Source of the DNA: an uncultured delta proteobacterium
Lineage (GTDB): Bacteria > Desulfobacterota > Syntrophia > Syntrophales > UBA8958
DNA: 64,000 nucleotides
Direction of reading: 5' to 3'
NCBI GenBank assembly: GCA_903885795.1
Contig: CAISJV010000017.1
Coordinates: 124,001 to 188,000 of the forward strand
In this document: piece after piece, positions 1-64,000 of the stretch
Position numbering within the stretch: the stretch's first letter is position 1
How the letters are laid out: every line of letters starts with the position of its first letter
Position numbers and translations under genes: made by a program
Notes under the pieces: model-generated
Databases searched by the model: none
Told to the model about the DNA's origin: nothing
Seen by the model: only the letters and a program-made list of their open reading frames with translations

Positions 1-21
1 TATGTCGGTAATACGAAGCAT
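1..21 (-). CDS. first seven codons of a gene downstream of proS (possibly relA/spoT)
   Basis: An ATG at 21-19 opens a frame reading MLRITDI that runs off the left edge. It starts 16 bases after the proS stop on the same strand, with an A/G-rich GAAAG stretch upstream. A start of this kind would fit the N-terminus of a RelA/SpoT family protein, but seven residues cannot identify a gene. Only the open frame is seen; the identity is a guess. Confidence 0.2.
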
Positions 22-37
22 GGAATCTTTCAGACCA

Positions 38-1747
38 TCATAATTGACTGATCGCGCTTAAAATGGATTTTTTTACATCTTCGATGGATAAAACAATGAC
101 CTCCCCAGACCTTCTTATCTTGACCTCGACATTTCCCAGGGCGAGGTTTTTGGGGCCAATGGTCACCCGCATGGGTATACCGATCAAATCAGCGTCTTTG
201 AACTTCACCCCCGCTCTTTCATCACGGTCATCCAGGATGACCTCGACCCCTTGGGACAAAAGATCAGCGTAAAGCTTTTCGCCGGTTGCAGCCAGATCCT
301 GATCATTCATATTGACGGGGGTGATAATCACCTGATAGGGGGCAATGGCCAGGGGCCAGATTATACCATTGTCATCGTGATACTGCTCGATGCAGGCTGC
401 TACGGTCCGGCCGACGCCGATCCCGTAACATCCCATGACCATGTACTGCTCTTTCCCGTTCTTATCAAGATAAATGGCCTTCATCGCCTTGCTGTATTTT
501 GTCCCCAATTTGAAGACATGGCCCACCTCGATCCCCCGGGCAAAATGGATATCCATGGCGCACCGCGGGCAGGGGTCCGTATCCCTAACAACACGCAGGT
601 CGGCAAACGCCTCAACATTGAAATCACGCCCAAAGTTTACGTTCTTCAAATGATAATCCTCCCTGTTGGCCCCTACGACCATGTTCTTGAGGTTCATCAG
701 GGAATAATCGGCCAGGATCCGGCACTTGATCCCGATGGGACCGACAAATCCCCGGGGCGATCCGGATGCCGCCTGGATCATATCATCCATGGCCATTTCC
801 AGGATATCACAACCAAGGTAGTTTTTTACCTTGATCTCATTTACCTCTTCATCCCCCCGGACCAGGACGGCAACGGGAACACCGTCGGCACTGAAGACCA
901 GGGTTTTGATCACATTCTCCGGTAGAACATTAAGAAAGGCGCATACTTCTTCGATTGTCCGCACCTCGGGGGTGTGGATTTCTTCCCGGGGCAAGAATGA
1001 TGATCGATCAACCTCTTGCTCCCTAGGCCTCGCAATCTCCGCTTTTTCCAGATTGGCAGCGTAGCCGCAACCTTCGCAATAGGCCATCCCATCCTCGCCG
1101 GAATCGGCAATAACGAGAAACTCGTGGGAATAACTTCCGCCGATGCTGCCCGTATCGGCTTCCACGGGCCGGAACTTCAGACCGCAACGCTCGAATATCC
1201 GGTTATAGGCGGCAAACATCTTCTGATAACTGAGGTCGGCATTCACCGTATCGATGTCAAAGCTGTAGGCGTCTTTCATGCTGAATTCACGGCACCGCAT
1301 CAGCCCGAAGCGGGGGCGGATTTCATCGCGGAACTTCGTCTGGATCTGATATAGATTCTGGGGAAGCTGCCGGTAAGATTTAACACCGTTCCTGACGATA
1401 TCAGTAACCACCTCTTCATGGGTGGGTCCCAGGCAACATTCGCTGTCTTTTCGGTCGCGAAAGCGCAGCAGTTCTTTCCCGTAAAAGTTCCAGCGTCCTG
1501 ACTCCTTCCATAACTCCGCCGGTTGAACCGTGGGCATGAAGATCTCCTGGGCTCCGGCGCGGTTCATTTCCTCCCTGATGATCTGCTCCACCTTCCGGAT
1601 GACGCGATAACCCATCGGGAGATAGGAATAGACCCCGCTTGTCAATTTCCGGATCATTCCCGACCGCAGCATGAGCTGATGACTGATCACCTCTGCATCG
1701 GAAGGGTTCTCTTTTAGTGTCGGCAGAAACATTTGTGAGTAACGCAT
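38..1747 (-). CDS. proS: prolyl-tRNA synthetase (bacterial type)
   Basis: Charges tRNA-Pro with proline in the cytoplasm. The 569-residue product matches the usual bacterial ProRS length (about 570). Visible in order are the class II catalytic core with GPTHEEVVTD and the RPRFGLMR(C)REF motif 2 region, an inserted YbaK-like editing domain at about residues 225-380 that would deacylate Ala-tRNA-Pro, and a C-terminal anticodon-binding domain. The frame stays open for 88 codons upstream, but homologues begin at MRYSQMFLPTL. That ATG overlaps the ispG stop by one base (TGATG) and has AAGGAGG just upstream, so translation is probably coupled to ispG. Confidence 0.96.
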   Translation of the reverse strand: MRYSQMFLPTLKENPSDAEVISHQLMLRSGMIRKLTSGVYSYLPMGYRVIRKVEQIIREEMNRAGAQEIFMPTVQPAELWKESGRWNFYGKELLRFRDRKDSECCLGPTHEEVVTDIVRNGVKSYRQLPQNLYQIQTKFRDEIRPRFGLMRCREFSMKDAYSFDIDTVNADLSYQKMFAAYNRIFERCGLKFRPVEADTGSIGGSYSHEFLVIADSGEDGMAYCEGCGYAANLEKAEIARPREQEVDRSSFLPREEIHTPEVRTIEEVCAFLNVLPENVIKTLVFSADGVPVAVLVRGDEEVNEIKVKNYLGCDILEMAMDDMIQAASGSPRGFVGPIGIKCRILADYSLMNLKNMVVGANREDYHLKNVNFGRDFNVEAFADLRVVRDTDPCPRCAMDIHFARGIEVGHVFKLGTKYSKAMKAIYLDKNGKEQYMVMGCYGIGVGRTVAACIEQYHDDNGIIWPLAIAPYQVIITPVNMNDQDLAATGEKLYADLLSQGVEVILDDRDERAGVKFKDADLIGIPMRVTIGPKNLALGNVEVKIRRSGEVIVLSIEDVKKSILSAISQL

Positions 1748-2838
1748 CAGGCCTCCTTTTTCTTCTCTATTATGTCCTCGATCTCCGCCAATAACGCCTC
1801 GACGAAGTCCTCTTCTTTGACTCTTCTTATAATCTTTCCCTTCCGGAACAGCATCCCCGCTCCCCGGCCTCCGGCAATTCCAACGTCCGCCTCGGCCGCC
1901 TCCCCCGGTCCATTCACGACACAACCCATCAGGGCGACCTTCAGGTAGTCTTTCCGTCCCGCCAGACGCTTTTCCACCGCCCGGGACAATTTCAGGAGGT
2001 TGATCTCGCACCTGCCGCAGGTGGGGCAGGAGATGATATCCGGTCCGACCATGCGTATCTTCAGGGCTCGGAGGATACCATAAGCAACAGGAATTTCGTT
2101 AACCGGATCACCGGTGATGGAAACCCTGATGGTATCGCCAATCCCCTGATAAAGAAGCGTCCCGATGCCGATGGAAGATTTTACCGTTGCCCTCATCAGA
2201 GCGCCCGCCTCGGTAACGCCCAGATGGAGCGGATAGTCCACTTTTTCAGAAAGAAGTTGATAAGCCCGGATCATCACCGGCACATCTGATGATTTCAGAG
2301 AAACCTTAATTTTATCAAAATCAAGATCCTCCAGAAGGTGGATATGGCGCAGGGCGCTCTCCACCAACGCGTCAGCGTCCGGACCGCCATGCTTTTCCAG
2401 TAGATCTTTCTCCAGAGATCCCGCATTGACGCCGATGCGAATAACCGTCCCATGCTCCCGGGCCGCCTTTACAACCTCGGGAATATTCTTTTTTATCATG
2501 TTCCCCGGGTTGATGCGAATGCCTTCCACACCGGCTTGGATAGCCACAATCGCCAGCCGATGCTGGAAGTGGATGTCGGCGATCAGGGGGATATGGATAT
2601 TGTCCTTGATTTTCGTAACGGCTGCGGCTGCCGCCTCGTCCGGCACGGCGATGCGAATAATCTCACATCCCGCCTTCTCGAGCCTGCGGATCTGGGTCAC
2701 AGTTTTACCGATGTCCCGGGTATCCGTTGTGGTCATGGACTGGACAGACACCGGGGCGCCACCGCCTATCTGCAACTTGCCAAGAAAAACCGGCCGCGTC
2801 TTTCTTCTGCAATGCTCCGTCATAAAACCCATCCCCAC
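1747..2838 (-). CDS. ispG: 4-hydroxy-3-methylbut-2-enyl diphosphate synthase (IspG/GcpE)
   Basis: Penultimate step of the MEP isoprenoid pathway: reduces methylerythritol cyclodiphosphate to HMBPP with a [4Fe-4S] cluster. The N-terminal TIM barrel opens with the RRKTR...VSVQSMTTTDTRD signature. The C-terminal cluster domain shows ISCPTCGRCE and MGCVVNGPGEA, supplying the cluster cysteines. The start is ambiguous. GTG 2838 has GGAGG at a 6-base spacing, ATG 2832 and ATG 2823 are in frame, and the conserved N-terminus fits 2823 best. All upstream start signals lie inside an intergenic repeat. Dxr and UppS of the same pathway are encoded about 8 kb upstream on the same strand. The stop overlaps proS by one base. 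Confidence 0.95.
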   Translation of the reverse strand: MGMGFMTEHCRRKTRPVFLGKLQIGGGAPVSVQSMTTTDTRDIGKTVTQIRRLEKAGCEIIRIAVPDEAAAAAVTKIKDNIHIPLIADIHFQHRLAIVAIQAGVEGIRINPGNMIKKNIPEVVKAAREHGTVIRIGVNAGSLEKDLLEKHGGPDADALVESALRHIHLLEDLDFDKIKVSLKSSDVPVMIRAYQLLSEKVDYPLHLGVTEAGALMRATVKSSIGIGTLLYQGIGDTIRVSITGDPVNEIPVAYGILRALKIRMVGPDIISCPTCGRCEINLLKLSRAVEKRLAGRKDYLKVALMGCVVNGPGEAAEADVGIAGGRGAGMLFRKGKIIRRVKEEDFVEALLAEIEDIIEKKKEA

Positions 2839-2923
2839 CCCAACCCTCCCCTTGAAGGGGAGTGAGTCAAACGCAAATGAAGATTATATTGCCCATCCAC
2901 TTGATTGGGAGGGACGGGAAATG
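2828..2923. repeat. composite palindromic intergenic repeat (CCCCACCCCAACCCTCCCC type)
   Basis: A G/C-rich element fills most of the aspC-ispG gap. It holds the palindrome CTCCCCTTGAAGGGGAG (about 2847-2863) next to a CCCCACCCCAACC run, and a second imperfect inverted pair around 2892-2913. Sequences of this kind recur in many proteobacterial intergenic regions and give false peptides such as PHPNPPLEGE when translated. Here the element touches the ispG start and supplies its GGAGG. Membership of a dispersed family is recalled, not computed. Confidence 0.65.
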
Positions 2924-2959
2924 TGCCTATCAGTTCATCACCATTGACTGCCAGACATT

Positions 2960-4153
2960 CTAAGCAAGCCAGGCACAAGCCTTTTCGATTCGCTTGATTC
3001 CCTCTTCAATCAGCTTCAGGGACGTCGCATAGGACAGGCGGATGTAATTATCATTACCGAAATCAGCTCCGGGAACGACGGCTACATCGGCCTCATCGAG
3101 AAGATACGCTGCCAGGTCCGATGAATTAGCGATCTTCTTACCTTGATAGGAGCGTCCGTAAAGGGATGAGACATTCGGGAAGACATAAAACGCCCCCTGG
3201 GGAAGGCGGCAGGAAATCGCTGGAATCGCATTCAGGGCCACTACGATTACATCACGCCTTTCCCGGAAGGCCTTCACCATCATTGCTACCGCTGACTGAT
3301 CGCCATTGAGGGCTTCTACCGAGGCCTTCTGGGCGATGGACGTCGGGTTCGATGTATTCTGGCTCTGCAACTTGGTAATGGCGGCAATTATTTCTTCCGG
3401 TCCGGCGGCATAACCGATCCTCCAGCCCGTCATGGCATAGGCCTTGGAAACCCCGTTCACGACCACGGTTCTTTTCTTCATCGCTTCGCTGACAGATGCG
3501 ATACTGAAAAATTCAAATCCATCGTAAAGGATCTTTTCATAGATGTCGTCAGAGATGACAGTCATAGCCGTTGGTTCGATCACTGCAGCAAGTGCTTCCA
3601 GCTCGCTGCGGTGATAGGCAGATCCCGTCGGATTAGAGGGACTGTTGATAATAATGGCCTTTGTTCGGTCCGTAACGGCCTTCTTTAACAGCTCCGGGGT
3701 TAGTTTGAAGCCTCCCTCTTCGGGAGTATCGATAATCACGGGCGTTGCCCCGGCCAGAAGAACGATATCGACATAGGATACCCAGTAGGGGGCCGGGACG
3801 ATAACTTCATCCCCTTCCTCACAGAGGATCTGGATAAGATTATACAATGAGTGTTTTGCCCCGCAGGAGACAACCACCTGTGAACGGTTATAGGGAAGCC
3901 CATGGTCCCTGGACATTTTGGCAATAATGGCATCCTTTAATTCGTCGGTGCCGCCCACAGGTGTGTATTTGGTAAAACCATCCTGTATGGCCTTGACGGC
4001 CGCACCCTTGATATTTTCCGGGGTATCGAAATCAGGTTCGCCGGCTCCGAAACCGATAATATCCCGCCCTTCCGCCCGCAGCGCGTTGGCCTTCGCCGTG
4101 ATGGCCAGGGTCGGTGAGGGTTTGATCCTGCCTATTCGTTGTGCTAATTTCAT
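2960..4153 (-). CDS. aspC: PLP-dependent aspartate aminotransferase (class I/II, subgroup Ib)
   Basis: Transfers the amino group between aspartate and 2-oxoglutarate; many subgroup Ib enzymes also accept prephenate or aromatic substrates. At 397 residues it has the usual length. Landmarks are GFGAGEPDFDTP near the N-terminus, NSPSNPTG at about 175, the PLP-binding lysine in VSKAYAMTGWRIGY, and a C-terminal arginine in NYIRLSYATS for the substrate carboxylate. It lies 23 bases downstream of coaD, in an asd-rsmD-coaD-aspC run, so it shares aspartate metabolism with asd. The substrate range beyond aspartate cannot be read from sequence. Confidence 0.9.
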   Translation of the reverse strand: MKLAQRIGRIKPSPTLAITAKANALRAEGRDIIGFGAGEPDFDTPENIKGAAVKAIQDGFTKYTPVGGTDELKDAIIAKMSRDHGLPYNRSQVVVSCGAKHSLYNLIQILCEEGDEVIVPAPYWVSYVDIVLLAGATPVIIDTPEEGGFKLTPELLKKAVTDRTKAIIINSPSNPTGSAYHRSELEALAAVIEPTAMTVISDDIYEKILYDGFEFFSIASVSEAMKKRTVVVNGVSKAYAMTGWRIGYAAGPEEIIAAITKLQSQNTSNPTSIAQKASVEALNGDQSAVAMMVKAFRERRDVIVVALNAIPAISCRLPQGAFYVFPNVSSLYGRSYQGKKIANSSDLAAYLLDEADVAVVPGADFGNDNYIRLSYATSLKLIEEGIKRIEKACAWLA

Positions 4154-4176
4154 ATGACCTCGTTTGTTAATAAAGA

Positions 4177-4671
4177 TTAATTTGTAATCTGATTAAATTT
4201 GCCCTGGAGCCGTTCGAAGACGATATCGGGAACAAGTCCCTTGACCGACCCCCCAAGACCTGCCGCCTCTTTAATTAAATTGGAGCTAGTGTAAAACCAC
4301 TGGTATCCCGTCATGAGAAAAACGGTTTCGATGTTCCGGTTTAGGCGCCTGTTGATCAGAGCCATCTGAAATTCATATTCGAAATCGGATACGGCCCGGA
4401 GTCCCCGGAGAATTACATTCGCCCCCTTGCTCTGGACATAATCAACCAGCAACCCCGATGAACAATCCACCTGGAGAATTTTCTTGTCTTTAATAACAAC
4501 TTCCCGGATCAGGTCCATTCTTTCCTCAACGGTAAAGAGAGAAGATTTGTTGGGATTATAGGCAACAAGAATAATCAATTCGTCGAACATTCTTAGCCCT
4601 CTCGTAATAATGTCAATATGACCGTTGGTGATGGGATCGAAAGATCCTGGATATACCGCAATTTTCTTCAT
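4177..4671 (-). CDS. coaD: phosphopantetheine adenylyltransferase
   Basis: Fourth step of coenzyme A synthesis: transfers AMP from ATP to 4'-phosphopantetheine. The 164-residue protein is full length and shows the nucleotidyltransferase signature AVYPGSFDPITNGHIDI with its TxGH motif, RGLRAVSDFEYEFQMALINR in the middle, and a YTSSNLIKEAA segment matching the family's ISSS-x-VKE region. It starts one base after the rsmD stop. The rsmD-coaD pairing is very common in bacteria, which supports both calls. Confidence 0.97.
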   Translation of the reverse strand: MKKIAVYPGSFDPITNGHIDIITRGLRMFDELIILVAYNPNKSSLFTVEERMDLIREVVIKDKKILQVDCSSGLLVDYVQSKGANVILRGLRAVSDFEYEFQMALINRRLNRNIETVFLMTGYQWFYTSSNLIKEAAGLGGSVKGLVPDIVFERLQGKFNQITN

Positions 4672-4672
4672 G

Positions 4673-5242
4673 TTAACAAGTCTCCCTCAATTTATGTGCC
4701 AGAAAAGACAGCACCGTGTCTCCATAACGCCGTTCATCGACGCACACGAGTCCCAGGTTGTTGTCCATTCCTTCAATTTTTTCCCTTACGGACCTTTGCA
4801 GGACCAGGAGTCCATCCATTTCCAAGAGATCATTACGTCGGCAGTAATGAAGGGTTTTGATGATCCATTCCCGCTCATAGGGCGGATCGGCAAAGATGAC
4901 ATCGTATCGATCCTCCCGACCGCTTAAGGTCGCAAAACCTTTATCGACGCTCATCGTCAGAACCAGGGAGCGGTTTTCCAACCCGAGAGCAGCAACCTGC
5001 TCCTTTATCTTCCCGGCAATAATGGCCTGTTTTTCAACAAAAACGACATATTTTGCTCCTCGACTCAGGGCTTCGAGACCCACGATCCCGCTGCCGGCGT
5101 AAAGATCAAGAAAGGTTTGACCACTGACAGGGGGGAGAAGATTGAAAAGGGATTCCCGGACGGCGGACGGCGTTGGTCTTACATCCCTCGTCGGGGGGGG
5201 CGAAATCCGTCTTCCCCGCATTTCGCCCCCGGTGATTCTCAT
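4673..5242 (-). CDS. rsmD: 16S rRNA (guanine-966-N2)-methyltransferase RsmD
   Basis: SAM-dependent methylation of G966 in 16S rRNA. The Rossmann fold begins with FLDLYAGSGIVGLEALSRGA, and the catalytic motif is VIFADPPYE. The start is set at 5242 (MRITGGEMRGRRI, 189 residues), the family's usual N-terminus, with GAGGAG nine bases upstream. The frame is open upstream to 5290, but that would overlap the end of asd by 32 bases. With the chosen start there is a 16-base gap after asd and one base before coaD, so an operon is likely. Confidence 0.94.
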   Translation of the reverse strand: MRITGGEMRGRRISPPPTRDVRPTPSAVRESLFNLLPPVSGQTFLDLYAGSGIVGLEALSRGAKYVVFVEKQAIIAGKIKEQVAALGLENRSLVLTMSVDKGFATLSGREDRYDVIFADPPYEREWIIKTLHYCRRNDLLEMDGLLVLQRSVREKIEGMDNNLGLVCVDERRYGDTVLSFLAHKLRETC

Positions 5243-5258
5243 GAGCAGCGTTCTCCTC

Positions 5259-6275
5259 TCACAGATAGTCTTTGCCGAGGATTTCCGCAATCTGTACGGC
5301 GTTTAATGCCGCACCTTTTCGCAGGTTATCAGAGACTACCCACATATTGATGCCATTGGGAATGGATTCGTCTTCCCTGATCCTACCGACAAAGGTTCCG
5401 TCTTTCCCCGCGGCATGAATGGCCATGGGGTATTGACGCTGCTGCGGATCATCGACGACGATCACCCCCGGGGCCTTCGCTAGAAGATCCCTCACCTCCT
5501 GAGGAGTGATCTTCTTTTCCGTCTCGATATTGACCGATTCGGAATGGGCATAGAAGACAGGTACGCGCACCGTCGTTGCCGTCACAGCAATGGAAGGGTC
5601 ATTCATGATCTTTTTTGTTTCGTTGATCATCTTCATTTCTTCCTTCGTATAGCCGTTATCGACGAACACATCGATCTGGGGCAGGCAGTTGAAGGCGATC
5701 TGGTGGGGATAGACCTTGACTACGGGATCCTGAAAACTCAGCAGGGCGCGGGTCTGATCACTCAACTCATCAACGGCCTTCTTCCCCGTGCCGGATACGG
5801 CCTGATAGGTGGAGACAACTATTCTCTTGATCCGGACGGCGTCATGAATGGGCTTCAGGGCAACAACCATCTGAATTGTGGAACAATTCGGATTGGCTAT
5901 GATTCCCCGGTTTTTGTAGAGGGCAATGGCCTCAGGATTCACCTCGGGTACGACCAGGGGGATATCCGGCACCATGCGGAAGGCGCTGGTGTTATCCACG
6001 ACCACACATCCTGCCTGGGCGGCAAGAGGAGCGAACTTCTCGGAGATGCTGCCTCCGGCGGAAAAGAGACCTATCTGCACCCCGGCGAAGGAATCCTCTT
6101 TCAGAACTTCCACGGGAAGACTTTCTCCTTTATATTCCAGATATTTGCCAAGGGACCGCTCTGAGGCCAGTAACTTGAGTTTCCCCACGGGAAAGTTACG
6201 CTCTTCCAGAATTTTAATCATTTCATTCCCTACAGCGCCGGTGGCACCTACTACCGCTACGTGAAAGGCTTTCAT
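5259..6275 (-). CDS. asd: aspartate-semialdehyde dehydrogenase
   Basis: NADPH-dependent reduction of aspartyl phosphate to aspartate semialdehyde, the branch point to lysine/diaminopimelate, threonine and methionine. The 338-residue protein opens with the dinucleotide-binding VGATGAVGNEMIKILEER. The catalytic cysteine is in NPNCSTIQM, and substrate-binding residues lie in the YQAVSGTGKKAVDEL and FYAHSESVN regions. GGAGA lies ten bases upstream of the ATG. It heads the asd-rsmD-coaD-aspC run. Upstream is a 117-base gap holding a repeat fragment. Confidence 0.95.
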   Translation of the reverse strand: MKAFHVAVVGATGAVGNEMIKILEERNFPVGKLKLLASERSLGKYLEYKGESLPVEVLKEDSFAGVQIGLFSAGGSISEKFAPLAAQAGCVVVDNTSAFRMVPDIPLVVPEVNPEAIALYKNRGIIANPNCSTIQMVVALKPIHDAVRIKRIVVSTYQAVSGTGKKAVDELSDQTRALLSFQDPVVKVYPHQIAFNCLPQIDVFVDNGYTKEEMKMINETKKIMNDPSIAVTATTVRVPVFYAHSESVNIETEKKITPQEVRDLLAKAPGVIVVDDPQQRQYPMAIHAAGKDGTFVGRIREDESIPNGINMWVVSDNLRKGAALNAVQIAEILGKDYL

Positions 6276-6308
6276 ATAATTATTATCTCCTTAAAAAATA
6301 TAATGACT

Positions 6309-6353
6309 ACTTCGACGTCTATTTCCGTTCTTGCTGAGCTTGTCGAAGCATTG
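6309..6353. repeat. intergenic inverted-repeat element (CTTCGAC ... GTCGAAG)
   Basis: CTTCGAC at 6310-6316 pairs with GTCGAAG at 6342-6348 around CCGTTCTTGCTGAGCTT. This resembles the dispersed TTCGACAAGCTCAG element seen in many bacterial genomes. It lies between pssA and asd, and no promoter was recognised within it. The inverted repeat is seen directly; family membership is from memory. Confidence 0.5.
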
Positions 6354-6392
6354 ATCGTCCAGCCAATTTATGCATCTTTAATCTTATGCTAT

Positions 6393-7178
6393 TTAGGTCA
6401 CGGGGCCTTGCTTTGACACTGTAGAACTATTTCCCTTCATTCCTGGCAGCTTTTTCGCCATCTTGAAGATGAGCCATACCGGTCCGGACAGGCTGTAACC
6501 CGCTGTAAAAGTAAAAATCATGATTTGCGGCTCCGCAACCACAATGATCAAGATGCAGACGATCAGGACGAAAGACATGAAAGGCTTCCGGGCAAAAAAA
6601 TTGAGGTCTTTGAAGCTGTAATATTTAATGTTGCTCACCATGAAAAGGGCAAGGACAAGGACCGAAAAGAGAACAAGCAAATGATCGAAATGTCCGACCC
6701 CTCCAAGCTTGTAGTAGATAAGCACCCCCGTGGCCACAACCGCCGCGGCGCCGGGAATAGGCAGACCATTGAATACCCTGCTGTCGATAATGCCAATCTG
6801 AATGTTGAAACGCGCCAGCCTTAATGCCCCACAGGTTACAAAGAGAAACGACACCAGCCAACCCCATCTGCCAAAGGCAAAGAGGGACCACGTATAGGCC
6901 ATAATCGCCGGAGCAACGCCAAAAGAAACCAGATCGGAAAGAGAATCGTATTCGGCGCCAAATTTGCTCGTCGTGTTGGTCATTCTGGCAATACGACCGT
7001 CCAGGGCATCGAGAACGGCAGCAACCAATATGGAGATTGCCGCTACCTCAAATTGTCCTTTCATAGCGGCGATAATAGAGTAGAATCCGGAAAAGAGACT
7101 CGCTGTGGTAAACAGGTTGGGAAGGACATAAATGCCCTTCTTCATCTTGCCCTTCGGAAACCTGGGTCGTTCTTTCAT
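6393..7178 (-). CDS. pssA: CDP-diacylglycerol-serine O-phosphatidyltransferase
   Basis: Membrane enzyme making phosphatidylserine from CDP-diacylglycerol and L-serine. The CDP-alcohol phosphatidyltransferase signature (D-G-x2-A-R-x8-G-x3-D-x3-D) is complete in DALDGRIARMTNTTSKFGAE followed by YDSLSD, at about residues 62-86. Several hydrophobic helices follow. At 261 residues it is the Bacillus-like integral-membrane type, not the E. coli peripheral type. Its start overlaps the psd stop by four bases, so the two enzymes that lead to phosphatidylethanolamine are coupled. The CDP-diacylglycerol supplier cdsA is encoded 3.7 kb upstream. Confidence 0.95.
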   Translation of the reverse strand: MKERPRFPKGKMKKGIYVLPNLFTTASLFSGFYSIIAAMKGQFEVAAISILVAAVLDALDGRIARMTNTTSKFGAEYDSLSDLVSFGVAPAIMAYTWSLFAFGRWGWLVSFLFVTCGALRLARFNIQIGIIDSRVFNGLPIPGAAAVVATGVLIYYKLGGVGHFDHLLVLFSVLVLALFMVSNIKYYSFKDLNFFARKPFMSFVLIVCILIIVVAEPQIMIFTFTAGYSLSGPVWLIFKMAKKLPGMKGNSSTVSKQGPVT

Positions 7179-7816
7179 GGCATCTCTCCTATGGGCGTTT
7201 CCCCTGCCCGAACCCTGTCGCCTACACGGACGCAGACGTTCGTTTGGGGGGGAAGAAAAACATCCAGCCGGGAGCCGAAGCGGATCAAACCGAATCTTTC
7301 CCCCTTGGTCACACTCATCCCTTTTGCCACCCAGCAGACAATCCTCCTGGCCACCAGGCCGGCGATCTGTATGACAAGCATCTTTTCTCCATTTTTCAGA
7401 CCGATGACCAGGGCGTTACGCTCATTCTCCGTAGAGGCCTTGTCAAGATTGGCAGTAAGAAACTTACCGGGATAGTAACGAATGACTTCAACGATGCCGT
7501 CATAGGGAATGCGATTTACATGCACGTTGAATACATTCATGAAAATACTTATCTTCTTCAGCGGTCCGGTCAGCAATTCGTGGCCCTCTACTGTCTCGAT
7601 GCGAATAACTTTTCCATCGCAGGGAGAAATGATCGCTTTGGGATCAGCGGGGGGATTACGTTGGGGATTGCGAAAAAACCAGGCGACAAAGAGGGTTGTT
7701 ATTCCAAAAATCACGGTCGCCCATGTCCATCCAAAATATTGACACACGTATGTAATAAGGATAGCGGAAATTATAAAGGGAACACCTTCGGGGGCTATGG
7801 GGCTGTCATGTGACAT
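7175..7816 (-). CDS. psd: phosphatidylserine decarboxylase proenzyme (short type)
   Basis: Converts phosphatidylserine to phosphatidylethanolamine with a pyruvoyl group formed by self-cleavage. The 213-residue protein is the short form. Two hydrophobic segments lie within residues 10-55, then PCDGKVIRIE, a central FMNVFNVHVNRIP segment, and near the C-terminus RFGSRLDVFLPP, where cleavage before the serine of G-S yields the pyruvoyl-bearing small subunit. AGAGGAC lies before the ATG. It overlaps pssA by four bases. The 88-base upstream gap contains a GGCGCC inverted repeat with no clear T-tract. Confidence 0.94.
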   Translation of the reverse strand: MSHDSPIAPEGVPFIISAILITYVCQYFGWTWATVIFGITTLFVAWFFRNPQRNPPADPKAIISPCDGKVIRIETVEGHELLTGPLKKISIFMNVFNVHVNRIPYDGIVEVIRYYPGKFLTANLDKASTENERNALVIGLKNGEKMLVIQIAGLVARRIVCWVAKGMSVTKGERFGLIRFGSRLDVFLPPQTNVCVRVGDRVRAGETPIGEMP

Positions 7817-7904
7817 GTATTTGTCCTCTGTGAGAAGTTTATCAGATCGCCCGGCGCCTGTCCTCCGGCGCCTTACCGATCATGATTTTATGAGAAATTG
7901 TCCG

Positions 7905-8603
7905 TCATGTCAACAATGGGGATATAAATTTTTCCTCTGCTTCCGAGCGGCGAAGATACAAGGGTATGAGCTTCACGGCGTCTATCATCTCTCCGGCGAG
8001 AACCTTCCTGCTGGCGAGGCCCCCTACTGCCGAGGCATGAACCTGATGCAGATGGTCAACGACAAAATACGCCCTTCCCCCCAACTTCCGGCAAATGATG
8101 TCCCTATATTTAACGGCTCCCGTTCCGATGAATACTGCATCTCCCGTTATCGACTCCAGGATATCGTCTGCCTTAGCAAGCCGTTCTGGAAGAATGTTAA
8201 CCAATGATTCCGAACCATTATCGGCATATAAACCCGCATATACCTGCTCCCTTCGGGCATCGATCATAGGACATATTTTCTTTTGAAAACCCGTTGCGTT
8301 TATAGCGAGAACCTCGAGGGCAGACAAGCCGACGATGGGCCGATCAACTGCTAGGGCAAGTCCCTTTACTGTACTGACACCGATGCGAATCCCCGTAAAA
8401 GAGCCGGGACCGACGGTGCAGGCAAAGACATCGATTTCCCTTAGTTCAAGGCCTGTCACAATCAAGAGATGGTCAATGGACGGCAGCAGTATTTCAGAGT
8501 GGTTGCGCCCCAGATTTAAAAATATCTCCGTCAGCACCGTCTCATCCTGTAGAAGGGCGACGCTGGCCGTCACTCCGGAGGTATCAATGGCAAGAATATT
8601 CAT
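7905..8603 (-). CDS. tsaB: tRNA threonylcarbamoyladenosine biosynthesis protein TsaB
   Basis: Non-catalytic partner of TsaD in the complex that makes t6A at position 37 of ANN-decoding tRNAs. The 232-residue protein has the ASKHA-fold N-terminus MNILAIDTSGVTASVAL and the TsaB hallmark GPGSFTGIRIGVSTVKGLAL. It lacks the metal-binding histidines of TsaD. The start lies one base after the rseP stop, so the two are probably co-transcribed. TsaD and TsaE are not in the window. Confidence 0.93.
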   Translation of the reverse strand: MNILAIDTSGVTASVALLQDETVLTEIFLNLGRNHSEILLPSIDHLLIVTGLELREIDVFACTVGPGSFTGIRIGVSTVKGLALAVDRPIVGLSALEVLAINATGFQKKICPMIDARREQVYAGLYADNGSESLVNILPERLAKADDILESITGDAVFIGTGAVKYRDIICRKLGGRAYFVVDHLHQVHASAVGGLASRKVLAGEMIDAVKLIPLYLRRSEAEEKFISPLLT

Positions 8604-8604
8604 G

Positions 8605-9705
8605 CTATTTGGTAAAAATACCCGTAATGTCGTTGATCATCTTAATGTTCAGTCTGTCGATATCCATCATTATGACAAAGATCATTAACATAACGAGGAG
8701 AATAAATCCAATCTGTTGAGCCCTTTCCCTTGTCTTCATGCTGACTGCCTTCCCCCGGACCGCTTCAATCAGATAAAACATCAGATGACCGCCGTCTAAA
8801 ACCGGGATGGGCAACAAATTAAGAACGGCAAGGTTTATACTGAGGAGGGCCATGAACAATACAAAGGGTACAATCCCCTCCTTGACCTGGGCTCCGGCCA
8901 TCTGGGCGATGAGAATAGGTCCCCCCAGCGTGCGGGGGGAGAGGACTCCCTCCATGATCTTGACGATACTGATGAGGGTTAACTTGGTTATGAACCACGT
9001 CTGCTTGATACTGGTCCAGGAAGCCTCGACAGGATTCATGCGTTCGATCACTGTATCATTGGTCGGGCTGATACCGATTTTGAAAGAGATCTTTTCCTCG
9101 CCAAAGATATTTTTACCCTTCATCGGCCGGGGAACGACGGTGATCTCCACGGGGGCGCCGGCGCGACTGACGGTAAAAACCAGCGGTTTCCCGTCGCTTG
9201 TGGATATTTTCTCCGCCATCCGATCCCAGCGGCTAACCTTGTCGCCGTCAATGGCCTGCACGACGTCATTAGCCTTCATTCCTGCCTGATAGGCCGAAGA
9301 ACCTTCCTGGACATTACCGATGGCACTCGTGAGCACCGGTACACCGACCATATAGACAATGGCAAAAATCAGGATGGCCAGGATGAAATTGAAGATCGGG
9401 CCCGCCACGACAATTGCGATTCTCTTCCATACCGATTGTTGATTAAAAGATCGCTCTTGTTCTTCCGGCGTCAATTCTTCCCCCTCCCCTTCCCCGAGGA
9501 GTTTCACATATCCACCAAGGGGAATAAGGGAAAGAAGATATTCTGTTTCACCAATTTTTTTACCGATGATTTTCCGTCCGAATCCGAGGGAGAATTTCTG
9601 AACTCCCACATTAAAATATTTTGCCATGAGGAAGTGTCCCAGTTCATGAGCAAAAATAAGAATCCCCAATAGAACGATCACTGATACTATGCTTGTGCCA
9701 ACCAA
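8605..9705 (-). CDS. rseP: site-2 intramembrane zinc metalloprotease RseP
   Basis: Inner-membrane protease that cleaves transmembrane substrates such as anti-sigma factors or signal-peptide remnants. The first membrane helix carries the zinc motif HELGH at about residue 20. A single PDZ domain spans about 110-195, and the second catalytic motif is NLLPIPVLDGGH near 300 with a final C-terminal helix. The start is TTG 9705, inside the end of dxr (19-base overlap), with AAAGGAG eight bases upstream. The dxr-rseP order after uppS-cdsA is the standard bacterial arrangement. Confidence 0.94.
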   Translation of the reverse strand: MVGTSIVSVIVLLGILIFAHELGHFLMAKYFNVGVQKFSLGFGRKIIGKKIGETEYLLSLIPLGGYVKLLGEGEGEELTPEEQERSFNQQSVWKRIAIVVAGPIFNFILAILIFAIVYMVGVPVLTSAIGNVQEGSSAYQAGMKANDVVQAIDGDKVSRWDRMAEKISTSDGKPLVFTVSRAGAPVEITVVPRPMKGKNIFGEEKISFKIGISPTNDTVIERMNPVEASWTSIKQTWFITKLTLISIVKIMEGVLSPRTLGGPILIAQMAGAQVKEGIVPFVLFMALLSINLAVLNLLPIPVLDGGHLMFYLIEAVRGKAVSMKTRERAQQIGFILLVMLMIFVIMMDIDRLNIKMINDITGIFTK

Positions 9706-10865
9706 TCTCTTTTCTCCTTTATGCTCTTCGTTGCCCCCAGCCTGGCTTCACGGTCGGCATTGATAATATCCGCCAATACCGGTGAAATTACAGCATGGTG
9801 GGCATTCATGACATACTTTATCACCCCGGCGATGTCGGTAAACCGGATTTCTTCATCCAAAAATGCCTGCACGGCGATTTCATTTGCCCCATTGAGGACG
9901 GCCGGCATGGTTCCGCCCGTCTTTACGGCGCTACAGGCAAGGGGTAAACAAGGGAACTTTTCCCCATCGGGGGGATGAAACTCCAAAGACATTGTTTTAC
10001 GAAAGTCCATAAACGGCCCCACCCTGGGGAGCCTCTCGGGCCATGACAGGGCGTAGGCAATAGGAATGCGCATATCGGGCCTTCCCAACTGGGCGATAAC
10101 CGATCCGTCACAATATTCGACGAAAGAATGTATGATGCTCTGCGGGTGTACAACCACTTCGATTTGACCCACGGGCACATCGAAAAGCCAGCATGCCTCG
10201 ATGATTTCCAGCCCTTTGTTCATCATGCTCGCCGAATCGATGGTGATCTTCCTTCCCATTTCCCAGTTTGGATGCTTGAGGGCCTGGGCAGGTTTTACAT
10301 CACGAAGGGCGTCCTTTGACCAGGTGTAAAATGGTCCGCCCGAGGCGGTCAGAATGATTCTCCTCAGAGCCTCGCGCCGCTGCCCCTGGAGACATTGAAA
10401 AATCGCGCTGTGCTCACTATCCACCGGCAGGATCATGACGCCTTGTCTGTCGGCCGCGGCCATGACTAACGCCCCGGCCATGACAAGGGTTTCCTTGTTG
10501 GCCAGGGCAATATTCTTTCCAGCATCAATAGCCGCCAAAGTGGGAATCAGACCTGCTGCTCCCACCATGGCCGAGAGGACCATGTCTGTTTCCAGAAGGG
10601 ATGCTACCTCGCAATAACCTTGGGGACCATGAACTATCGCCGTCCCGGTTTCTGATCCCGAAATTTCCTTTAATCTCTGTGCGTGTTCTTCATCATAAAC
10701 GGCAACCAGCCGGGGCCGGAACATATCGATCTGTTTCTTTAAAAGCTGAATATTTCTGCCCGCTCCGAGGGCCGTCACAGTGAATCTTCCCGAATGGGAA
10801 GCAATGACGTCCAGGGCCTGTACGCCGATGGAGCCTGTCGATCCTAATATTGCAATATTCTTCAT
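9687..10865 (-). CDS. dxr: 1-deoxy-D-xylulose 5-phosphate reductoisomerase
   Basis: First committed MEP-pathway step: NADPH-dependent rearrangement and reduction of DXP to MEP. The frame is open to 10919, but the family start is MKNIAILGSTGSIG at 10865 (392 residues). That ATG overlaps the cdsA stop as ATGA. The NADPH-binding GSTGSIG, NKETLVMAG, the metal and substrate segment PVDSEHSAIFQCL, and the IDSASMMNKGLEIIEA region are all present. It overlaps rseP downstream. Confidence 0.95.
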   Translation of the reverse strand: MKNIAILGSTGSIGVQALDVIASHSGRFTVTALGAGRNIQLLKKQIDMFRPRLVAVYDEEHAQRLKEISGSETGTAIVHGPQGYCEVASLLETDMVLSAMVGAAGLIPTLAAIDAGKNIALANKETLVMAGALVMAAADRQGVMILPVDSEHSAIFQCLQGQRREALRRIILTASGGPFYTWSKDALRDVKPAQALKHPNWEMGRKITIDSASMMNKGLEIIEACWLFDVPVGQIEVVVHPQSIIHSFVEYCDGSVIAQLGRPDMRIPIAYALSWPERLPRVGPFMDFRKTMSLEFHPPDGEKFPCLPLACSAVKTGGTMPAVLNGANEIAVQAFLDEEIRFTDIAGVIKYVMNAHHAVISPVLADIINADREARLGATKSIKEKRDWLAQA

Positions 10866-11668
10866 GAAATAAAATAATACCGGTAGTAATAAACGAAAGG
10901 GGCGATAAAAAGAAGACAATCCAGCCGGTCCAGGATACCTCCATGACCAGGCAGTATGGTCCCTGAATCTTTCACGCTGGCAGTTCGCTTTAAAACCGAC
11001 TCACACAAATCACCAAGCTGGCCGAGAGTACTGCCTACTATTCCCAGGGTGAGTGCATGCCAATAAAAGAGTTTGGGAAAGAAAAACCAGCTAAAAACCA
11101 GACAAGCCATGGCGCTGCCGATGATCAGTCCCATGGTTCCTTCAACGGTTTTACCGGCGCTTACCAGGGGAATAAGTTTATGTCGACCCCAGGTCCGTCC
11201 GACGTAATATGCGGCAACATCACCAGAAAAAGCCAGAACAATGACAAAAAAAATCCACAAGGCCCCCTGATCATCCCTGCGGAGCCAGATGAAATAGGAG
11301 AGTAGCAGGGGTACATAGAGGACTCCGAAGAGGATTTTCATCACCGGCAGCAGATCGTAGTGTTCCTGCCTGATTCTTAGGAGATATAAAATGAATACGG
11401 CAAGCGTGGAAAAGGCAATAACGCAGAGAAGCAGCTCCTGGGAACCCCAATAGAATACCATCGGGATCAGCAGGGCAATCATGAGTGTTTGCACCTTTTC
11501 CGGTTGCAGCGCCGGGACAAAAACCATTGTATTGTATTCATGAATCCCCAAGAGGATTGCCGCCAGGATAAGGGCAAAAAAAAGCCACGAGGGGCCCCAG
11601 GCAATTATGGAAAAGAGAACGGGGACGGCAATTATGGCTGTCAACCAGCGTTTGACATGGGTATTCAA
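10862..11668 (-). CDS. cdsA: phosphatidate cytidylyltransferase
   Basis: Integral membrane enzyme forming CDP-diacylglycerol from phosphatidic acid and CTP, the precursor used by PssA. The 268-residue protein has about seven hydrophobic segments. The C-terminal family signature is seen as SVLKRTASVKDSGTILPGHG followed by GILDRLD. The start is TTG 11668, overlapping the uppS stop as TTGA, with GGGAG eight bases upstream. The stop overlaps the dxr start, so uppS-cdsA-dxr-rseP are one tightly coupled operon. Confidence 0.95.
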   Translation of the reverse strand: MNTHVKRWLTAIIAVPVLFSIIAWGPSWLFFALILAAILLGIHEYNTMVFVPALQPEKVQTLMIALLIPMVFYWGSQELLLCVIAFSTLAVFILYLLRIRQEHYDLLPVMKILFGVLYVPLLLSYFIWLRRDDQGALWIFFVIVLAFSGDVAAYYVGRTWGRHKLIPLVSAGKTVEGTMGLIIGSAMACLVFSWFFFPKLFYWHALTLGIVGSTLGQLGDLCESVLKRTASVKDSGTILPGHGGILDRLDCLLFIAPFVYYYRYYFIS

Positions 11669-12414
11669 TAGATCTTCTCCCTCCGCAACTGGTCACTGGT
11701 CAAACCGTATCTTCTCTCCCGTTGCTGATAATCGGCGATAGCGGAAAATAAATCCGTCTTGCTGAAATCGGGCCAGAGAACGTCGGTGAAGTAAAATTCC
11801 GTGTAGGCCGATTGCCAGAGCAGGAAATTGGAAATACGGTATTCGCCGCTCGTCCTGATGAGCAGATCGGGGTCGGGCATTTCGGCGGTATAGAGATAGC
11901 TTGCAAAGCTTTCTTTCGAGATTGAGGTGGGATCGATACGTCCATCCTGAGCATCTTTTAGAATACGACGGACGGCCTGCAGGATTTCATCCTGCCCCCC
12001 GTAACTCAAAGCAAGATTGAGAACCATATCGCGGTTCTTCGCCGTTCTATCCATTGTTTCCAGAAGCAGATCTCTCACGGGTTCCTGAAGGGCGGCTATA
12101 TCGCCGATGGTTGTGAGCCGGATGCCGTTCTGGAGCATTTCATCCAGTTCTGAGCGGAGATATTCCCGCAGTATCTTCATCAAAGCCTTGATCTCCTGAT
12201 CCGGCCTTGACCAGTTCTCAACGGAAAAGGCATAGAGGGTCAGGTACTTTATCCCGATCTCCCGGCACAGCCTGACGGTTCTCTGTACCGCCTCCACACC
12301 CTTCTGATGCCCCATGATTCTTCCCAGGGTATGATTGCGCGCCCAGCGACCGTTACCATCCATGATGATGGCAATATGTTGAGGAAGTTTTTGAAGATCA
12401 ATGTCTATCGTCAT
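11665..12414 (-). CDS. uppS: undecaprenyl diphosphate synthase (cis-prenyltransferase)
   Basis: Condenses isopentenyl diphosphates onto farnesyl diphosphate to make the C55 lipid carrier for peptidoglycan. The catalytic aspartate is Asp19 in IAIIMDGNGRWA. The substrate-binding DLLIRTSGE(Y)RISNFLLWQ and the C-terminal TEFYFTDVLWPDF are present. At 249 residues it is full length. It is the first gene of the uppS-cdsA-dxr-rseP operon. It starts only about 31 bases after the T-tract of an intrinsic terminator, leaving little room for a separate promoter. Confidence 0.96.
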   Translation of the reverse strand: MTIDIDLQKLPQHIAIIMDGNGRWARNHTLGRIMGHQKGVEAVQRTVRLCREIGIKYLTLYAFSVENWSRPDQEIKALMKILREYLRSELDEMLQNGIRLTTIGDIAALQEPVRDLLLETMDRTAKNRDMVLNLALSYGGQDEILQAVRRILKDAQDGRIDPTSISKESFASYLYTAEMPDPDLLIRTSGEYRISNFLLWQSAYTEFYFTDVLWPDFSKTDLFSAIADYQQRERRYGLTSDQLRREKIY

Positions 12415-12445
12415 CTGACTCTCGACAGTCTCAGCTGGACCCTGG

Positions 12446-12473
12446 AAAAAAAAGGGGAGTTTCGCAACTCCCC
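12446..12473 (-). terminator. intrinsic terminator after frr
   Basis: Read on the minus strand, GGGGAGTT and AACTCCCC form a perfect 8-bp stem closed by a GCGA (GNRA) tetraloop and followed by eight T. It should end the rpsB-tsf-pyrH-frr transcript 30 bases after frr. It stands directly before uppS. Confidence 0.9.
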
Positions 12474-12502
12474 ACTACTTGCTCTTACACCATGAATAAG
12501 GG

Positions 12503-13060
12503 CTATATTTCCATAATTTCCTTTTCCTTGGCCGCAAGCACAACGTCCGCCTTTTCTATGTATTTATCTGTTCTTTTCTGAACGTCATCTTGGGCGGTAA
12601 ACATCTCATCCTCAGATATCTTGTTATCCTTCTTCATGGTTTTGAACTGTTCATTGGCATCCCGGCGGGCATTCCTGATCTTAACCTTGCCTTCCTCGGC
12701 CATCTTCTTCACTACCTTGACTAGGTCCTTCCTTCTCTCTTCCGTAAGGGGCGGGATTGATAAGCGAATGAGCTTCCCATCGTTGGAGGGCGTCAATCCC
12801 AGCTCCGATTTCTGAATTGCCTTTTCGATGGCGCCGATGACACCGGTGTCCCAGGGAGAAATTACAATCAACCGGCTTTCGGGAACGGACAGACTGGCTA
12901 CCTGATTCAGGGGCGTCGGGACCCCGTAATAATCAACCTTGATGCCGTCCAGAAGGGCAAGAGACGCCCGTCCCGTCCTGACTTTACTGAAGGCCTTTTC
13001 AAGAGATCCCAGAATCTTTTCCACATTATCTTTCAGTTCTTCGTAAATAGCTTCCTTCAT
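12503..13060 (-). CDS. frr: ribosome recycling factor
   Basis: Splits post-termination ribosomes together with EF-G. The start MKEAIYEELKDNVEKI at 13060 gives 185 residues, the normal length, and has GGAGGG eight bases upstream, embedded in the pyrH stop region. A start at 13087 would overlap pyrH. Family landmarks are VRTGRASLALLDGIKVDYYG, SLSVPE, SPWD and LTEERRKDLVK. It is the last gene of the rpsB operon and is followed by a strong intrinsic terminator. Confidence 0.96.
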   Translation of the reverse strand: MKEAIYEELKDNVEKILGSLEKAFSKVRTGRASLALLDGIKVDYYGVPTPLNQVASLSVPESRLIVISPWDTGVIGAIEKAIQKSELGLTPSNDGKLIRLSIPPLTEERRKDLVKVVKKMAEEGKVKIRNARRDANEQFKTMKKDNKISEDEMFTAQDDVQKRTDKYIEKADVVLAAKEKEIMEI

Positions 13061-13064
13061 GGAT

Positions 13065-13781
13065 CTAACCCTCCACAACCGTTCCAATATTCTCGCCGCA
13101 AATTACGGCCTTGATATTACCTGTTTTTTTTAGATTAAAGACAACAATCGGCAGTCCGTTTTCACGGCACAGAGATATGGCTGTTGCATCCATTACTTTA
13201 AGATTCTTCGCCAATACCTCGTTATAGCTGATTGTTTTGAACATGATAGCGTCCGGATTGCCCACAGGGTCACTATCATACACGCCATCTACTTTGGTCG
13301 CCTTCATGATTACTTCCGCCCTGATTTCCACGGCCCGCAGCGAGGCTGCCGTATCGGTCGTGAAAAAGGGGTTACCTGTTCCCCCGGCAAAAATAACTAC
13401 CCGTCCTTTTTCCAGATGTCGAATCGCCCGGCGCTGGATATAGGGCTCGGCAATCTCCTGAACCCCCAGGGCTGACTGAACCCGCGTCTGGACGCCGATA
13501 TGCTCAAGGGCGTGCTGCAAGGCCAGACAATTGATCAGGGTAGCCAGCATGCCCGTATAGTCGGCCGCTGACCTCTCCATTCCCCGTTTGGCTGCTTCGG
13601 CGCCCCGCCAGATATTGCCCCCACCGACAACGAGTCCCAACTGCACGCCAAGATCAATCACCTCTTTGATTTCCTTGGCAATTACATTAACAGTGTCGAA
13701 GTCGATTCCAAATGATCGTTCCCCCTCGAGGGCTTCCCCGCTGAGCTTCAACAGCACCCTTTGATAGGCTGCCTTTTCCAT
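13065..13781 (-). CDS. pyrH: uridylate kinase
   Basis: Phosphorylates UMP to UDP; a bacterial hexameric amino-acid-kinase-fold enzyme. The 238-residue product has the N-terminal LLKLSGEAL, the [10 protein letters not shown] phosphate-binding loop, a central [13 protein letters not shown] segment and [16 protein letters not shown]. The ATG overlaps the tsf stop by one base (TGATG). Its last codons carry the Shine-Dalgarno sequence of frr. The order rpsB-tsf-pyrH-frr is one of the most conserved bacterial operons. Confidence 0.97.
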
Positions 13782-14386
13782 CAGGATTTTATCTCTTCTC
13801 CCAACTGAAATCTGGCAAAGCGTCTTACCAATATATTTTCACCGGTTTTGGCGATCATTTCATTGACCAGTGTTTCTACTGTGATATCGGTGTTCTTGAT
13901 AAATTTTTGCTGGAGAAGACAAACCTCTTCATAGTATTTTCTCAGCTTGCCATCAATTATCTTGTCCCAGATCTTCTCGGGTTTCTTCTCGGTCAGGAGC
14001 TGGCTTTTGTAGATTTCCTTTTCCCGCTCCAGGGCGCCTGCCGGTATCTCTTCCGGCCGCACATAAATGGGATTGGAGGCAGCGACATGCATGGCCAGGT
14101 CTTTGGCCAATACCTGAAAGGCCTCGGTCTTGGCGACAAAATCTGTTTCGCAGTTTAACTCTACAAGGACGCCGATCTTTCCACCCATGTGGACATAGAA
14201 GGCAATGGTTCCATCTTTCGCGGCCTTAGACGATCGTTTCGTCGCTGCCGACATCCCCTTCTTTCTCAAATAATCGACGGCCTTTTCAAAATCTCCATCT
14301 GACGCCGCCAGTGCTTCTTTGCAATCCATCATTCCGGCATTGGTTTTGATCCTGAGTTCTTTGACCATATCAACAGTAATATTCAA
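13781..14386 (-). CDS. tsf: elongation factor Ts (short form)
   Basis: Nucleotide exchange factor for EF-Tu. The N-terminal UBA-like domain reads [19 protein letters not shown]. The core contains the EF-Tu-contacting TDFVA motif within [15 protein letters not shown]. At 201 residues it is the short form, with a single core subdomain, as in Thermus, against about 280 residues in E. coli. It starts 31 bases after the rpsB stop. Confidence 0.95.
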
Positions 14387-14417
14387 AGTGTTACCTCCTG
14401 GTTGTGTTTCGATTTAT

Positions 14418-15254
14418 CTATGAGGCCCGCTCTTCTTCGTCGGCTTGCTCAACGGCGCCCATATTATTTTTTGTTTCAATGCTCTCCGGAACGTCGTTTT
14501 CTTCCTTCTCTTCAATCGCTACCTCCCGGGGCGCATCTTCTTTGTCGCTTTCAGCCTGGATGCGCTCTTCAAACTTCTTTTTACCCTCGAGCACGGCATC
14601 GGCGATCTTTGAGGAAAATAGCTTGATGGCCCGAATGGCGTCATCGTTTCCGGGGATTATGTAATCGACATCGTCGGGATTGCAGTTGGTATCAACCATG
14701 GCCACAATGGGAATCCCCAACTTTCTTGCTTCCTGGATCGTGATGATTTCCCGCTTGGGATCTACAACGAACAGACCGCCCGGCTTCCCCTTCATTTTGC
14801 GAATACCGCCCAGGATCTTATCCATTTTGACTTTTTCTTTCTGCATGGAAAGGATTTCTTTCTTCGGGAAGGCACGGATTGTGTCATCGATGATCATTTT
14901 ATCAAGGGTGTTTAGTCTATCGATACTCTTTTTGATGGTTGTGAAATTGGTCAGCATTCCCCCCAGCCAGCGCTGATTCACATAGGGCATCTCACATCTG
15001 GAAGCCTCTTCCCGGATTGATTCCTGGGATTGTTTCTTCGTTCCCACGAACAGTAACTCGCCACCGTTCGCAACCATGTCCACAACAAATTCGTAGGCCT
15101 TGTGAAAGAGAACCACGGTCTGCTGAAGATCAATGATATAGATCCCGTTCCTGGCCCCGAAGATGTATGTTTTCATTTTAGGGTTCCACTTATTGGTTTG
15201 GTGACCAAAATGGACCCCTGCCTCAAGCAGTAACTTCATGGAAATGTGCGCCAT
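14418..15254 (-). CDS. rpsB: 30S ribosomal protein S2 (uS2)
   Basis: Small-subunit protein binding between head and body of the 30S subunit. Family landmarks are [46 protein letters not shown] and [10 protein letters not shown]. At 278 residues it is longer than the usual 230-260 because of a low-complexity acidic tail after about residue 225. It is the first gene of the operon rpsB-tsf-pyrH-frr. The 159-base leader region holds a weak promoter candidate and a small hairpin. Confidence 0.97.
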
Positions 15255-15366
15255 ATTTAAAACTCCTTATGCTGTGTTTTTTCCGCCACTCCCTTCCATC
15301 AGACATCGAACATCCCATCTTCGAGATGCAACACGTGCCCATCCGGGAATGTGTGAAATTCGCGGA

Positions 15367-15395
15367 GATCTAGCACAATGCCAACGAATACGCAA
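15367..15395 (-). promoter_or_regulatory. candidate promoter of the rpsB operon
   Basis: On the minus strand, TTGCGT and TAGATC are separated by 17 bases, and TGC precedes the -10 as an extended element. The predicted start lies about 105 bases before rpsB, leaving a leader with a CATCT-CGA-AGATG hairpin that could bind S2 for autoregulation. Match to the consensus is weak (about half the -35 positions). Confidence 0.35.
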
Positions 15396-15413
15396 GTCTA
15401 ATTTAATGGGATA

Positions 15414-16607
15414 TCATGTGTGGTAGTGGGCGTTGATCTTGATATACTCAAACCCCAGATCGGAGGTGAAGATTCGCCAGTCTTTCGTCCCCATCCCTGC
15501 CCTGAGGACAATTTTTATCTCTTCTTGCTCCATAATCGTCTTCAGAGACGTGGGGCTGCCTTCTATGCCCCTGCCATGCTGAAAAACGGAAACATCCTCG
15601 AAAGATAGCTGGACTTTATCAACGGGCAGGGGAATGCCGATGGCGCCGGCAGCGGCAATGATCCGCCCCCAGTTTGGATCGCCGCCAAAAAAGGCGGTTT
15701 TGACGAGATTGGAGTTGGCTATGGCGTAGGCTATTTTTTTTGCCTCCCCCCGTGTTCTGGCCTCGGTCACTACTATTTCGATGGCCTTCGTCGCCCCCTC
15801 GCCGTCTCTGACCATATCCTTGGCCAGTTTCATGAGAACTTCGCAGACCATGTCCCGAAAAATCCGGAAGGACTGTGATCCGTCCCGAATCATAAGGTTT
15901 CCAGCGCACCCATTGGCAAGGATTATGGCTGTATCGTTGGTGCTCATGCAGCCATCGACGGTAGCGGCGTTGAATGACCTCTCCACGGCAAAACGAAATG
16001 CCTTTCCCAGGGCGACATTGTCGATATCGGCATCCGTCATGGCATAAGCCAACATCGTGGCCATATCCGGCTGGATCATCCCCGCCCCTTTGGCGATGCC
16101 GCAGATGCTGATTTCCCGGTCGGCAATAAACCGTTTTTGATAAGCCATTTTGGGAAAGCGATCCGTCGTCATGATCGCCGCTTCCGCTTCGGAAATGCCA
16201 TCGGGCCGTAACCCCTTTACGACCGCAGGTATATTTTGACGGATCTTTTCCACCGGCAGTCTATGTCCGATAACCCCCGTAGAAGCGACGAGGACAAGAT
16301 CGTCTTTGATCTTCATGTAGGAGGATAGAGACTTGGACATATTGAGGGCGTCTTGGTAGCCTACCGCTCCGGTTGCGGCGTTGGCGTTGCCGCTGTTGGT
16401 CAGAATTGCCTGGGCCCGACCGGATTTGATTCTCTCCATGGAAACCAGCACCGGTGCGGCTTTGAAGGCATTGGTGGTAAAGACCCCTGCGGCCCGGGCA
16501 GGAATCGTGGAGTAGATCAACGACAGATCTCTGGCCCCCGTCTCCTTTATACCGGTGCTGACCCCGCTTGCCAAAAAACCGGGGATGGAAATATTATCGT
16601 TTATCAC
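15414..16607 (-). CDS. argJ: bifunctional glutamate N-acetyltransferase / ornithine acetyltransferase
   Basis: Recycles the acetyl group from N-acetylornithine to glutamate in arginine synthesis; some members also use acetyl-CoA. The 397-residue proenzyme is cut before the threonine of the MATMLAY motif (here PDMATMLAYAMTDADI) to give two subunits, with that threonine as nucleophile. NSGNANAATG and the C-terminal GGDPNWGRI also fit. The start is GTG 16607, with AGAGG about ten bases upstream. It stands alone between secA and rpsB, apart from other arg genes. Whether it is mono- or bifunctional cannot be told. Confidence 0.94.
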   Translation of the reverse strand: MINDNISIPGFLASGVSTGIKETGARDLSLIYSTIPARAAGVFTTNAFKAAPVLVSMERIKSGRAQAILTNSGNANAATGAVGYQDALNMSKSLSSYMKIKDDLVLVASTGVIGHRLPVEKIRQNIPAVVKGLRPDGISEAEAAIMTTDRFPKMAYQKRFIADREISICGIAKGAGMIQPDMATMLAYAMTDADIDNVALGKAFRFAVERSFNAATVDGCMSTNDTAIILANGCAGNLMIRDGSQSFRIFRDMVCEVLMKLAKDMVRDGEGATKAIEIVVTEARTRGEAKKIAYAIANSNLVKTAFFGGDPNWGRIIAAAGAIGIPLPVDKVQLSFEDVSVFQHGRGIEGSPTSLKTIMEQEEIKIVLRAGMGTKDWRIFTSDLGFEYIKINAHYHT

Positions 16608-16650
16608 CTGAGAATATACCTCTTAATATTTGGCTTACTTGATCTCCTTG

Positions 16651-16687
16651 TAAAATCCCCCTGAATCCCCCTTTGTCTAAGGGGGAG
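16651..16687. repeat. palindromic intergenic repeat (AATCCCCCTGAATCCCCC type)
   Basis: The secA-argJ gap contains AATCCCCC twice, followed by TTTGTCTAAGGGGGA, so that the second TCCCCC run can pair with GGGGGA. This is another recurrent intergenic element type in deltaproteobacterial genomes. On the minus strand it could fold into a hairpin after secA. No T-tract follows, so it is not a typical intrinsic terminator. Confidence 0.55.
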
Positions 16688-16693
16688 CTTATC

Positions 16694-19210
16694 CTACTTC
16701 GCGCAGCACTTCTTGTATTTCTTGCCGCTTCCGCAGGGGCAGGGATCATTGCGTCCGACCTTCTCCTTGTCCCGCTTGATCGGGGTGGCACTTACATCTT
16801 CGCCCCTGCTGAGGATGTAATCCTCATCAGCCTTCCGCTGCATTTCCTCAATGTCCTCTTCCCTTCGCACCTGGACCATACAGAGTTTTTCGAGGGTATC
16901 CTCCTTGATACGCTCGATCATAGCCATGAGCATATCGTACCCTTCTTTCTGATATTCCCGGACCGGGTCCTTCTGTCCATAGCCCCGAAGACCGATACCC
17001 TCCTTGAGATGATCCATACCGAGGAGATGATCTTTCCACTGGGTGTCGATGCTTTGCAGCATAATCATGGTCATGACGTAGGTCATCAGCGGCGGCCCAA
17101 AATCCTCTTCCTTCCGACGCAGGTGGTCCTTTGCCCCCGAAATGATTGCCTCTTCAATTTCCAGGGCATTCATCTCCCGTCCCTTTTCGTTGAGATTGAG
17201 CTTCAGGGAAAATTGTTTAAAGATCCGGTCGTCAAGGGCTTTGAGGTCCCAATCCTCGGGGTGACCTTTTTCATCGACATAGTCGGCAGTTATGTCTGCA
17301 ACTACCTCCTCGATCATCCCTTCGATATCCGACCAGAGATCCTGACCTTTCAGTACCTTACGTCTTTGATCATAGATGAGTTGTCGTTGCTTGTTCATGA
17401 CATCGTCGAAATCAAGGAGGTGCTTCCTGATGTCAAAGTTCTGCCCTTCCACGCGCTTCTGGGCATTTTCGATGGCCTTGGAGACCAGTCTGTTTTCTAT
17501 GGGCTGATTTTCTTCGATACCGATCCGGTCCATTATGGCAGAGATCTTTTCGGCTCCGAAGATCCTCAGTAGATCATCTTCGAGGGACAGGTAAAAGCGC
17601 GACGACCCCATATCTCCCTGACGTCCGGAACGTCCACGCAACTGATTATCGATACGGCGGCTTTCATGTCGCTCCGTCCCCAGGATGTGGAGTCCCCCGA
17701 GGTCTGCGACCCCTTCCCCCAGCTTTATGTCGGTGCCCCGCCCTGCCATATTGGTAGAGATGGTCACCATCCCGCGCTGACCGGCCTGGGCGACGATCTC
17801 CGCTTCCCTTTCATGGTGCTTGGCGTTCAGGACGTGATGCTTGATCCCCGTTCTGCTCAGCATGGTGCTGAGAAGTTCCGACTTTACAATCGAGATTGTC
17901 CCTACCAGAACCGGTCTGCCAAGCGCGTACATCTCTTTTATTTCTTCAATGGCGGCGTTGAATTTTTCCTTTTCCGTCTTGTAGATCACGTCATTTTGGT
18001 CGGCTCGAATCATGGGCATGTTCGTGGGAACAACAACAACTTCGAGTTTGTAGATCTTCTTGAACTCCTCCGCTTCCGTATCCGCCGTTCCCGTCATTCC
18101 CGCCAGTTTTTCATACATGCGAAAGTAATTCTGAAAGGTAACCGAAGCAAGGGTCTGGTTCTCCCGCTCGATCTTGACCTTTTCCTTGGCTTCAAGGGCC
18201 TGATGGAGACCATCGCTGTAGCGTCGGCCCGGCATGATGCGACCGGTAAACTCGTCAACGATGATCACCTGACCGTCCTTGACGACATAATCCACGTCTC
18301 TGTTAAAAAGGGTATGGGCCTTCAGGGCCTGATTCACATGATGAAGGATTTCAATATTGCGTGGCTCATAAAGATTCGTTACTTTGAGATATTTCTCTAC
18401 CCGGGCAATTCCTTCTTCCGTGAGGACTACGGTCCGGGATTTTTCTTCGACCGAATAATCCTCCCCTTTACGCAGCCGGGGAATGACCTGATTGATCCGG
18501 TAATATTTTTCCGTGGATTCCTCGGAAGGTCCGGAAATGATGAGCGGGGTGCGCGCCTCATCGATAAGAATGCTGTCCACCTCATCCACGATGGCGTAAT
18601 GGAAATCTCTCTGTACGTATTCCTCGAGGGAAAACTTCATGTTGTCCCGCAAGTAGTCAAATCCGAACTCGTTATTGGTTCCATAAGTAATGTCGGCATG
18701 ATAAGCCGCTCGCCGCTCATCGTCATCCATACCATGGACGATCACCCCGACGGTAAGACCGAGAAATATGTAGATCGGACCCATCCATCCCGCATCGCGG
18801 CGAGCCAGATAATCATTGACCGTGACCAGGTGACAACCCTTTCCGGTCAAGGCATTGAGATATATTGGGAGGGTTGCCGCCAGGGTCTTCCCCTCTCCCG
18901 TCTTCATCTCGGCGATTCTCCCCTGATGGAGGACAATACCACCGATGATCTGGGCGTCAAAGGGCCGCATCTGCACCGTCCGGCGGGCGGCTTCCCTGGC
19001 AACCGCAAAAGCCTCCGGCATGATGTCATCCAGGCTGGCGCCATTTTGAAGCCTTTCCTTGAACTGGGGCGTCTTGGCCTTAAGTTCCTCATCGTTCAGG
19101 GTTGTCATGGACGGTTCAAGACGGCTTATTTCGTCAAGTATAACGGAGAGTTCCTTAATGATCCGGTCATTCTTCGTTCCGAAAACCTTCTTCAGTATTG
19201 AAACAATCAT
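16694..19210 (-). CDS. secA: preprotein translocase ATPase SecA
   Basis: Motor that drives unfolded preproteins through SecYEG. The 838-residue protein has all parts: Walker A in [11 protein letters not shown] at about residue 102, the [20 protein letters not shown] region of motif II, the preprotein cross-linking domain, motif GRGTDIKLG, helicase motif [11 protein letters not shown], and the C-terminal zinc-binding tail [16 protein letters not shown] that binds SecB or ribosomes. GAAGG lies seven bases before the ATG. The start codon is only about 12 bases after the end of an intrinsic terminator. Confidence 0.97.
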
Positions 19211-19222
19211 AATTCAACCTTC

Positions 19223-19259
19223 AAAAGAAAAAATTCCGGCAGCATATTACCGGAATTTT
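19223..19259 (-). terminator. intrinsic terminator after pycB, abutting secA
   Basis: On the minus strand a 10-bp stem AAAATTCCGG / CCGGAATTTT with a 10-base loop is followed by a T-rich tract (TTTTTTCTTTT counting the arm). It begins about 28 bases after the pycB stop. The secA Shine-Dalgarno GAAGG directly follows the tract. Confidence 0.8.
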
Positions 19260-19286
19260 AAAAAGAAAACAATTTGTATGTTATTG

Positions 19287-21233
19287 CTATTCTTTGGCTA
19301 TAAACATGAGCTGATCGCCCACCGCCACCTTGTCTCCCGGGGAGACATGTATTTCAGTCACCTTGCCGCCAATCTCCGCAGTAATGTTGTTGAGCATTTT
19401 CATGGCCTCAAGAACGATCAGCACCTGGCCGGCAGAAACCTCCTCGCCCTGCTCCACGGAGACATCATTAACGGTGCCGGTTATATGGGAACGGATGTCT
19501 CCCGCCTTCCAGGCCGCATCAATCTCCTTGGGAGACATGGAGGTCTTCTTTTTCTTTTTGTCTCCTTCTTCCTCGTCCTGTTCGGTGATAATCGGCTCGG
19601 TATGATGGTCAATGATCAGATAAGTGGCCGTATCACCTGATTTGGTCTTGCGCTGCGGACCAATCTCGACGCTGTGAAGTTTCCCTTCGGCGTCGGGAAT
19701 TTCAAATTTTTCTCCGAGGTTGAAGCCTCCTTTTCGGAACCAGATGCGCGGCGACAAGACCCAGGTCTTGCCGTATTTGGCTTCAAACTTGAAAAAGTCC
19801 ACAGCATCGTTCGGATGCTGAAGATAAAGAACAAGTTCATCATCCGTTGCCTCCCGTCCCATACGATGTTCCAGAACCTTCTTTTCGACTTCCAGATCGA
19901 TGTCTTCGATCTTCTGGTAGCAGGTGTCGCATTCCACGATCTTCTTCCAGTCGGCCCCGAAGACGGCATGATAAACATCATCCGCAGGCTGGTAAAATGG
20001 CAGGTCCCCGTAACGGCCGAGCATCAGGTTTTTCAGGTCATCGTTGGCGTCTTTGTAACGCTCCCCCTTCTGAACATTGTTGACCGCCGTCGTCCAGAGG
20101 ATTTGTGAACCCGGCGTCACACTCCACCAGTTTCCCAGTTCAACCTGCACCCGGGGTAGTTCTTTTTGGAGAATCTCGGGCATCTTCTGTAAAAAACCCC
20201 CTTTGACGGCCTGCTCGAAACTTGAACCCGTAGCGCCGCCGGGAAGTTTGTGAATCTGCACGGTCGGATCGAAGCCGAGAAACTGGGATTCGAAATCCCG
20301 GTAATATTCCCGCTCCGGTCGCAGTTTGTTGGAGGTATCTATAACTGCCTGACGGTCAATGCCGACGGCATCATAACCATATTCGGCAAGGATATCCACA
20401 ACGGACATCAACGGTGGAGGGCCATAGAATCCCGTGAAGGCATGATCGCTTGCATCAACGATTTTAGCGCCATTTTGCACGGCCGCCACAATCCTCCCGA
20501 TATCATCCCCATCGGTGTTGTGGCCATGATAATGGATGATAAGATCGGGATATTTGGTGTGGATGGCCCGCACCAGTTCTCCGATGCGCTTCGATGTTCC
20601 GAGACCGCCATGATTCTTGATGCACAGGAGGATGTCTTCACCGGTAACCGTAAGTATTTCCGTGACTTTTTGAACATAGTAATCATCCGTATGTTCGGGT
20701 CCGGTGGAAAAACAGATAGATGGTTCCAGGATGCACCCCGCGGCCTTCACTTCTTCAAAAACGGAGACCATATTGGGAATATGATTCAGGAAGTCAAAAA
20801 CCCGCCAGACATGAACATAAGGGGCAAAACCCCGCACTGTCATCCTTATGACATTGTCCGGGTAGGGGCGGTAACCGAAGAGGTTTATCCCCCGGCAAAG
20901 GGTTTGAAACAAGGTGTCGGGCATTTTTTCGCTCAGGACCTGGAGTTTTTCCAGGGGGTTGATCTGCTTGCGAAGCATATCCACATGCACAGAAGCGCCC
21001 CCGGTAATTTCGAGGGAAAAGAATCCTGCCCGGTTTCTTTCATCAGCAACAAGTAACTGGGTATGGGGCATGATCCGGTTTTTGAAGTCTGACTGTGAGA
21101 GGTCACGCTCCGTGTTGGTCACATAGTAACCCTTTTGTCGCCTTATTTTATCTAGGACGTAGTGTGCGCCCTTTTCTCGCAATTCTTTTGGTGCGATACG
21201 TAATTCACTGTTTCGATGGCTGTCGTTTTTCAT
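19287..21233 (-). CDS. biotin-dependent carboxyltransferase subunit, pyruvate carboxylase B / oxaloacetate decarboxylase alpha-like (divergent)
   Basis: Transfers CO2 between carboxybiotin and a keto acid, most likely pyruvate/oxaloacetate, with the adjacent biotin carboxylase. Residues about 30-300 form an HMGL-like TIM barrel with an ERDLSQSDFKNR active-site strand, a CIKNHGG lysine for carbamylation and a metal-binding HYHGHNTDG. A conserved C-terminal CT region follows, then a charged linker (EEEGDKKKKK) and a biotinyl domain with VLEAMKML near 612. The active-site strand differs from the usual RDAHQSLLATR, and EITGGAS replaces EMWGGAT, so the substrate is not certain. It lies 27 bases after pycA and is closed by a terminator. 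Confidence 0.8.
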   Translation of the reverse strand: MKNDSHRNSELRIAPKELREKGAHYVLDKIRRQKGYYVTNTERDLSQSDFKNRIMPHTQLLVADERNRAGFFSLEITGGASVHVDMLRKQINPLEKLQVLSEKMPDTLFQTLCRGINLFGYRPYPDNVIRMTVRGFAPYVHVWRVFDFLNHIPNMVSVFEEVKAAGCILEPSICFSTGPEHTDDYYVQKVTEILTVTGEDILLCIKNHGGLGTSKRIGELVRAIHTKYPDLIIHYHGHNTDGDDIGRIVAAVQNGAKIVDASDHAFTGFYGPPPLMSVVDILAEYGYDAVGIDRQAVIDTSNKLRPEREYYRDFESQFLGFDPTVQIHKLPGGATGSSFEQAVKGGFLQKMPEILQKELPRVQVELGNWWSVTPGSQILWTTAVNNVQKGERYKDANDDLKNLMLGRYGDLPFYQPADDVYHAVFGADWKKIVECDTCYQKIEDIDLEVEKKVLEHRMGREATDDELVLYLQHPNDAVDFFKFEAKYGKTWVLSPRIWFRKGGFNLGEKFEIPDAEGKLHSVEIGPQRKTKSGDTATYLIIDHHTEPIITEQDEEEGDKKKKKTSMSPKEIDAAWKAGDIRSHITGTVNDVSVEQGEEVSAGQVLIVLEAMKMLNNITAEIGGKVTEIHVSPGDKVAVGDQLMFIAKE

Positions 21234-21260
21234 AGGCTGTTCCTGCTCATGTCTCCCATA

Positions 21261-22721
21261 TTAATAGGCATGTTTGTTAACTTTTCTTGCATGTATTTCT
21301 GCGATCAGTTTACCGAGCTTGGCGATCTCCCGCTCCGCTTCTGGGTAGTTGAAGATCTCCGGATGGGTATCTATATAGCCCGTGTCAAATTTGCCGGCCC
21401 GAAAATCCTTTTCGTCGCAGACAGCAAGGTAAAACGGAATCGTGGTCTTGGGACCGACAATGACAAAACCGCGCAAAGAGCGCTTCAACCTTTGGAGCGT
21501 CTGCTCCCAGTTGTATCCCCGCACGGTCATCTTGACGAGTAGCGAGTCATATTCCGTGGGTATTCTGAAACCCTGGTAGACGGCTCCGTCAAGACGGACA
21601 CCCGGCCCTCCTGGCGACTGGTAGACCTCAACCCGTTTTCCTCCTTCGGGCATGAAATTGTTCTTTGGATCTTCAGCGTTGATTCGCACCTGCACCGCCT
21701 TTCCGTAGAGACGGACACGTTCCTTCGGAATATCAAGAACGCCTCCTTCGGCGATGCGGATCTGCTCCCTTACGATGTCAATGCCCGTCAATTCCTCTGT
21801 AACCGTATGTTCGACCTGAAGACGGGTGTTCATTTCCATGAACCAGAATTCGTTTGTCCGGGCGTCCACGAGAAATTCCACTGTCCCCGCGTTGACATAC
21901 CCCGACTCTTTTGCCGCGCGAATGGCACAGTCGTACATGGCCTCCAGTACGTCCTCCGGCAGGTCCGCCGGGGCAATTTCAAGGAGCTTTTGATGGCGCC
22001 GTTGAATGGAGCAATCCCGGGAACCAAGGTGCATGATATTGCCGTGTTTATCCGCTAAAATCTGAATTTCCACATGGCGGGGCGATTCAATACATTTTTC
22101 CATGTATATGCTGTCATCTTTGAATGCCGACAGAGATTCAGCCCGGGCAACGGGCAACTGAACCATGAGATCCGCCTCATCTTTAACCTTGCGGATTCCC
22201 CGCCCCCCACCGCCGCAGGAGGCCTTCAACATGACGGGGTACCCGCAGGCGCCGGCAAAGGAAAAGGCTTCATTAATGCCACTGCCCCCCTTGGGTATAT
22301 CCGATGTTCCTGGAATGAAAGGGATTCCTGCTTTCTCCATAATATTGCGAGCGACAACCTTATTGCCCAGATCACGAATAACCTGCGGGGGGGGACCGAT
22401 AAAAATGATCCCTGCCTGCTCACAGGCGGCGGAAAAATCGGGATTTTCCGCCAGAAAACCATAACCGGGATGGATAGCGTCGGCCCCTGTTTTTTTTGCC
22501 GCCCAGATGATCTTGTCGATGTCGAGATAATCTTTGCGGGGTCCTTCACCGATCATAATGGCGTCATCGGCCAGGCGAACATAGTAGGCGTCGGAATCCG
22601 GCTTTTCGTATATAACTACCGCCTCCAAAGACAATTCCTTGACCGTACGCATGATCCTCAAGGCAATCTCGCCGCGATTGGCAATGAGCACCTTCTTGAT
22701 TTTTCCGTTTGTCTTCATCAT
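21261..22721 (-). CDS. biotin carboxylase (pyruvate carboxylase subunit A / AccC-like)
   Basis: ATP- and bicarbonate-dependent carboxylation of biotin on the partner subunit. The 486-residue protein shows VLIANRGEIALRIMRT, HPGYGFLAENPDF, the glycine-rich ATP loop KASCGGGGRGIRKV, the catalytic SRDCSIQRRHQKLLE, and FMEMNTRLQVEHTVTE. It is alone with the carboxyltransferase/biotin subunit downstream, so pyruvate carboxylase of the two-subunit type is likelier than acetyl-CoA carboxylase. GGAAGG lies six bases before the first of two ATGs. A strong sigma-70-type promoter lies about 40 bases upstream. Confidence 0.9.
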   Translation of the reverse strand: MMKTNGKIKKVLIANRGEIALRIMRTVKELSLEAVVIYEKPDSDAYYVRLADDAIMIGEGPRKDYLDIDKIIWAAKKTGADAIHPGYGFLAENPDFSAACEQAGIIFIGPPPQVIRDLGNKVVARNIMEKAGIPFIPGTSDIPKGGSGINEAFSFAGACGYPVMLKASCGGGGRGIRKVKDEADLMVQLPVARAESLSAFKDDSIYMEKCIESPRHVEIQILADKHGNIMHLGSRDCSIQRRHQKLLEIAPADLPEDVLEAMYDCAIRAAKESGYVNAGTVEFLVDARTNEFWFMEMNTRLQVEHTVTEELTGIDIVREQIRIAEGGVLDIPKERVRLYGKAVQVRINAEDPKNNFMPEGGKRVEVYQSPGGPGVRLDGAVYQGFRIPTEYDSLLVKMTVRGYNWEQTLQRLKRSLRGFVIVGPKTTIPFYLAVCDEKDFRAGKFDTGYIDTHPEIFNYPEAEREIAKLGKLIAEIHARKVNKHAY

Positions 22722-22764
22722 GGATTACCTTCCCATTGGATACTTCTATCAATTTAAGTCGTGC

Positions 22765-22793
22765 CTTATACTGATTACAGAACTTTCTGTCAA
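22765..22793 (-). promoter_or_regulatory. sigma-70-type promoter of pycA-pycB
   Basis: On the minus strand TTGACA and TATAAG are separated by exactly 17 bases. This gives a predicted leader of about 35-40 bases before the pycA start. It is one of the best matches to consensus in the window and lies in the divergent pycA/fusA2 gap. Confidence 0.75.
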
Positions 22794-22821
22794 CACCATT
22801 GTTTACACCGTCAAATTTGTC

Positions 22822-22849
22822 TTGACTTAGCAGGATTTGTCAGGATAAA
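22822..22849 (+). promoter_or_regulatory. candidate promoter of the EF-G2 gene
   Basis: TTGACT and GATAAA are separated by 16 bases. The predicted start is about 45 bases before the EF-G2 ATG, which has AAAGGGG before it. It faces away from the pycA promoter, so the 179-base gap is a divergent control region. Confidence 0.5.
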
Positions 22850-22900
22850 CAGCTCGATCGCAGCACTAATCCAACCATCGCGTCATAGAAAGGGGATGTC

Positions 22901-24988
22901 ATGGCCAAATATGACTCTAAATCTCTCAGGAATGTCGTCGTCGTAGGACATGGTTCGACTGGAAAAACCTCCCTTTGTGAATCCTTCCTCTTTGTCTCAG
23001 GTAAAACGGACCGCCTCGGAAGAGTTGACGAGGGAACCTCCACCCTTGATCATGAACCGGAAGAGCAAAAGAAAAGGATTTCAATCAGTTCGGCAACCAC
23101 CTTCGTCGATTGGCAGAAATTCAAAATCAATCTCGTCGATACCCCGGGGGATTCGAATTTTTCCTTTGACACCCAAAGCTGCCTCCGCATCGCGGACGCA
23201 GCGATTATCGTCCTTGACGCCGTCAGCGGTGTCGAGTTCCAGACTCAGAAAGTCTGGGAGTACGCCGATGATTTCAAAACACCACGGCTGGTGTTTGTGA
23301 ACCGTATGGATCGCGAGCGAGCCAACTTCCAGAACGCCGTGGCCAGTATCAAGGAAAAGATGGACGTCAAGGTGACTCCCATCTGCCTGCCCATCGGAAG
23401 TCATGAATCTTTTCGAGGGGTGATTGATCTCATTTCCATGCAGGCCATCATCTATGACGATCTGAAAGGCACTTTCAAGATGGCCGCTATTCCAGCCGAT
23501 CTGATCGAGGAGGCGCAAACCTCCCGTGAAACGATGGTTGAAGATATTGCCGAATCGGACGAAGCTATGATGGATAAATACCTCGAAGCAGGTGAACTTA
23601 CCGAGGAGGAATTAAGAGCCGGCCTGAAAACAGGCATTAATTCAGGCGCTTTGATTCCGGTAGCCTGCGGCTCGGCCCTGAAGAACATGGGCACAGCCCT
23701 CCTCATGGACATTATCACCCAGTACCTTCCCTCCCCTGTGGACAGAGGTCCCGTAAAGGGCATGAAACCGGGCACGGATGAAGAGGAAATCAGGACCCCT
23801 GAGGAAGCATCACCCTTTTCCGCCCTGGTCTTCAAGACCATCGCCGACCCTTATGCCGGCCGGCTCACTCTATTTAGGGTCTACTCCGGAACCCTGACCC
23901 CGGATGTCGGAATGTATAACGCCTCCCACAAGATCTCGGAACGATTTGGAAATATTTTCTTTCTCGACGGCAAGACGCAAAAACCGACCGATATGGTGAT
24001 TCCCGGCGATATCGCCGCCTTTGCGAAACTGAAGGAGACGGGCACTGGCGATACCATCTGCAATGAAAAAAGTCCCATTATCTATGACAAGGTTGTGCCG
24101 CCACCGACCATCATGTCCTTCGCCATCGAACCGAAGAGTCGGGGCGATGAAGACAAGATTGGTTCTTCCATCAACCGCCTCATCGAGGAAGACCCGACCA
24201 TGCGTTTTCACCGGGATGACCAGACAAAAGAAATGATTATCTCCGGCATGGGGCAGATCCATATTGAAGTCGCCGTGGAGAAGATGCGGCGCAAGTTCGG
24301 TGTGGAAGTTAATCTGAAAACCCCCAAGGTTCCCTACAAAGAGACCATTAAGGCGAAGACCAATGTGCAGGGAAAATACAAGAAGCAGTCAGGCGGTCGG
24401 GGTCAGTACGGGGATTGCTGGCTCGACATCGAACCCCTGCCCCGGGGCTCCGGATTTGAATTTCAGGACAAGATCGTGGGCGGCGTCATTCCCAATCAGT
24501 ACCGCCCGGCAGTGGAAAAGGGCATCGTGGAAGCGATGGAGGATGGCGTCGTGGCCGGCTATCCCGTTGTGGACTTCAAGGTCTCCCTGGTGGACGGCAC
24601 CTACCATACGGTGGACTCCTCGGAAATGGCCTTCAAGATCGCCGGTTCCATGGGCTTCAAGAAGGGCATCCTGGCCTGTCAACCGATCCTTCTCGAACCG
24701 ATTGTGTTTATCTATATTGAAATACCCGATGAATATATGGGCGATGTGATCGGCGATCTCAACGGACGCCGGGGCCGGGTCCAGGGCATGGACACGAAGG
24801 GCTCACACCAGATCATCAAAGGACAGGTACCCCTGGCCGAAATTCTCAAGTACGCGCCGGATCTCCGTTCCATGACGAGCGGCCGGGGAACGTTTACCTA
24901 TGAACATTCCCATTACGAAGAGGTTCCACCCCACATCGTCGAGAAGATTGTTGCGGAAGCGAAGAAGAAGGAAGAAGCAGAGAAATAA
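22901..24988 (+). CDS. elongation factor G paralogue (EF-G2 / FusA2 type)
   Basis: Translational GTPase of the EF-G fold (695 residues, all five domains by length and order). The P-loop is GHGSTGKT. Switch I has LDHEPEEQKKRISI in place of the canonical EQERGITI. Switch II is DTPGDSNF, where classical EF-G has DTPGHVDF, so the catalytic histidine is replaced by Asp. The guanine motif is NRMD, not NKMD. Domain IV (SGGRGQYGDCWLDIEP, then HTVDSSEMAFKIA) and domain V are intact. EF-G2 proteins are auxiliary, and their role is poorly defined. The stop overlaps the mog start by one base. Confidence 0.9.
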   Translation: MAKYDSKSLRNVVVVGHGSTGKTSLCESFLFVSGKTDRLGRVDEGTSTLDHEPEEQKKRISISSATTFVDWQKFKINLVDTPGDSNFSFDTQSCLRIADAAIIVLDAVSGVEFQTQKVWEYADDFKTPRLVFVNRMDRERANFQNAVASIKEKMDVKVTPICLPIGSHESFRGVIDLISMQAIIYDDLKGTFKMAAIPADLIEEAQTSRETMVEDIAESDEAMMDKYLEAGELTEEELRAGLKTGINSGALIPVACGSALKNMGTALLMDIITQYLPSPVDRGPVKGMKPGTDEEEIRTPEEASPFSALVFKTIADPYAGRLTLFRVYSGTLTPDVGMYNASHKISERFGNIFFLDGKTQKPTDMVIPGDIAAFAKLKETGTGDTICNEKSPIIYDKVVPPPTIMSFAIEPKSRGDEDKIGSSINRLIEEDPTMRFHRDDQTKEMIISGMGQIHIEVAVEKMRRKFGVEVNLKTPKVPYKETIKAKTNVQGKYKKQSGGRGQYGDCWLDIEPLPRGSGFEFQDKIVGGVIPNQYRPAVEKGIVEAMEDGVVAGYPVVDFKVSLVDGTYHTVDSSEMAFKIAGSMGFKKGILACQPILLEPIVFIYIEIPDEYMGDVIGDLNGRRGRVQGMDTKGSHQIIKGQVPLAEILKYAPDLRSMTSGRGTFTYEHSHYEEVPPHIVEKIVAEAKKKEEAEK

Positions 24989-25476
24989 TGATCCGGGCAG
25001 CAGTCATCACCGTGAGCGATAAAGGTTCCCGGGGAGAACGGGAAGATCTGAGCGGCCCGGAGACGGTTCGCCTTCTGGAGTCTCAGGGAATCGAGGTTGC
25101 CTGCACCCTTGTTGTTCCCGATGAGCCGGAGGAAATCAAGGCCGCCCTTATTGATTGCGCCGACCGGCAGGGTCTGGATCTGATTATCACAACCGGCGGC
25201 ACCGGCGTTACCCCCCGGGATGTAACACCGGATGCGACCCGTGAGGTTCTCGAAAAAGAGATTCCCGGCATGGCCGAAGCCATGCGTCAGGCCAGCATGG
25301 CCAAGACACCGCACGCCATGATCTCCCGGGCTTTGGCGGGCCTCCGAGGTAAAACCCTGATCATCAACCTGCCCGGCTCTCCGAAAGGTGTCCGGGAAAA
25401 CCTTGCCGTCGTCCTGCCCGCCATTCCCCATGCCGTAGAAAAGATCCAGGGCAGCGATACGGATTGCGCATCCTGA
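24988..25476 (+). CDS. mog: molybdopterin adenylyltransferase (MogA/MoaB family)
   Basis: Adenylates molybdopterin before molybdenum insertion. The 162-residue MoCF-domain protein shows AVITVSDKGSRGEREDLSGP, the nucleotide and pterin-binding TTGGTGVTPRDVTPDATRE, and the C-terminal INLPGSPKGVRENL. MogA and MoaB are hard to separate by sequence; the TPRDVTP motif suits either. Translation is coupled to EF-G2 through TAATG. No other molybdenum cofactor gene is in the window. Confidence 0.88.
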   Translation: MIRAAVITVSDKGSRGEREDLSGPETVRLLESQGIEVACTLVVPDEPEEIKAALIDCADRQGLDLIITTGGTGVTPRDVTPDATREVLEKEIPGMAEAMRQASMAKTPHAMISRALAGLRGKTLIINLPGSPKGVRENLAVVLPAIPHAVEKIQGSDTDCAS

Positions 25477-25545
25477 GAAGAACAAAAGTTATCATAACTC
25501 AAGTATAAGCACCTTCCAATAATTTGAGCCTAGCACGGTGAAGCG

Positions 25546-28194
25546 ATGAACAATGGAAATGGGCCAAATACAGTCAATCTGTATGCCTCACTTGTAGAGC
25601 AGTCCAACGATGCCATCTACCTATTGTTTGATGGGCGCTTTGTCTTTGTCAATCAGAGCTTTGTCAATCTGTTTCAGATAACCCGGGAAGAGATATATCA
25701 GCCGGATTTTGACTGTCTGCTTCTGGTGGCCCCGGAGAGTCAGGCCCTGATTCGGGACAGACTGGGTAAGATCAAGAAAAAAGAACCACTGGATGCCAAA
25801 TACACGTTTACCGCCCTGGCCAGGAATAACCGCACGCTTCAGTTGGAGGCATCGGTATCCTATATCCCTTACGAAGGTCAAACGGCAACCTGCGGCGTCC
25901 TGCGAGATATGACCGAACGCATCGAAATAGAAGATGCGTTGAAAAAAAGTGAGGATCGTTTTTCCAAGGCATTTCATGCGGGCCCGGCGCCTGCCATTAT
26001 CAGCACTATTGCCGACGGCCGGTACCTAGCCGTAAACGACCAGTGGTGCCGCATGATGGGTTATACCCGGGAAGAAATGATCGGCAAGACAGCGGATGAT
26101 TTCACGATATGGCCCTTTCCGGAAGAAAGAACCGCCCTGATCAAAAACTTCCTGTCAGCAGGCCGTTTTCGTGATGAACTTATTCACCTCCGCACCAAGG
26201 AGGGAAACATCAGGGACATTCTCTGCTCCGCGGAAATCGTCAGCTACGAAGGGGGGCAGGTTATTCTCTCCCTGTTTCAGGACATCACGACGAGCAGGCG
26301 GGTGGAGGCGGCCCTACGGGAAAGCGAGAAATTATACCGGAACATTATCGAGGAGATCGAAGACGGTTATCAGGAAGTTGATCTCAACGGCAACTTCACG
26401 TTTATCAACGAATCCTTCCGCAAGGTCTTCGGCTACAGCAAAGAAGAACTCCTGGGCACAAACTTCCGGCGTTATGCCGCCGACGAAGAAACCGCCGACC
26501 GGGTCTATCGCGCTTACCATCAAATGTACATGACAGGAATGCCTCTGAAAAGATTTGAATGGGAGATCATTACCAAGGATGGGATCAGAAGAGCGGTTGA
26601 ATTTTCTGCCTCTCTGCTCCGGGATGAAGAAGGACACCGTCGTGGTTTCAGGGGGATTGTTCGGGATGTCACAGACAGGAAACTGGTTGAAGACCAATAC
26701 CGTACAATGGCCAATAGTTCCCAGGCCGGTGTTTACATAGTCCAGGGCAGCCGGCTCTGTTTTGTCAATCCCCACATTCATGACTACTCCGGCTACACGG
26801 AAGCAGAGCTATTAGGTGAGCGGATCCTCCATTTCGTTCATCCTGAGGACTGGGAGATCGTGAGGGAAAAGTCCAGAAAGATGATCGCGGGAGAGTTGAC
26901 CTCTCCCTACGAATACCGCATCATTACCAAGGACAATCAAGTCAAGTGGCTGATGGAAAAAATCACCCCTATCACCTATCGGGGGCGGTCTGCCGTCCTG
27001 GGTAACAACATGGACATCACTCCTCAAAAAGAAGCTGAAAAAGAAAAACGACGCCTCGAAGGACAACTCATCCAGGCCCAGAAGATGGAGGCCATCGGCA
27101 CCCTCGCCGGCGGAATTGCCCACGATTTCAACAATCTGCTCATGGGCATTCAGGGTTATGCCTCCCTGATGCTGTTGCGCATGGATCAAGGTCATCCTCA
27201 CTACGAAAAGTTGAAGGCAATTGAATTTCAGGTGCAGAGTGGCGCAGATTTAACAAAGCAGTTACTGGGCTTTGCCCGGGGCGGCCGCTACGAGATCAAA
27301 CCGACGGATCTGAATGATCTGGTCAAAAAAACTATTGCCGTTTTTGGGAGAACGAAAAAAGAAGTCCGAATCCATGAAAAATACGGGGGACATCTTTGGA
27401 CGGTCAATGTGGATCAGGGACAAATCGAACAGGTGTTTCTGAATCTCTTTGTTAACGCCTGGCAGGCCATGCCCAGTGGGGGCGAGTTGTATATAGAAAC
27501 GAATAAAGTAATCCTCGACAGTGACTATGTCCAAGCCTATGACATATCTCCCGGCATTTATATCAAGGTATCCGTAACCGACACCGGGGTGGGAATGGAT
27601 GAAAATACCATGCAGCGGATATTCGACCCCTTTTTCACCACTAAAGAGATGGGGAGGGGAACGGGACTCGGCCTCGCCTCAGCCTACGGCATTATAAAGG
27701 GTCATGGCGGCGCCATCAATGCCTATAGTGAGAAGGGGCATGGAACAACCTTCAATATCTACCTGCCCGCCTCCGACCAGCATGTTGCTTCAAGGGAAAT
27801 GCCTGCGCAGGATATCCTTAAAGGACAGGAAACCATCCTGGTTGTGGATGATGAAAAGATCATTGCCGATGTGACCCAGGGGATGCTTGAACAATTTGGC
27901 TATCAGGTCCTGATCGCCCGCTCCGGGCAGGAGGCCATTGATATTTTCAGGACAAATCCGGATCGCATCGATCTGGTGATCATGGACATGATCATGCCGG
28001 GCATGAACGGCGGCGAGGCCTATGACCGGATCAAAGCCATCAAGCCCGATGTCAAGGTAATCCTTTCCAGCGGCTACAGTTTGAATGGAATGGCCAAAGA
28101 CATTATGTCCCGTGGCATCAAGGCATTTATTCAGAAACCTTTTCGACTGGGTGATCTGTCGCGGATAATTCGGGAAGTAATAGGATCCACTTAG
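25546..28194 (+). CDS. hybrid sensor histidine kinase with four PAS domains and a C-terminal receiver
   Basis: Cytoplasmic sensor kinase of 882 residues with no membrane helix. Domains in order are PAS at about 12-124, 134-250, 260-378 and 380-500, a HisKA dimerisation domain with phospho-acceptor His526 in [11 protein letters not shown], an HATPase domain ([41 protein letters not shown]), and a receiver domain (about 760-880) with VVDDE and phospho-Asp814 in [12 protein letters not shown]. The His box type (AHDFNN) is that of HWE-unrelated NtrB-like hybrids. No cognate regulator is adjacent. A perfect AGTTATCATAACT palindrome lies in the gap before it. The signal is unknown. Confidence 0.93.
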
Positions 28195-28212
28195 TATTAT
28201 TGATGTTTTTCT

Positions 28213-28524
28213 TTATACGGGGCCGACGCCTTCTTTATCCTCGATAATCGGCGGAGGCTCGCTGGCGCGAATGTCCCTTCTCAGTTCCCGAATGGTCTTG
28301 TTCAGGTGGGCGATGGTCCTATTCAGACGGAAGCGCTCTACGATACCCATGAAACCAGTAAAGACGACCCCGATGAGAAAGCATATAAAAATCAGCATAT
28401 ACGCCGGCAGAACGACATTGAAAATGTCCAGATAACGTAATTGGACGGGAAAGGTATTTGCGAGCGAAAACGTGATTATAAACAGAATGAGAATAACGAC
28501 AATCACGGTATAGACAACTTTCAT
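28213..28524 (-). CDS. LapA-domain (DUF1049) small membrane protein
   Basis: The 103-residue product starts at 28524 (MKVVYTVIVVILILF), with GGAGG inside the last codons of the HIT gene. A start at 28584 would lie inside that gene. Two hydrophobic helices (about 4-22 and 39-61) carry the family's FSLANTFPVQLRY and MLIFICFLIGVVFTGFMG segments, followed by a basic coiled stretch (RLNRTIAHLNKTIRELRRDI). LapA proteins act in lipopolysaccharide assembly in E. coli; the role here is inferred only from family. The stop is 18 bases from the convergent kinase stop. Confidence 0.8.
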   Translation of the reverse strand: MKVVYTVIVVILILFIITFSLANTFPVQLRYLDIFNVVLPAYMLIFICFLIGVVFTGFMGIVERFRLNRTIAHLNKTIRELRRDIRASEPPPIIEDKEGVGPV

Positions 28525-28525
28525 A

Positions 28526-29017
28526 TCATGCCTCCAGGCGGTATTTCTGAAAATAGGGAAGCAACTGCTCCCATGTCTTGACAACGTCCTCGGGGATTAC
28601 CCGGACATCGCCTACGACGCTTACAAAATTTGTGTCCCCGTTCCATCGGGGAACTACATGGACGTGCAGATGATCCTCGATGCCGGCCCCTGCCGCTTTA
28701 CCAAGATTCATCCCGACATTGAAACCGTCGGGCTGAACACTCTCTTTGAGAACCTTGACTGACAGGGTGACATAATCAAAGATCTCAACTTTTTCTTCCG
28801 CCGCCAGATCTTCAATCCGACTGCAATGTCGGTAGGGAATAATCATGACATGCCCGGTTGTATAAGGGTAGCGGTTCATCATGATAAAGGATTTTTCACC
28901 CTCCAGAAGCCGCAGATCATTACAGGTGCAGTTTTCCGAACTCGTGCAGAAAACGCAATTTTCAACCTTATCTCCGCGAATGTAGGTCATTCTCCAAGGG
29001 GCGCCAATGGCTTTCAT
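28526..29017 (-). CDS. HIT-family nucleotide hydrolase/phosphorylase
   Basis: The 163-residue protein has the histidine triad DHLHVHVVPRW near residue 115, where the middle His of HVHVV is nucleophile. An N-terminal zinc-type segment (CVFCTSSENCTC) follows the GAPWRMTYI signature, which places it with bacterial diadenosine-polyphosphate-acting HIT proteins. YPYTTGHVMIIPYRH is the nucleotide-binding region. The predicted promoter lies so close that the transcript would have almost no leader, and no Shine-Dalgarno is visible. It is co-transcribed with the LapA gene. The natural substrate cannot be read. Confidence 0.9.
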   Translation of the reverse strand: MKAIGAPWRMTYIRGDKVENCVFCTSSENCTCNDLRLLEGEKSFIMMNRYPYTTGHVMIIPYRHCSRIEDLAAEEKVEIFDYVTLSVKVLKESVQPDGFNVGMNLGKAAGAGIEDHLHVHVVPRWNGDTNFVSVVGDVRVIPEDVVKTWEQLLPYFQKYRLEA

Positions 29018-29026
29018 AGACGTTAA

Positions 29027-29054
29027 ATTATCATGATAGCCGCCAAAAAGACAA
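29027..29054 (-). promoter_or_regulatory. candidate promoter of the HIT-lapA pair
   Basis: On the minus strand TTGTCT and GATAAT (five of six consensus positions) are 16 bases apart. The -10 ends ten bases before the HIT start codon, so the transcript would begin only a few bases before the ATG. That gap carries no Shine-Dalgarno sequence. Confidence 0.5.
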
Positions 29055-29074
29055 GAGTTATTTGGATAACCATA

Positions 29075-29103
29075 TTGACATTATCGTCTCTGATCGTTAG
29101 GAT
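29075..29103 (+). promoter_or_regulatory. candidate promoter of the 29137-ligA-pxpABC run
   Basis: TTGACA and TAGGAT are 17 bases apart, giving a leader of about 25 bases. It faces away from the HIT promoter. It would drive the small unknown gene, ligA and, through overlaps, pxpABC. Confidence 0.6.
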
Positions 29104-29136
29104 GGGCGGCAATTTATCATGTGTTGAGAGGTTTTT

Positions 29137-32283
<3,147 letters not shown>

Positions 32284-32287
<4 letters not shown>

Positions 32288-32928
32288 TTATCCAGCGCTA
32301 CGCGGAAAACGCCCTCAGAATAATCTTTGGCAGCCAGATTGATATGGAAGTCCACGAGAAAGTCCGGCGGGCCTTTTTCCTTCTCATTTCCATTCAACGC
32401 CATGACATTATAGAGATAATTCCTTCGTTCTGTTCCTGCCTGGTGATTTATGAAGAGGATCTGACGTCTTACGACACCCTGTCTAACCTGTTGAAAGAGC
32501 GTCTTGCCGACTTGTCGGCCGTTGAGATGCCCCTCCCGCAGGTCCACGAAATTCCCGTCCACTATGGCGGCGACAACGGCCCGGATCTATCCTTCGTGGC
32601 TAAGCACTGCCGGCTAGAAGTCCCCGAGGTCATCGAAAGACACTGTGCCGAGATCTATACCGTCTTCACCGTGGGCTTCACCCCCGGTTTCCCCTATCTG
32701 GGAACCCTCGATGAAAGTATTGCGGCCCCCCGCCTTGAAACCCCGCGGACAAGAATTCCGGCTGGTTCAGTGGGCATCGCCCAGAGACAGACGGGGATTT
32801 ATCCCTTTGAATCACCGGCGGGTTGGCGGATTATCGGCCGTACGGATGTCCGACTTTTCGATCCGGCAAGGGCTCCCTACAGCATGATGCAGATCGGTGA
32901 TAAAGTACGCTTTATCGAGGAGCGCTGA
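32284..32928 (+). CDS. pxpB: 5-oxoprolinase subunit B (KipI family)
   Basis: Partner of PxpC in the ATP-using half of 5-oxoprolinase. The 214-residue protein has the cyclophilin-like core segments EIPVHYGGDNGPDL, TVGFTPGFPYLGTLD, RIPAGSVGIAQRQTGIYPFE and SPAGWRIIGRT, all typical of PxpB/KipI. It overlaps pxpA by four bases and precedes pxpC by three. In Bacillus KipI inhibits a sporulation kinase, but the full pxpABC set points to the metabolic role here. Confidence 0.93.
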
Positions 32929-32931
32929 GCA

Positions 32932-33897
32932 ATGAATGCTGCCATCACCGTCCGTAATCCCGGTCTCCTCTCCCTGATTGTAGATCTGGGGCGCACAGGT
33001 TTCGGCGCCGTCGGCGTCCCCTCGTCATCGGCCCTGGACCGTTACGCCTGTCAGGCCCTGTACAGCCTCCTTGATTGTGCAAACTCACCTGTCCTGGAAG
33101 TCATGGGCCCGAGATTTGCGTTGCAATTTGACGCCGACGTCGTTTGCGCCATCGCCGGGGCTCGTGTCAAGGCCTTCCTCGATGACACTCCCCTCCGACC
33201 TTGGGCTTCCTTTCAGGCAAAAAAGGGCTCTCTCCTGCGAATCAAGGAAATTAAGGAGGGATTTCGCTACTATATCGGTTTTGCCGGCAGGATAGAGGTA
33301 GAGGCGGTCATGGGCAGTTACACGACCAATCTGGAATGCCGTTTCGGTGGTTTTAACGGCGCTCCCCTTAAAAGCGGCGATATCCTCCACCTGAATGAAT
33401 CCCTTGAAATAGAAACAAATGTCATCCCCCTGAACATGATCCCACCCATGAATTCCCCCCACATACTCCGGGTCCTGGAAGGTCCTGAAACCGACTCTTT
33501 CACTGCTGACTCATGCCGCCATTTCTGGGAAAAGGGATATCATGAGCTCTTTACAGTTTCAACAAATCTTAACCGGACGGGAATCCGCCTCGAAGGTACG
33601 CCCCTGGTCTTCAGGCCCGAGGCGCCAAAGAGCATCGTATCCGAGGGCATCGTCTCCGGTACGGTCCAGATTCCCGGCGACGGATTGCCGATCATCCAGC
33701 TTCATGAAAGAACGATCGGCGGCTATGCCCGGGTGGCCGTAATTGCCCGAGTGGATCAGGACCGCCTCGCCCATCTGAAGGCCGGAGATCTAGTCTGTTT
33801 CGAAAGAATAACCATGGCAGAGGGAGAGCGCCTCTGGATGGAAAAAAAGAAAATAATTACTCATTTGCAATCCCTTACCGATTCCACCCATGGATAA
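32932..33897 (+). CDS. pxpC: 5-oxoprolinase subunit C (KipA / biotin-dependent carboxyltransferase-like fold)
   Basis: The 321-residue protein completes PxpABC. It has the family start VRNPGLLSLIVDLGRTGFGA, PSSSALDRYACQAL, the AIAGARVKAFLDDTPL region and the conserved SEGIVSGTVQIPGDGLPI followed by GGYARVAVI. Fusions of PxpB and PxpC are often annotated as urea or allophanate carboxyltransferase-like, but here they are separate, as in E. coli. An acylphosphatase gene follows after 39 bases. Confidence 0.93.
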   Translation: MNAAITVRNPGLLSLIVDLGRTGFGAVGVPSSSALDRYACQALYSLLDCANSPVLEVMGPRFALQFDADVVCAIAGARVKAFLDDTPLRPWASFQAKKGSLLRIKEIKEGFRYYIGFAGRIEVEAVMGSYTTNLECRFGGFNGAPLKSGDILHLNESLEIETNVIPLNMIPPMNSPHILRVLEGPETDSFTADSCRHFWEKGYHELFTVSTNLNRTGIRLEGTPLVFRPEAPKSIVSEGIVSGTVQIPGDGLPIIQLHERTIGGYARVAVIARVDQDRLAHLKAGDLVCFERITMAEGERLWMEKKKIITHLQSLTDSTHG

Positions 33898-33936
33898 TCG
33901 GTGACCCGTCCCCAATTATCCCTACGGCGTCGTTAA

Positions 33937-34215
33937 ATGAAGCGTACCCATACAATCATTTCCGGTCGTGTCCAAGGGGTCGCCTTTCGCGCCTCTACCC
34001 GGGGAAAGGCGATAGCCCTCAATTTGACAGGATGGGTGAAAAACCTGCGGGAAGGAAGCGTAGAAGCAATCTTTGAGGGAGAAGACGACCACATCGAGAT
34101 CATGCGCCGCTGGTGTGAACATGGCCCTCCCCTGGCCCGGGTAACCGGAGTTGATTCAAGTGACGAAGATTACACGGGAGAATTCACGGAATTCACCATC
34201 TTGTATCGCGGATAG
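33937..34215 (+). CDS. acyP: acylphosphatase
   Basis: Hydrolyses carboxyl-phosphate bonds. The 92-residue protein has the phosphate-binding loop GRVQGVAFR and the GWVKNLREGSVEAIFEG motif whose Asn positions water. It is full length. It follows pxpC, and 5-oxoprolinase is thought to pass through a phosphorylated intermediate, so a scavenging link is possible; acylphosphatases are, however, widespread next to unrelated genes. Confidence 0.93.
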   Translation: MKRTHTIISGRVQGVAFRASTRGKAIALNLTGWVKNLREGSVEAIFEGEDDHIEIMRRWCEHGPPLARVTGVDSSDEDYTGEFTEFTILYRG

Positions 34216-34284
34216 CCCCATAATTTTTTTTATCCTCCTGCATTTGACTGGAAGGGTGGACATCTTGCCGATTTCAATTCACTG

Positions 34285-35991
34285 ATGGAACAAAAACCCG
34301 CCAACATCATCTATGGGGTTAACGATATACCCCCCTTCCGTACAACATTATTGTTGTCAGTTCAGCATGCCATCCTCGCCCTTGTTTTTATCGTTTATCC
34401 ACTGATGCTAGTCTCCGAATCAGGGGGAACACAGCTCGACGCAGAAGGGGTTGTAACGGCATCCATCCTGGCAATGGCCGTCGGCACGTTCCTCCAATGT
34501 CTGGGTCGGAAAGGCATGGGCAGCGGTTATCTTGCTGTCAACCTCACCACCCCCATCTATCTGCCCGTATCCATTCAAGCGGCCAAAATTGGCGGCCTGG
34601 GCCTCACGTTCGGAATGACCGTCATTGCCGGGATATTCAGTATAGTTTTTTCCCGGTTCCTAAAGTATTTTCGCCATCTCTTTCCGGCCGAAGTTTGCGG
34701 TGTGGCAGTTGTGATGCTCGGGATCTCCATGGTCGGGCCGGCAGTTAGACGTTTTCTGGGCCTTCATGGCAACATATACGTCGATCCCTACGCCTTTGCT
34801 GTTGCCTTTATCACCCTGTCTCTCATGGTCGCCCTAAGCATCTGGCCCCGTGGTCACATCCGTCTTTATTCGGTGTTGATTGGTCTGGCAGCCGGTTACG
34901 GCGCCGCCCTGTGGTTGGGTGTAACCGACCTTGCCAGTCTCCGGGCCGTTATGGAGGGAAGTTTTCTGGCGCTGCCGACGATACCCATCCCGGACTGGAA
35001 GTTTCAATGGGCCTTGTTGACCCCCTTCTTGATGACGGCCATGGTTTCTTCGCTGGACACCGTCGCCTGTATCATTACCTGCCAGAAAATCAATCAGACG
35101 GAATGGGTTCGCCCGGACATGGCCACGGTTAGCAACGGCGTTCTCGCAGACGGCGTCGGCGCCGCCATGGCGGGGGCCTTGGGAACCATGGGAACCGGCG
35201 TCTCTTCCGCTCATATCGCCCTTTCCTCGGCCACGGGGGCCACCGCCCGCCGCATCGGACTATTGACGGCCATTGTCCTTCTGGCAACGGCATTTGTTCC
35301 TCCCATCGCCAAACTGCTTTCCCGCATGCCAGGGCCGGTTATTGGGGCTGTCCTGGTCTATGCCGCCGCCTTTCTCATCACCTCGGGAATGGAGCTGATC
35401 GTTTCCAGAATGCTCGACACCCGACGCATCTTTATGGTCGGTGGCTCCATAATCGTCGGTCTGGCTGCAATCCAGTTGACCGAACTCATCCAGAGACTTC
35501 CGCCGTGGCTATATAGCATCGTCGGCTCGCCCTTTGCCGTTGCTTCTCTATGCGCCATCGCGCTGAATCTACTGTTCCGCATTGGAACAGCACAGAACGC
35601 TTCTCTGCACATCGAACCACAACTCATCAGCATGTCCGAGACTGTGCGCTTTTTTGAGAGCCAGGGCGGCGCCTGGGGCGCCCGCCGTCAAGTGATTCAG
35701 CGAGTCCAGGCAGCGGTCAGTGAATTATTGGAGACGGTTATCCTGCTGGAATTGGCGGAAGGGGCTATTGACATCCAGGCCCGCTTTGATGAGTATCATC
35801 TCGATGTGGTAGTGCTCTATCCAGGCCTGCCATTTCCTGCCTCAGAAGAATGCCCGTCGCCGGAGCAGCTCCTCGCCGACGAAAACGCCGCCCTGCGCCT
35901 GTCCGGTTCCCTCATTCGGCAATACGCCGATCGGGTTGTCTTTGAAGCCCAGAAAGAGCGGCAGCGTATCTCTTTACATTTTGAGCATTAA
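34285..35991 (+). CDS. NCS2-family (uracil/xanthine) permease with an extra C-terminal GHKL/RsbW-like domain
   Basis: Inner-membrane nucleobase:cation symporter. Residues about 20-440 have the NCS2 layout of about 14 hydrophobic segments, with the family's MGSGYLAVNLTTPIYLP early and TAMVSSLDTVACIITCQKIN in the middle. Residues about 443-568 are extra for the family (usual length 420-470). They read like a serine-kinase/anti-sigma ATPase: VQAAVSELLETVI, a beta-rich IDIQARFDEYHLDVVVLYPG, PFP, then LRLSGSLIRQYADRVVFE. The N-box Asn and G1 Asp are missing, so ATP hydrolysis is unlikely. The substrate is unknown; nearby pxpABC is only weak context. Confidence 0.82.
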   Translation: MEQKPANIIYGVNDIPPFRTTLLLSVQHAILALVFIVYPLMLVSESGGTQLDAEGVVTASILAMAVGTFLQCLGRKGMGSGYLAVNLTTPIYLPVSIQAAKIGGLGLTFGMTVIAGIFSIVFSRFLKYFRHLFPAEVCGVAVVMLGISMVGPAVRRFLGLHGNIYVDPYAFAVAFITLSLMVALSIWPRGHIRLYSVLIGLAAGYGAALWLGVTDLASLRAVMEGSFLALPTIPIPDWKFQWALLTPFLMTAMVSSLDTVACIITCQKINQTEWVRPDMATVSNGVLADGVGAAMAGALGTMGTGVSSAHIALSSATGATARRIGLLTAIVLLATAFVPPIAKLLSRMPGPVIGAVLVYAAAFLITSGMELIVSRMLDTRRIFMVGGSIIVGLAAIQLTELIQRLPPWLYSIVGSPFAVASLCAIALNLLFRIGTAQNASLHIEPQLISMSETVRFFESQGGAWGARRQVIQRVQAAVSELLETVILLELAEGAIDIQARFDEYHLDVVVLYPGLPFPASEECPSPEQLLADENAALRLSGSLIRQYADRVVFEAQKERQRISLHFEH

Positions 35992-36010
35992 TAGGGCGAT
36001 TTTCTCTTAT

Positions 36011-36577
36011 TCAATTCCACCTTGCGTAGCGGGCTTTCAGATAAGTCTGGGCTCTTTCATACCCCAGGCTCGCCGATATCTTCACTTTTTCCCTGCCAAT
36101 CTTTGCGTCTCCGTACATGCTTTGAATGATCCCCAGCCAGAAATAGGCCGCCGCGTATTGCCTGTTTATAGAGATTGCCTTGTCGAAATCGACCATGGCT
36201 AGGTGATATTCTTCACACTTTCCATATGCGATGCCGCGATTGAAATAGTATTTGGCTTCACCGGGATTAAGCTGGATGGCCTTACTGAAATCACGGATGG
36301 CCGGACGGAAATCTTCGAGTTCGGTGTAGGATATCCCACGATTGGAGTACGCGTCTGCATATTCGGGGTTGATCCTGATGGCCTGCGTGTATGCCCTCAC
36401 GGCGACGCGGGAGTTTCCCATCTCCTCATATACAAACCCCTTACTTAACCATTCTTCGGCGCTCATACTAAGAACTTTCTCTCCGGAAGCTGCGGAATGG
36501 GCTGGCATCATCACAAACAGAAGAATGATCATAGTCACACAGGCGGCTGCCAACCGCACAGGCATCATGAATACCAT
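36011..36577 (-). CDS. secreted tetratricopeptide-repeat protein
   Basis: The 188-residue product has an N-terminal signal peptide (hydrophobic AAACVTMIILLFVMMPAHSA) and then at least three TPR units of about 34 residues (AYTQAIRINPEYADAYSNRG, DFSKAIQLNPGEAKYYFNRG, DFDKAISINRQYAAAYFWLG). The start is ATG 36577, with GGGGAGG eight bases upstream; a TTG six bases earlier would be too close to it. A near-perfect sigma-28 promoter lies just upstream, so it may be a motility-regulon protein acting in the periplasm. The partner is unknown. Confidence 0.85.
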   Translation of the reverse strand: MVFMMPVRLAAACVTMIILLFVMMPAHSAASGEKVLSMSAEEWLSKGFVYEEMGNSRVAVRAYTQAIRINPEYADAYSNRGISYTELEDFRPAIRDFSKAIQLNPGEAKYYFNRGIAYGKCEEYHLAMVDFDKAISINRQYAAAYFWLGIIQSMYGDAKIGREKVKISASLGYERAQTYLKARYARWN

Positions 36578-36601
36578 CGGCAAAACCTCCCCTCGGAAAA
36601 T

Positions 36602-36628
36602 ATATCGGCAGAATCGGGAAAAACTTTA
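36602..36628 (-). promoter_or_regulatory. sigma-28 (FliA) type promoter of the TPR gene
   Basis: On the minus strand TAAAGTTT is followed after exactly 11 bases by GCCGATAT. The enteric FliA consensus is TAAAGTTT-N11-GCCGATAA, so 15 of 16 positions match with exact spacing. The predicted start is about 18 bases before the ATG and keeps the GGGGAGG site within the leader. Confidence 0.8.
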
Positions 36629-36947
36629 GCGGCCTTACCAAATCAGGACCTATCCAAATTAGCACTTGACACAATATAGAAAATAAAATAGTGCTCACCC
36701 AATAAAAATGTCGAAAAGCATGGTAATGACAATCAAATTTTGGCAACATATTCATTTTTACATCCTTTCGAGCACCTACATGTATTAACGCCTGCTGTCC
36801 ATCCTGTGCGATGGGCGAGCAGGCCTTCCCAGTTCAAATCTCAAAAAAGTTTTTTATCCACAGAACGGACCTATTCGGAGCTGTTATCGGAGTCAATTGA
36901 AGTTTTACCCCAGATGATCATCAGGGGATGAAAAGGAGGAGGCGTTT
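36629..36947. other. intergenic region between the TPR gene and the first Liv operon
   Basis: No gene is seen in this gap of more than 300 bases. It is A/T-rich around 36660-36760. TTGACA at 36666 has no good -10 at the right spacing, so the livK promoter was not located with confidence. It ends with a near-perfect palindrome and the AAGGAGGAGG site of livK. Confidence 0.5.
36908..36927 (+). promoter_or_regulatory. palindrome before the first livK
   Basis: CCCC-A-GATGATCATC-A-GGGG is symmetric apart from one A:A pair on each side of the 10-base core. It ends five bases before the purine-rich Shine-Dalgarno of livK. It could be an operator or, in RNA, a hairpin limiting ribosome access. Confidence 0.4.
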
Positions 36948-38093
36948 ATGTCAACAAAAACTTTTAGAGTTATTTTTATGTTCTTGCTATTAGCGATTAT
37001 GGCTATTCCCGCCGTCGCCGCAGAACCGGTCAAGATAGGCGCGCTGTTCTCCATCACCGGACCGCCTTCCTTCCTGGGAGAACCGGAACGCAACACGGCC
37101 CAAATGGTCGTAGACGAGATCAATAAATCGGGCGGTTTGAAGGGGCGCAAGATTGAGCTTGTCATCTACGATACCCAGGGCGATCCCACCAAAGCCAATC
37201 AGGCGGCAACGAGACTGATCAAGGATGATAAAGTCGTGGCCATTATTGGTCCAAGTACGACGGGGGAAACAATGGCTATCATCCCCATCATCGAGAAGGC
37301 CAAGATTCCCCTCATTTCCTGTGCCGCCGGCGTCAAGATTACGGAACCCGTCAAAAAGTGGGTCTTCAAGACAGCCCAGAACGACGCTTTGGCTGTAGCC
37401 AGGATTTACGAACAACTGAAAAAGCGCCGGATAAGCAAAGTGGCCATTCTCACCGTTTCCGACGGATTCGGATCGTCTGGACGGGAACAATTGATATCCC
37501 AGGCAAAGAACTACAATATCCAGGTAATCTCTGACGAGACTTACGGACCAAAGGATACGGATATGACAGCCCAAGTCACAAAAATCCGCGGTTCCCAGGC
37601 CCAGGCCCTTATCTGCTGGGGCACCAATCCGGGGCCGGCGGTCGTAGCGAGGAACGTTAAACAACTGGGCCTGAAGATTCCTCTTTATATGAGCCATGGC
37701 GTCTCCTCGAAGAAATTCATTGAACTCGCCGGTGACGCTGGGGAAGGAATCATTCTTCCTTCCGGTCGGGTGCTGGTGGCCAATTTCCTGCCCAACAGCG
37801 ATCCACAGAAGAAGGCCTTAATCGCCTATGTAAAAAATTACCAGAAGCGCTACAAGACGGAAGGCGACCACTTCGGTGGCCATGCCTGGGACGCCGTGAT
37901 GCTTCTGAAGGGCGCTATCGAGCGGGGCGACGATACGCCGGCAGCCATCCGGGATCAGCTTGAACAAACCAAGTCATTCTCCGGCATCGGCGGCATATTC
38001 AACTTTTCAACCCAGGATCATGCCGGGCTCACCAAGGACGCCTTTGTCCTCGTAGAAGTGAAAAAAAATAAGTGGATTCTTGTAAAGGAATAA
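36948..38093 (+). CDS. Liv-type ABC transporter substrate-binding protein (system 1)
   Basis: Periplasmic binding protein of the branched-chain amino acid (HAAT) family. The 381-residue precursor has a signal peptide ending near VAAEP, then VKIGALFSITGPPSFLGEPE, the two-lobe type I fold with AIIGPSTTGETMAIIPI, and GGHAWDAVMLLKGAIER near the end. HAAT receptors bind branched-chain or aromatic amino acids, amides, urea, or aromatic acids. It heads livK-H-M-G-F-paaK, so an aromatic or carboxylic acid is plausible. AAGGAGGAGG lies before the ATG. A small ACGGGA/TCCCGT hairpin follows the stop. Confidence 0.9.
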   Translation: MSTKTFRVIFMFLLLAIMAIPAVAAEPVKIGALFSITGPPSFLGEPERNTAQMVVDEINKSGGLKGRKIELVIYDTQGDPTKANQAATRLIKDDKVVAIIGPSTTGETMAIIPIIEKAKIPLISCAAGVKITEPVKKWVFKTAQNDALAVARIYEQLKKRRISKVAILTVSDGFGSSGREQLISQAKNYNIQVISDETYGPKDTDMTAQVTKIRGSQAQALICWGTNPGPAVVARNVKQLGLKIPLYMSHGVSSKKFIELAGDAGEGIILPSGRVLVANFLPNSDPQKKALIAYVKNYQKRYKTEGDHFGGHAWDAVMLLKGAIERGDDTPAAIRDQLEQTKSFSGIGGIFNFSTQDHAGLTKDAFVLVEVKKNKWILVKE

Positions 38094-38121
38094 ACGGGAT
38101 GACTTTTATTCTCCCGTAGCG

Positions 38122-39006
38122 ATGGAAAACAGCGACCAAATAATTCAGTACCTCCTCTCCGGCCTTTCGAACGGGTCAATCTATGCCCTGATTGGCTTTG
38201 GATTTGCCATTATCTACAATGCCACGGGAATTATCAACTTCGCCCAGGGCGAGTTCGTAATGCTGGGGGGGATGCTGACCATCTTCTTTCTCAATGTTTT
38301 CCGACTCCCCCTCATAACGGCCATTGCCCTGGCCGTCGGTGTCTCCACGGCCATCGGCATCGTTTTTGAGCGCCTGGCCATCAGGCCCCTCAAAAACGCC
38401 AGCCCTTTGAGTCTGGTCATCATTACCATCGGCGCCAGTATCCTCATCCGCGGCGCCGCCATGCTCGTATGGGGAAAAGACACCCACGCCCTACCCCCCT
38501 TCTCCGGCAATGATCCCCTTTATCTCATGGGGGCGACAATGCTTCCCCAGAATCTCTGGATCTTTGCCCTCACCGCCGTGATTATCATCGCGAGCAAACT
38601 CTTTTTCCATTATACCATCTTCGGCAAAGCCATGCGCGCCTGCGCCTTCAACAGCCAGGCGGCAAGTTTGGTCGGCATCAGCGTGAAAACCATGGTCCTT
38701 TTGTCCTTCATGATCAGTTCCGCCATCGGCTCCCTGGCCGGCATCATCATCGCTCCCCTCACGATGACCTCTTACGACATGGGCATCATGCTCGGGTTGA
38801 AAGGATTCTGTGCGGCCATCATCGGCGGCATGAGCAGCGGTCTGGGCACCGTCATCGGCGGTCTTCTCCTCGGCATCCTCGAATCCCTCGGAGCAGGCCT
38901 CATCTCCTCCGGTTACAAAGACGCCATAGCCTTCATCATCCTGTTGATTATCCTCTTTCTAAGGCCCGAAGGGGTCTTCGGCAAAAAAGAGACGGAAAGA
39001 GTCTAA
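38122..39006 (+). CDS. livH: Liv-type ABC transporter permease LivH (system 1)
   Basis: One of two inner-membrane permeases of the importer. The 294-residue protein has eight or so hydrophobic segments and the family start LLSGLSNGSIYALIGFGFAI with YNATGIINFAQGEFVMLGGM. GGMSSGLGTVIGGLLLGILE lies near the C-terminus, and it ends with the usual FLRPEGVFGKKE. It follows livK by 28 bases and precedes livM by five, in one operon. Confidence 0.92.
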   Translation: MENSDQIIQYLLSGLSNGSIYALIGFGFAIIYNATGIINFAQGEFVMLGGMLTIFFLNVFRLPLITAIALAVGVSTAIGIVFERLAIRPLKNASPLSLVIITIGASILIRGAAMLVWGKDTHALPPFSGNDPLYLMGATMLPQNLWIFALTAVIIIASKLFFHYTIFGKAMRACAFNSQAASLVGISVKTMVLLSFMISSAIGSLAGIIIAPLTMTSYDMGIMLGLKGFCAAIIGGMSSGLGTVIGGLLLGILESLGAGLISSGYKDAIAFIILLIILFLRPEGVFGKKETERV

Positions 39007-39011
39007 AAACA

Positions 39012-39974
39012 GTGGCGATGACAAAATCACAACGGGACATCATTATCTTCACAGCCTTCGGACTGGCCGTCATGATCACACCTCTGCTTCTCCGGGGCAA
39101 CTACCTCCTGAATGTGTTCGTCTTCATCGGGATCAACACCATGCTGGCCGTCGCCTTGAACCTGCTCCTTGGTTTTGCCGGCCAGATCTCACTGGGTCAT
39201 GCGGCATTTTTCGGCCTCGGTGCTTATATCTCAGGAATTCTTACGACCCGCTACGCCTTCGACCCTTGGATGGCCATGGTCGCGGCGGCTCTTTGCGTAG
39301 GCGTGATAGCCTTCATCATCGGCTTCCCCATCTTGAAACTGAAGGGTCATTATCTGGCCATGGCCACCCTCGGTTTCGGCATTATCGTGTATATTATTTT
39401 CAATGAAACCGTTGACTGGACAGGAGGTCCCTCGGGGATGTCCGGGATACCCAATCTCTCCCTAGGCCCCATAATCTTCGACAGCTATATGACGAATTAT
39501 TACCTGATCTGGGTCTTCACCCTTCTGACCATGCTTTTATCCGTCAATCTGGCCAACTCCCGGATCGGCCGTGCACTGCGGGCAATCCACGACTCGGAAG
39601 TTGCGGCCCGGGTTATGGGGGTCAATGTGCGGCTCCTCAAGGTTCAGATCTTTACAGTCTCAGCCCTCATTTCCGCCTTAGCGGGAAGCCTCTACGCCCA
39701 TACCATGACCTTCATCGCCCCGGCATCCTTCGGATTCAACTTTTCCGTGGAACTCGTCACTATGGTGATCATCGGTGGGTTGGGCAGCATTTACGGTTCC
39801 TTTCTCGGCGCCGCCATTCTGACGTTGCTGCCGGAATTTCTGCGTGTTTTCCACGATTTTGATATCGTTATCTATGGTTTGCTTTTGATTGTGATGACCA
39901 TTTTCATGCCCGGGGGCCTGATCGGCGGCTTCGAAGCACTGGCCGCAGCAATCAATAGAAGAAAAGAGGCCTGA
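39012..39974 (+). CDS. livM: Liv-type ABC transporter permease LivM (system 1)
   Basis: Second permease of the importer; 320 residues with about nine hydrophobic segments. Family motifs are NLLLGFAGQISLGHAAFFGL, LKLKGHYLAMATLGFG, GRALRAIHDSEVAARVMGVN and the C-terminal GGLGSIYGSFLGAAIL. The start is either GTG 39012 or ATG 39018; neither has a strong Shine-Dalgarno. One base separates it from the ATPase gene livG. Confidence 0.92.
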   Translation: MAMTKSQRDIIIFTAFGLAVMITPLLLRGNYLLNVFVFIGINTMLAVALNLLLGFAGQISLGHAAFFGLGAYISGILTTRYAFDPWMAMVAAALCVGVIAFIIGFPILKLKGHYLAMATLGFGIIVYIIFNETVDWTGGPSGMSGIPNLSLGPIIFDSYMTNYYLIWVFTLLTMLLSVNLANSRIGRALRAIHDSEVAARVMGVNVRLLKVQIFTVSALISALAGSLYAHTMTFIAPASFGFNFSVELVTMVIIGGLGSIYGSFLGAAILTLLPEFLRVFHDFDIVIYGLLLIVMTIFMPGGLIGGFEALAAAINRRKEA

Positions 39975-39975
39975 G

Positions 39976-40728
39976 GTGCTGAGTCTGCAAAGGATTACCA
40001 AGACATTCGGCGGCGTGACGGCCCTTGAGGACATTTCGTTCAACGTGGAAAGCGGAGCCATCACGGGGGTCATCGGCCCCAACGGCGCAGGCAAGACGAC
40101 CCTCTTCAATATCGCCACGGGCCTTTACAGCCAGGATACTGGAGACGTCTACCTCGGAGGGCAGAACATCTCCCGGCTGCCCCCGGAAAGACTGGCTCGC
40201 CTCGGTATGATCCGCACCTTTCAGAATGTTGAACTCTTCGGACAGATGACCGTTCTTGAAAATGTCATGGTTGGCCTCCACACGAAGAGCAAAAGCGGCA
40301 TCTTTTCTTGCGCCTTCAAGCTCCCCGGCCAGATCCGGGAAGAAAAAACCATCCACAGACGGGCCCTGAAATGGCTCGAATACACAGGTATAACCGATCT
40401 GGCCGGGATGACGGCAGGAAGCCTGCCCTTCGGCAAGGGGCGGTTGCTGGAGATTGCCCGCGCCCTTGCCTCGGAACCTCGGATCATTCTCATGGATGAA
40501 CCGGCGGCAGGACTCAACAGCCGTGAAACCATGGGTCTGGCTGGGCTCATCAAGAAAATCAGGACCTCGGGAATCACCATCGTCCTCGTCGAGCACGACA
40601 TGGAACTGGTGATGGACGTCTGCGACACCGTCGTAGTCCTGAACCTCGGGCACAAACTGGCAGAGGGCACACCGAGGGATATTCAGGAAAATCCTGAAGT
40701 TATCGCCGCCTATTTAGGCGATGGTTGA
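39976..40728 (+). CDS. livG: Liv-type ABC transporter ATP-binding protein LivG (system 1)
   Basis: Cytoplasmic ATPase of the importer, 250 residues. Walker A is GPNGAGKTT and Walker B is ILMDEPAAGLN. The LivG type is supported by the motif region IRTFQNVELFGQMTVLENVM and the switch histidine in LVEHDMELVMDVCD. The signature region AGSLPFGKGRLLEIARAL departs from the canonical LSGGQ, as is normal for LivG. The start is GTG 39976. Confidence 0.92.
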   Translation: MLSLQRITKTFGGVTALEDISFNVESGAITGVIGPNGAGKTTLFNIATGLYSQDTGDVYLGGQNISRLPPERLARLGMIRTFQNVELFGQMTVLENVMVGLHTKSKSGIFSCAFKLPGQIREEKTIHRRALKWLEYTGITDLAGMTAGSLPFGKGRLLEIARALASEPRIILMDEPAAGLNSRETMGLAGLIKKIRTSGITIVLVEHDMELVMDVCDTVVVLNLGHKLAEGTPRDIQENPEVIAAYLGDG

Positions 40729-40731
40729 TCT

Positions 40732-41475
40732 ATGCTGACGATTAAGAACATCAACGCTTATTACGGCCAGGTACATGCCCTGAAGAACGTTTCCCTCCAC
40801 CTGCAGGAAGGGGAGATCGTCACCCTCATAGGCGCGAATGGTGCTGGTAAAACAACGCTTTTGAATACCATCTCGGGCATCGTTCCACCCAAAAGCGGCC
40901 TGATTCTCTTTTCCGGTACCCCGATTCATGAACTTCCCCCCCACGCCATCGTTGAACGGGGCATTTCCCAGGTTCCCGAAGGGAGGCAGGTCTTCAAACC
41001 CCTATCCGTGGAGGACAACCTCGAATTAGGGGCCTATCTTCGTTACCGGAAAAGGGATGGTAAAAAGGAGGCCAAAGATACGATGGCCATGGTCTACAAC
41101 CTCTTTCCCATTCTCATGGATAGGAGGAAGCAACTGGCGGGCACCCTTTCGGGGGGGGAGCAACAAATGCTTGCTATCGGCCGCGCCCTTATGGCAAAAC
41201 CAAAAATCATGCTCCTCGATGAACCGTCCATGGGACTCGCCCCCCTGGTAGTCCAGGAAATATTCCGGGTCATCGAAAATCTGGCCGGGGAACAGAAAAC
41301 GACCGTCCTTCTGGTGGAACAGAATGCTAGAGTGGCGCTTAAAACAGCGGCCCGTGGCTACGTCCTGGAGACGGGAAAGGTGATTCTAGAAGGCGAGGCC
41401 GCCGATCTCATGGAAAACAGAGATGTTCAGCGGGCTTATCTAGGCCGGGACAAGAAAGAGATTTGGGAAAGATAA
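40732..41475 (+). CDS. livF: Liv-type ABC transporter ATP-binding protein LivF (system 1)
   Basis: Second ATPase of the importer, 247 residues. Walker A is GANGAGKTT, the signature is GTLSGGEQQMLAIGRALM, and Walker B is IMLLDEPSMGLAP. The short LivF form lacks LivG's extra helical insert. ERGISQVPEGRQVF is the LivF-specific loop. It starts three bases after livG and is followed after 13 bases by the aryl-CoA ligase gene, which is probably part of the same transcript. Confidence 0.92.
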   Translation: MLTIKNINAYYGQVHALKNVSLHLQEGEIVTLIGANGAGKTTLLNTISGIVPPKSGLILFSGTPIHELPPHAIVERGISQVPEGRQVFKPLSVEDNLELGAYLRYRKRDGKKEAKDTMAMVYNLFPILMDRRKQLAGTLSGGEQQMLAIGRALMAKPKIMLLDEPSMGLAPLVVQEIFRVIENLAGEQKTTVLLVEQNARVALKTAARGYVLETGKVILEGEAADLMENRDVQRAYLGRDKKEIWER

Positions 41476-41488
41476 TAAGTGGAGGTAG

Positions 41489-42787
41489 ATGATGAAAATC
41501 TGGGATCCTCTTCATGAATGCATGCCCCGGGAGGACCTGGAGCAGCTCCAATTGGAAAAACTTCAGGCAACCTTGAACCGGGTTCACAAGAATGTAACCC
41601 ATTACCGGAAGACGTTCACCAAACTGGACATTATTCCCGAAGACATTCAAGCTCTTTCCGACTTGACCCGCCTCCCCTTCACCACCAAAGACGATCTGCG
41701 CTTGAATTATCCTTACGGAATGTTCGCCGTCCCCTTGCGTGAGGTAGTCCGCATCCATTCCTCTTCCGGAACGTCGAGCAAACCCATCGTCGTTGGTTAC
41801 TCAAAAAACGATATCCGCACGTGGTCCAACCTGGTGGCCCGCTTTATGTGCGCCGCTGGAGTAACCCGTGACGATCTGGTCCAGATCGCCTTTCTCTACG
41901 GCCTCTACACGGGCGCCTTCGGCCTTCATTACGGGACGGAAGCCATCGGAGCGTCGGTCATCCCCATGAGCACGGGCAATACGGAAAAGCAGGTCATGAT
42001 CTTGCAGGATTACCGGGCGACCGTATTGGTCTGCACTCCAAGTTATGCTGTGGCCCTAGCGGATTACATGGAGCGGCACGGCATCGATGCCAAGGGCTTG
42101 ACACTCCGGGTCGGCCTTTTTGGCGGCGAGCCATGGTCTGAGGAACTCCGGGCCGAGATTGAAGACCGGCTTGCGATTACGGCCATGGATAATTACGGCG
42201 TCTCGGAGGTCATGGGACCGGGGATCGCCGGCGAATGCCAGTGCAAAAACGGCATCCACATCTTCGAAGACGCTTTTCTGCCTGAAATCATCGACCCAAA
42301 GACGGGGGCTATCCTGCCTCCCGGCAGCGTCGGCGAACTGGTCCTGACAACCCTGGGGAAGGAAGCCTTCCCCATGATCCGCTATCGGACGGGAGACCTG
42401 ACCAGTCTTGACTATGGGCCCTGTCCATGCGGCCGGACTATGGTGCGTATGAAAAAAACGATGGGACGCTCCGATGACATGCTCATCATTAAAGGGGTGA
42501 ACGTCTTCCCCTCCCAGATCGAGGAGGCCATATTCAGCATTACTCAGGAACGACCGCCCCACCAACTCGTCGTGTCGCGCCGGGGTGCCATGGATACCCT
42601 TGAGATCCTGATCGAGGTGACCGAGAAGTTCTTTGCCCTCGACTTCCAAGATCAACTATCCTTACTGAACCTCATAAAGAAGCGGATCAGATCAGTAGTC
42701 GGCATTGACGCTGCGCTGCGCCTGGTCGAGCCGAAAAGTCTTCCCCGATCGGAAGGAGCCGTGGTCAGCGTCGCGGATACACGATAA
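41489..42787 (+). CDS. paaK: phenylacetate-CoA ligase family protein (aryl acid activation)
   Basis: AMP-forming ligase that activates phenylacetate or a related aryl acid to its CoA ester. The 432-residue protein has the PaaK-type P-loop HSSSGTSSKPIVVGYSKND, the adenylate motif DNYGVSEVMGPGIAGEC, the hinge YRTGDLTSLDYGPCPCGRT, and the C-terminal MKKTMGRSDDMLIIKGVNVF with the IEEAI segment. GGAGGTAG precedes two ATGs. Its place at the end of Liv operon 1 suggests that the imported solute is activated straight away. Phenylacetate, benzoate-like or indoleacetate-like substrates cannot be told apart. Confidence 0.88.
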   Translation: MMKIWDPLHECMPREDLEQLQLEKLQATLNRVHKNVTHYRKTFTKLDIIPEDIQALSDLTRLPFTTKDDLRLNYPYGMFAVPLREVVRIHSSSGTSSKPIVVGYSKNDIRTWSNLVARFMCAAGVTRDDLVQIAFLYGLYTGAFGLHYGTEAIGASVIPMSTGNTEKQVMILQDYRATVLVCTPSYAVALADYMERHGIDAKGLTLRVGLFGGEPWSEELRAEIEDRLAITAMDNYGVSEVMGPGIAGECQCKNGIHIFEDAFLPEIIDPKTGAILPPGSVGELVLTTLGKEAFPMIRYRTGDLTSLDYGPCPCGRTMVRMKKTMGRSDDMLIIKGVNVFPSQIEEAIFSITQERPPHQLVVSRRGAMDTLEILIEVTEKFFALDFQDQLSLLNLIKKRIRSVVGIDAALRLVEPKSLPRSEGAVVSVADTR

Positions 42788-43092
42788 TCATGTCAACGCT
42801 GTCTGCCAATATCGCAGCAGGCAATCCTCGGGCCTGAGTTCGGATGACGGGATAACACATCCACAACTACGGCAGAAACATTTTGATATTCATTGTGCAC
42901 AAGGACGCGAATTTCATTACTATTCTTCCGTAACTCACAAAACATTAATTGACAGGTAAGGCAAGATAGGCTATGCCGTATCGCGTCAACAAACAAAAGG
43001 ATGGAATGCGTCTGAGAGGTCCAACGTCGGCCTTTCGTGCGGGGGGTTGACAAAAGTACCGTTTCCAAAACTCATAACATAAGGAGGGTATC
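42788..43092. other. intergenic region between paaK and the second Liv operon
   Basis: No gene is supported in these 305 bases. It holds one promoter candidate (separate entry), a second TTGACA at about 43052 with no good -10, and AAGGAGGG ahead of livK 2. A 91-codon open frame on the minus strand has no family features and looks spurious. Confidence 0.5.
42949..42977 (+). promoter_or_regulatory. candidate promoter of the second Liv operon
   Basis: TTGACA and TATGCC are 17 bases apart. The -35 is perfect and the -10 matches three of six positions. The leader would be about 110 bases. Confidence 0.35.
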
Positions 43093-44349
43093 ATGAAAAA
43101 GCTTTTTCAGGGTTTTTGTATGTTTTTATTACTGTTTTCTTTTACATCCCTGGCGTACGCCCAAGATGAGATCCGGATCGGCGTCATATTTCCCTTGACA
43201 GGACCGGCGGCCAGCACCGGCCAGGTTCTCCTGGAAGGGGTCAGACTGGCGGCGGATATTGTGAACACCAAAAATAACCTGAACATGCCTCTGGCCAAAA
43301 CCATCGGCCTGCCCAATCTGAAAGGTGCAAAGATCAAGATCATTCCGGGAGATCATCAGGGCAAGCCTGAAATCGGCATGGCCGAGGCGGAACGTCTGAT
43401 CACCCAGGAGAAGGTTGTGGCCATCATCGGCTGTTACAACAGCGGTATCACGGCAACAGCAAGTCAGGCCGCCGAACGTTATGGAATCCCATTCGTCAAC
43501 GACAGTTCCACTTCCCCCAGCCTGACGGAACGGGGCTTCAAGTGGTTCTTCCGGACCACCCCCAACGATGACCTGCTAAGCGAGAACTTCTTTCATTTCC
43601 TCAATGACATGAAGAAGAAAAAGAAGATCAACGCCAACCCCATAGCCCTGTTCAACGAGAATACCCTTTTCGGCACCGATTCCCGAAAATATCAGGAAAA
43701 GTATGCCGCCAAATATGGATATCCCATCTCAGGGGTCGTCCTGTATCCGGCCAAGAGCACCCAGTTGACCTCGGAAATTCAGAAGCTCAAAAGCTATAAT
43801 CCGCGGATTGTGATGCAGACATCCTACATCGCCGACGCCATCCTGTCTATGAAGGGTTACAAGGAACTGAACTTTGCCCCCGACGCCATCCTGGCCAACA
43901 ATGCCGGCTTTATTGATCCCGAGTTCACAAAATCTCTGGGTAAGGACGCCAATTTTATTCTGAGCCGGGAAGTTTGGGCAAAGGACCTGGCCTTGAAAAA
44001 ACCCATGATTAAAACAATCGCCGACATGTTCCAGAAGAGAACGGGCAAGTCCATGGACGGAAGCTCTTCCCGGGCCTTTACGGCAACGATAGTCCTTGCC
44101 GACGCCATCAACCGGGCGAAATCCACGGAACCGGCCAAAATTCGGCAGGCCCTCCTGGAAACAAACATGAAGGCTGATCAGTTGATCATGCCCTGGGACG
44201 GAGTCAAGTTCGATGCCAAGACCGGTCAGAACATGCAGGGCAAGGGAATCATCGTCCAGGTTCAGAACGGCGAATATTATACAGTCTGGCCATTCAACCT
44301 GGCCACGAAGGATGTTGTCTGGCCATTCCCGAAATGGGAAAAGCGATGA
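43093..44349 (+). CDS. Liv-type ABC transporter substrate-binding protein (system 2)
   Basis: Periplasmic HAAT-family receptor. The 418-residue precursor has a signal peptide (MKKLFQGFCMFLLLFSFTSL, cut near AYAQ) and IRIGVIFPLTGPAASTGQVL. It also has VVAIIGCYNSGITATASQAA and RAFTATIVLADAINRAKSTE. It differs from the first receptor in its binding-lobe loops and length (418 against 381), so a different ligand is likely. AAGGAGGG precedes the ATG. Gene order K-H-M-G-F is repeated exactly after it. Confidence 0.9.
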   Translation: MKKLFQGFCMFLLLFSFTSLAYAQDEIRIGVIFPLTGPAASTGQVLLEGVRLAADIVNTKNNLNMPLAKTIGLPNLKGAKIKIIPGDHQGKPEIGMAEAERLITQEKVVAIIGCYNSGITATASQAAERYGIPFVNDSSTSPSLTERGFKWFFRTTPNDDLLSENFFHFLNDMKKKKKINANPIALFNENTLFGTDSRKYQEKYAAKYGYPISGVVLYPAKSTQLTSEIQKLKSYNPRIVMQTSYIADAILSMKGYKELNFAPDAILANNAGFIDPEFTKSLGKDANFILSREVWAKDLALKKPMIKTIADMFQKRTGKSMDGSSSRAFTATIVLADAINRAKSTEPAKIRQALLETNMKADQLIMPWDGVKFDAKTGQNMQGKGIIVQVQNGEYYTVWPFNLATKDVVWPFPKWEKR

Positions 44350-44380
44350 TCTTGGAATGCAAACTTGATTGGGGAATAAA

Positions 44381-44410
44381 GTCTTCTATGCGTCCCAAAA
44401 AGAAGACGCA
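44381..44410 (+). other. pair of mutually exclusive hairpins between livK and livH (system 2)
   Basis: GTCTTCT (44381-44387) can pair with AGAAGAC (44401-44407), or TGCGTC (44389-44394) with GACGCA (44405-44410). The two share GAC, so they exclude each other. Hairpins after binding-protein genes often protect the upstream mRNA and give excess receptor. No T-tract follows. Confidence 0.4.
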
Positions 44411-44448
44411 GGATAGTTCATAAGCATGGAAGGAAGACCTTAAACAAT

Positions 44449-45312
44449 ATGGAGGGGGTATTCATCCAAACGCTGGTCAGCGGCCTGCTGATCGGGTTTC
44501 TATACGCACTGATTGCCGTAGGGCTCACTATGATCTTCGGCATGATGGATATAGTGAATTTCGCTCATGGCGACTATCTCATGGTCGCCATGTATTTTTC
44601 TTTCTGGTTCTTCGCCCTCTTCGGGATGGACCCCCTCTATTCACTCCCCGCAGTAACGCTTATATTGTTCGGTCTGGGCATTCTTACTTATTATCTGCTT
44701 ATCAAACCGATCATCAACGCCCCGATGCTCTCCCAGATCTTCGTTACCTTCGGGGTGCTGATTTTTCTGCGGGGACTCGCCACTTTCCTCTGGAAGGTGG
44801 ACTACCGGATGATCCCACAGACTGTTTTGAGCGGCAATATCCAGTTGGGTGATGTCTATATCGGCATTCCCCAATTAACAGCAGCAGCCGGTGCGATTAT
44901 CTGCAATGGTCTGGTGCTGTGGTTTCTGAAAAAGACACGTCTCGGTATGGCCCTAGAAGCCGTCGCTGAGGATAAGGAAGCTGCCCGGCTCATGGGCATC
45001 AACAGCGACCGCATGTTCGCCCTCGCTTGGGGAATCGGCATCGCTACGGTGGGAGTGGCAGGGGCGCTGCTGACAAGTTTCTATTATGTCTTCCCTGAAG
45101 TTGGCGCCAATTTCGGCCTCATCGCCTTTGTAGTCGTAGCCCTAGGAGGATTCGGCAGTGTGCCGGGAGCCTTTGCCGCTGGCATCATTGTGGGTCTGGT
45201 CGAGGTATTGAGCGGTTTCCTGATTGGCCCGCAGTTCAAATTCATGTTCGTACTTATCCTCTATCTGGCCGTGGTTTTCATCCGGCCCCAGGGGCTACTG
45301 GGAAAAAAGTAA
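44449..45312 (+). CDS. livH: Liv-type ABC transporter permease LivH (system 2)
   Basis: Inner-membrane permease of 287 residues with the family start TLVSGLLIGFLYALIAVGLT and MMDIVNFAHGDYLMVAMYF. EDKEAARLMGINSDRMFALA follows in the middle, with LGGFGSVPGAFAAGIIVGLV and a C-terminal FIRPQGLLGKK. A 99-base gap with hairpins separates it from livK. It is three bases from livM. Confidence 0.92.
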   Translation: MEGVFIQTLVSGLLIGFLYALIAVGLTMIFGMMDIVNFAHGDYLMVAMYFSFWFFALFGMDPLYSLPAVTLILFGLGILTYYLLIKPIINAPMLSQIFVTFGVLIFLRGLATFLWKVDYRMIPQTVLSGNIQLGDVYIGIPQLTAAAGAIICNGLVLWFLKKTRLGMALEAVAEDKEAARLMGINSDRMFALAWGIGIATVGVAGALLTSFYYVFPEVGANFGLIAFVVVALGGFGSVPGAFAAGIIVGLVEVLSGFLIGPQFKFMFVLILYLAVVFIRPQGLLGKK

Positions 45313-45315
45313 CTC

Positions 45316-46263
45316 ATGAAAAAAGGACTTATCGCATTAATAATCTTTCTCGGAGCTCTGGTCGCATTCCCGCTGATTTTTCAAGACCCCTTTCCACGGC
45401 ACACGCTCATAATGATCATGCTCTACGCAGCCATGGGCATTGGCTGGAACATCATTGGCGGCTACACAGGTCAGGTTTCCTTCGGGAATGCGGCCTTTTT
45501 CGGGGTCGGCGCCTACGCGACGGCAATCATGCTCGTGAACTTCGGCATTACTCCCTGGCTGGGAATGCTCGTCGGCTGTGTTTTCTCCGTGGCCCTGGCG
45601 ATCATTGTCGGCTATCCCTGCTTCCGATTGCAAGGCCACTATTTCGCCATTGCTACCATCGCCGTGGGTGAGATTATGCTCCTCGTTTTCACCAACTGGG
45701 AATATGCGGGAGCGGCCGTAGGCATCTACATGCCTATACTACCGGAATCTTTTATGAATTTTGAGTTCCATACGTCCAAACTGCCCTATTATTATATTAT
45801 TCTTGTTATTTTTGTCGCGGCTATCGGCGTCTGCTGGTTTTTTGAAAGAAGTCGGCTTGGCTATTATTGCCGGGCCATCAAGGAAGACCCAGACGGCGCC
45901 CGCAGCCTTGGGATCAACATCCAGCGCTACAAGATGATCGCTTTTTCCATCTCCGCCATAATCACGTCAATCTGCGGCACCTTTTATGCCCAGTACGTTC
46001 TCTATATCCATCCCACAAGCACCATGGACCTCATGATGTCCATCCAGTTGTGCATCATCTGCCTGATCGGCGGTTTGGGCAAACTTTATGGACCGGTCAT
46101 CGGCGCCTTCGTTTTCATTCCGCTGACGGAGCTAACCCGTGTTTACCTGGGCAGCGAAGGACAGGGCGTGGACCTAATGATTTACTCCATGTTGATTATC
46201 ATCCTGGCCATCTGGCGGCCACAGGGATTGTGGGCGATCTTCACTAAAGGAACGGCTAAATGA
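45316..46263 (+). CDS. livM: Liv-type ABC transporter permease LivM (system 2)
   Basis: Second permease of system 2; 315 residues. GYTGQVSFGNAAFFGVGAYA, FRLQGHYFAIATIAVGE, YCRAIKEDPDGARSLGINI and LIGGLGKLYGPVIGAFVF are the family segments. NAAFF replaces the HAAFF of system 1. Its stop overlaps the livG start as ATGA. Confidence 0.92.
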   Translation: MKKGLIALIIFLGALVAFPLIFQDPFPRHTLIMIMLYAAMGIGWNIIGGYTGQVSFGNAAFFGVGAYATAIMLVNFGITPWLGMLVGCVFSVALAIIVGYPCFRLQGHYFAIATIAVGEIMLLVFTNWEYAGAAVGIYMPILPESFMNFEFHTSKLPYYYIILVIFVAAIGVCWFFERSRLGYYCRAIKEDPDGARSLGINIQRYKMIAFSISAIITSICGTFYAQYVLYIHPTSTMDLMMSIQLCIICLIGGLGKLYGPVIGAFVFIPLTELTRVYLGSEGQGVDLMIYSMLIIILAIWRPQGLWAIFTKGTAK

Positions 46264-47018
46264 AGAAGGATCTGCTAATCATTGACAACATCACAAAACG
46301 TTTTGGCGGACTGCTGGCCAACCAGAATATATCATTTTCCATTGACGAAGGGGAGATCATCGGTCTGATCGGCCCGAACGGCGCCGGTAAATCGACCCTG
46401 TTCAACTGTATTTCCTGTTACTATAACTCCAACAGCGGGAAAATCCTTTTTAATGGCACCGACATTTCAAGAAAAACACCCGAGGCCATCTGCCAGATGG
46501 GTATCGGCCGGACCTTCCAGCTCGTCCGGATCTTCAAGGAAATGACTGTCCTTGAAAACATCATGATCGGGGCCTTTCTGAAACACGCCAAGCAAGGCGA
46601 CGCGACAGCAAAAGCGGAAGAAACGGCAAACCTTTTCGGTTTTACGGAAAAATTGTCCCTCGAGGCCGGCTCCCTCACAATCTCCGATCAGAAGCGCCTG
46701 GAAGTCGCTCGCGCCTTTGCCACCGAACCGAAAATCCTGCTGTTGGACGAAATGATGGCGGGGCTTAATATCCAGGAAGTTAGGGAAACAACGGATCTAA
46801 TCCTGAAATTGAGGGGGATGGGATTGACATTGGTCCTGGTCGAACATGTCATGGAAGGCATCATGCCCATCGCCAATCGCGTCATCGTCCTGGATTACGG
46901 GCTAAAGATCGCTGAAGGGACACCTGAAGAGGTAGTAAACAACGAGAAGGTCATTGAGGCTTATTTTGGAAAGAAATACCATGCTAAACGTCGCGGGAAT
47001 ACAGCTCCGCTACAGTAA
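46260..47018 (+). CDS. livG: Liv-type ABC transporter ATP-binding protein LivG (system 2)
   Basis: ATPase of system 2, 252 residues. Walker A is GPNGAGKST, the LivG loop is MGIGRTFQLVRIFKEMTVLE, the signature region is SLTISDQKRLEVARAFA, and Walker B is ILLLDEMMAGLN, with Met in place of the Pro that follows the catalytic Glu. The LVEHVMEGIM switch region is present. The last 13 codons overlap the livF reading frame. Confidence 0.9.
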   Translation: MKKDLLIIDNITKRFGGLLANQNISFSIDEGEIIGLIGPNGAGKSTLFNCISCYYNSNSGKILFNGTDISRKTPEAICQMGIGRTFQLVRIFKEMTVLENIMIGAFLKHAKQGDATAKAEETANLFGFTEKLSLEAGSLTISDQKRLEVARAFATEPKILLLDEMMAGLNIQEVRETTDLILKLRGMGLTLVLVEHVMEGIMPIANRVIVLDYGLKIAEGTPEEVVNNEKVIEAYFGKKYHAKRRGNTAPLQ

Positions 47019-47685
47019 TATCCCCGTCATTCATGACGTTTCGTTCCGCGTGGATGAGGGTGAGATTGTCTCATTCATCGGAGGCAACGGCAATGGGAAA
47101 TCAACGATTCTCAAGGGGATAAGCGGCATCCTCCATCCCCACGCGGGCAGTGTTACATTTAACGGACAGGATATTACCAAGGCACCCTCCCAAGATATTG
47201 TCGCCCTTGGAATGTCACACGTCCCCGAAGGCAGGCGACTGTTTCCCAATCTTACCGTCCTTAAAAACCTCCGTCTAGGGGCCTTTCTGACCCGCGACGC
47301 AGTGGAAATCAAACGCCGACTCGATTATGTCTACGGCATCTTTCCAATTCTTAAGGAGAGGTCCGAACAGAAGGCCAGCACTTTGTCCGGCGGCGAACAG
47401 CAGATGGTCGCCATCGGCCGCGGCCTCATGAGCAAACCCAAACTGCTCTTGCTTGATGAACCTTCATGGGGCATCGCCCCAATTCTCGTTGCAAAGATTT
47501 TTGACGTCATTCGCGAAATCCGAAAAGACGGCATCACCATCCTCCTCGTGGAGCAGGATGTCCAGGAGGCTCTCGAAATCTGCGATCGGGCCTATGTAAT
47601 CCAGACCGGCCGTGTGGCGCAGGAGGGAACAGGCCAAGAATTACTCACCTCAGAAACGATCCAGAAGGCCTTTTTCGGGCTGTGA
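46981..47685 (+). CDS. livF: Liv-type ABC transporter ATP-binding protein LivF (system 2)
   Basis: Second ATPase, 234 residues from ATG 46981 (MLNVAGIQLRYSNIPVIHDV), the usual LivF N-terminus, with GGAAAG eight bases upstream. The frame is open nine codons further, deeper inside livG. Walker A is GGNGNGKST, the signature is STLSGGEQQMVAIGRGLM, and Walker B is LLLLDEPSWGIAP. The overlap with livG is 38 bases. It is followed after 18 bases by a TRAP receptor gene. Confidence 0.9.
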   Translation: MLNVAGIQLRYSNIPVIHDVSFRVDEGEIVSFIGGNGNGKSTILKGISGILHPHAGSVTFNGQDITKAPSQDIVALGMSHVPEGRRLFPNLTVLKNLRLGAFLTRDAVEIKRRLDYVYGIFPILKERSEQKASTLSGGEQQMVAIGRGLMSKPKLLLLDEPSWGIAPILVAKIFDVIREIRKDGITILLVEQDVQEALEICDRAYVIQTGRVAQEGTGQELLTSETIQKAFFGL

Positions 47686-47703
47686 CACGAAGGGAGAAAA
47701 TAT

Positions 47704-48693
47704 ATGGAAAAGTTGCTGACGGTGCTTTTGGTATCAATCGTCTTAATTTTTTCCATGACCCCATTCTCCTCGGCCAAGACGATCTGGAATGCCAATTCCG
47801 TATGGCCGGCCAATAATCATCATAGCGTCGGTCTGAATAAATTTGCGAAGAAAGTTAACACCGCCACTAAGGGAGAACTGGATATTGTTGTCCATTCTAG
47901 CGCCCTGGGATACAAGGGTCCGGAACTTCTTAAGGTAGTCAGAGACGGTCTTGTGCCTGTCTCTGATATTCTTATCAGCAACGCAGCAAACGACGAAAAG
48001 ATTTTCCAGATCGTCACCCTGCCCTTTCTGGTCCGGAATTTTGACGAACTCCATACGTTGATTGATATCGCCCGTCCTTACTTCGACAAGACCGCACAGA
48101 AATGGGGTCAGAAGATTCTTTACACGGCTCCCTGGCCCGGCGCCGGCCTCTGGACCAAAAATGAGGTCAAAAAACTGGCCGACCTGAAAGGTCTCAAGAC
48201 CCGAGCCTATGACAAGAACGGCGCCATGGTCATGGAGGCCGTCGGCGCCACCCCACTAAATTTAACTTTCAGCGAGGTATACACTGCGCTCCATGCAGGC
48301 GTAATTGATTCCGTCATAACCTCGTCACCCACAGCTGTGGACGCCAAGTTCTGGGAAGTCCTGAAATATTATGAACCCCTGAATATCACCATCGCCACCA
48401 ACATGGTAACGGTGAACCAGAAGGCCTTCGACAAACTACCCAAGGCCCAGCAGGATGCCCTCGTAAAGGCGGGCAAGGAGATGGAAAAGAGCATGTGGGC
48501 AGGGGTGAAAAAATGGGATAAAGACATGGTAACTACTTGCAATAAAAACGGCATCAAGACCGTCATCCCCTCCAAGAAGCTCATCGCCGATCTAGAAAAT
48601 GTCACCGAAATCATACGCGCCGATTGGCTGAAAGGAGCCCCCGACGACGCCCGTAAGATTTACGCGGAATTCACAAGACGCATTAAACGATAA
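47704..48693 (+). CDS. TRAP transporter solute-binding protein (DctP family), orphan
   Basis: Periplasmic receptor of 329 residues with a signal peptide (VSIVLIFSMTPFSSA) and the DctP fold: GLNKFAKKVNTATKGELDI early, LADLKGLKTRAYDKNGA with the carboxylate-binding arginine region, and MVTVNQKAFDKLPKAQQDAL. TRAP receptors deliver organic acids to a DctQ-DctM membrane pair, but neither gene is in the window. The 18-base gap from livF places it in Liv operon 2. It may work with a distant DctQM or a shared permease. Confidence 0.88.
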   Translation: MEKLLTVLLVSIVLIFSMTPFSSAKTIWNANSVWPANNHHSVGLNKFAKKVNTATKGELDIVVHSSALGYKGPELLKVVRDGLVPVSDILISNAANDEKIFQIVTLPFLVRNFDELHTLIDIARPYFDKTAQKWGQKILYTAPWPGAGLWTKNEVKKLADLKGLKTRAYDKNGAMVMEAVGATPLNLTFSEVYTALHAGVIDSVITSSPTAVDAKFWEVLKYYEPLNITIATNMVTVNQKAFDKLPKAQQDALVKAGKEMEKSMWAGVKKWDKDMVTTCNKNGIKTVIPSKKLIADLENVTEIIRADWLKGAPDDARKIYAEFTRRIKR

Positions 48694-48733
48694 TCTATCT
48701 TATTGACACATTCTTGTCGTCAAGGGACGGTTT

Positions 48734-50035
48734 TCAATCGCCGTGTCCTCTCCTCTCAACCCTGAAAATGACATGCTCAAAAAACAGCACGGCCAACACG
48801 CCCATAACGAAACTGTTGCCCGCCACGGGGCGGATGAGATGTGGAAACGACGAAACTATATTGCCAGGCAGAAAGGCCACAACGATCGAGAGTAGCAGCG
48901 GCATTCCCACTACGAGACCATCACGGAGTTCCAGCTTTTTTGCCGACCCGAAGAGAACCATGAGCCCCGCCGCCACCTGTGTCGAGAGAACGTAAAAGAG
49001 AACCGCCCCGATGACAAGGGGGGGCACGGTTCCCATCAAGGCAATGGCCAGTGGGGAAAAGGCAAAAAGCAACAGAATTAACGCGGCAGGAATAAGCGTC
49101 CAGCGCGATAAGCAACCTGATGAAAGGACGACACCTAGACTGAGCGAATAGTTTACCTGGCCAATGACACCGAGGAATCCCGATGCAATGTTGGCAATCC
49201 CTGTGACCAATATTCCCCGATCGACGCGTCTGGCCATGTCTGGCGGGGAGACGATTGCATTCATGGACTGAATCGAGCCGAGGTCGTTGATGGAGAGCGC
49301 GATATAGCAAACAATGAAAGACAGAATAAGTCCCGCATCAAAGGAAAAAGATGTCGTCAGGTTCGTGAAAAAGAGTGACAGTGGAACCGCTCCCTGAAAA
49401 GCGCCGTGATCGAAGCTTCCAGGAAATATCAAAAAATGGATCACAGTCCCGGCGAACATGGTGCTCACAATTAGGAGTGAGCGGCCAATGCCCGTCAGCA
49501 GCCGGTGAAGTGTCATCATGGTCACCGCCAGCATGAGGGCAAAAAGCAAGTTTGCATTCACGGACACATCGGACCGCGTCTCCGTGATGAGGCGGAGTAC
49601 GGTGGGCATCAGGCAGAAGGCGATGAGCAGCAGCACGACAGAGACAACCCTTGGTGTGAACAGTTTCTGGAGGGCGCCGAAAAAACCCGTCACCGCACAG
49701 GCAGTCAGGAGAGCACCACCGATCATCACCGCTGTGTAAATCGTGTCCGTCGTAAACCCTTGGCTGGAGATAATTCCGATAAGTATCACCGTGGAGGGGC
49801 CGAAAATCAAGGGTAGCCGGTGACCAGCCAGAATCTCAATCATGACGAAAATCGCCGCGACGAAGAAGAGCTTCTGGAAGTAAACCGTCTGTTCGTTGGT
49901 AGACTCGAAGTGGAAGGCCCCGGCAATTTTCCCCAGGATGATAATCCAGGGAACAAGTATGGCACACCACTGGAGCCCCATCAGAACTGATTCCCAGATC
50001 GGTGTACGGTCATTAAGACCATAACGGAATTCCAT
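48734..50035 (-). CDS. NCS2-family nucleobase (uracil/xanthine-type) permease
   Basis: Inner-membrane symporter of 433 residues, normal length for the family, with about 12-14 hydrophobic segments. EILAGHRLPLIFGPSTVILI is the early conserved region, and NAIVSPPDMARRVDRGILVT and GVIGQVNYSLSLGVVLSSG are the central ones. It lacks the C-terminal extra domain of the other NCS2 gene. It is the last gene of the aminotransferase-MFS-serine dehydratase run, after a 96-base gap, so co-transcription is possible but not certain. It converges on the TRAP receptor gene. Confidence 0.85.
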   Translation of the reverse strand: MEFRYGLNDRTPIWESVLMGLQWCAILVPWIIILGKIAGAFHFESTNEQTVYFQKLFFVAAIFVMIEILAGHRLPLIFGPSTVILIGIISSQGFTTDTIYTAVMIGGALLTACAVTGFFGALQKLFTPRVVSVVLLLIAFCLMPTVLRLITETRSDVSVNANLLFALMLAVTMMTLHRLLTGIGRSLLIVSTMFAGTVIHFLIFPGSFDHGAFQGAVPLSLFFTNLTTSFSFDAGLILSFIVCYIALSINDLGSIQSMNAIVSPPDMARRVDRGILVTGIANIASGFLGVIGQVNYSLSLGVVLSSGCLSRWTLIPAALILLLFAFSPLAIALMGTVPPLVIGAVLFYVLSTQVAAGLMVLFGSAKKLELRDGLVVGMPLLLSIVVAFLPGNIVSSFPHLIRPVAGNSFVMGVLAVLFFEHVIFRVERRGHGD

Positions 50036-50131
50036 GCTACACCTTCAATATGCAAAAACGAAATAGGTATTTACAACTCTCAAGTGATGTAAACTCCTAA
50101 TATTATAGGATAAGATAGGATGATGAAATAG

Positions 50132-51679
50132 TTAACAATTCACCATATAAACGGCCAACCCCCCTTGCGAGGTTTCCCTGTATTTGGAAGACATGTCCCG
50201 GCCTGTGGCCGCCATGGTCCTAATGACGACATCATAGCTGACCTTGTTGTAGCCGGGGGTTTCTACTGTGGCAATGAGGAAGGCATTGTAGGCCTTCACA
50301 GCCCCCATGGCGCAGCGCTCAATGCAGGGGATCTGCACATAGCCGCCGACGGGGTCGCAGGTCATCCCCAGGTGGTGTTCCATGGCAATCGCCGCGGCGT
50401 CTTCTACAACCCGGATCGGGTGCCCCGGTTGTCCATAGGCCAGCATCGCCGCCGCCATACTTGCTGCTACGCCGATTTCGCCCTGGCATCCCGCCTCTGC
50501 CCCGGCAATGCTGGCATTATGCTTGGCCAGGAATCCGATGGCCGTCGCGGCCAAAAGCCCCTCCCGTAATGTCTGCTGAGAACACCGCTGCTGATATTTC
50601 ATCATATAGACAATCCCCGGCAGCACCCCTGCCGAACCGGCCGTCGGACCCGTAACGATCCGGTGCCCCATGGCGTTCTCTTCGGCCCCGGCGATGGCGT
50701 AGGCGCTTAGCCTGACCATGAAACGCGCCTCCGTCTGTTTGATTTTTTTTGCCTTTCTGTTGAGATCCCCGGCCTTTCTATACAGGCCGATGGGCCCGGG
50801 CAGTACACCTTCCCCTTTTAGCCCCTCCTGCACCGAAGCCTCCATGGCCTTCAGGATAAGATCGAGACGGCTATAAATTTCCCCCTCCCCGGTGCCCATG
50901 ATGGCCTTTTCGTTTTCCAGAATGAGGCGATGGAGGGAAATGTTATTCTTATCGAGCAATTCCTTCAGTTGAGTCATGTTTCCATAGGGGTAAGCAGGGG
51001 TTCCCCGCTTTGGTTCCGTCCACCCCTTCCACTGTATAAAGCCTCCGCCGATAGAATAGTACTCTTTTTCCAGAAGGATGCCTTTATCGCTCAGGAGGCG
51101 CATAATGATTGTGTTACTGAAGGGGTAGCTGTGCTCCAACTTATCGAAAATGATCTGGCGGTCCGATATGGAGATGTCCTTCCTGCCGACATGGAGCCGA
51201 TAGACAGTATCTGGATTTTTCTTCAAAGAGTCGAGGAATTCCGGGGCGCAGGTTTCCGGCTTCTGACCGAGAATTCCCGCCAGGATGGCCCAATCGGTGC
51301 CATGCCCCTTGCCGGTGGCGCTAAGGCTGCCGAACAGCCTTACCTCTATGGCCTGGGCAGCGGCCAGGGTCTGATCATCCATGCTGTTGACAGCGGCCAT
51401 AAAGTCGTTGGCGGCGCGCATGGGGGCGATAGTATGAGAACTTGAAGGTCCCGGACCAATCTTGAAGAGCTCAAATATGGAAGTAGTGATGGGTATTTTT
51501 TCTGAAGCAGCGATAAGCTGTTCACACTTGCCGGCAGCCGTTACTGCCGGCGGTGTTTGGGCATAAAGCGTCGGCAGTCGCAGCAGGCTCCCCGCCCCCG
51601 CCAGCCCTGCCCCCGTCAGGGCGGTAAACTGTAAGAAATGCCTGCGGTTCAAGCCTCTTTCTCTCTTATCTGATTCCAT
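50132..51679 (-). CDS. iron-sulfur L-serine dehydratase with a twin-arginine (Tat) signal peptide
   Basis: Deaminates L-serine to pyruvate and ammonia with a [4Fe-4S] cluster. The 515-residue protein starts with a Tat signal: NRRHFLQF, then a hydrophobic TGAGLAGAGSLLRLPTLYAQ with an A-x-A-like cleavage site. The beta domain follows with GPGPSSSHTIAPMRAANDF. The alpha domain carries Cys398, Cys441 and Cys452 with the 43/11 spacing of cluster ligands, and the chain ends in Cys515, matching the tail-in-mouth fourth ligand known from Legionella. Export through Tat would put a folded Fe-S enzyme in the periplasm, which is unusual. GGAGGG precedes the ATG. Confidence 0.9.
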   Translation of the reverse strand: MESDKRERGLNRRHFLQFTALTGAGLAGAGSLLRLPTLYAQTPPAVTAAGKCEQLIAASEKIPITTSIFELFKIGPGPSSSHTIAPMRAANDFMAAVNSMDDQTLAAAQAIEVRLFGSLSATGKGHGTDWAILAGILGQKPETCAPEFLDSLKKNPDTVYRLHVGRKDISISDRQIIFDKLEHSYPFSNTIIMRLLSDKGILLEKEYYSIGGGFIQWKGWTEPKRGTPAYPYGNMTQLKELLDKNNISLHRLILENEKAIMGTGEGEIYSRLDLILKAMEASVQEGLKGEGVLPGPIGLYRKAGDLNRKAKKIKQTEARFMVRLSAYAIAGAEENAMGHRIVTGPTAGSAGVLPGIVYMMKYQQRCSQQTLREGLLAATAIGFLAKHNASIAGAEAGCQGEIGVAASMAAAMLAYGQPGHPIRVVEDAAAIAMEHHLGMTCDPVGGYVQIPCIERCAMGAVKAYNAFLIATVETPGYNKVSYDVVIRTMAATGRDMSSKYRETSQGGLAVYMVNC

Positions 51680-51718
51680 ATACCTTTCCCTCCTTTACTT
51701 TTGACACTTCTCAGTCGA

Positions 51719-53008
51719 TTATTTCACCTTCTTTGCCGAACCTGTCTCCTCCATAAAACAGGCGATAATCATCGCCAGAACGACGCCGAAAACCAGTGGC
51801 ATCAGTGCCGCTTCAAAGTCGGACGCTGCGAGTTTGCCTCCGTGATGTTCGGAGACGTGCATGAGGAGATAGCCGAAAACCGGCGACAATTGAGCTGTCA
51901 TCATAAAAACCAGGAAATTCATTGCCCCCGCCGTAGATCCTTTGACATCATCCGGATTGACTTCTTTGATAATGCTGTAGGGAATCATTGCCGCCCCTGA
52001 GGCAATCCCCAGGGTGAGGGCAATGGCATAGCCGGAAATAATATCCTGATCGACATAAAGGGCAAACACAAGAGCGACAAGCATGACCATAGCGCCGCCA
52101 ATGAGAACGGGTTTGCGACGTCCGATGCGGTCGGAAAGATAACCGAGGAGGGGGCATCCGATAACCCAGCCGAGCGGGACCATGGATGCGATCTTTGCCG
52201 CCTGCAAGGGATCATAATGGAGACCTTGGCTTAGGTAGCTGACCCCCCAGATCATGTCGCCGATCGTGGTCGGAAGAAACAGCAGTCCGGCGCAAAGGCC
52301 ACAGAGGTAGGACTGGGGATTACTGAAGACGACTTTGTAGGTAGCAAAGATGGATAATATCGACCGCCGCCCTACCGCCGCTCCCGAGTCAGGATGCTCC
52401 TTCTTTTCCTTTGGCAGTAGCAGAACCAGTACCAGCGCCAGGATCATACCTGCGCCACCGGCAAGCATCCAGAAGAGCTGCCAGTCGATCCCCCGCACAT
52501 GGATGAGGTTATTGACGGTGGCCTGTCCGGCTGATCCTCCGGCCATCCCAAACATCTGTGTGGCCCCGACGGCTAAGGCCAGATTACGTGCCGGCAGGCT
52601 TTTCGTCGCCACAAATACAGCGCCGACAAAACCGAAGGCTGATCCTGCCCCCTGGAGCAACCGGCCGATGGAGGCGTAAAGGTGGTTGCCCGATCCGAAA
52701 AGAAGAGCTCCGCAGGCGACCATAACAATCCCGACGGGAATGCTGTATTTCGCCCCATACCGGTCCAGAACGGCGCCCGCCACAAGACTTACCGGTGAAT
52801 AGGTGTAATAGTACATGCCCAGAAGGGAGCTGATACCGAGAGTTGTCAACCCGAAGGCGCCGGTCAGTTCCGGAACCATGACACTTGGCGCGGAGCGGAG
52901 CACATATTGATAGAAATAGAAGAGAGCGCACAGCAGCCAGGCGGCTACACCCACGATATTTACGGTAGATCTTGAAGCTGAAGGCGCTGCTGCCGGGACT
53001 TGGTTCAC
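51719..53008 (-). CDS. major facilitator superfamily transporter
   Basis: Inner-membrane carrier of 429 residues with 12 predicted helices. The MFS loop motif after helix 2 appears as GAVLDRYGAKYSIPVG and its repeat in the second half as GYLSDRIGRRKPVLIGG. A helix start FYFYQYVLRSAPSVMVPEL resembles organic-acid carriers. The start is GTG 53008, with GGGAGG six bases upstream. It lies between an aminotransferase and the Tat serine dehydratase, with 32- and 39-base gaps. Pyruvate or an amino acid is a reasonable but unproven substrate. Confidence 0.85.
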   Translation of the reverse strand: MNQVPAAAPSASRSTVNIVGVAAWLLCALFYFYQYVLRSAPSVMVPELTGAFGLTTLGISSLLGMYYYTYSPVSLVAGAVLDRYGAKYSIPVGIVMVACGALLFGSGNHLYASIGRLLQGAGSAFGFVGAVFVATKSLPARNLALAVGATQMFGMAGGSAGQATVNNLIHVRGIDWQLFWMLAGGAGMILALVLVLLLPKEKKEHPDSGAAVGRRSILSIFATYKVVFSNPQSYLCGLCAGLLFLPTTIGDMIWGVSYLSQGLHYDPLQAAKIASMVPLGWVIGCPLLGYLSDRIGRRKPVLIGGAMVMLVALVFALYVDQDIISGYAIALTLGIASGAAMIPYSIIKEVNPDDVKGSTAGAMNFLVFMMTAQLSPVFGYLLMHVSEHHGGKLAASDFEAALMPLVFGVVLAMIIACFMEETGSAKKVK

Positions 53009-53040
53009 AGTAAACCTCCCTTCTGCTGTTTATTGCCTTG

Positions 53041-54222
53041 TTATTTAAACTCCTTCAATACTTCTCCGAATCCCGCCATGGCGTTACGGATTGTATCGTC
53101 ATCGACGCAGTAGGCAATACGGATGTAACCCGGCCCACCGAAACCGCTGCCGGGAACGGTGAGGATCCGCTTCTTCTGGAGGGCGCGGGCAAAGGCGACG
53201 TCATCAACGATAGGCGCCTTGAGAAAGAGGTAGAAGGCCCCTTCCGGCTTCTTCACCGCATATCCTACGGAAGCAAGGCCGTCGCAGAGGAGGTCTCGTT
53301 TGCGTTTGTAAATCTCCACATCCACCTTCAGCCCCTGAACCCGGGCAATCACCCGTTGCATGAGAGCCGGGGCATTAACGAATCCTAACATGCGGTTGCA
53401 CAGCACGAGGCCACCGATGATATCATGGATATGCTCGTTTTCAGGATGAGCAACGATGTAACCGATCCGTTCTCCCGGCAGAGAGAGGCTCTTGGAATAG
53501 GAGAAGGCCATGAGGCTGTTTGGATATGCCTCCAGGGTACTGGGAACCTCGACACCATCGTAAACAATATCGCGATAAGGCTCATCGGACACAAGATAGA
53601 TGACGCGGCCATATTCTCTGGATTTTCGACTCAAAATGGCGGCAAGGCCATGTATGGCGGCAGCGTCATAGACCTTCCCGGTGGGGTTATTAGGCGAGTT
53701 GATGAGGATAGCCTTTGTTTTTTCATTGATCCCCTCTTCAATAGCCTTTAAATCCAGAGAAAAATCTTCATGGGTGGGGACGATCCTGGTCACGCCGCCA
53801 CCGTTATCGACATAGAAACGATACTCGACAAAATAGGGAGCGGGAATGAGAACCTCGTCGCCGGGATCGAGGAGGGTCTTGAAAATGACATTAAGGGCCC
53901 CGCCGGCACCCACGGTCATGACGATATGATCCCTCAAAAGCGTCAGATTGTGCTCCAGGGAAAGAAAATCCGCTATCGCTTCCCGTGTTTCGGGATAGCC
54001 GGCATTGGGCATATATGCGTGCTTCCCAGGAATATCTTCCTCAACTACCAGTCGCAGTTCCCTTTTCAGGTCCTCGGGTGGATCAACATTGGGATTCCCG
54101 AGGCTGAAATCAAAGACATTTTTCGCCCCGAACTCCATCTTGAGTTGAATCCCTTCCTCGAACATCTTTCTGATCCACGATGATTGGGTGATAAAGCCTT
54201 GAATCTTGTCCGCAATTGCCAT
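53041..54222 (-). CDS. PLP-dependent class I/II aminotransferase
   Basis: Fold-type I aminotransferase of 393 residues. FSLGNPNVDPPEDL is at the N-terminus, INSPNNPTGKVYD near residue 170, the PLP lysine is in FSYSKSLSLPGERIGY, and the C-terminal arginine region is GYIRIAYCVDD. The second residue set differs from AspC in this window (no YWVSY; APYFVEY instead), so it is not a simple duplicate. It starts the operon that includes the MFS carrier and serine dehydratase, suggesting amino-acid or keto-acid interconversion. AAGGAGT lies before the ATG. Confidence 0.88.
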   Translation of the reverse strand: MAIADKIQGFITQSSWIRKMFEEGIQLKMEFGAKNVFDFSLGNPNVDPPEDLKRELRLVVEEDIPGKHAYMPNAGYPETREAIADFLSLEHNLTLLRDHIVMTVGAGGALNVIFKTLLDPGDEVLIPAPYFVEYRFYVDNGGGVTRIVPTHEDFSLDLKAIEEGINEKTKAILINSPNNPTGKVYDAAAIHGLAAILSRKSREYGRVIYLVSDEPYRDIVYDGVEVPSTLEAYPNSLMAFSYSKSLSLPGERIGYIVAHPENEHIHDIIGGLVLCNRMLGFVNAPALMQRVIARVQGLKVDVEIYKRKRDLLCDGLASVGYAVKKPEGAFYLFLKAPIVDDVAFARALQKKRILTVPGSGFGGPGYIRIAYCVDDDTIRNAMAGFGEVLKEFK

Positions 54223-54364
54223 GCTGAACTCCTTCCTTATCCCAAACTATGTTAGGCTTTCTGCGTAACACAACAGGATTGTTCCGTCAACGCCACTCTT
54301 GCCTTATCATTGAGGAAATAATTCCGGTTCTGTATTAGAGATGATATAAAGGTACTTTCATCCT

Positions 54365-54799
54365 TTACTTCAGGACACTGACACCCGCCGTCGCAATCTG
54401 TCCATCCTCCTGGACTGTGCCCCCTGACACGCCTATGGCGCCGACAATCTTGCCATTCTGAACGATCGGCACACCGCCCTCAACCGCACAAATATCGTCG
54501 AGAGTCAGCAAACTGATCTTATCGCTGTTTACCGCCTCCTCGAAGGCCTTGGTGGGTCTTTTATAGGCGACGGAACACCTGGCTTTATGGACAGCAACAT
54601 CGATGCTGCCAAATTGCGCCTTATCAAACCGCTCAAGATAGACAAGGTGCCCACCCGCGTCTACAATGGCGATGATTGCATTCACATTGATTCTTTCCGC
54701 TTCGTCCGCTGCCGCCGCCGCGATTTTCTTTGCCGTCGCCAGGTTTATGTTTAAACCGTAGGGATTTGGCATCTGAGGTGATTTCACTTTGTTCGCCAT
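54365..54799 (-). CDS. GlcG/HbpS family protein (DUF336)
   Basis: Small protein of 144 residues. The start ATG 54799 has AGGAGG five bases upstream, so the longer open frame is not used. The family signature is seen as AIVDAGGHLVYLERFDKAQF, AYKRPTKAFEE, and the C-terminal VEGGVPIVQNGKIVGAIGVS. Members bind haem (HbpS) or occur near glycolate and diol metabolism genes (GlcG), and their general function is unsettled. It has no signal peptide, so it should be cytoplasmic. It lies next to the aminotransferase operon but has a separate 142-base upstream gap. Confidence 0.88.
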   Translation of the reverse strand: MANKVKSPQMPNPYGLNINLATAKKIAAAAADEAERINVNAIIAIVDAGGHLVYLERFDKAQFGSIDVAVHKARCSVAYKRPTKAFEEAVNSDKISLLTLDDICAVEGGVPIVQNGKIVGAIGVSGGTVQEDGQIATAGVSVLK

Positions 54800-54998
54800 T
54801 TTGACCTCCTGATGATGTAGTACTCCACAATTCTGAAATAAGGGAAGCACCGTCGACCCTTTATTTTTCTTCAGGATACAAAGTACCTACCCGTTTTTTG
54901 GGTGCCGTGCTCTTTCATTTTTTTATCTAACGTTCGAAGGAAATCTAAAGGAACTTCGATTAAAATAATCACGCTAATAGGTTTCGGGCCTTAGGATG

Positions 54999-55253
54999 TC
55001 ATTCGATCATTTTGTCGTAATCAGCATGGCTGCCGATCCAGAACCATAACAGGCCCACAGGTATTTCAACCGCCAGTTCCCGATAATGCATCCCTATACG
55101 GACTGATCTGTATTTGCCGGTTTTCTTGAAGTGGAGGGATGGGTGAGATGGATTGTTCTTTAGCAGAGCGAAGTTCGAATCGGCGAGCTCTTGAATGCTT
55201 TGAGGCAATATCTGGTAGCAATCCCAGAAGGTCGATGATGCAAAGTGTTTCAA
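54999..55253 (-). CDS. RelE/HigB-type toxin of a type II toxin-antitoxin pair
   Basis: The 84-residue protein has the ParE/RelE-superfamily pattern: helical ELADSNFALLKNNPSHPSL, then FKKTGKYRSVRIGMHYREL and the terminal LLWFWIGSHADYDKMI, where the H-x-x-Y-D end is typical of HigB/RelE-like ribonucleases. It overlaps the antitoxin gene by four bases. Its activity (mRNA cleavage or gyrase inhibition) cannot be decided by sequence alone. Confidence 0.85.
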   Translation of the reverse strand: MKHFASSTFWDCYQILPQSIQELADSNFALLKNNPSHPSLHFKKTGKYRSVRIGMHYRELAVEIPVGLLWFWIGSHADYDKMIE

Positions 55254-55450
55254 ATACTTTTCGTCTTTCCCGCCCTATGTTCCTCGATGGCGCTTTGCGC
55301 TAATCTGTCCAGTTTGGCGGTCTCGCTATCCATTTCTATCTGATGATCCCATTCGGCTGCATCAAATTCGATAAACCAGGAGCGAAAAGCGGCCCGTTCA
55401 CCGGGGCTGAGTTGTTTGACAGTCTGCTCAAGCATTTCGACTTGTGACAT
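55250..55450 (-). CDS. antitoxin of the type II pair
   Basis: The product from ATG 55450 (MSQVEMLEQTVKQL) is 66 residues long, with GGAG seven bases upstream. A start further up would lie before the predicted transcription start. The pattern VKQLSPGERAAFRSWFIEFD, then DRLAQSAIEEHRAGKTKSI, is that of the short addiction-module antitoxins paired with RelE/ParE-like toxins. The C-terminal part should wrap the toxin. It is encoded upstream of the toxin and translationally coupled to it. Confidence 0.82.
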   Translation of the reverse strand: MSQVEMLEQTVKQLSPGERAAFRSWFIEFDAAEWDHQIEMDSETAKLDRLAQSAIEEHRAGKTKSI

Positions 55451-55496
55451 GGTCATTCTCCTTCTAGTATCTTCTTTTTGTCCCAAGGTGGCTTCA

Positions 55497-55525
55497 ATTT
55501 TAGCATTTACATCCAATAAAAGCAA
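55497..55525 (-). promoter_or_regulatory. promoter of the toxin-antitoxin pair
   Basis: On the minus strand TTGCTT and TAAAAT are 17 bases apart, with TGC directly before the -10 (extended -10). The leader is about 40 bases. It supports the antitoxin start at 55450. Confidence 0.65.
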
Positions 55526-55606
55526 CCGGTACGGGCTCTATAATTTATCACCCCTCCCGTAGCTCCTCCAACTGGATTGCCGAAATCGAATCGCTTGATC
55601 AGGCCT

Positions 55607-55916
55607 CTATTGAGCAAGTCTTCGTAAGTCATCCTCATTGCCTATCAGCATGATTTTCGGTTCGGCTATAAGCCTGCCGACAAAAGGGTCTTGATCCTTC
55701 ATGCGCTGCTTCATTTCTGATATCTGAAAGAGAGAGGGATTGATGTCGCGTCCAAGTATCTTTTCCGGCTCTCTCAATCTTTTCAAAAGGTCCTTAAGGG
55801 GCATTTCCCCTACGACCATCAAATCGATGTCGCTCTTCTCGTTCTGCGTTCTGCCAGCAAAAGATCCATATATGAAGGCGTATTCATCGAATCAATTTTT
55901 TAAGAACCTTGACATT
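55607..55916 (-). pseudogene. decayed nucleotidyltransferase (C-terminal part, internal stop)
   Basis: The readable frame shows EYAFIYGSFAGR, then SDIDLMVVG and a tail (GRDINPSLFQISEMKQRMKD, DPFVGRLIAEPKIMLIGNED). This matches the nucleotidyltransferase domain of the DNA-binding/NTase family. The usual N-terminal winged-helix part (about 90 residues) is missing. An ATG at 55916 is in frame, but seven codons later a TGA (55895-55893) interrupts just before FDEYAFIYGS. The catalytic GS and DxD are intact, yet no full start remains. It is flanked by the toxin-antitoxin pair and fmdB. Confidence 0.75.
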
Positions 55917-55938
55917 TCCGCCGGGTATCTTTACATTG
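55910..55938 (+). promoter_or_regulatory. promoter of fmdB
   Basis: TTGACA and TACATT are 17 bases apart, and the leader to the fmdB ATG is about 20 bases. The -35 overlaps the dead start codon of the decayed nucleotidyltransferase on the other strand. Confidence 0.65.
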
Positions 55939-55963
55939 AGGGCGAACAAGGAGGTGCCACAAA

Positions 55964-56161
55964 ATGCCCATCTATGAATTCAAATGCATGAAATGCGGAC
56001 AGGAATTTGAAAAGATTTTCTTTTCCTCCGACAATGAGGAGGCCATTCCCTGTCCGGAATGCAAATCAAAAAAGACCCGCAAGATGATGTCCGCCTTTGC
56101 CGGCGGCAAGTCCGGCTCCGGCTGCGGTCCTTGCGCCGCCACAAGTTGCTCTCCCTCTTGA
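55964..56161 (+). CDS. FmdB-family zinc ribbon protein
   Basis: The 65-residue protein has the MPIYEFKCMKCGQEFEKIF start and the zinc-ribbon cysteines (CMKC, CPEC). A glycine/serine- and cysteine-rich tail ends in CGPCAATSCSPS. FmdB proteins were named for amidase-operon regulation, but most have no known role. AAGGAGG precedes the ATG, and an intrinsic terminator closes it, so it is a single-gene unit. Confidence 0.9.
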   Translation: MPIYEFKCMKCGQEFEKIFFSSDNEEAIPCPECKSKKTRKMMSAFAGGKSGSGCGPCAATSCSPS

Positions 56162-56175
56162 GGCCACTAAACCAA

Positions 56176-56203
56176 TCATGACCGTGTGTCATGACAATTT
56201 TTT
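56176..56203 (+). terminator. intrinsic terminator after fmdB
   Basis: TCATGAC and GTCATGA form a 7-bp stem around CGTGT, followed by CAA and six T. It lies 15 bases after the fmdB stop. Confidence 0.65.
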
Positions 56204-56206
56204 CCA

Positions 56207-56235
56207 TTGCTAAAACCGGAAGAATCCATTATATG
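56207..56235 (+). promoter_or_regulatory. candidate promoter of adk
   Basis: TTGCTA and TATATG are 17 bases apart, directly after the fmdB terminator. The leader would be about 36 bases and includes AAAGGAG before the adk ATG. Confidence 0.5.
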
Positions 56236-56277
56236 GAGCCGACTTTTCACAAAGAATCCTGAAAGGAGTTCGTCAGC

Positions 56278-56952
56278 ATGAATATTTTAATTTTTGGACC
56301 CAATGGAAGCGGTAAAGGTACCCAGGGCGCTATCGTCCAGAAGAAGTATGGCGTCCCCCATATCGAGACCGGTGTTATCTTCAGAGATAACATTAAGAAA
56401 GGAACGGATCTCGGTAAAAAAGCAAAGGAATATATTGATCGCGGTGAGCTTGTTCCCGATGATATCACCGTGCCCATGATCCTCAACCGCCTCAAGGAAG
56501 CAGATTGCGCTAAGGGATGGCTGCTGGATGGTTTCCCCAGAAACCTCGTCCAGGCTGAGGCGCTGTGGAACGCCCTGACCAAAGAGAAGATTACCCTCGA
56601 TTACGTCATCGAGATCCTCCTCGACCGGCAGACATCGAAAAACCGCATCATGGGCCGGCGGCTCTGCGCTACCGACAACAACCATCCGAACAATATCTTT
56701 ATCGAAGCCATTAAACCAGCAGAAAAAGACGGCAAACCGGTCTGTCGCGTCTGCGGGTGCGAGACCCTTACGGCCAGAGCCGATGACCAGGACGAAGGGG
56801 CCATCGACAAACGGCATAACATCTATTACGACACCAAGACGGGCACCCTGGCCGGGGTTAATTACTTCAAGGAACGGGTCAAGGTCATTGGAGTAAGCGG
56901 TGTAGCGGGCGTGAAGGAAGTCTCTGAAGATATCCTTAAAAAGCTGGGATAG
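56278..56952 (+). CDS. adk: adenylate kinase with Desulfovibrio-type metal-binding LID
   Basis: Interconverts ATP, AMP and ADP. The 224-residue protein has the P-loop FGPNGSGKGTQ, the AMP-binding LLDGFPRNLVQAE, and a long LID. The LID carries Cys130-X5-His136-X19-Cys156-X2-Cys159, the pattern (Cys-X5-His-X15-Cys-X2-Cys) described for Desulfovibrio gigas adenylate kinase, which binds zinc, cobalt or iron. RADDQDEGAIDKRHNIYYD replaces the usual LID arginine region. It is flanked by its own promoter and a strong terminator. Confidence 0.93.
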   Translation: MNILIFGPNGSGKGTQGAIVQKKYGVPHIETGVIFRDNIKKGTDLGKKAKEYIDRGELVPDDITVPMILNRLKEADCAKGWLLDGFPRNLVQAEALWNALTKEKITLDYVIEILLDRQTSKNRIMGRRLCATDNNHPNNIFIEAIKPAEKDGKPVCRVCGCETLTARADDQDEGAIDKRHNIYYDTKTGTLAGVNYFKERVKVIGVSGVAGVKEVSEDILKKLG

Positions 56953-56976
56953 ACAAATATCTTAATAAATATTATA

Positions 56977-57007
56977 AGAGCCCTCCCTTATTTTTGGAGG
57001 GCTCTTT
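56977..57007 (+). terminator. intrinsic terminator after adk, carrying the lepA Shine-Dalgarno
   Basis: AGAGCCCTCC and GGAGGGCTCT form a perfect 10-bp stem with a nine-base loop, followed by a short TTTATA tail. The 3' arm contains GGAGGG nine bases before the TTG start of lepA, so the same sequence can end adk transcripts and serve lepA translation. Confidence 0.8.
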
Positions 57008-57010
57008 ATA

Positions 57011-58816
57011 TTGACAAGCATGGATTATATACGTAATTTCAGTATTATTGCCCATATCGATCACGGGAAATCAACCCTGGCGGACCGCCTTATCCAGCAT
57101 ACAGGCGGCTGCGATGCCCGTAACTTCCAGGATCAGATCCTCGATAATATGGACATCGAGCGGGAAAGGGGGATCACCATCAAGAGCCAGGCAATCTCCC
57201 TGCCTTATACCGCCCGGGATGGGAATACCTACAACCTGAATCTCATCGACACCCCCGGTCATGTGGACTTCAGCTATGAAGTCTCCCGCTCCCTGGCCTC
57301 CTGCGAGGGGGTACTCCTCCTTATCGACGCGGCCCAGGGAGTTCAGGCTCAGACCCTGGCCAATCTTTACCTGGCCATGGAGCACGACCTGGAAATCATC
57401 CCCGTAATCAACAAAATAGATCTCCCCTCCGCCGATGTCGAGCGGGTTATCGAACAGATTGACTCGGAACTGGGTCTGGACACAGATACCCACCTTAAAT
57501 GTTCGGCTAAGGAAGGAACGGGAATTGAGGATATTCTTGAGGCTATTGTACAAAGAATACCGTCCCCCACTGGTACGCCTGAAGCACCCTTGTCAGCCCT
57601 CATCTTTGACGCCCAGTATGACTCTTTCCGGGGCACGGTCATCCATTGCCGGATCATGGATGGGGTAGTACAAAGCGGCGACATTATCCGTTTCATGTAC
57701 GGCGGGGCTACCTACAAGGTCGAGGAAGTAGGTCACTTTCTTCTCTCCCGCCAGAAACGGGAGGTCCTGTCTGCAGGGGAAGTGGGCTACATCATCGCCG
57801 GCGTCAAGACCATCTCCGATGTCCGGACCGGCGATACAATTACCCTGGAGAACCGGCCCTGCGATAAGCCCCTCCCCGGCTTCAAGGAGGTCAAGCCCGT
57901 CGTCTTCGCCTCCATTTATCCCATCGCCTCCGACGATTACGAAGACCTCGCCGTCTCCCTGGAAAAATACAAGCTCAACGACGCCTCCTTCGTCTATGAA
58001 AAAGACGCCTCCGTTGCTCTGGGGCAGGGATTCCGTTGCGGCTTTCTCGGGCTCCTCCATCTCGACATCGTTCAGGAGCGGCTGGAGCGGGAATACGATC
58101 AGTCCCTGATTCTTTCCGTCCCGAGCGTCCGCTTCCGTTTGACCCTTAAGGATGGCACGGTCCAATATGTTGACAACCCCTCTCATTATCCTCCCCAGAT
58201 GGACATCGCCAAAGGGGAAGAACCCTACATCCGGGCCGCCATGATGATGCCGGAGCGCTACCTCGGAGCCGTCATGAAGCTCTGCCAGGAAAAGCGGGGT
58301 ATGAATTCAAGCCTCAGTTACCCGGGACCGGGAAGGGCGGAATTGATTTACGAAATGCCCCTTTCCGAGGTCATTTACGACTTCTATGATCGCTTCAAAT
58401 CGGTCAGCCAGGGATACGGATCATTTGATTATGAGCTCATCGATTTCCGGGACAGCAACCTCGTCCTGGTTGATATTCTCGTCAACGGCGAAAAGGTTGA
58501 CGCCCTCTCCCAGATCGTTCATCGCGATCGGGCCCGCGCCTGCGGCCTCCAGGCGTGTGAGCGCCTCAAGGAGGAGATACCGAAACAGATGTTCAAGATC
58601 GCCCTTCAGGCGGCTATCGGCGGCGAGATCATCGCCCGGACAACCATTACAGCCTTCCGTAAGGATGTTACCGCCAAATGCTACGGCGGTGATATCTCCC
58701 GCAAAAGAAAACTCCTGGAAAAGCAGAAGAAAGGGAAAAAGCGCATGAAGATGATCGGCAACGTCAGTATCCCCCAAAGCGCCTTCCTTGCCGTCTTGAA
58801 ATCCGATACGGACTGA
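57011..58816 (+). CDS. lepA: elongation factor 4 (LepA), back-translocating GTPase
   Basis: Ribosomal GTPase involved in initiation and stress recovery. The protein shows IIAHIDHGKSTLADR (P-loop), the effector region RERGITIKSQ, DTPGHVDF with its catalytic histidine, NKIDLP, and the LepA-specific C-terminal domain with MKMIGNVSIPQSAFLAVLK. The start may be TTG 57011 (601 residues, GGAGGG nine bases upstream, in the terminator arm) or ATG 57020 (MDYIRNFS, 598 residues, no nearby site). The first is favoured by spacing, the second by family start. Confidence 0.95.
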   Translation: MTSMDYIRNFSIIAHIDHGKSTLADRLIQHTGGCDARNFQDQILDNMDIERERGITIKSQAISLPYTARDGNTYNLNLIDTPGHVDFSYEVSRSLASCEGVLLLIDAAQGVQAQTLANLYLAMEHDLEIIPVINKIDLPSADVERVIEQIDSELGLDTDTHLKCSAKEGTGIEDILEAIVQRIPSPTGTPEAPLSALIFDAQYDSFRGTVIHCRIMDGVVQSGDIIRFMYGGATYKVEEVGHFLLSRQKREVLSAGEVGYIIAGVKTISDVRTGDTITLENRPCDKPLPGFKEVKPVVFASIYPIASDDYEDLAVSLEKYKLNDASFVYEKDASVALGQGFRCGFLGLLHLDIVQERLEREYDQSLILSVPSVRFRLTLKDGTVQYVDNPSHYPPQMDIAKGEEPYIRAAMMMPERYLGAVMKLCQEKRGMNSSLSYPGPGRAELIYEMPLSEVIYDFYDRFKSVSQGYGSFDYELIDFRDSNLVLVDILVNGEKVDALSQIVHRDRARACGLQACERLKEEIPKQMFKIALQAAIGGEIIARTTITAFRKDVTAKCYGGDISRKRKLLEKQKKGKKRMKMIGNVSIPQSAFLAVLKSDTD

Positions 58817-58851
58817 TCGACTTACCATTAAATCCAAGTCTTCAGGTAAAG

Positions 58852-59976
58852 ATGAACCTGCCAGGCCTTTACATCCATATACCCTTCTGCAAAACCAAGT
58901 GTCCTTATTGCCATTTTTACTCGACAACAGACATCTCTTCTGTGGATGTGTTCATAGTATCCATCATCCGTGAGATGGCGCTTTACGCGGATGCGTTCGA
59001 TACCTTCGATACAGTCTATATCGGCGGCGGAACCCCTTCCCTCCTGACCATTCATCAACTGGACAGCATTATTTCCGGAGTTCACAAGCACTTTGACGTC
59101 CCTCCGAATGCGGAAATCACCATCGAAGTGAATCCTGCTGACGGCGACCTTGCCTGGTACCGGTCCTTGAAGAGTCTGGGCGTAAATCGTCTCCATCTGG
59201 GCGTTCAGTCCTTCTCTGACCAGGCATTGACCTTTCTCGGGAGAAGGCATCGGTCAGACGACGCCTTCGCGGCTCTTGACAACACTGTCCATGCTGGTTT
59301 TGACAATTTCGGGCTTGATCTGATTTACGGTGTTCCGGGGCAGAATTTGCAATCTTGGCGGGAATCATTGGCATCTGCCGTCTCCCTTTCGCCGCCCCAC
59401 CTGTCGGCCTATCAGCTCGCCATTGAAGAAGATACGCCCCTGTGTCACAGCTACCGGTGCGGCTCCTTCGACATCCCCGACGAGGATGCATCGCTTGCCT
59501 TTTTCCTGGAAACTTCCGCATATCTGGAAAGATCGGGTTATCATCACTACGAGGTATCCAATTATGCCGCGAGTCCTTCCCAGAGATCTCGGCATAATCA
59601 GAAATACTGGGATCATACCCCCTATCTGGGACTTGGTCCCGGGGCGCATTCTTTTAAGGAAGGAAGGCGTTGGTGGAATCACCGGAGTATCGAAGGTTAC
59701 CTGAAGGATCTTGCAGAGGGAACTGCCCCCGTAGCGGGTGATGAAACCCTCACCAGGGACGACCTGCGCCTAGAGACGCTCTTTATGAGCCTGCGCACCG
59801 CTGCGGGAATCGACGTCGCGGCATTTTGTCTTCAATTCGGCGAAAACCTGCCGGAAATTCACCCTTCGATCATCCAGTCCCTCGTCGACGGTGGCCTAAT
59901 TGTCTTCAAAGACGGGCGGATTTCCCCCACCACACGCGGCCTTGCCGTGGCAGACCAACTGGCGCTGATTTTTTAA
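58852..59976 (+). CDS. hemW: radical SAM haem chaperone HemW (coproporphyrinogen oxidase-like)
   Basis: The 374-residue protein has the radical SAM cluster Cys13-X3-Cys17-X2-Cys20 (IPFCKTKCPYC), GGGTPSLL, EVNPAD, and the C-terminal HNQKYWDHTPYLGLGPGAHS, which marks HemW and not the oxygen-independent oxidase HemN. HemW binds haem and delivers it to respiratory proteins. It lies 35 bases after lepA; a lepA-hemW pairing is frequent in bacteria and supports co-transcription. Confidence 0.9.
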   Translation: MNLPGLYIHIPFCKTKCPYCHFYSTTDISSVDVFIVSIIREMALYADAFDTFDTVYIGGGTPSLLTIHQLDSIISGVHKHFDVPPNAEITIEVNPADGDLAWYRSLKSLGVNRLHLGVQSFSDQALTFLGRRHRSDDAFAALDNTVHAGFDNFGLDLIYGVPGQNLQSWRESLASAVSLSPPHLSAYQLAIEEDTPLCHSYRCGSFDIPDEDASLAFFLETSAYLERSGYHHYEVSNYAASPSQRSRHNQKYWDHTPYLGLGPGAHSFKEGRRWWNHRSIEGYLKDLAEGTAPVAGDETLTRDDLRLETLFMSLRTAAGIDVAAFCLQFGENLPEIHPSIIQSLVDGGLIVFKDGRISPTTRGLAVADQLALIF

Positions 59977-60049
59977 GTGAAAATGGCAATTTCCTTTGCC
60001 CTGTGGTATAAGGCCGGTGCGGGTGGTAAGATCAAAAAAGGGGAAATTT

Positions 60050-60076
60050 ATGGACAAAGGAGATAGGAAGTTATGA
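60050..60076 (+). CDS. eight-codon upstream reading frame overlapping the next start
   Basis: ATG 60050 has AAGGGG six bases upstream and encodes MDKGDRKL before TGA at 60074-60076. That stop overlaps the ATG of the membrane protein gene as ATGA. The peptide is too short for a function. It may serve as a translational coupler. Confidence 0.4.
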   Translation: MDKGDRKL

Positions 60077-60843
60077 GTTCGACGGTGCTCTATGTCGTTG
60101 TGGCTCTTATATGCGTTGCCATCCCGTTCCTGCTTCATCACATCAATAAAAATGCGCGGCACCCATTGGATATAAACCTGCGCCAGCTCTTTTCTCAGAA
60201 CTTGTCTTATTTCATAACGATCTATGCATTCATACTCGGTTTTTCCATGATTACACTTTGGGGAATTTATCAAAATGCGGAAACGACCGTAACTAAAGAG
60301 GCGGAAGTGGCCCTGAATATGTATCGTCTGTCCCCGGGGCTTCCTAACTCGGGTCACTTCCGGGACTTATTGAAAGAATATGTCAAGATTGTGAAAGACG
60401 ACGAGTGGAAAGAGATGGAGAAGGGTACCTTCCACCCGAAAATTGACAGTATCAACGATAGCCTGTGGGCGGAGTTGAACGCTATCAAGCCGAAAGCACC
60501 TGAAAATTTCAGCACCTATAATAATCTCATCATCATGTTGGCAGATATGGGAGAACGCCGCATGGAACGCCTGCTCCTTCTTGACGGCAGCCTCTATACC
60601 CAGATGTGGGCCCTGATCTATATTGGCGGTTTTCTTTCCCTTTTCGGGTTTTTCTTTACCAGCACCGGCCAGGCCAAGGTTCAATTTATCTCCGACTTCA
60701 TGATGATCTGCATGATCGTCTTTACGATTTATCTTATATATGAACTTGATCAGCCCTTTTCCGGAAATCTCCATATCGAGCCAAAGGCGTTCAATATCGT
60801 CTATGAGAAGATGATGCACATAGGCGTACAGTTCCCTAAATAA
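60073..60843 (+). CDS. DUF4239 (bestrophin-like) membrane protein
   Basis: The 256-residue protein has two hydrophobic segments near the N-terminus (about 5-22 and 47-64), a central soluble part, and two near the C-terminus (about 182-198 and 210-226). The signature YELDQPFSGNLHIEPKAF follows the last one, as in DUF4239 proteins. Structure-based links to bestrophin channels have been suggested for the family, so ion flux is possible. The Shine-Dalgarno AGGAG lies inside the eight-codon frame. The gene is separate from hemW by 96 bases. Confidence 0.82.
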   Translation: MSSTVLYVVVALICVAIPFLLHHINKNARHPLDINLRQLFSQNLSYFITIYAFILGFSMITLWGIYQNAETTVTKEAEVALNMYRLSPGLPNSGHFRDLLKEYVKIVKDDEWKEMEKGTFHPKIDSINDSLWAELNAIKPKAPENFSTYNNLIIMLADMGERRMERLLLLDGSLYTQMWALIYIGGFLSLFGFFFTSTGQAKVQFISDFMMICMIVFTIYLIYELDQPFSGNLHIEPKAFNIVYEKMMHIGVQFPK

Positions 60844-60876
60844 CAATGGTTGGCTTTGAAATCTCAGCAGGAAGCT

Positions 60877-61245
60877 TCAGGCAATCAGGTCAAAGGCATT
60901 CCGGATAAGTTCCATCTCCGGAGTTGAAGGACGCAGTTTGACTGCGACAACGTCAAAGCGCGCCTTTATCTGGTGCAGACCGTGGCGGTTCAGATAATAC
61001 TCGGCGACGCGGGAGAGCTTTTTCTGCTTGGCAAACCCGATACTCTCCAGGGGGCTGCCATAGTTATCCGTCCGGCGGCTGCGGACCTCCACAAAGACCA
61101 GGGTCTCTTGATCCCGGGCCACGATATCTATCTCTCCCAGGGGGCAGCGGAAATTGCGCTCCAGGATCTCATAGCCCACCCCGGCAAGATGTTCAGCCGC
61201 AATGTCTTCCCCCTGCTTTCCCGTGCTTATTCTTTCCCTGGTCAT
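60877..61245 (-). CDS. yraN: YraN family (UPF0102) endonuclease-like protein
   Basis: The 122-residue protein has the PD-(D/E)xK nuclease pattern: EDIAAEHLAGVGYEILERNF, then LGEIDIVARDQETLVFVEVR. IKARFDVVAV lies near the end. A recombination or Holliday-junction role has been suggested, without firm proof. It overlaps the rnhB stop by four bases; the rnhB-yraN pairing is very common. Confidence 0.9.
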   Translation of the reverse strand: MTRERISTGKQGEDIAAEHLAGVGYEILERNFRCPLGEIDIVARDQETLVFVEVRSRRTDNYGSPLESIGFAKQKKLSRVAEYYLNRHGLHQIKARFDVVAVKLRPSTPEMELIRNAFDLIA

Positions 61246-61862
61246 TTAAGGTTTAATTCGTAATTTTCCTGGCGGGGGTCTTTTATTTTGAACGAGCGAC
61301 GATGAATCTTGCAGGGACCATGGTCTTTGATCGCCTGCCGGTGTTCCTGAGTTCCATAACCCTTGTTTTTAAGAAAATTGTAATAGGGAAACTGACGATG
61401 ATATATCTCCATGATGTGATCCCGGCTTACCTTGGCTATAATCGAGGCTGCAGCAATAGATATGCTCAACCCGTCCCCCCTGATTATCGTCTCCTGTGGA
61501 ATATCGATAGGAACGGCTTGCATTCCATCCACAAGTAGATAATCAGGATAAATATCGAGATCGACAACTGCCTCCCTCATGGCGCTGAGGGTCGCCTGTA
61601 AGATATTGATGTCATCGATGATCGACGCCTCCACGACGCCAACCCCGATGTACAGTGCATCTTCCCTGATGATTTTGAAGAGATCCTCACGCTTCCGGGG
61701 AGAGAGCTTTTTTGAATCCGTAATGTCCGGATGGTGGTAATTTTCTGGAAGAACTACGGCAGCGGCAACAACAGGACCTGCCAGAGGCCCCCTTCCTGCC
61801 TCATCAATACCCGCAATCAGGTTAAAACCTCTCTGGCGAGCCCGCTGTTCAAAATTGTTCAT
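61242..61862 (-). CDS. rnhB: ribonuclease HII
   Basis: Removes ribonucleotides from DNA:RNA hybrids. The 206-residue protein has the catalytic AGIDEAGRGPLAGPVVAAAV, DSKKLSPRKRE, LVDGM and the AAASIIAKVSRDHIM segment, with the acidic residues for metal binding. It lies 16 bases after rplS and overlaps yraN, extending the trmD-rplS operon. Confidence 0.95.
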   Translation of the reverse strand: MNNFEQRARQRGFNLIAGIDEAGRGPLAGPVVAAAVVLPENYHHPDITDSKKLSPRKREDLFKIIREDALYIGVGVVEASIIDDINILQATLSAMREAVVDLDIYPDYLLVDGMQAVPIDIPQETIIRGDGLSISIAAASIIAKVSRDHIMEIYHRQFPYYNFLKNKGYGTQEHRQAIKDHGPCKIHRRSFKIKDPRQENYELNLK

Positions 61863-61878
61863 GAAAAGAGATGAATAT

Positions 61879-62226
61879 TCAGGCCTTCCCCTCTGTCTTG
61901 ATCCTTGCTTTTTTACCTTTCAGAGCCCGCAGGTAATACAGTCGGGAACGTCTTACCCTTCCCCTGGTAACCACTTCGATACGATCTATTACCGGGGAAT
62001 GAAGAGGAAATGTTCGCTCCACACCGATACCATAGGAAATCTTCCGGACTGTAAAAGTGGCGCGACTGCTGCCGCGTCTCTTCCGGATGACAACGCCTTC
62101 GAAGGCCTGAATTCGCTGCTTCTGACCTTCGATAATCCGAACATATACCTTGACGCTATCCCCGGACTTAAAACCGGGGAGATCTGCCCTGATTTGCTCT
62201 TTTTCAATCATTTCTATGAAATTCAT
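61879..62226 (-). CDS. rplS: 50S ribosomal protein L19 (bL19)
   Basis: Large-subunit protein at the subunit interface. From ATG 62226 ([13 protein letters not shown]) it is 115 residues, the usual length; GTG 62235 is in frame but too close to the GAGG site, which is ten bases from the [43 protein letters not shown] and RRSRLYYLR are the family segments. It sits in the standard rimM-trmD-rplS order. Confidence 0.96.
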
Positions 62227-62278
62227 ACTTTCCACACCTCACGTGTTTATTACTATTATTTTATATGACTTCCGTCTC

Positions 62279-62845
62279 TTATTCTCCAAATAGCCTGTCC
62301 AGAATCACAGCGGTGGCAGATCGCACGGAAAGGTGATTATAGTCCGTCCTGCCTCGCACCGGTTCCAGACAATAATCAGCCTGATCGACAACCTCATCCG
62401 CCAGTCCCCAGCCTGTCCCGAAGACAATCAGGTAGGGGTGGTCGTCCTTTTCAAGAATACTCTTCATTTCCTTAAAAGAAATCAAGGATCTATCCAAGGA
62501 TGCGCCTGTAACCACTAACCGGGGGCGCCGTCCCCAAAAGGCCTCAATATCGCTACCGACCATAGCGAAGTCTTCCTTGACACAAACATGTTCGAAGGCC
62601 TCCTGGCGGGAGGGATTGTAGGCCGCCCCATACCCCTGTTGCCAATGATCGAGAATACTTTGTACAAGCACACGTTGCGCCTCGACGGGCGTCACAATGT
62701 AAAACCGCTGCATACCGTAGGTTCGTGCCACTCTGGCAATATCATGGATATCCATATTGGCGACGGCAGTGGTTACTATGTTCCTGTGCTTGTTAAATAC
62801 AGGATAATGTAAAAGAGCGATACAACAATCGGACCTTGGTATCAC
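62279..62845 (-). CDS. SAM-dependent RNA methyltransferase, PF09936 family
   Basis: The 188-residue protein has the SPOUT-like pattern of the PF09936 family: [56 protein letters not shown] and [20 protein letters not shown]. The C-terminal knot binds SAM. The start is GTG 62845, overlapping the trmD stop as GTGA, with GGAAGG upstream. The gene occurs between trmD and rplS in several deltaproteobacteria. The RNA target is not known to me. Confidence 0.85.
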
Positions 62846-63576
62846 AGGCCTTCCGCCTGAATCTCCATTAGGATCAACCGGTCTGAATCGGACAGATTGA
62901 CCTTCTCAAGCAGTTCCGGCCGCCGGCGCCATGTCCTCGACAGTGACTGCCGTCGACGCCAAGCATCTATATCCCGGTGGTTTCCCGCCAACAGGAGGTC
63001 GGGAACCTTCCATTCCCGGTATTCCTGAGGCCGGGTATATTGAGGATACTCAAGCAGTCCAGATGAAAAAGAATCAGTTCTTGCCGATTCACTGTTGCCG
63101 AGGACACCGGGAATCAGCCTGGAAACGGCATCCACAATTACCATCGCCGATAACTCGCCCCCAGTCAGTACGAAATCTCCAATGGAGATTTCCCGGTCCG
63201 CCAGATGTTCCTTTACCCGCTCATCCACGCCTTCGTAATGGCCACAAATAAGCACCAGTCTATGACAGGCAGCAAGCTCTTCCGCTATTTCCTGCCGGAA
63301 GGGCGTCCCCTGGGGACTCATCAGGATGACCGATCCTTCCCCGGATTTAAACTCCAGGGCGGCAAGGGCCCGGTCAATTGGTTCCACCTTCATAACCATA
63401 CCGCCGCCGCCTCCGAAAGGGGCGTCGTCTGTTACCCGGTGCTTGCCCGGGGCATACATCCGGATGTCATGAACATGAACTTCAATGAGGGCTTTCTCTC
63501 TTGCCTTTTTGAGGATACTGCTCTCAAAGATCGATGAAAACATTTCCGGGAAAAGAGAGAGAATATCAAACCGCAT
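62842..63576 (-). CDS. trmD: tRNA (guanine-37-N1)-methyltransferase
   Basis: Methylates G37 of tRNAs reading CNN/GNN-type codons, which prevents frameshifts. The 244-residue protein starts at ATG 63576 ([13 protein letters not shown]), with GAGG seven bases upstream. The SPOUT knot appears as [13 protein letters not shown] and [20 protein letters not shown], and the linker/C-terminal domain as [20 protein letters not shown]. It lies nine bases after rimM and overlaps the PF09936 gene. Confidence 0.97.
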
Positions 63577-63585
63577 CACCAGACC

Positions 63586-64000
63586 TCATAACCCCTCAAG
63601 AAGTCTGACGGTCATAATATTTTTTACTTTGTCCACCGTCCTGACCACATCCTCACTAGCGGGCAGCAGCTTTTCTTCTTCCCTATTTTTACAGACGTAA
63701 ACATCATTACTTCCCGCCGAAAAGATCTCACTGATTTTGCCAAGAGAAACCCCTTCTTCCGTAATCACGTCCATCCCGATGAGTTCGTGCCAGTAATATT
63801 CTCCCTCCGGCAACGGCGCCAGTTTATCTACCGGCGCATATACCCGGCAACCCAGCAGGGATGCCGCAGCCTGGGAATCGCAGCATCCTTCCATCTCCAT
63901 AAAAAAAAAATCGCTTCCTAATTGATATTTGGTCAACAGGCAACGCTGCATATCCGTTTCTTCCCTCTGAAGATAGACCGCCTCCAGGCAAGGAAAAATA
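63586..64000 (-). CDS. rimM: 16S rRNA processing protein RimM (partial, N-terminus beyond window)
   Basis: Assists 30S maturation by binding S19. The frame runs through the right edge, and 137 codons are present. The seen part covers the end of the N-terminal RimM domain (YLQREETDMQRCL) and the PRC-barrel with ELIGMDVITEEGVSLGKISE and IFSAGSNDVYVC, ending LLPASEDVVRTVD. The ATG at 63951 is internal, because the coding sense continues upstream of it. In related genomes it is preceded by rpsP and a KH-domain gene. Confidence 0.9.
   Translation of the reverse strand, partial: IFPCLEAVYLQREETDMQRCLLTKYQLGSDFFFMEMEGCCDSQAAASLLGCRVYAPVDKLAPLPEGEYYWHELIGMDVITEEGVSLGKISEIFSAGSNDVYVCKNREEEKLLPASEDVVRTVDKVKNIMTVRLLEGL

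Follow-up and report, generated by a model that had tools for sequence, protein, structure and literature searches.

A FliA-type promoter precedes a stand-alone exported TPR gene, a likely motility-linked accessory encoded outside the flagellar cluster

The window analysed here is a stretch of 64,000 nucleotides (C17:124001-188000) from the 4.0 Mb genome, in 95 contigs, of an uncultured Syntrophus-like bacterium. On its minus strand it carries a gene for an exported TPR protein, which forms a stand-alone unit between a convergent NCS2-type permease gene and a divergent branched-chain amino-acid ABC operon, both named by ORF reading. The features of the gene and its upstream region, in window coordinates, are as follows:

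36621..36628, minus strand: -35 element TAAAGTTT, identical to the FliA consensus at 8 of 8 positions
36610..36620, minus strand: 11-nt spacer TTCCCGATTCT, in which the GATTCT proximal to the -10 element is the same in all five orthologues
36602..36609, minus strand: -10 element GCCGATAT, matching GCCGATAA at 7 of 8 positions
36586..36592, minus strand: GGGGAGG as ribosome-binding site, 8 nt ahead of the ATG, read from sequence
36011..36577, minus strand: gene for the exported TPR protein of 188 aa, from its ATG through the stop codon
36488..36577, minus strand: signal-peptide-like N-terminus (about residues 1-30) with an AHSA-like end and without a conserved lipobox Cys, by inspection
36032..36460, minus strand: four TPRs and a capping helix (residues 40-182, nine helices), by profile and model

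The FliA consensus is TAAAGTTT-N11-GCCGATAA, and the original prediction of a near-perfect sigma-28 promoter with this spacing is borne out: the whole promoter, TAAAGTTT-TTCCCGATTCT-GCCGATAT, lies at 36602-36628 of the minus strand and agrees with the consensus at 15 of 16 positions. It has the same -35 element, spacing and -10 element as the class III promoters of FliA (sigma-28, sigma-D), such as those of E. coli tar, motAB, flgM and yhjH; the sigma-D promoter of B. subtilis reads TAAA-N15-GCCGATAT. The consensus also agrees with E. coli sites such as TAAAGTTTCCCCCCTCCTTGCCGATAA (tar), as given in PMC4183435. The distance from promoter to start codon, predicted at about 18 bases, needs correction, since the -10 element ends 24 nt before the ATG (36577); counting 18 nt leads to an in-frame TTG (36583), an unlikely start because it lies too near the GGGGAGG ribosome site. 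Within 36602-36620 part of the -10 element is repeated in the spacer (CCCGATTCT, then GCCGATA), a repeat that is not kept exactly in the most distant orthologue (G140, below); the flgM spacer of the same genome holds a similar CCGAT.

The genome was searched over 4,016,048 bases in 95 contigs on both strands (2 x 4.016 Mb). Among sites with N11 spacing, the promoter of the TPR gene is the only one with at most one mismatch, for which a composition model gives 0.10 expected; one further site has two mismatches (C17:51341, preceding an ORF of 70 aa within the flagellar region) and another 31 have three, with cumulative expectations for up to one, two and three mismatches of 0.10, 2.3 and 33. At N12 spacing, flaG has the sole one-mismatch site, and six sites have two mismatches. 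We rejected the genome-wide list of N11 sites with up to three mismatches as a regulon, since its size is that of chance (33 found, 33 expected, and 57 with the reversed pattern as a control); within the window, two such sites were found against 0.46 expected from shuffling. Because this list is noise, the case for the promoter rests on its low mismatch number, its position and its conservation. As regards position, only 4 of the 326 ORF starts on C17 that bear a ribosome-binding site have a site within three mismatches, namely those of flaG, the TPR gene, fliD and flgM, and the next-best starts have four mismatches. Each ORF of at least 80 aa enters this list with a single start, with sites sought from -120 to -10, and the 70-aa ORF is therefore missing from it.

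The flagellar cluster that we found lies outside the window, at about 49-77 kb of C17 or beyond, and includes the following matches:

C17:71063-71731: fliA (TIGR02479, 250 bits against a cut-off of 189.6)
C17 52734 and 59660: flagellin-domain matches, the second read as FlgL
C17 about 62533: flgM (Pfam FlgM)

Thus the genome does possess a fliA gene, as a sigma-28 reading requires, and fliD and flaG are found near flgM. The TPR gene is about 89 kb from fliA, and fliA, flgM and the flagellin genes all lie about 89-108 kb away on the same contig. The same type of promoter was looked for at canonical late genes and at flagellin: flgM, fliD and flaG carry one with N12 spacing, within three mismatches, while the main flagellin gene (C17:52722) has no good FliA site near its start, only a three-mismatch N12 site lying about 290 nt upstream. 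Flagellin in this genome may use another sigma factor. Directly before the flagellin gene lies another TPR gene (C17:51499-52248; L010:13499-14248), whose 249-aa product has no visible signal peptide and which has no FliA-type site.

Counting our own copy, five orthologues of the TPR gene were found, at 40-86% identity, in three families and in three unrelated neighbourhoods. A close form is present in 4 of 60 relatives, own included (own; G001, 86%; G006, 84%; G012, 58%), and 155 genomes of the order add one more (G140, 164 bits, 40%). A draw of 395 genomes covering part of the phylum gave no further orthologue, only our own copy falling below 1e-36 among the best 8 candidates per genome, and the complete, FliA-bearing genome G002 has no match at 1e-15. 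Within the stretches read, the neighbourhood is common to own, G001 and G006; it is unrelated in G012 and in G140. The promoters of the four other orthologues, all with N11 spacing, read as follows:

G001: TAAAGTTT-N11-GCCGATGA, one mismatch
G006: -10 element GCCGATGG, two mismatches
G012: -35 element TGAAGTTT, -10 element GCCGATAA, one mismatch
G140: -35 element TAAAGTTT, -10 element GCCGATAC, one mismatch

All five orthologues, own included, thus keep the motif with one or two mismatches, as expected for a genuine regulon member. DNA of own and G012 is conserved across the promoter and poorly so in the flanks, and since the neighbourhoods of G012 and G140 differ, the promoter travels with the gene. 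The predicted isolation of the gene also stands, as flagellar neighbours are absent from all three neighbourhood types, in the stretches read of own, G001, G012 and G140. Not all TPR homologues can be taken as orthologues, a possibility that we rejected: none of 44 weaker homologue loci has a FliA-type site near the gene, within loci that hold at most about 1.5 kb before the match, so that the starts of very long ORFs may fall outside view. (The 44 distinct loci come from 48 rows, L124 left aside, of which 4 repeat one place.) One of the weaker homologues, L134, has a three-mismatch site about 1.4 kb upstream.

The three closest copies of the gene have dN/dS values of 0.18-0.27. Pfam TPR_1 matches the protein at 87 bits in three stretches, and a structure model built from a 32-row alignment has a mean pLDDT of 88, with nine helices across residues 40-182 (ten-residue blocks at 91-99) and low confidence for residues 1-30; a model from the five orthologues alone was poor (pLDDT 53). 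Sequence and fold searches of the PDB matched consensus TPRs, OGT and MamA, that is, generic TPR only, with no functional lead. A generic TPR end-of-group domain of NCBIfam just passes (32.8 against a cut-off of 32), and the best named NCBIfam matches, NlpI, MamA and PilW, are all far under cut-off. The protein was rejected as a TPR lipoprotein of the PilW, Tgl or NlpI kind, because its NCBIfam scores fall below the cut-offs (NlpI 60/250 bits, PilW 48/154, Tgl 27/225) and because, among the orthologues compared, no conserved Cys of a lipobox lies near the cleavage region. As read from sequence, then, the protein gives its fold, not its client. Of the periplasmic TPR scaffold proposed originally, the signal peptide (by eye) and the four TPRs (by profile and model) were recovered, and the scaffold role is one that we infer.

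We conclude that the promoter is of FliA type, which is well supported, and regard a motor role of the product as putative. Membership of the motility regulon gains support from the fliA gene of the genome and from the promoter that the late genes and all five orthologues share, and the motility programme probably includes the TPR gene as a member so far overlooked. The reading that we consider likely is that a FliA (sigma-28) promoter drives a stand-alone exported four-TPR gene whose product is a flagellar or motility-linked accessory. After completion of the hook, export of FlgM would release FliA, and the TPR gene would be transcribed together with flgM, fliD and flaG. The protein would then cross the inner membrane by Sec, lose its signal peptide and serve as a periplasmic adaptor that binds peptides or proteins. 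Its most likely client would be a late addition, either a component of the flagellar motor or stator or an envelope complex linked to motility.

The gene is distributed as expected of an accessory in flagellated members, most flagellated relatives being without it: FliA is found at 1e-40 in 32 of the 60 relatives and the TPR orthologue in 4 of the same 60. Carriers of the gene that have FliA are own, G001, G012 and G140. In G006, FliA (at 1e-40) and FlhA were not found, though gene and promoter are kept; since FliD is present (83%), we read these absences as a putative assembly gap, and reject a non-motile G006. Some kind of flagellar gene occurs in 5 of 5 gene carriers, and FliA in 32 of 60 relatives, a comparison that is suggestive and no more.

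It is possible, if on balance doubtful, that the FliA-type promoter serves a protein unrelated to the motor, such as a motility-coupled envelope or surface factor acting in polysaccharide, pilus or adhesion assembly or in signalling. A precedent is nfrBA-ybcH of E. coli, which is FliA-activated and includes the gene for NfrA, a TPR protein that is exported and belongs to an exopolysaccharide system (PMC8669469). Like NfrA, the product studied here would be exported and rich in TPRs and would belong to the FliA cascade without being flagellar (PMC8669469), but NfrA carries a large outer-membrane part at its C-terminus and shares an operon with a polysaccharide synthase, whereas our protein consists of TPRs only and has no operon. 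The absence of the gene from most flagellated relatives is consistent with such a non-motor function, as are NlpI, MamA and PilW as top named NCBIfam matches, far under cut-off as these are; against it, polysaccharide and pilus genes are absent beside the TPR gene in all three neighbourhood types.

A different question is raised by the spacer, whose conservation on the TPR gene exceeds what FliA binding needs. Its last six bases, the GATTCT beside the -10 element, are identical in 5 of 5 orthologues, and thus in 10 of 10 pairs, whereas spacer pairs of flgM, fliD and flaG share at most five of these six positions, and distant pairs one to four. The full 27-nt element, at up to three mismatches, occurs four times in the 155 genomes of the order, each time upstream of the TPR gene (reversed control, 0). 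The spacer of G140 diverges more, and its site was recovered by a relaxed extended pattern, which gave 11 sites in the 155 genomes (control, 0), five of them at the TPR gene. The others precede genes for an FlgM-like protein (G034) and the 70-aa family (G043, G009), named by sequence reading, and an MCP-like fragment (G113, named by reading), or are without assignment (G049, G137). Because the relaxed pattern also matches FlgM-like, 70-aa and MCP-like genes, the extended element falls within the FliA kind, and what needs explanation is the fixed spacer on the TPR gene. A composite site, in which a second regulator binds the conserved spacer of a FliA promoter so that expression occurs only under an added condition, would account for the identity of these six bases, but we think it rather unlikely: the comparison involves five sequences only, of which three are closely related, partial conservation is seen in fliD spacers too (7 of 11 positions, own against G140), and there is no linked regulator. 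That the match arose by chance and the TPR gene is transcribed from a standard sigma-70 promoter is highly improbable, for although 0.10 expected sites per genome would allow it on one genome alone, five orthologues keep the site, including two with unrelated neighbourhoods and a protein identity of 40-58%.

Returning to the motility-linked accessory that we favour, its most specific form would be a periplasmic TPR subunit of the motor or stator that is specific to the lineage, installed last under FliA, encoded outside the cluster and subject to a second control in the spacer; we hold this narrower version to be rather unlikely. If true, it would mean that a motor scaffold may be optional and added late, on a schedule set by FliA; neighbourhood-based surveys, by their very construction, miss parts of this class. 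PflA/PflB, MotC/MotK and FlcA/FlcB are described as TPR proteins serving the motor from the periplasm (PMC11870540, PMC10954123, PMC13023049). These are large, and PflA and MotK have an AMIN domain, whereas the TPR protein has 188 aa, four TPRs and no N-terminal domain; its match to the FlcA model reaches 19.5 bits against a cut-off of 300. The C. jejuni scaffold genes pflA and pflB are not FliA-regulated (PMC11870540). By the features compared, our protein is thus not a member of the PflA, MotK or FlcA type; it resembles other non-flagellar FliA genes such as nfrBA (PMC8669469) and might act as the motor scaffolds MotC, MotK and PflA do.

Compared with the class III genes of FliA, the TPR gene does not belong to the known genes for flagella, chemotaxis or c-di-GMP, stands alone and has a conserved spacer. 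Genes for motor scaffolds are usually sought near flagellar genes, and this one lies tens of kilobases from fliA. Surveys of periplasmic motor TPR parts rely on such closeness, and by its authors' account one of them may undercount for this reason (PMC11870540). A promoter-led search recovers candidates that neighbourhood surveys miss, and the TPR gene is a concrete one; our literature search brought up no paper on this gene, nor on a FliA regulon among relatives of Syntrophus.

Several other genes of the same genome have FliA-type sites as well. The 70-aa protein (MTISAGQVDGVIKAYNKQ...) has no Pfam match and a two-mismatch N11 site at C17:51341-51367 (L019), and similar proteins in G009, G043 and G140 also have a FliA-type site. 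Two-mismatch N12 sites lie at C20:73201-73228 (L092) and C25:9242-9269 (L093), 39 and 19 nt before the starts of genes for two related proteins of 77-80 aa (BLASTP 26%, E 1e-06), which have no Pfam match and share a C-terminal membrane segment and a WDxQI motif. A further two-mismatch N12 site, at C32:46926-46953 (L095), lies 30 nt before the gene for a PAS-type sensor-like protein, named by reading.

Follow-up and report, generated by a model that had tools for sequence, protein, structure and literature searches.

A Conserved Twin-Arginine Signal on a Predicted [4Fe-4S] L-Serine Dehydratase of Thermodesulfobacteriota

The Dehydratase Locus

The window, the whole 64,000-nucleotide stretch of DNA analysed here, comes from an anaerobic, Syntrophus-like bacterium and encodes on its reverse strand a 515-aa protein (50132..51679) assigned through TIGR00720, Pfam and PDB matches as a Tat-tagged [4Fe-4S] L-serine dehydratase (L-serine ammonia-lyase). 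On the same strand lie a PLP-dependent aminotransferase of the PRK06836 type (53041..54222; NF005305, 576.6 bits against a cut-off of 376), an MFS transporter (51719..53008; PF07690, E 3.8e-36) and an NCS2-family permease (48734..50035; PF00860, E 9.9e-32). These genes follow one another in the order aminotransferase, MFS transporter, dehydratase and NCS2 permease, separated by gaps of 32, 39 and 96 bp, an arrangement that gives them the appearance of an operon. The aminotransferase and the MFS transporter are also kept beside the dehydratase's closest homologue, in the same-genus genome G007.

Other features of the region were recorded as well. A lone DctP-type TRAP binding protein is encoded on the forward strand at 47704-48693, after a branched-chain amino acid ABC operon, and in G007 its counterpart precedes DctQ/DctM genes that directly adjoin the dehydratase. 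Two small overlapping ORFs of 91 and 84 aa (54999-55525, reverse strand) look toxin-antitoxin-like by eye. About 8 kb past the window end, a CyuA-type cysteine desulfidase gene is followed by an amino-acid permease gene (L199:970-3677, G000 contig C17).

The Enzyme Core

By every feature tested, the gene is predicted to encode a complete [4Fe-4S] L-serine dehydratase that belongs to TIGR00720. The 515-aa ORF matches this NCBIfam L-serine ammonia-lyase model at 442.5 bits, against a curated equivalog cut-off of 345.1, and Pfam places SDH_beta at residues 67-218 and SDH_alpha at residues 245-509, with E values of 2e-69 for PF03313 and 1.7e-44 for PF03315. The best PDB match, 4rqo from Legionella pneumophila (E 1e-102), aligns from residue 65 to the last residue; the sequence search gave no other solved relative of full length. 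Since the SDH domains begin at residue 67 and the 4rqo alignment at residue 65, residues 1-66 lie outside the enzyme, and the catalytic part, delimited by alignment, invariant columns and the fold match to 4rqo, comprises residues 67-515 (50135..51481, reverse strand). The AlphaFold model is confidently folded from about residue 57, with pLDDT below 50 over residues 1-56; the cluster loops and the C-terminal tail are also of low confidence in this model, which was built without the cluster. Its core matches 4rqo with E 1.5e-29 and a TM score of 0.87 by target.

The catalytic residues named in the original prediction, the SSSHT motif and the cysteines at 398, 441, 452 and 515, are all present: His82 lies within SSSHT, and Cys398, Cys441, Cys452 and the terminal Cys515 align with the family's ligand and C-terminal cysteines. 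All columns that do not vary among 20 untagged relatives, the Legionella enzyme being one of them, are kept, and the protein has the canonical EENA, GHGT and Q449. For 4rqo, PMC12647591 assigns cluster binding to three cysteines and the fourth iron to the C-terminal cysteine, and names His61 as the probable base. Transferred by alignment, these roles would make His82 the base of the window enzyme, Cys398, Cys441 and Cys452 its cluster-binding residues and Cys515 its C-terminal cysteine.

The Twin-Arginine Signal and Its Start Codon

The N-terminus of the dehydratase reads MESDKRERGLNRRHFLQFTALTGAGLAGAGSLLRLPTLYAQ and is followed by a short linker. The signal covers residues 1-41 (51557..51679, reverse strand), with RRHFL at residues 12-16 and then a long uncharged stretch; the linker between signal and catalytic domain, delimited by AlphaFold pLDDT, covers residues 42-66 (51482..51556, reverse strand). 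Curated models call this signal: residues 10-34 score 21.3 bits with TIGR01409 (TAT_signal_seq), above its NCBIfam cut-off of 16.7, and PF10518 matches at E = 5.5e-4 and 20.2 bits, just below its cut-off of 22.7. Cleavage is likely after LYA-40, a site placed by eye, where the residue at -3 is Leu, not the commonest choice. A simple Tat rule, consisting of RR followed by a hydrophobic stretch, was applied to shuffled versions of the 61-residue segment bearing the signal, and 430 of 200,000 (0.2%) satisfied it; of 10,991 windows taken from within mature SDH proteins, none did so. The window's genome encodes TatC (250.9 bits, E 1.9e-74).

Several cytosolic relatives (e.g. L129 and L182) carry long, functionless in-frame open stretches upstream, and the extension of the window protein might likewise be a mis-called start or a chance reading of upstream DNA. 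We reject this explanation and assign it next to no probability. A Shine-Dalgarno region, AAAGGAGGG, read directly just 5' of the ATG (51687..51697, reverse strand), supports initiation there. The only starts before residue 87 are ATG 1 and TTG 10, and the form beginning at TTG 10 still has the RR pair; the next ATG is residue 87, past the catalytic SSSHT. With no start between residues 10 and 87, internal initiation therefore cannot yield a full-length cytosolic form. Furthermore, homologous signals occur in other genomes, and the N-terminus is conserved in G007, the nearest relative: dN/dS against it is 0.12 over residues 10-41 and 0.13 over residues 67-157 (one pair, few sites), indicating that signal and catalytic domain are under equally strong purifying selection. 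At the sequence level, the N-terminus is confirmed as a conserved Tat signal, and the original prediction of an L-serine dehydratase bearing such a signal is borne out.

Tat-Tagged Relatives in the Phylum

Relatives were searched over several hundred genomes of the phylum, the only one sampled deeply, and Tat-tagged homologues were found in at least 19 genomes of Thermodesulfobacteriota, falling into three sequence groups. Group A comprises the window genome and G007, and group B comprises relatives from the same order (G008, G027, G030, G051, G145, G151, G148) and from another order (G327, G765). Group C is of Desulfovibrionaceae type, a name taken from its tree neighbours, and includes G228, G261, G339, G477, G687, G289, G559 and G589. 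A further Desulfovibrionaceae MAG sequence, L017, combines a good Tat signal with a frameshifted dehydratase copy and was excluded from the tree.

Homologues that have the Tat signal together with all four cysteines, for which the original prediction proposed a search, are numerous: RR-x-F-[LI] is found in 16/16 distinct complete Tat-type sequences, and so are the catalytic His, the three ligand Cys and the C-terminal Cys. Within groups, the distance between RR and SSSHT hardly varies (53-54 residues in C, 64-66 in B), and cleavage-like A-x-A or A-x-G sites are seen in most Tat-type relatives. Most other relatives, most Desulfovibrionaceae among them, begin at the catalytic domain, the pattern that the original prediction had set against itself, but these untagged proteins form separate branches, and no refuting outcome named in that prediction applied. 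Tagged and untagged copies occur together in G228, G261, G339, G477 and G289, so the tagged copy is not the sole serine dehydratase in those genomes.

Some candidate relatives were of poorer quality or were set aside. The closest homologue of the window protein, that of G007 (L018:1-1105, L124:1-489), is divided between two contigs and apparently frameshifted, either through assembly error or through decay. L002, L129, L047 and L182, whose matches start at residue 28-50, were considered as signal-bearing and rejected, their in-frame upstream DNA having no signal. Among plasmid-borne relatives, the signal region was unmatched in the 12 best-ranked of 189 records.

Group B has altered residues that are invariant elsewhere, namely E334 to G, G127 to R/H and Q449 to L/V/I, so that EENA becomes EGNA and GHGT becomes GHRT or GHHT (L114-L118, L156, L202). 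A substrate shift in this group is a serious possibility suggested by these motifs, and with invariant residues lost, serine is not a safe assumption for every Tat-type member. In a rival reading, the enzyme is exported by Tat but has a physiological substrate other than L-serine, such as threonine, cysteine, hydroxyaspartate or some further beta-hydroxy or beta-substituted amino acid, freed outside the cytoplasm from peptides or the cell wall. It would be in keeping with the replacements at positions invariant in cytosolic relatives (EGNA, GHRT/GHHT, Q449 to L/V/I), with the unfixed peptide specificity of the C69 peptidases described below, and with CyuA, which has the same fold and performs cysteine desulfidation (PMC12647591). 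The window enzyme itself, however, has none of the group B changes; it retains EENA, GHGT and Q449, exceeds the L-serine ammonia-lyase equivalog cut-off and is 13-15% identical to CyuA structures, and its genome has a separate CyuA-type gene. We regard a different substrate as rather unlikely, and L-serine or a close analogue is the substrate we prefer.

In a tree of 53 sequences, the window protein groups with B (support 87/89), and group C is a separate, fully supported group beside an untagged sequence. The starred branches require the Tat tag to have changed at least twice. A single Tat clade is not rejected by the AU test (p 0.073), which leaves one gain with losses and two gains both possible; the tag may have arisen repeatedly.

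A C69 Peptidase beside Tat-Type Genes

A C69 peptidase gene adjoins the Tat-type dehydratase in nine genomes, six of group C and three of group B; these are related genomes and not independent counts, and still the pairing is seen in two distinct groups and with either gene order (L153:6331-9581, L118:7763-11370, L155:2589-5815). The neighbouring C69 protein has its own signal peptide, with the N-terminal nucleophile Cys right after it (ALA-CTT type). Among untagged loci flanked on each side by 2 kb or more, 0/64 have a C69 neighbour, including the untagged paralogues of G228 and G289. C69 genes are present in 15/61 genomes in a sample of the order, and the neighbour is the only C69 gene found in the genomes of G228, G261, G339, G477 and G289. 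Such pairing would fit peptide cleavage and deamination outside the membrane.

No C69 gene was found in the window's own genome, so the peptidase link applies through the relatives only. The idea of C69 as a universal partner was rejected, since the window's genome and roughly half of the Tat-type loci lack the gene; the C69 genes of G795, G833, G193 and G402 have no adjoining serine dehydratase.

A different neighbourhood occurs in G027 (L115:6246-12541), where the Tat-type dehydratase is flanked by an AAT-type Ntn hydrolase with a signal-like N-terminus, an S13 carboxypeptidase and an arginine-deiminase-family protein with a hydrophobic N-terminus. This cluster is perhaps a set of exported nitrogen-releasing enzymes.

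The secreted nature of the recurrent neighbour also bears on whether the tag serves export at all. The family is normally cytoplasmic and Tat prediction from sequence gives false positives, so the protein might stay in the cytoplasm, or the segment might be an inward-facing membrane anchor. We judge this improbable, given that curated Tat models match the N-terminus, that the RR motif, the hydrophobic stretch and their spacing recur in all three groups and are under selection, that most relatives have cleavage-like A-x-A/A-x-G sites, and that the gene recurrently adjoining the dehydratase in relatives encodes a secreted peptidase. Tat-dependent export is the reading carried forward here.

Proposed Mechanism and Meaning

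In the proposed mechanism, the dehydratase would fold and receive its [4Fe-4S] cluster in the cytoplasm, and the Tat translocase would then export the cluster-loaded enzyme and release it outside the inner membrane. There it would deaminate L-serine, or a close beta-hydroxy amino acid, to a 2-oxo acid (pyruvate) and ammonium. The 2-oxo acid could be taken up, possibly via the MFS carrier of the apparent operon, and then used, for instance by the aminotransferase encoded with it. The secreted C69 peptidase of relatives probably frees the amino acid in the same compartment.

For the window enzyme, we infer export, activity, substrate, co-transcription and product uptake from its sequence and gene context. 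That it is a genuine, cluster-loaded L-serine ammonia-lyase, exported by Tat and deaminating serine or a close analogue outside the inner membrane, is the account we hold to be reasonably likely, and in some bacteria the deamination of serine, or of an amino acid like it, probably takes place outside the cytoplasm. More tentative, and somewhat short of an even chance in our estimate, is the wider proposal for anaerobic Thermodesulfobacteriota: an undescribed class of exported Fe-S ammonia-lyases that, with secreted C69 peptidases and organic-acid transporters, would constitute extracytoplasmic peptide catabolism in which the 2-oxo acid alone is imported, the tag having perhaps been gained repeatedly and one branch having shifted its substrate. 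The earlier suggestion that periplasmic deamination spares serine import is a guess.

If the proposal holds, syntrophic and sulfate-reducing bacteria would carry out one step of amino-acid catabolism, with its release of ammonium and pyruvate, outside the membrane. Such a conserved, exported enzyme would bear on cross-feeding in anaerobic communities, as well as on the way in which an iron-sulfur hydro-lyase acquires its cluster ahead of Tat export. The role of location is directly testable in genomes with both tagged and untagged copies.

Comparison with Known Systems

Descriptions of [4Fe-4S] serine dehydratases place these oxygen-sensitive enzymes in the cytoplasm, with imported serine as their substrate. 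The type 2 L-serine dehydratase of Legionella pneumophila (4RQO) resembles the window protein, at 44% identity, in its beta-alpha domain order, its catalytic His, its three cluster Cys and its C-terminal Cys, and in its fold (TM 0.87 by target). The Legionella enzyme, however, starts at the catalytic domain and is taken as cytoplasmic, whereas the window protein adds a 66-residue Tat signal and linker. No published Tat-exported serine dehydratase was found in the open-licence literature searched, which omits most subscription journals, and automatic annotation may well already name such tagged proteins. What is new here is the pairing of C69 with Tat-type genes; the original prediction included neither this link nor the recurrence of Tat-tagged dehydratases as a class.

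In Campylobacter jejuni 81-176, deamination by the secreted asparaginase AnsBs and by gamma-glutamyl transpeptidase precedes product import (PMC4178425). AnsBs is similar in its working, as an amino-acid-deaminating enzyme put outside through a gained signal, although both enzymes belong to other protein families and AnsBs uses Sec and has no iron-sulfur cluster. The serine dehydratase of C. jejuni is an ordinary SdaA supplied with serine imported by SdaC, unlike the tagged enzyme of the window.

CyuA shares a homologous catalytic domain, and its [4Fe-4S] cluster is bound by three Cys (PMC12647591). It differs in its N-domain and catalytic residues and is 13-15% identical to the window protein, which was considered as a CyuA-type enzyme and rejected at that identity, matching TIGR00720 instead.

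Hydrogenases and molybdoenzymes are exported by Tat after folding with a metal cofactor, and such cofactor enzymes are mostly redox enzymes. The window protein resembles them in carrying a twin-arginine signal on a protein predicted to fold around its cofactor, and it differs from them as a hydro-lyase of amino-acid catabolism.
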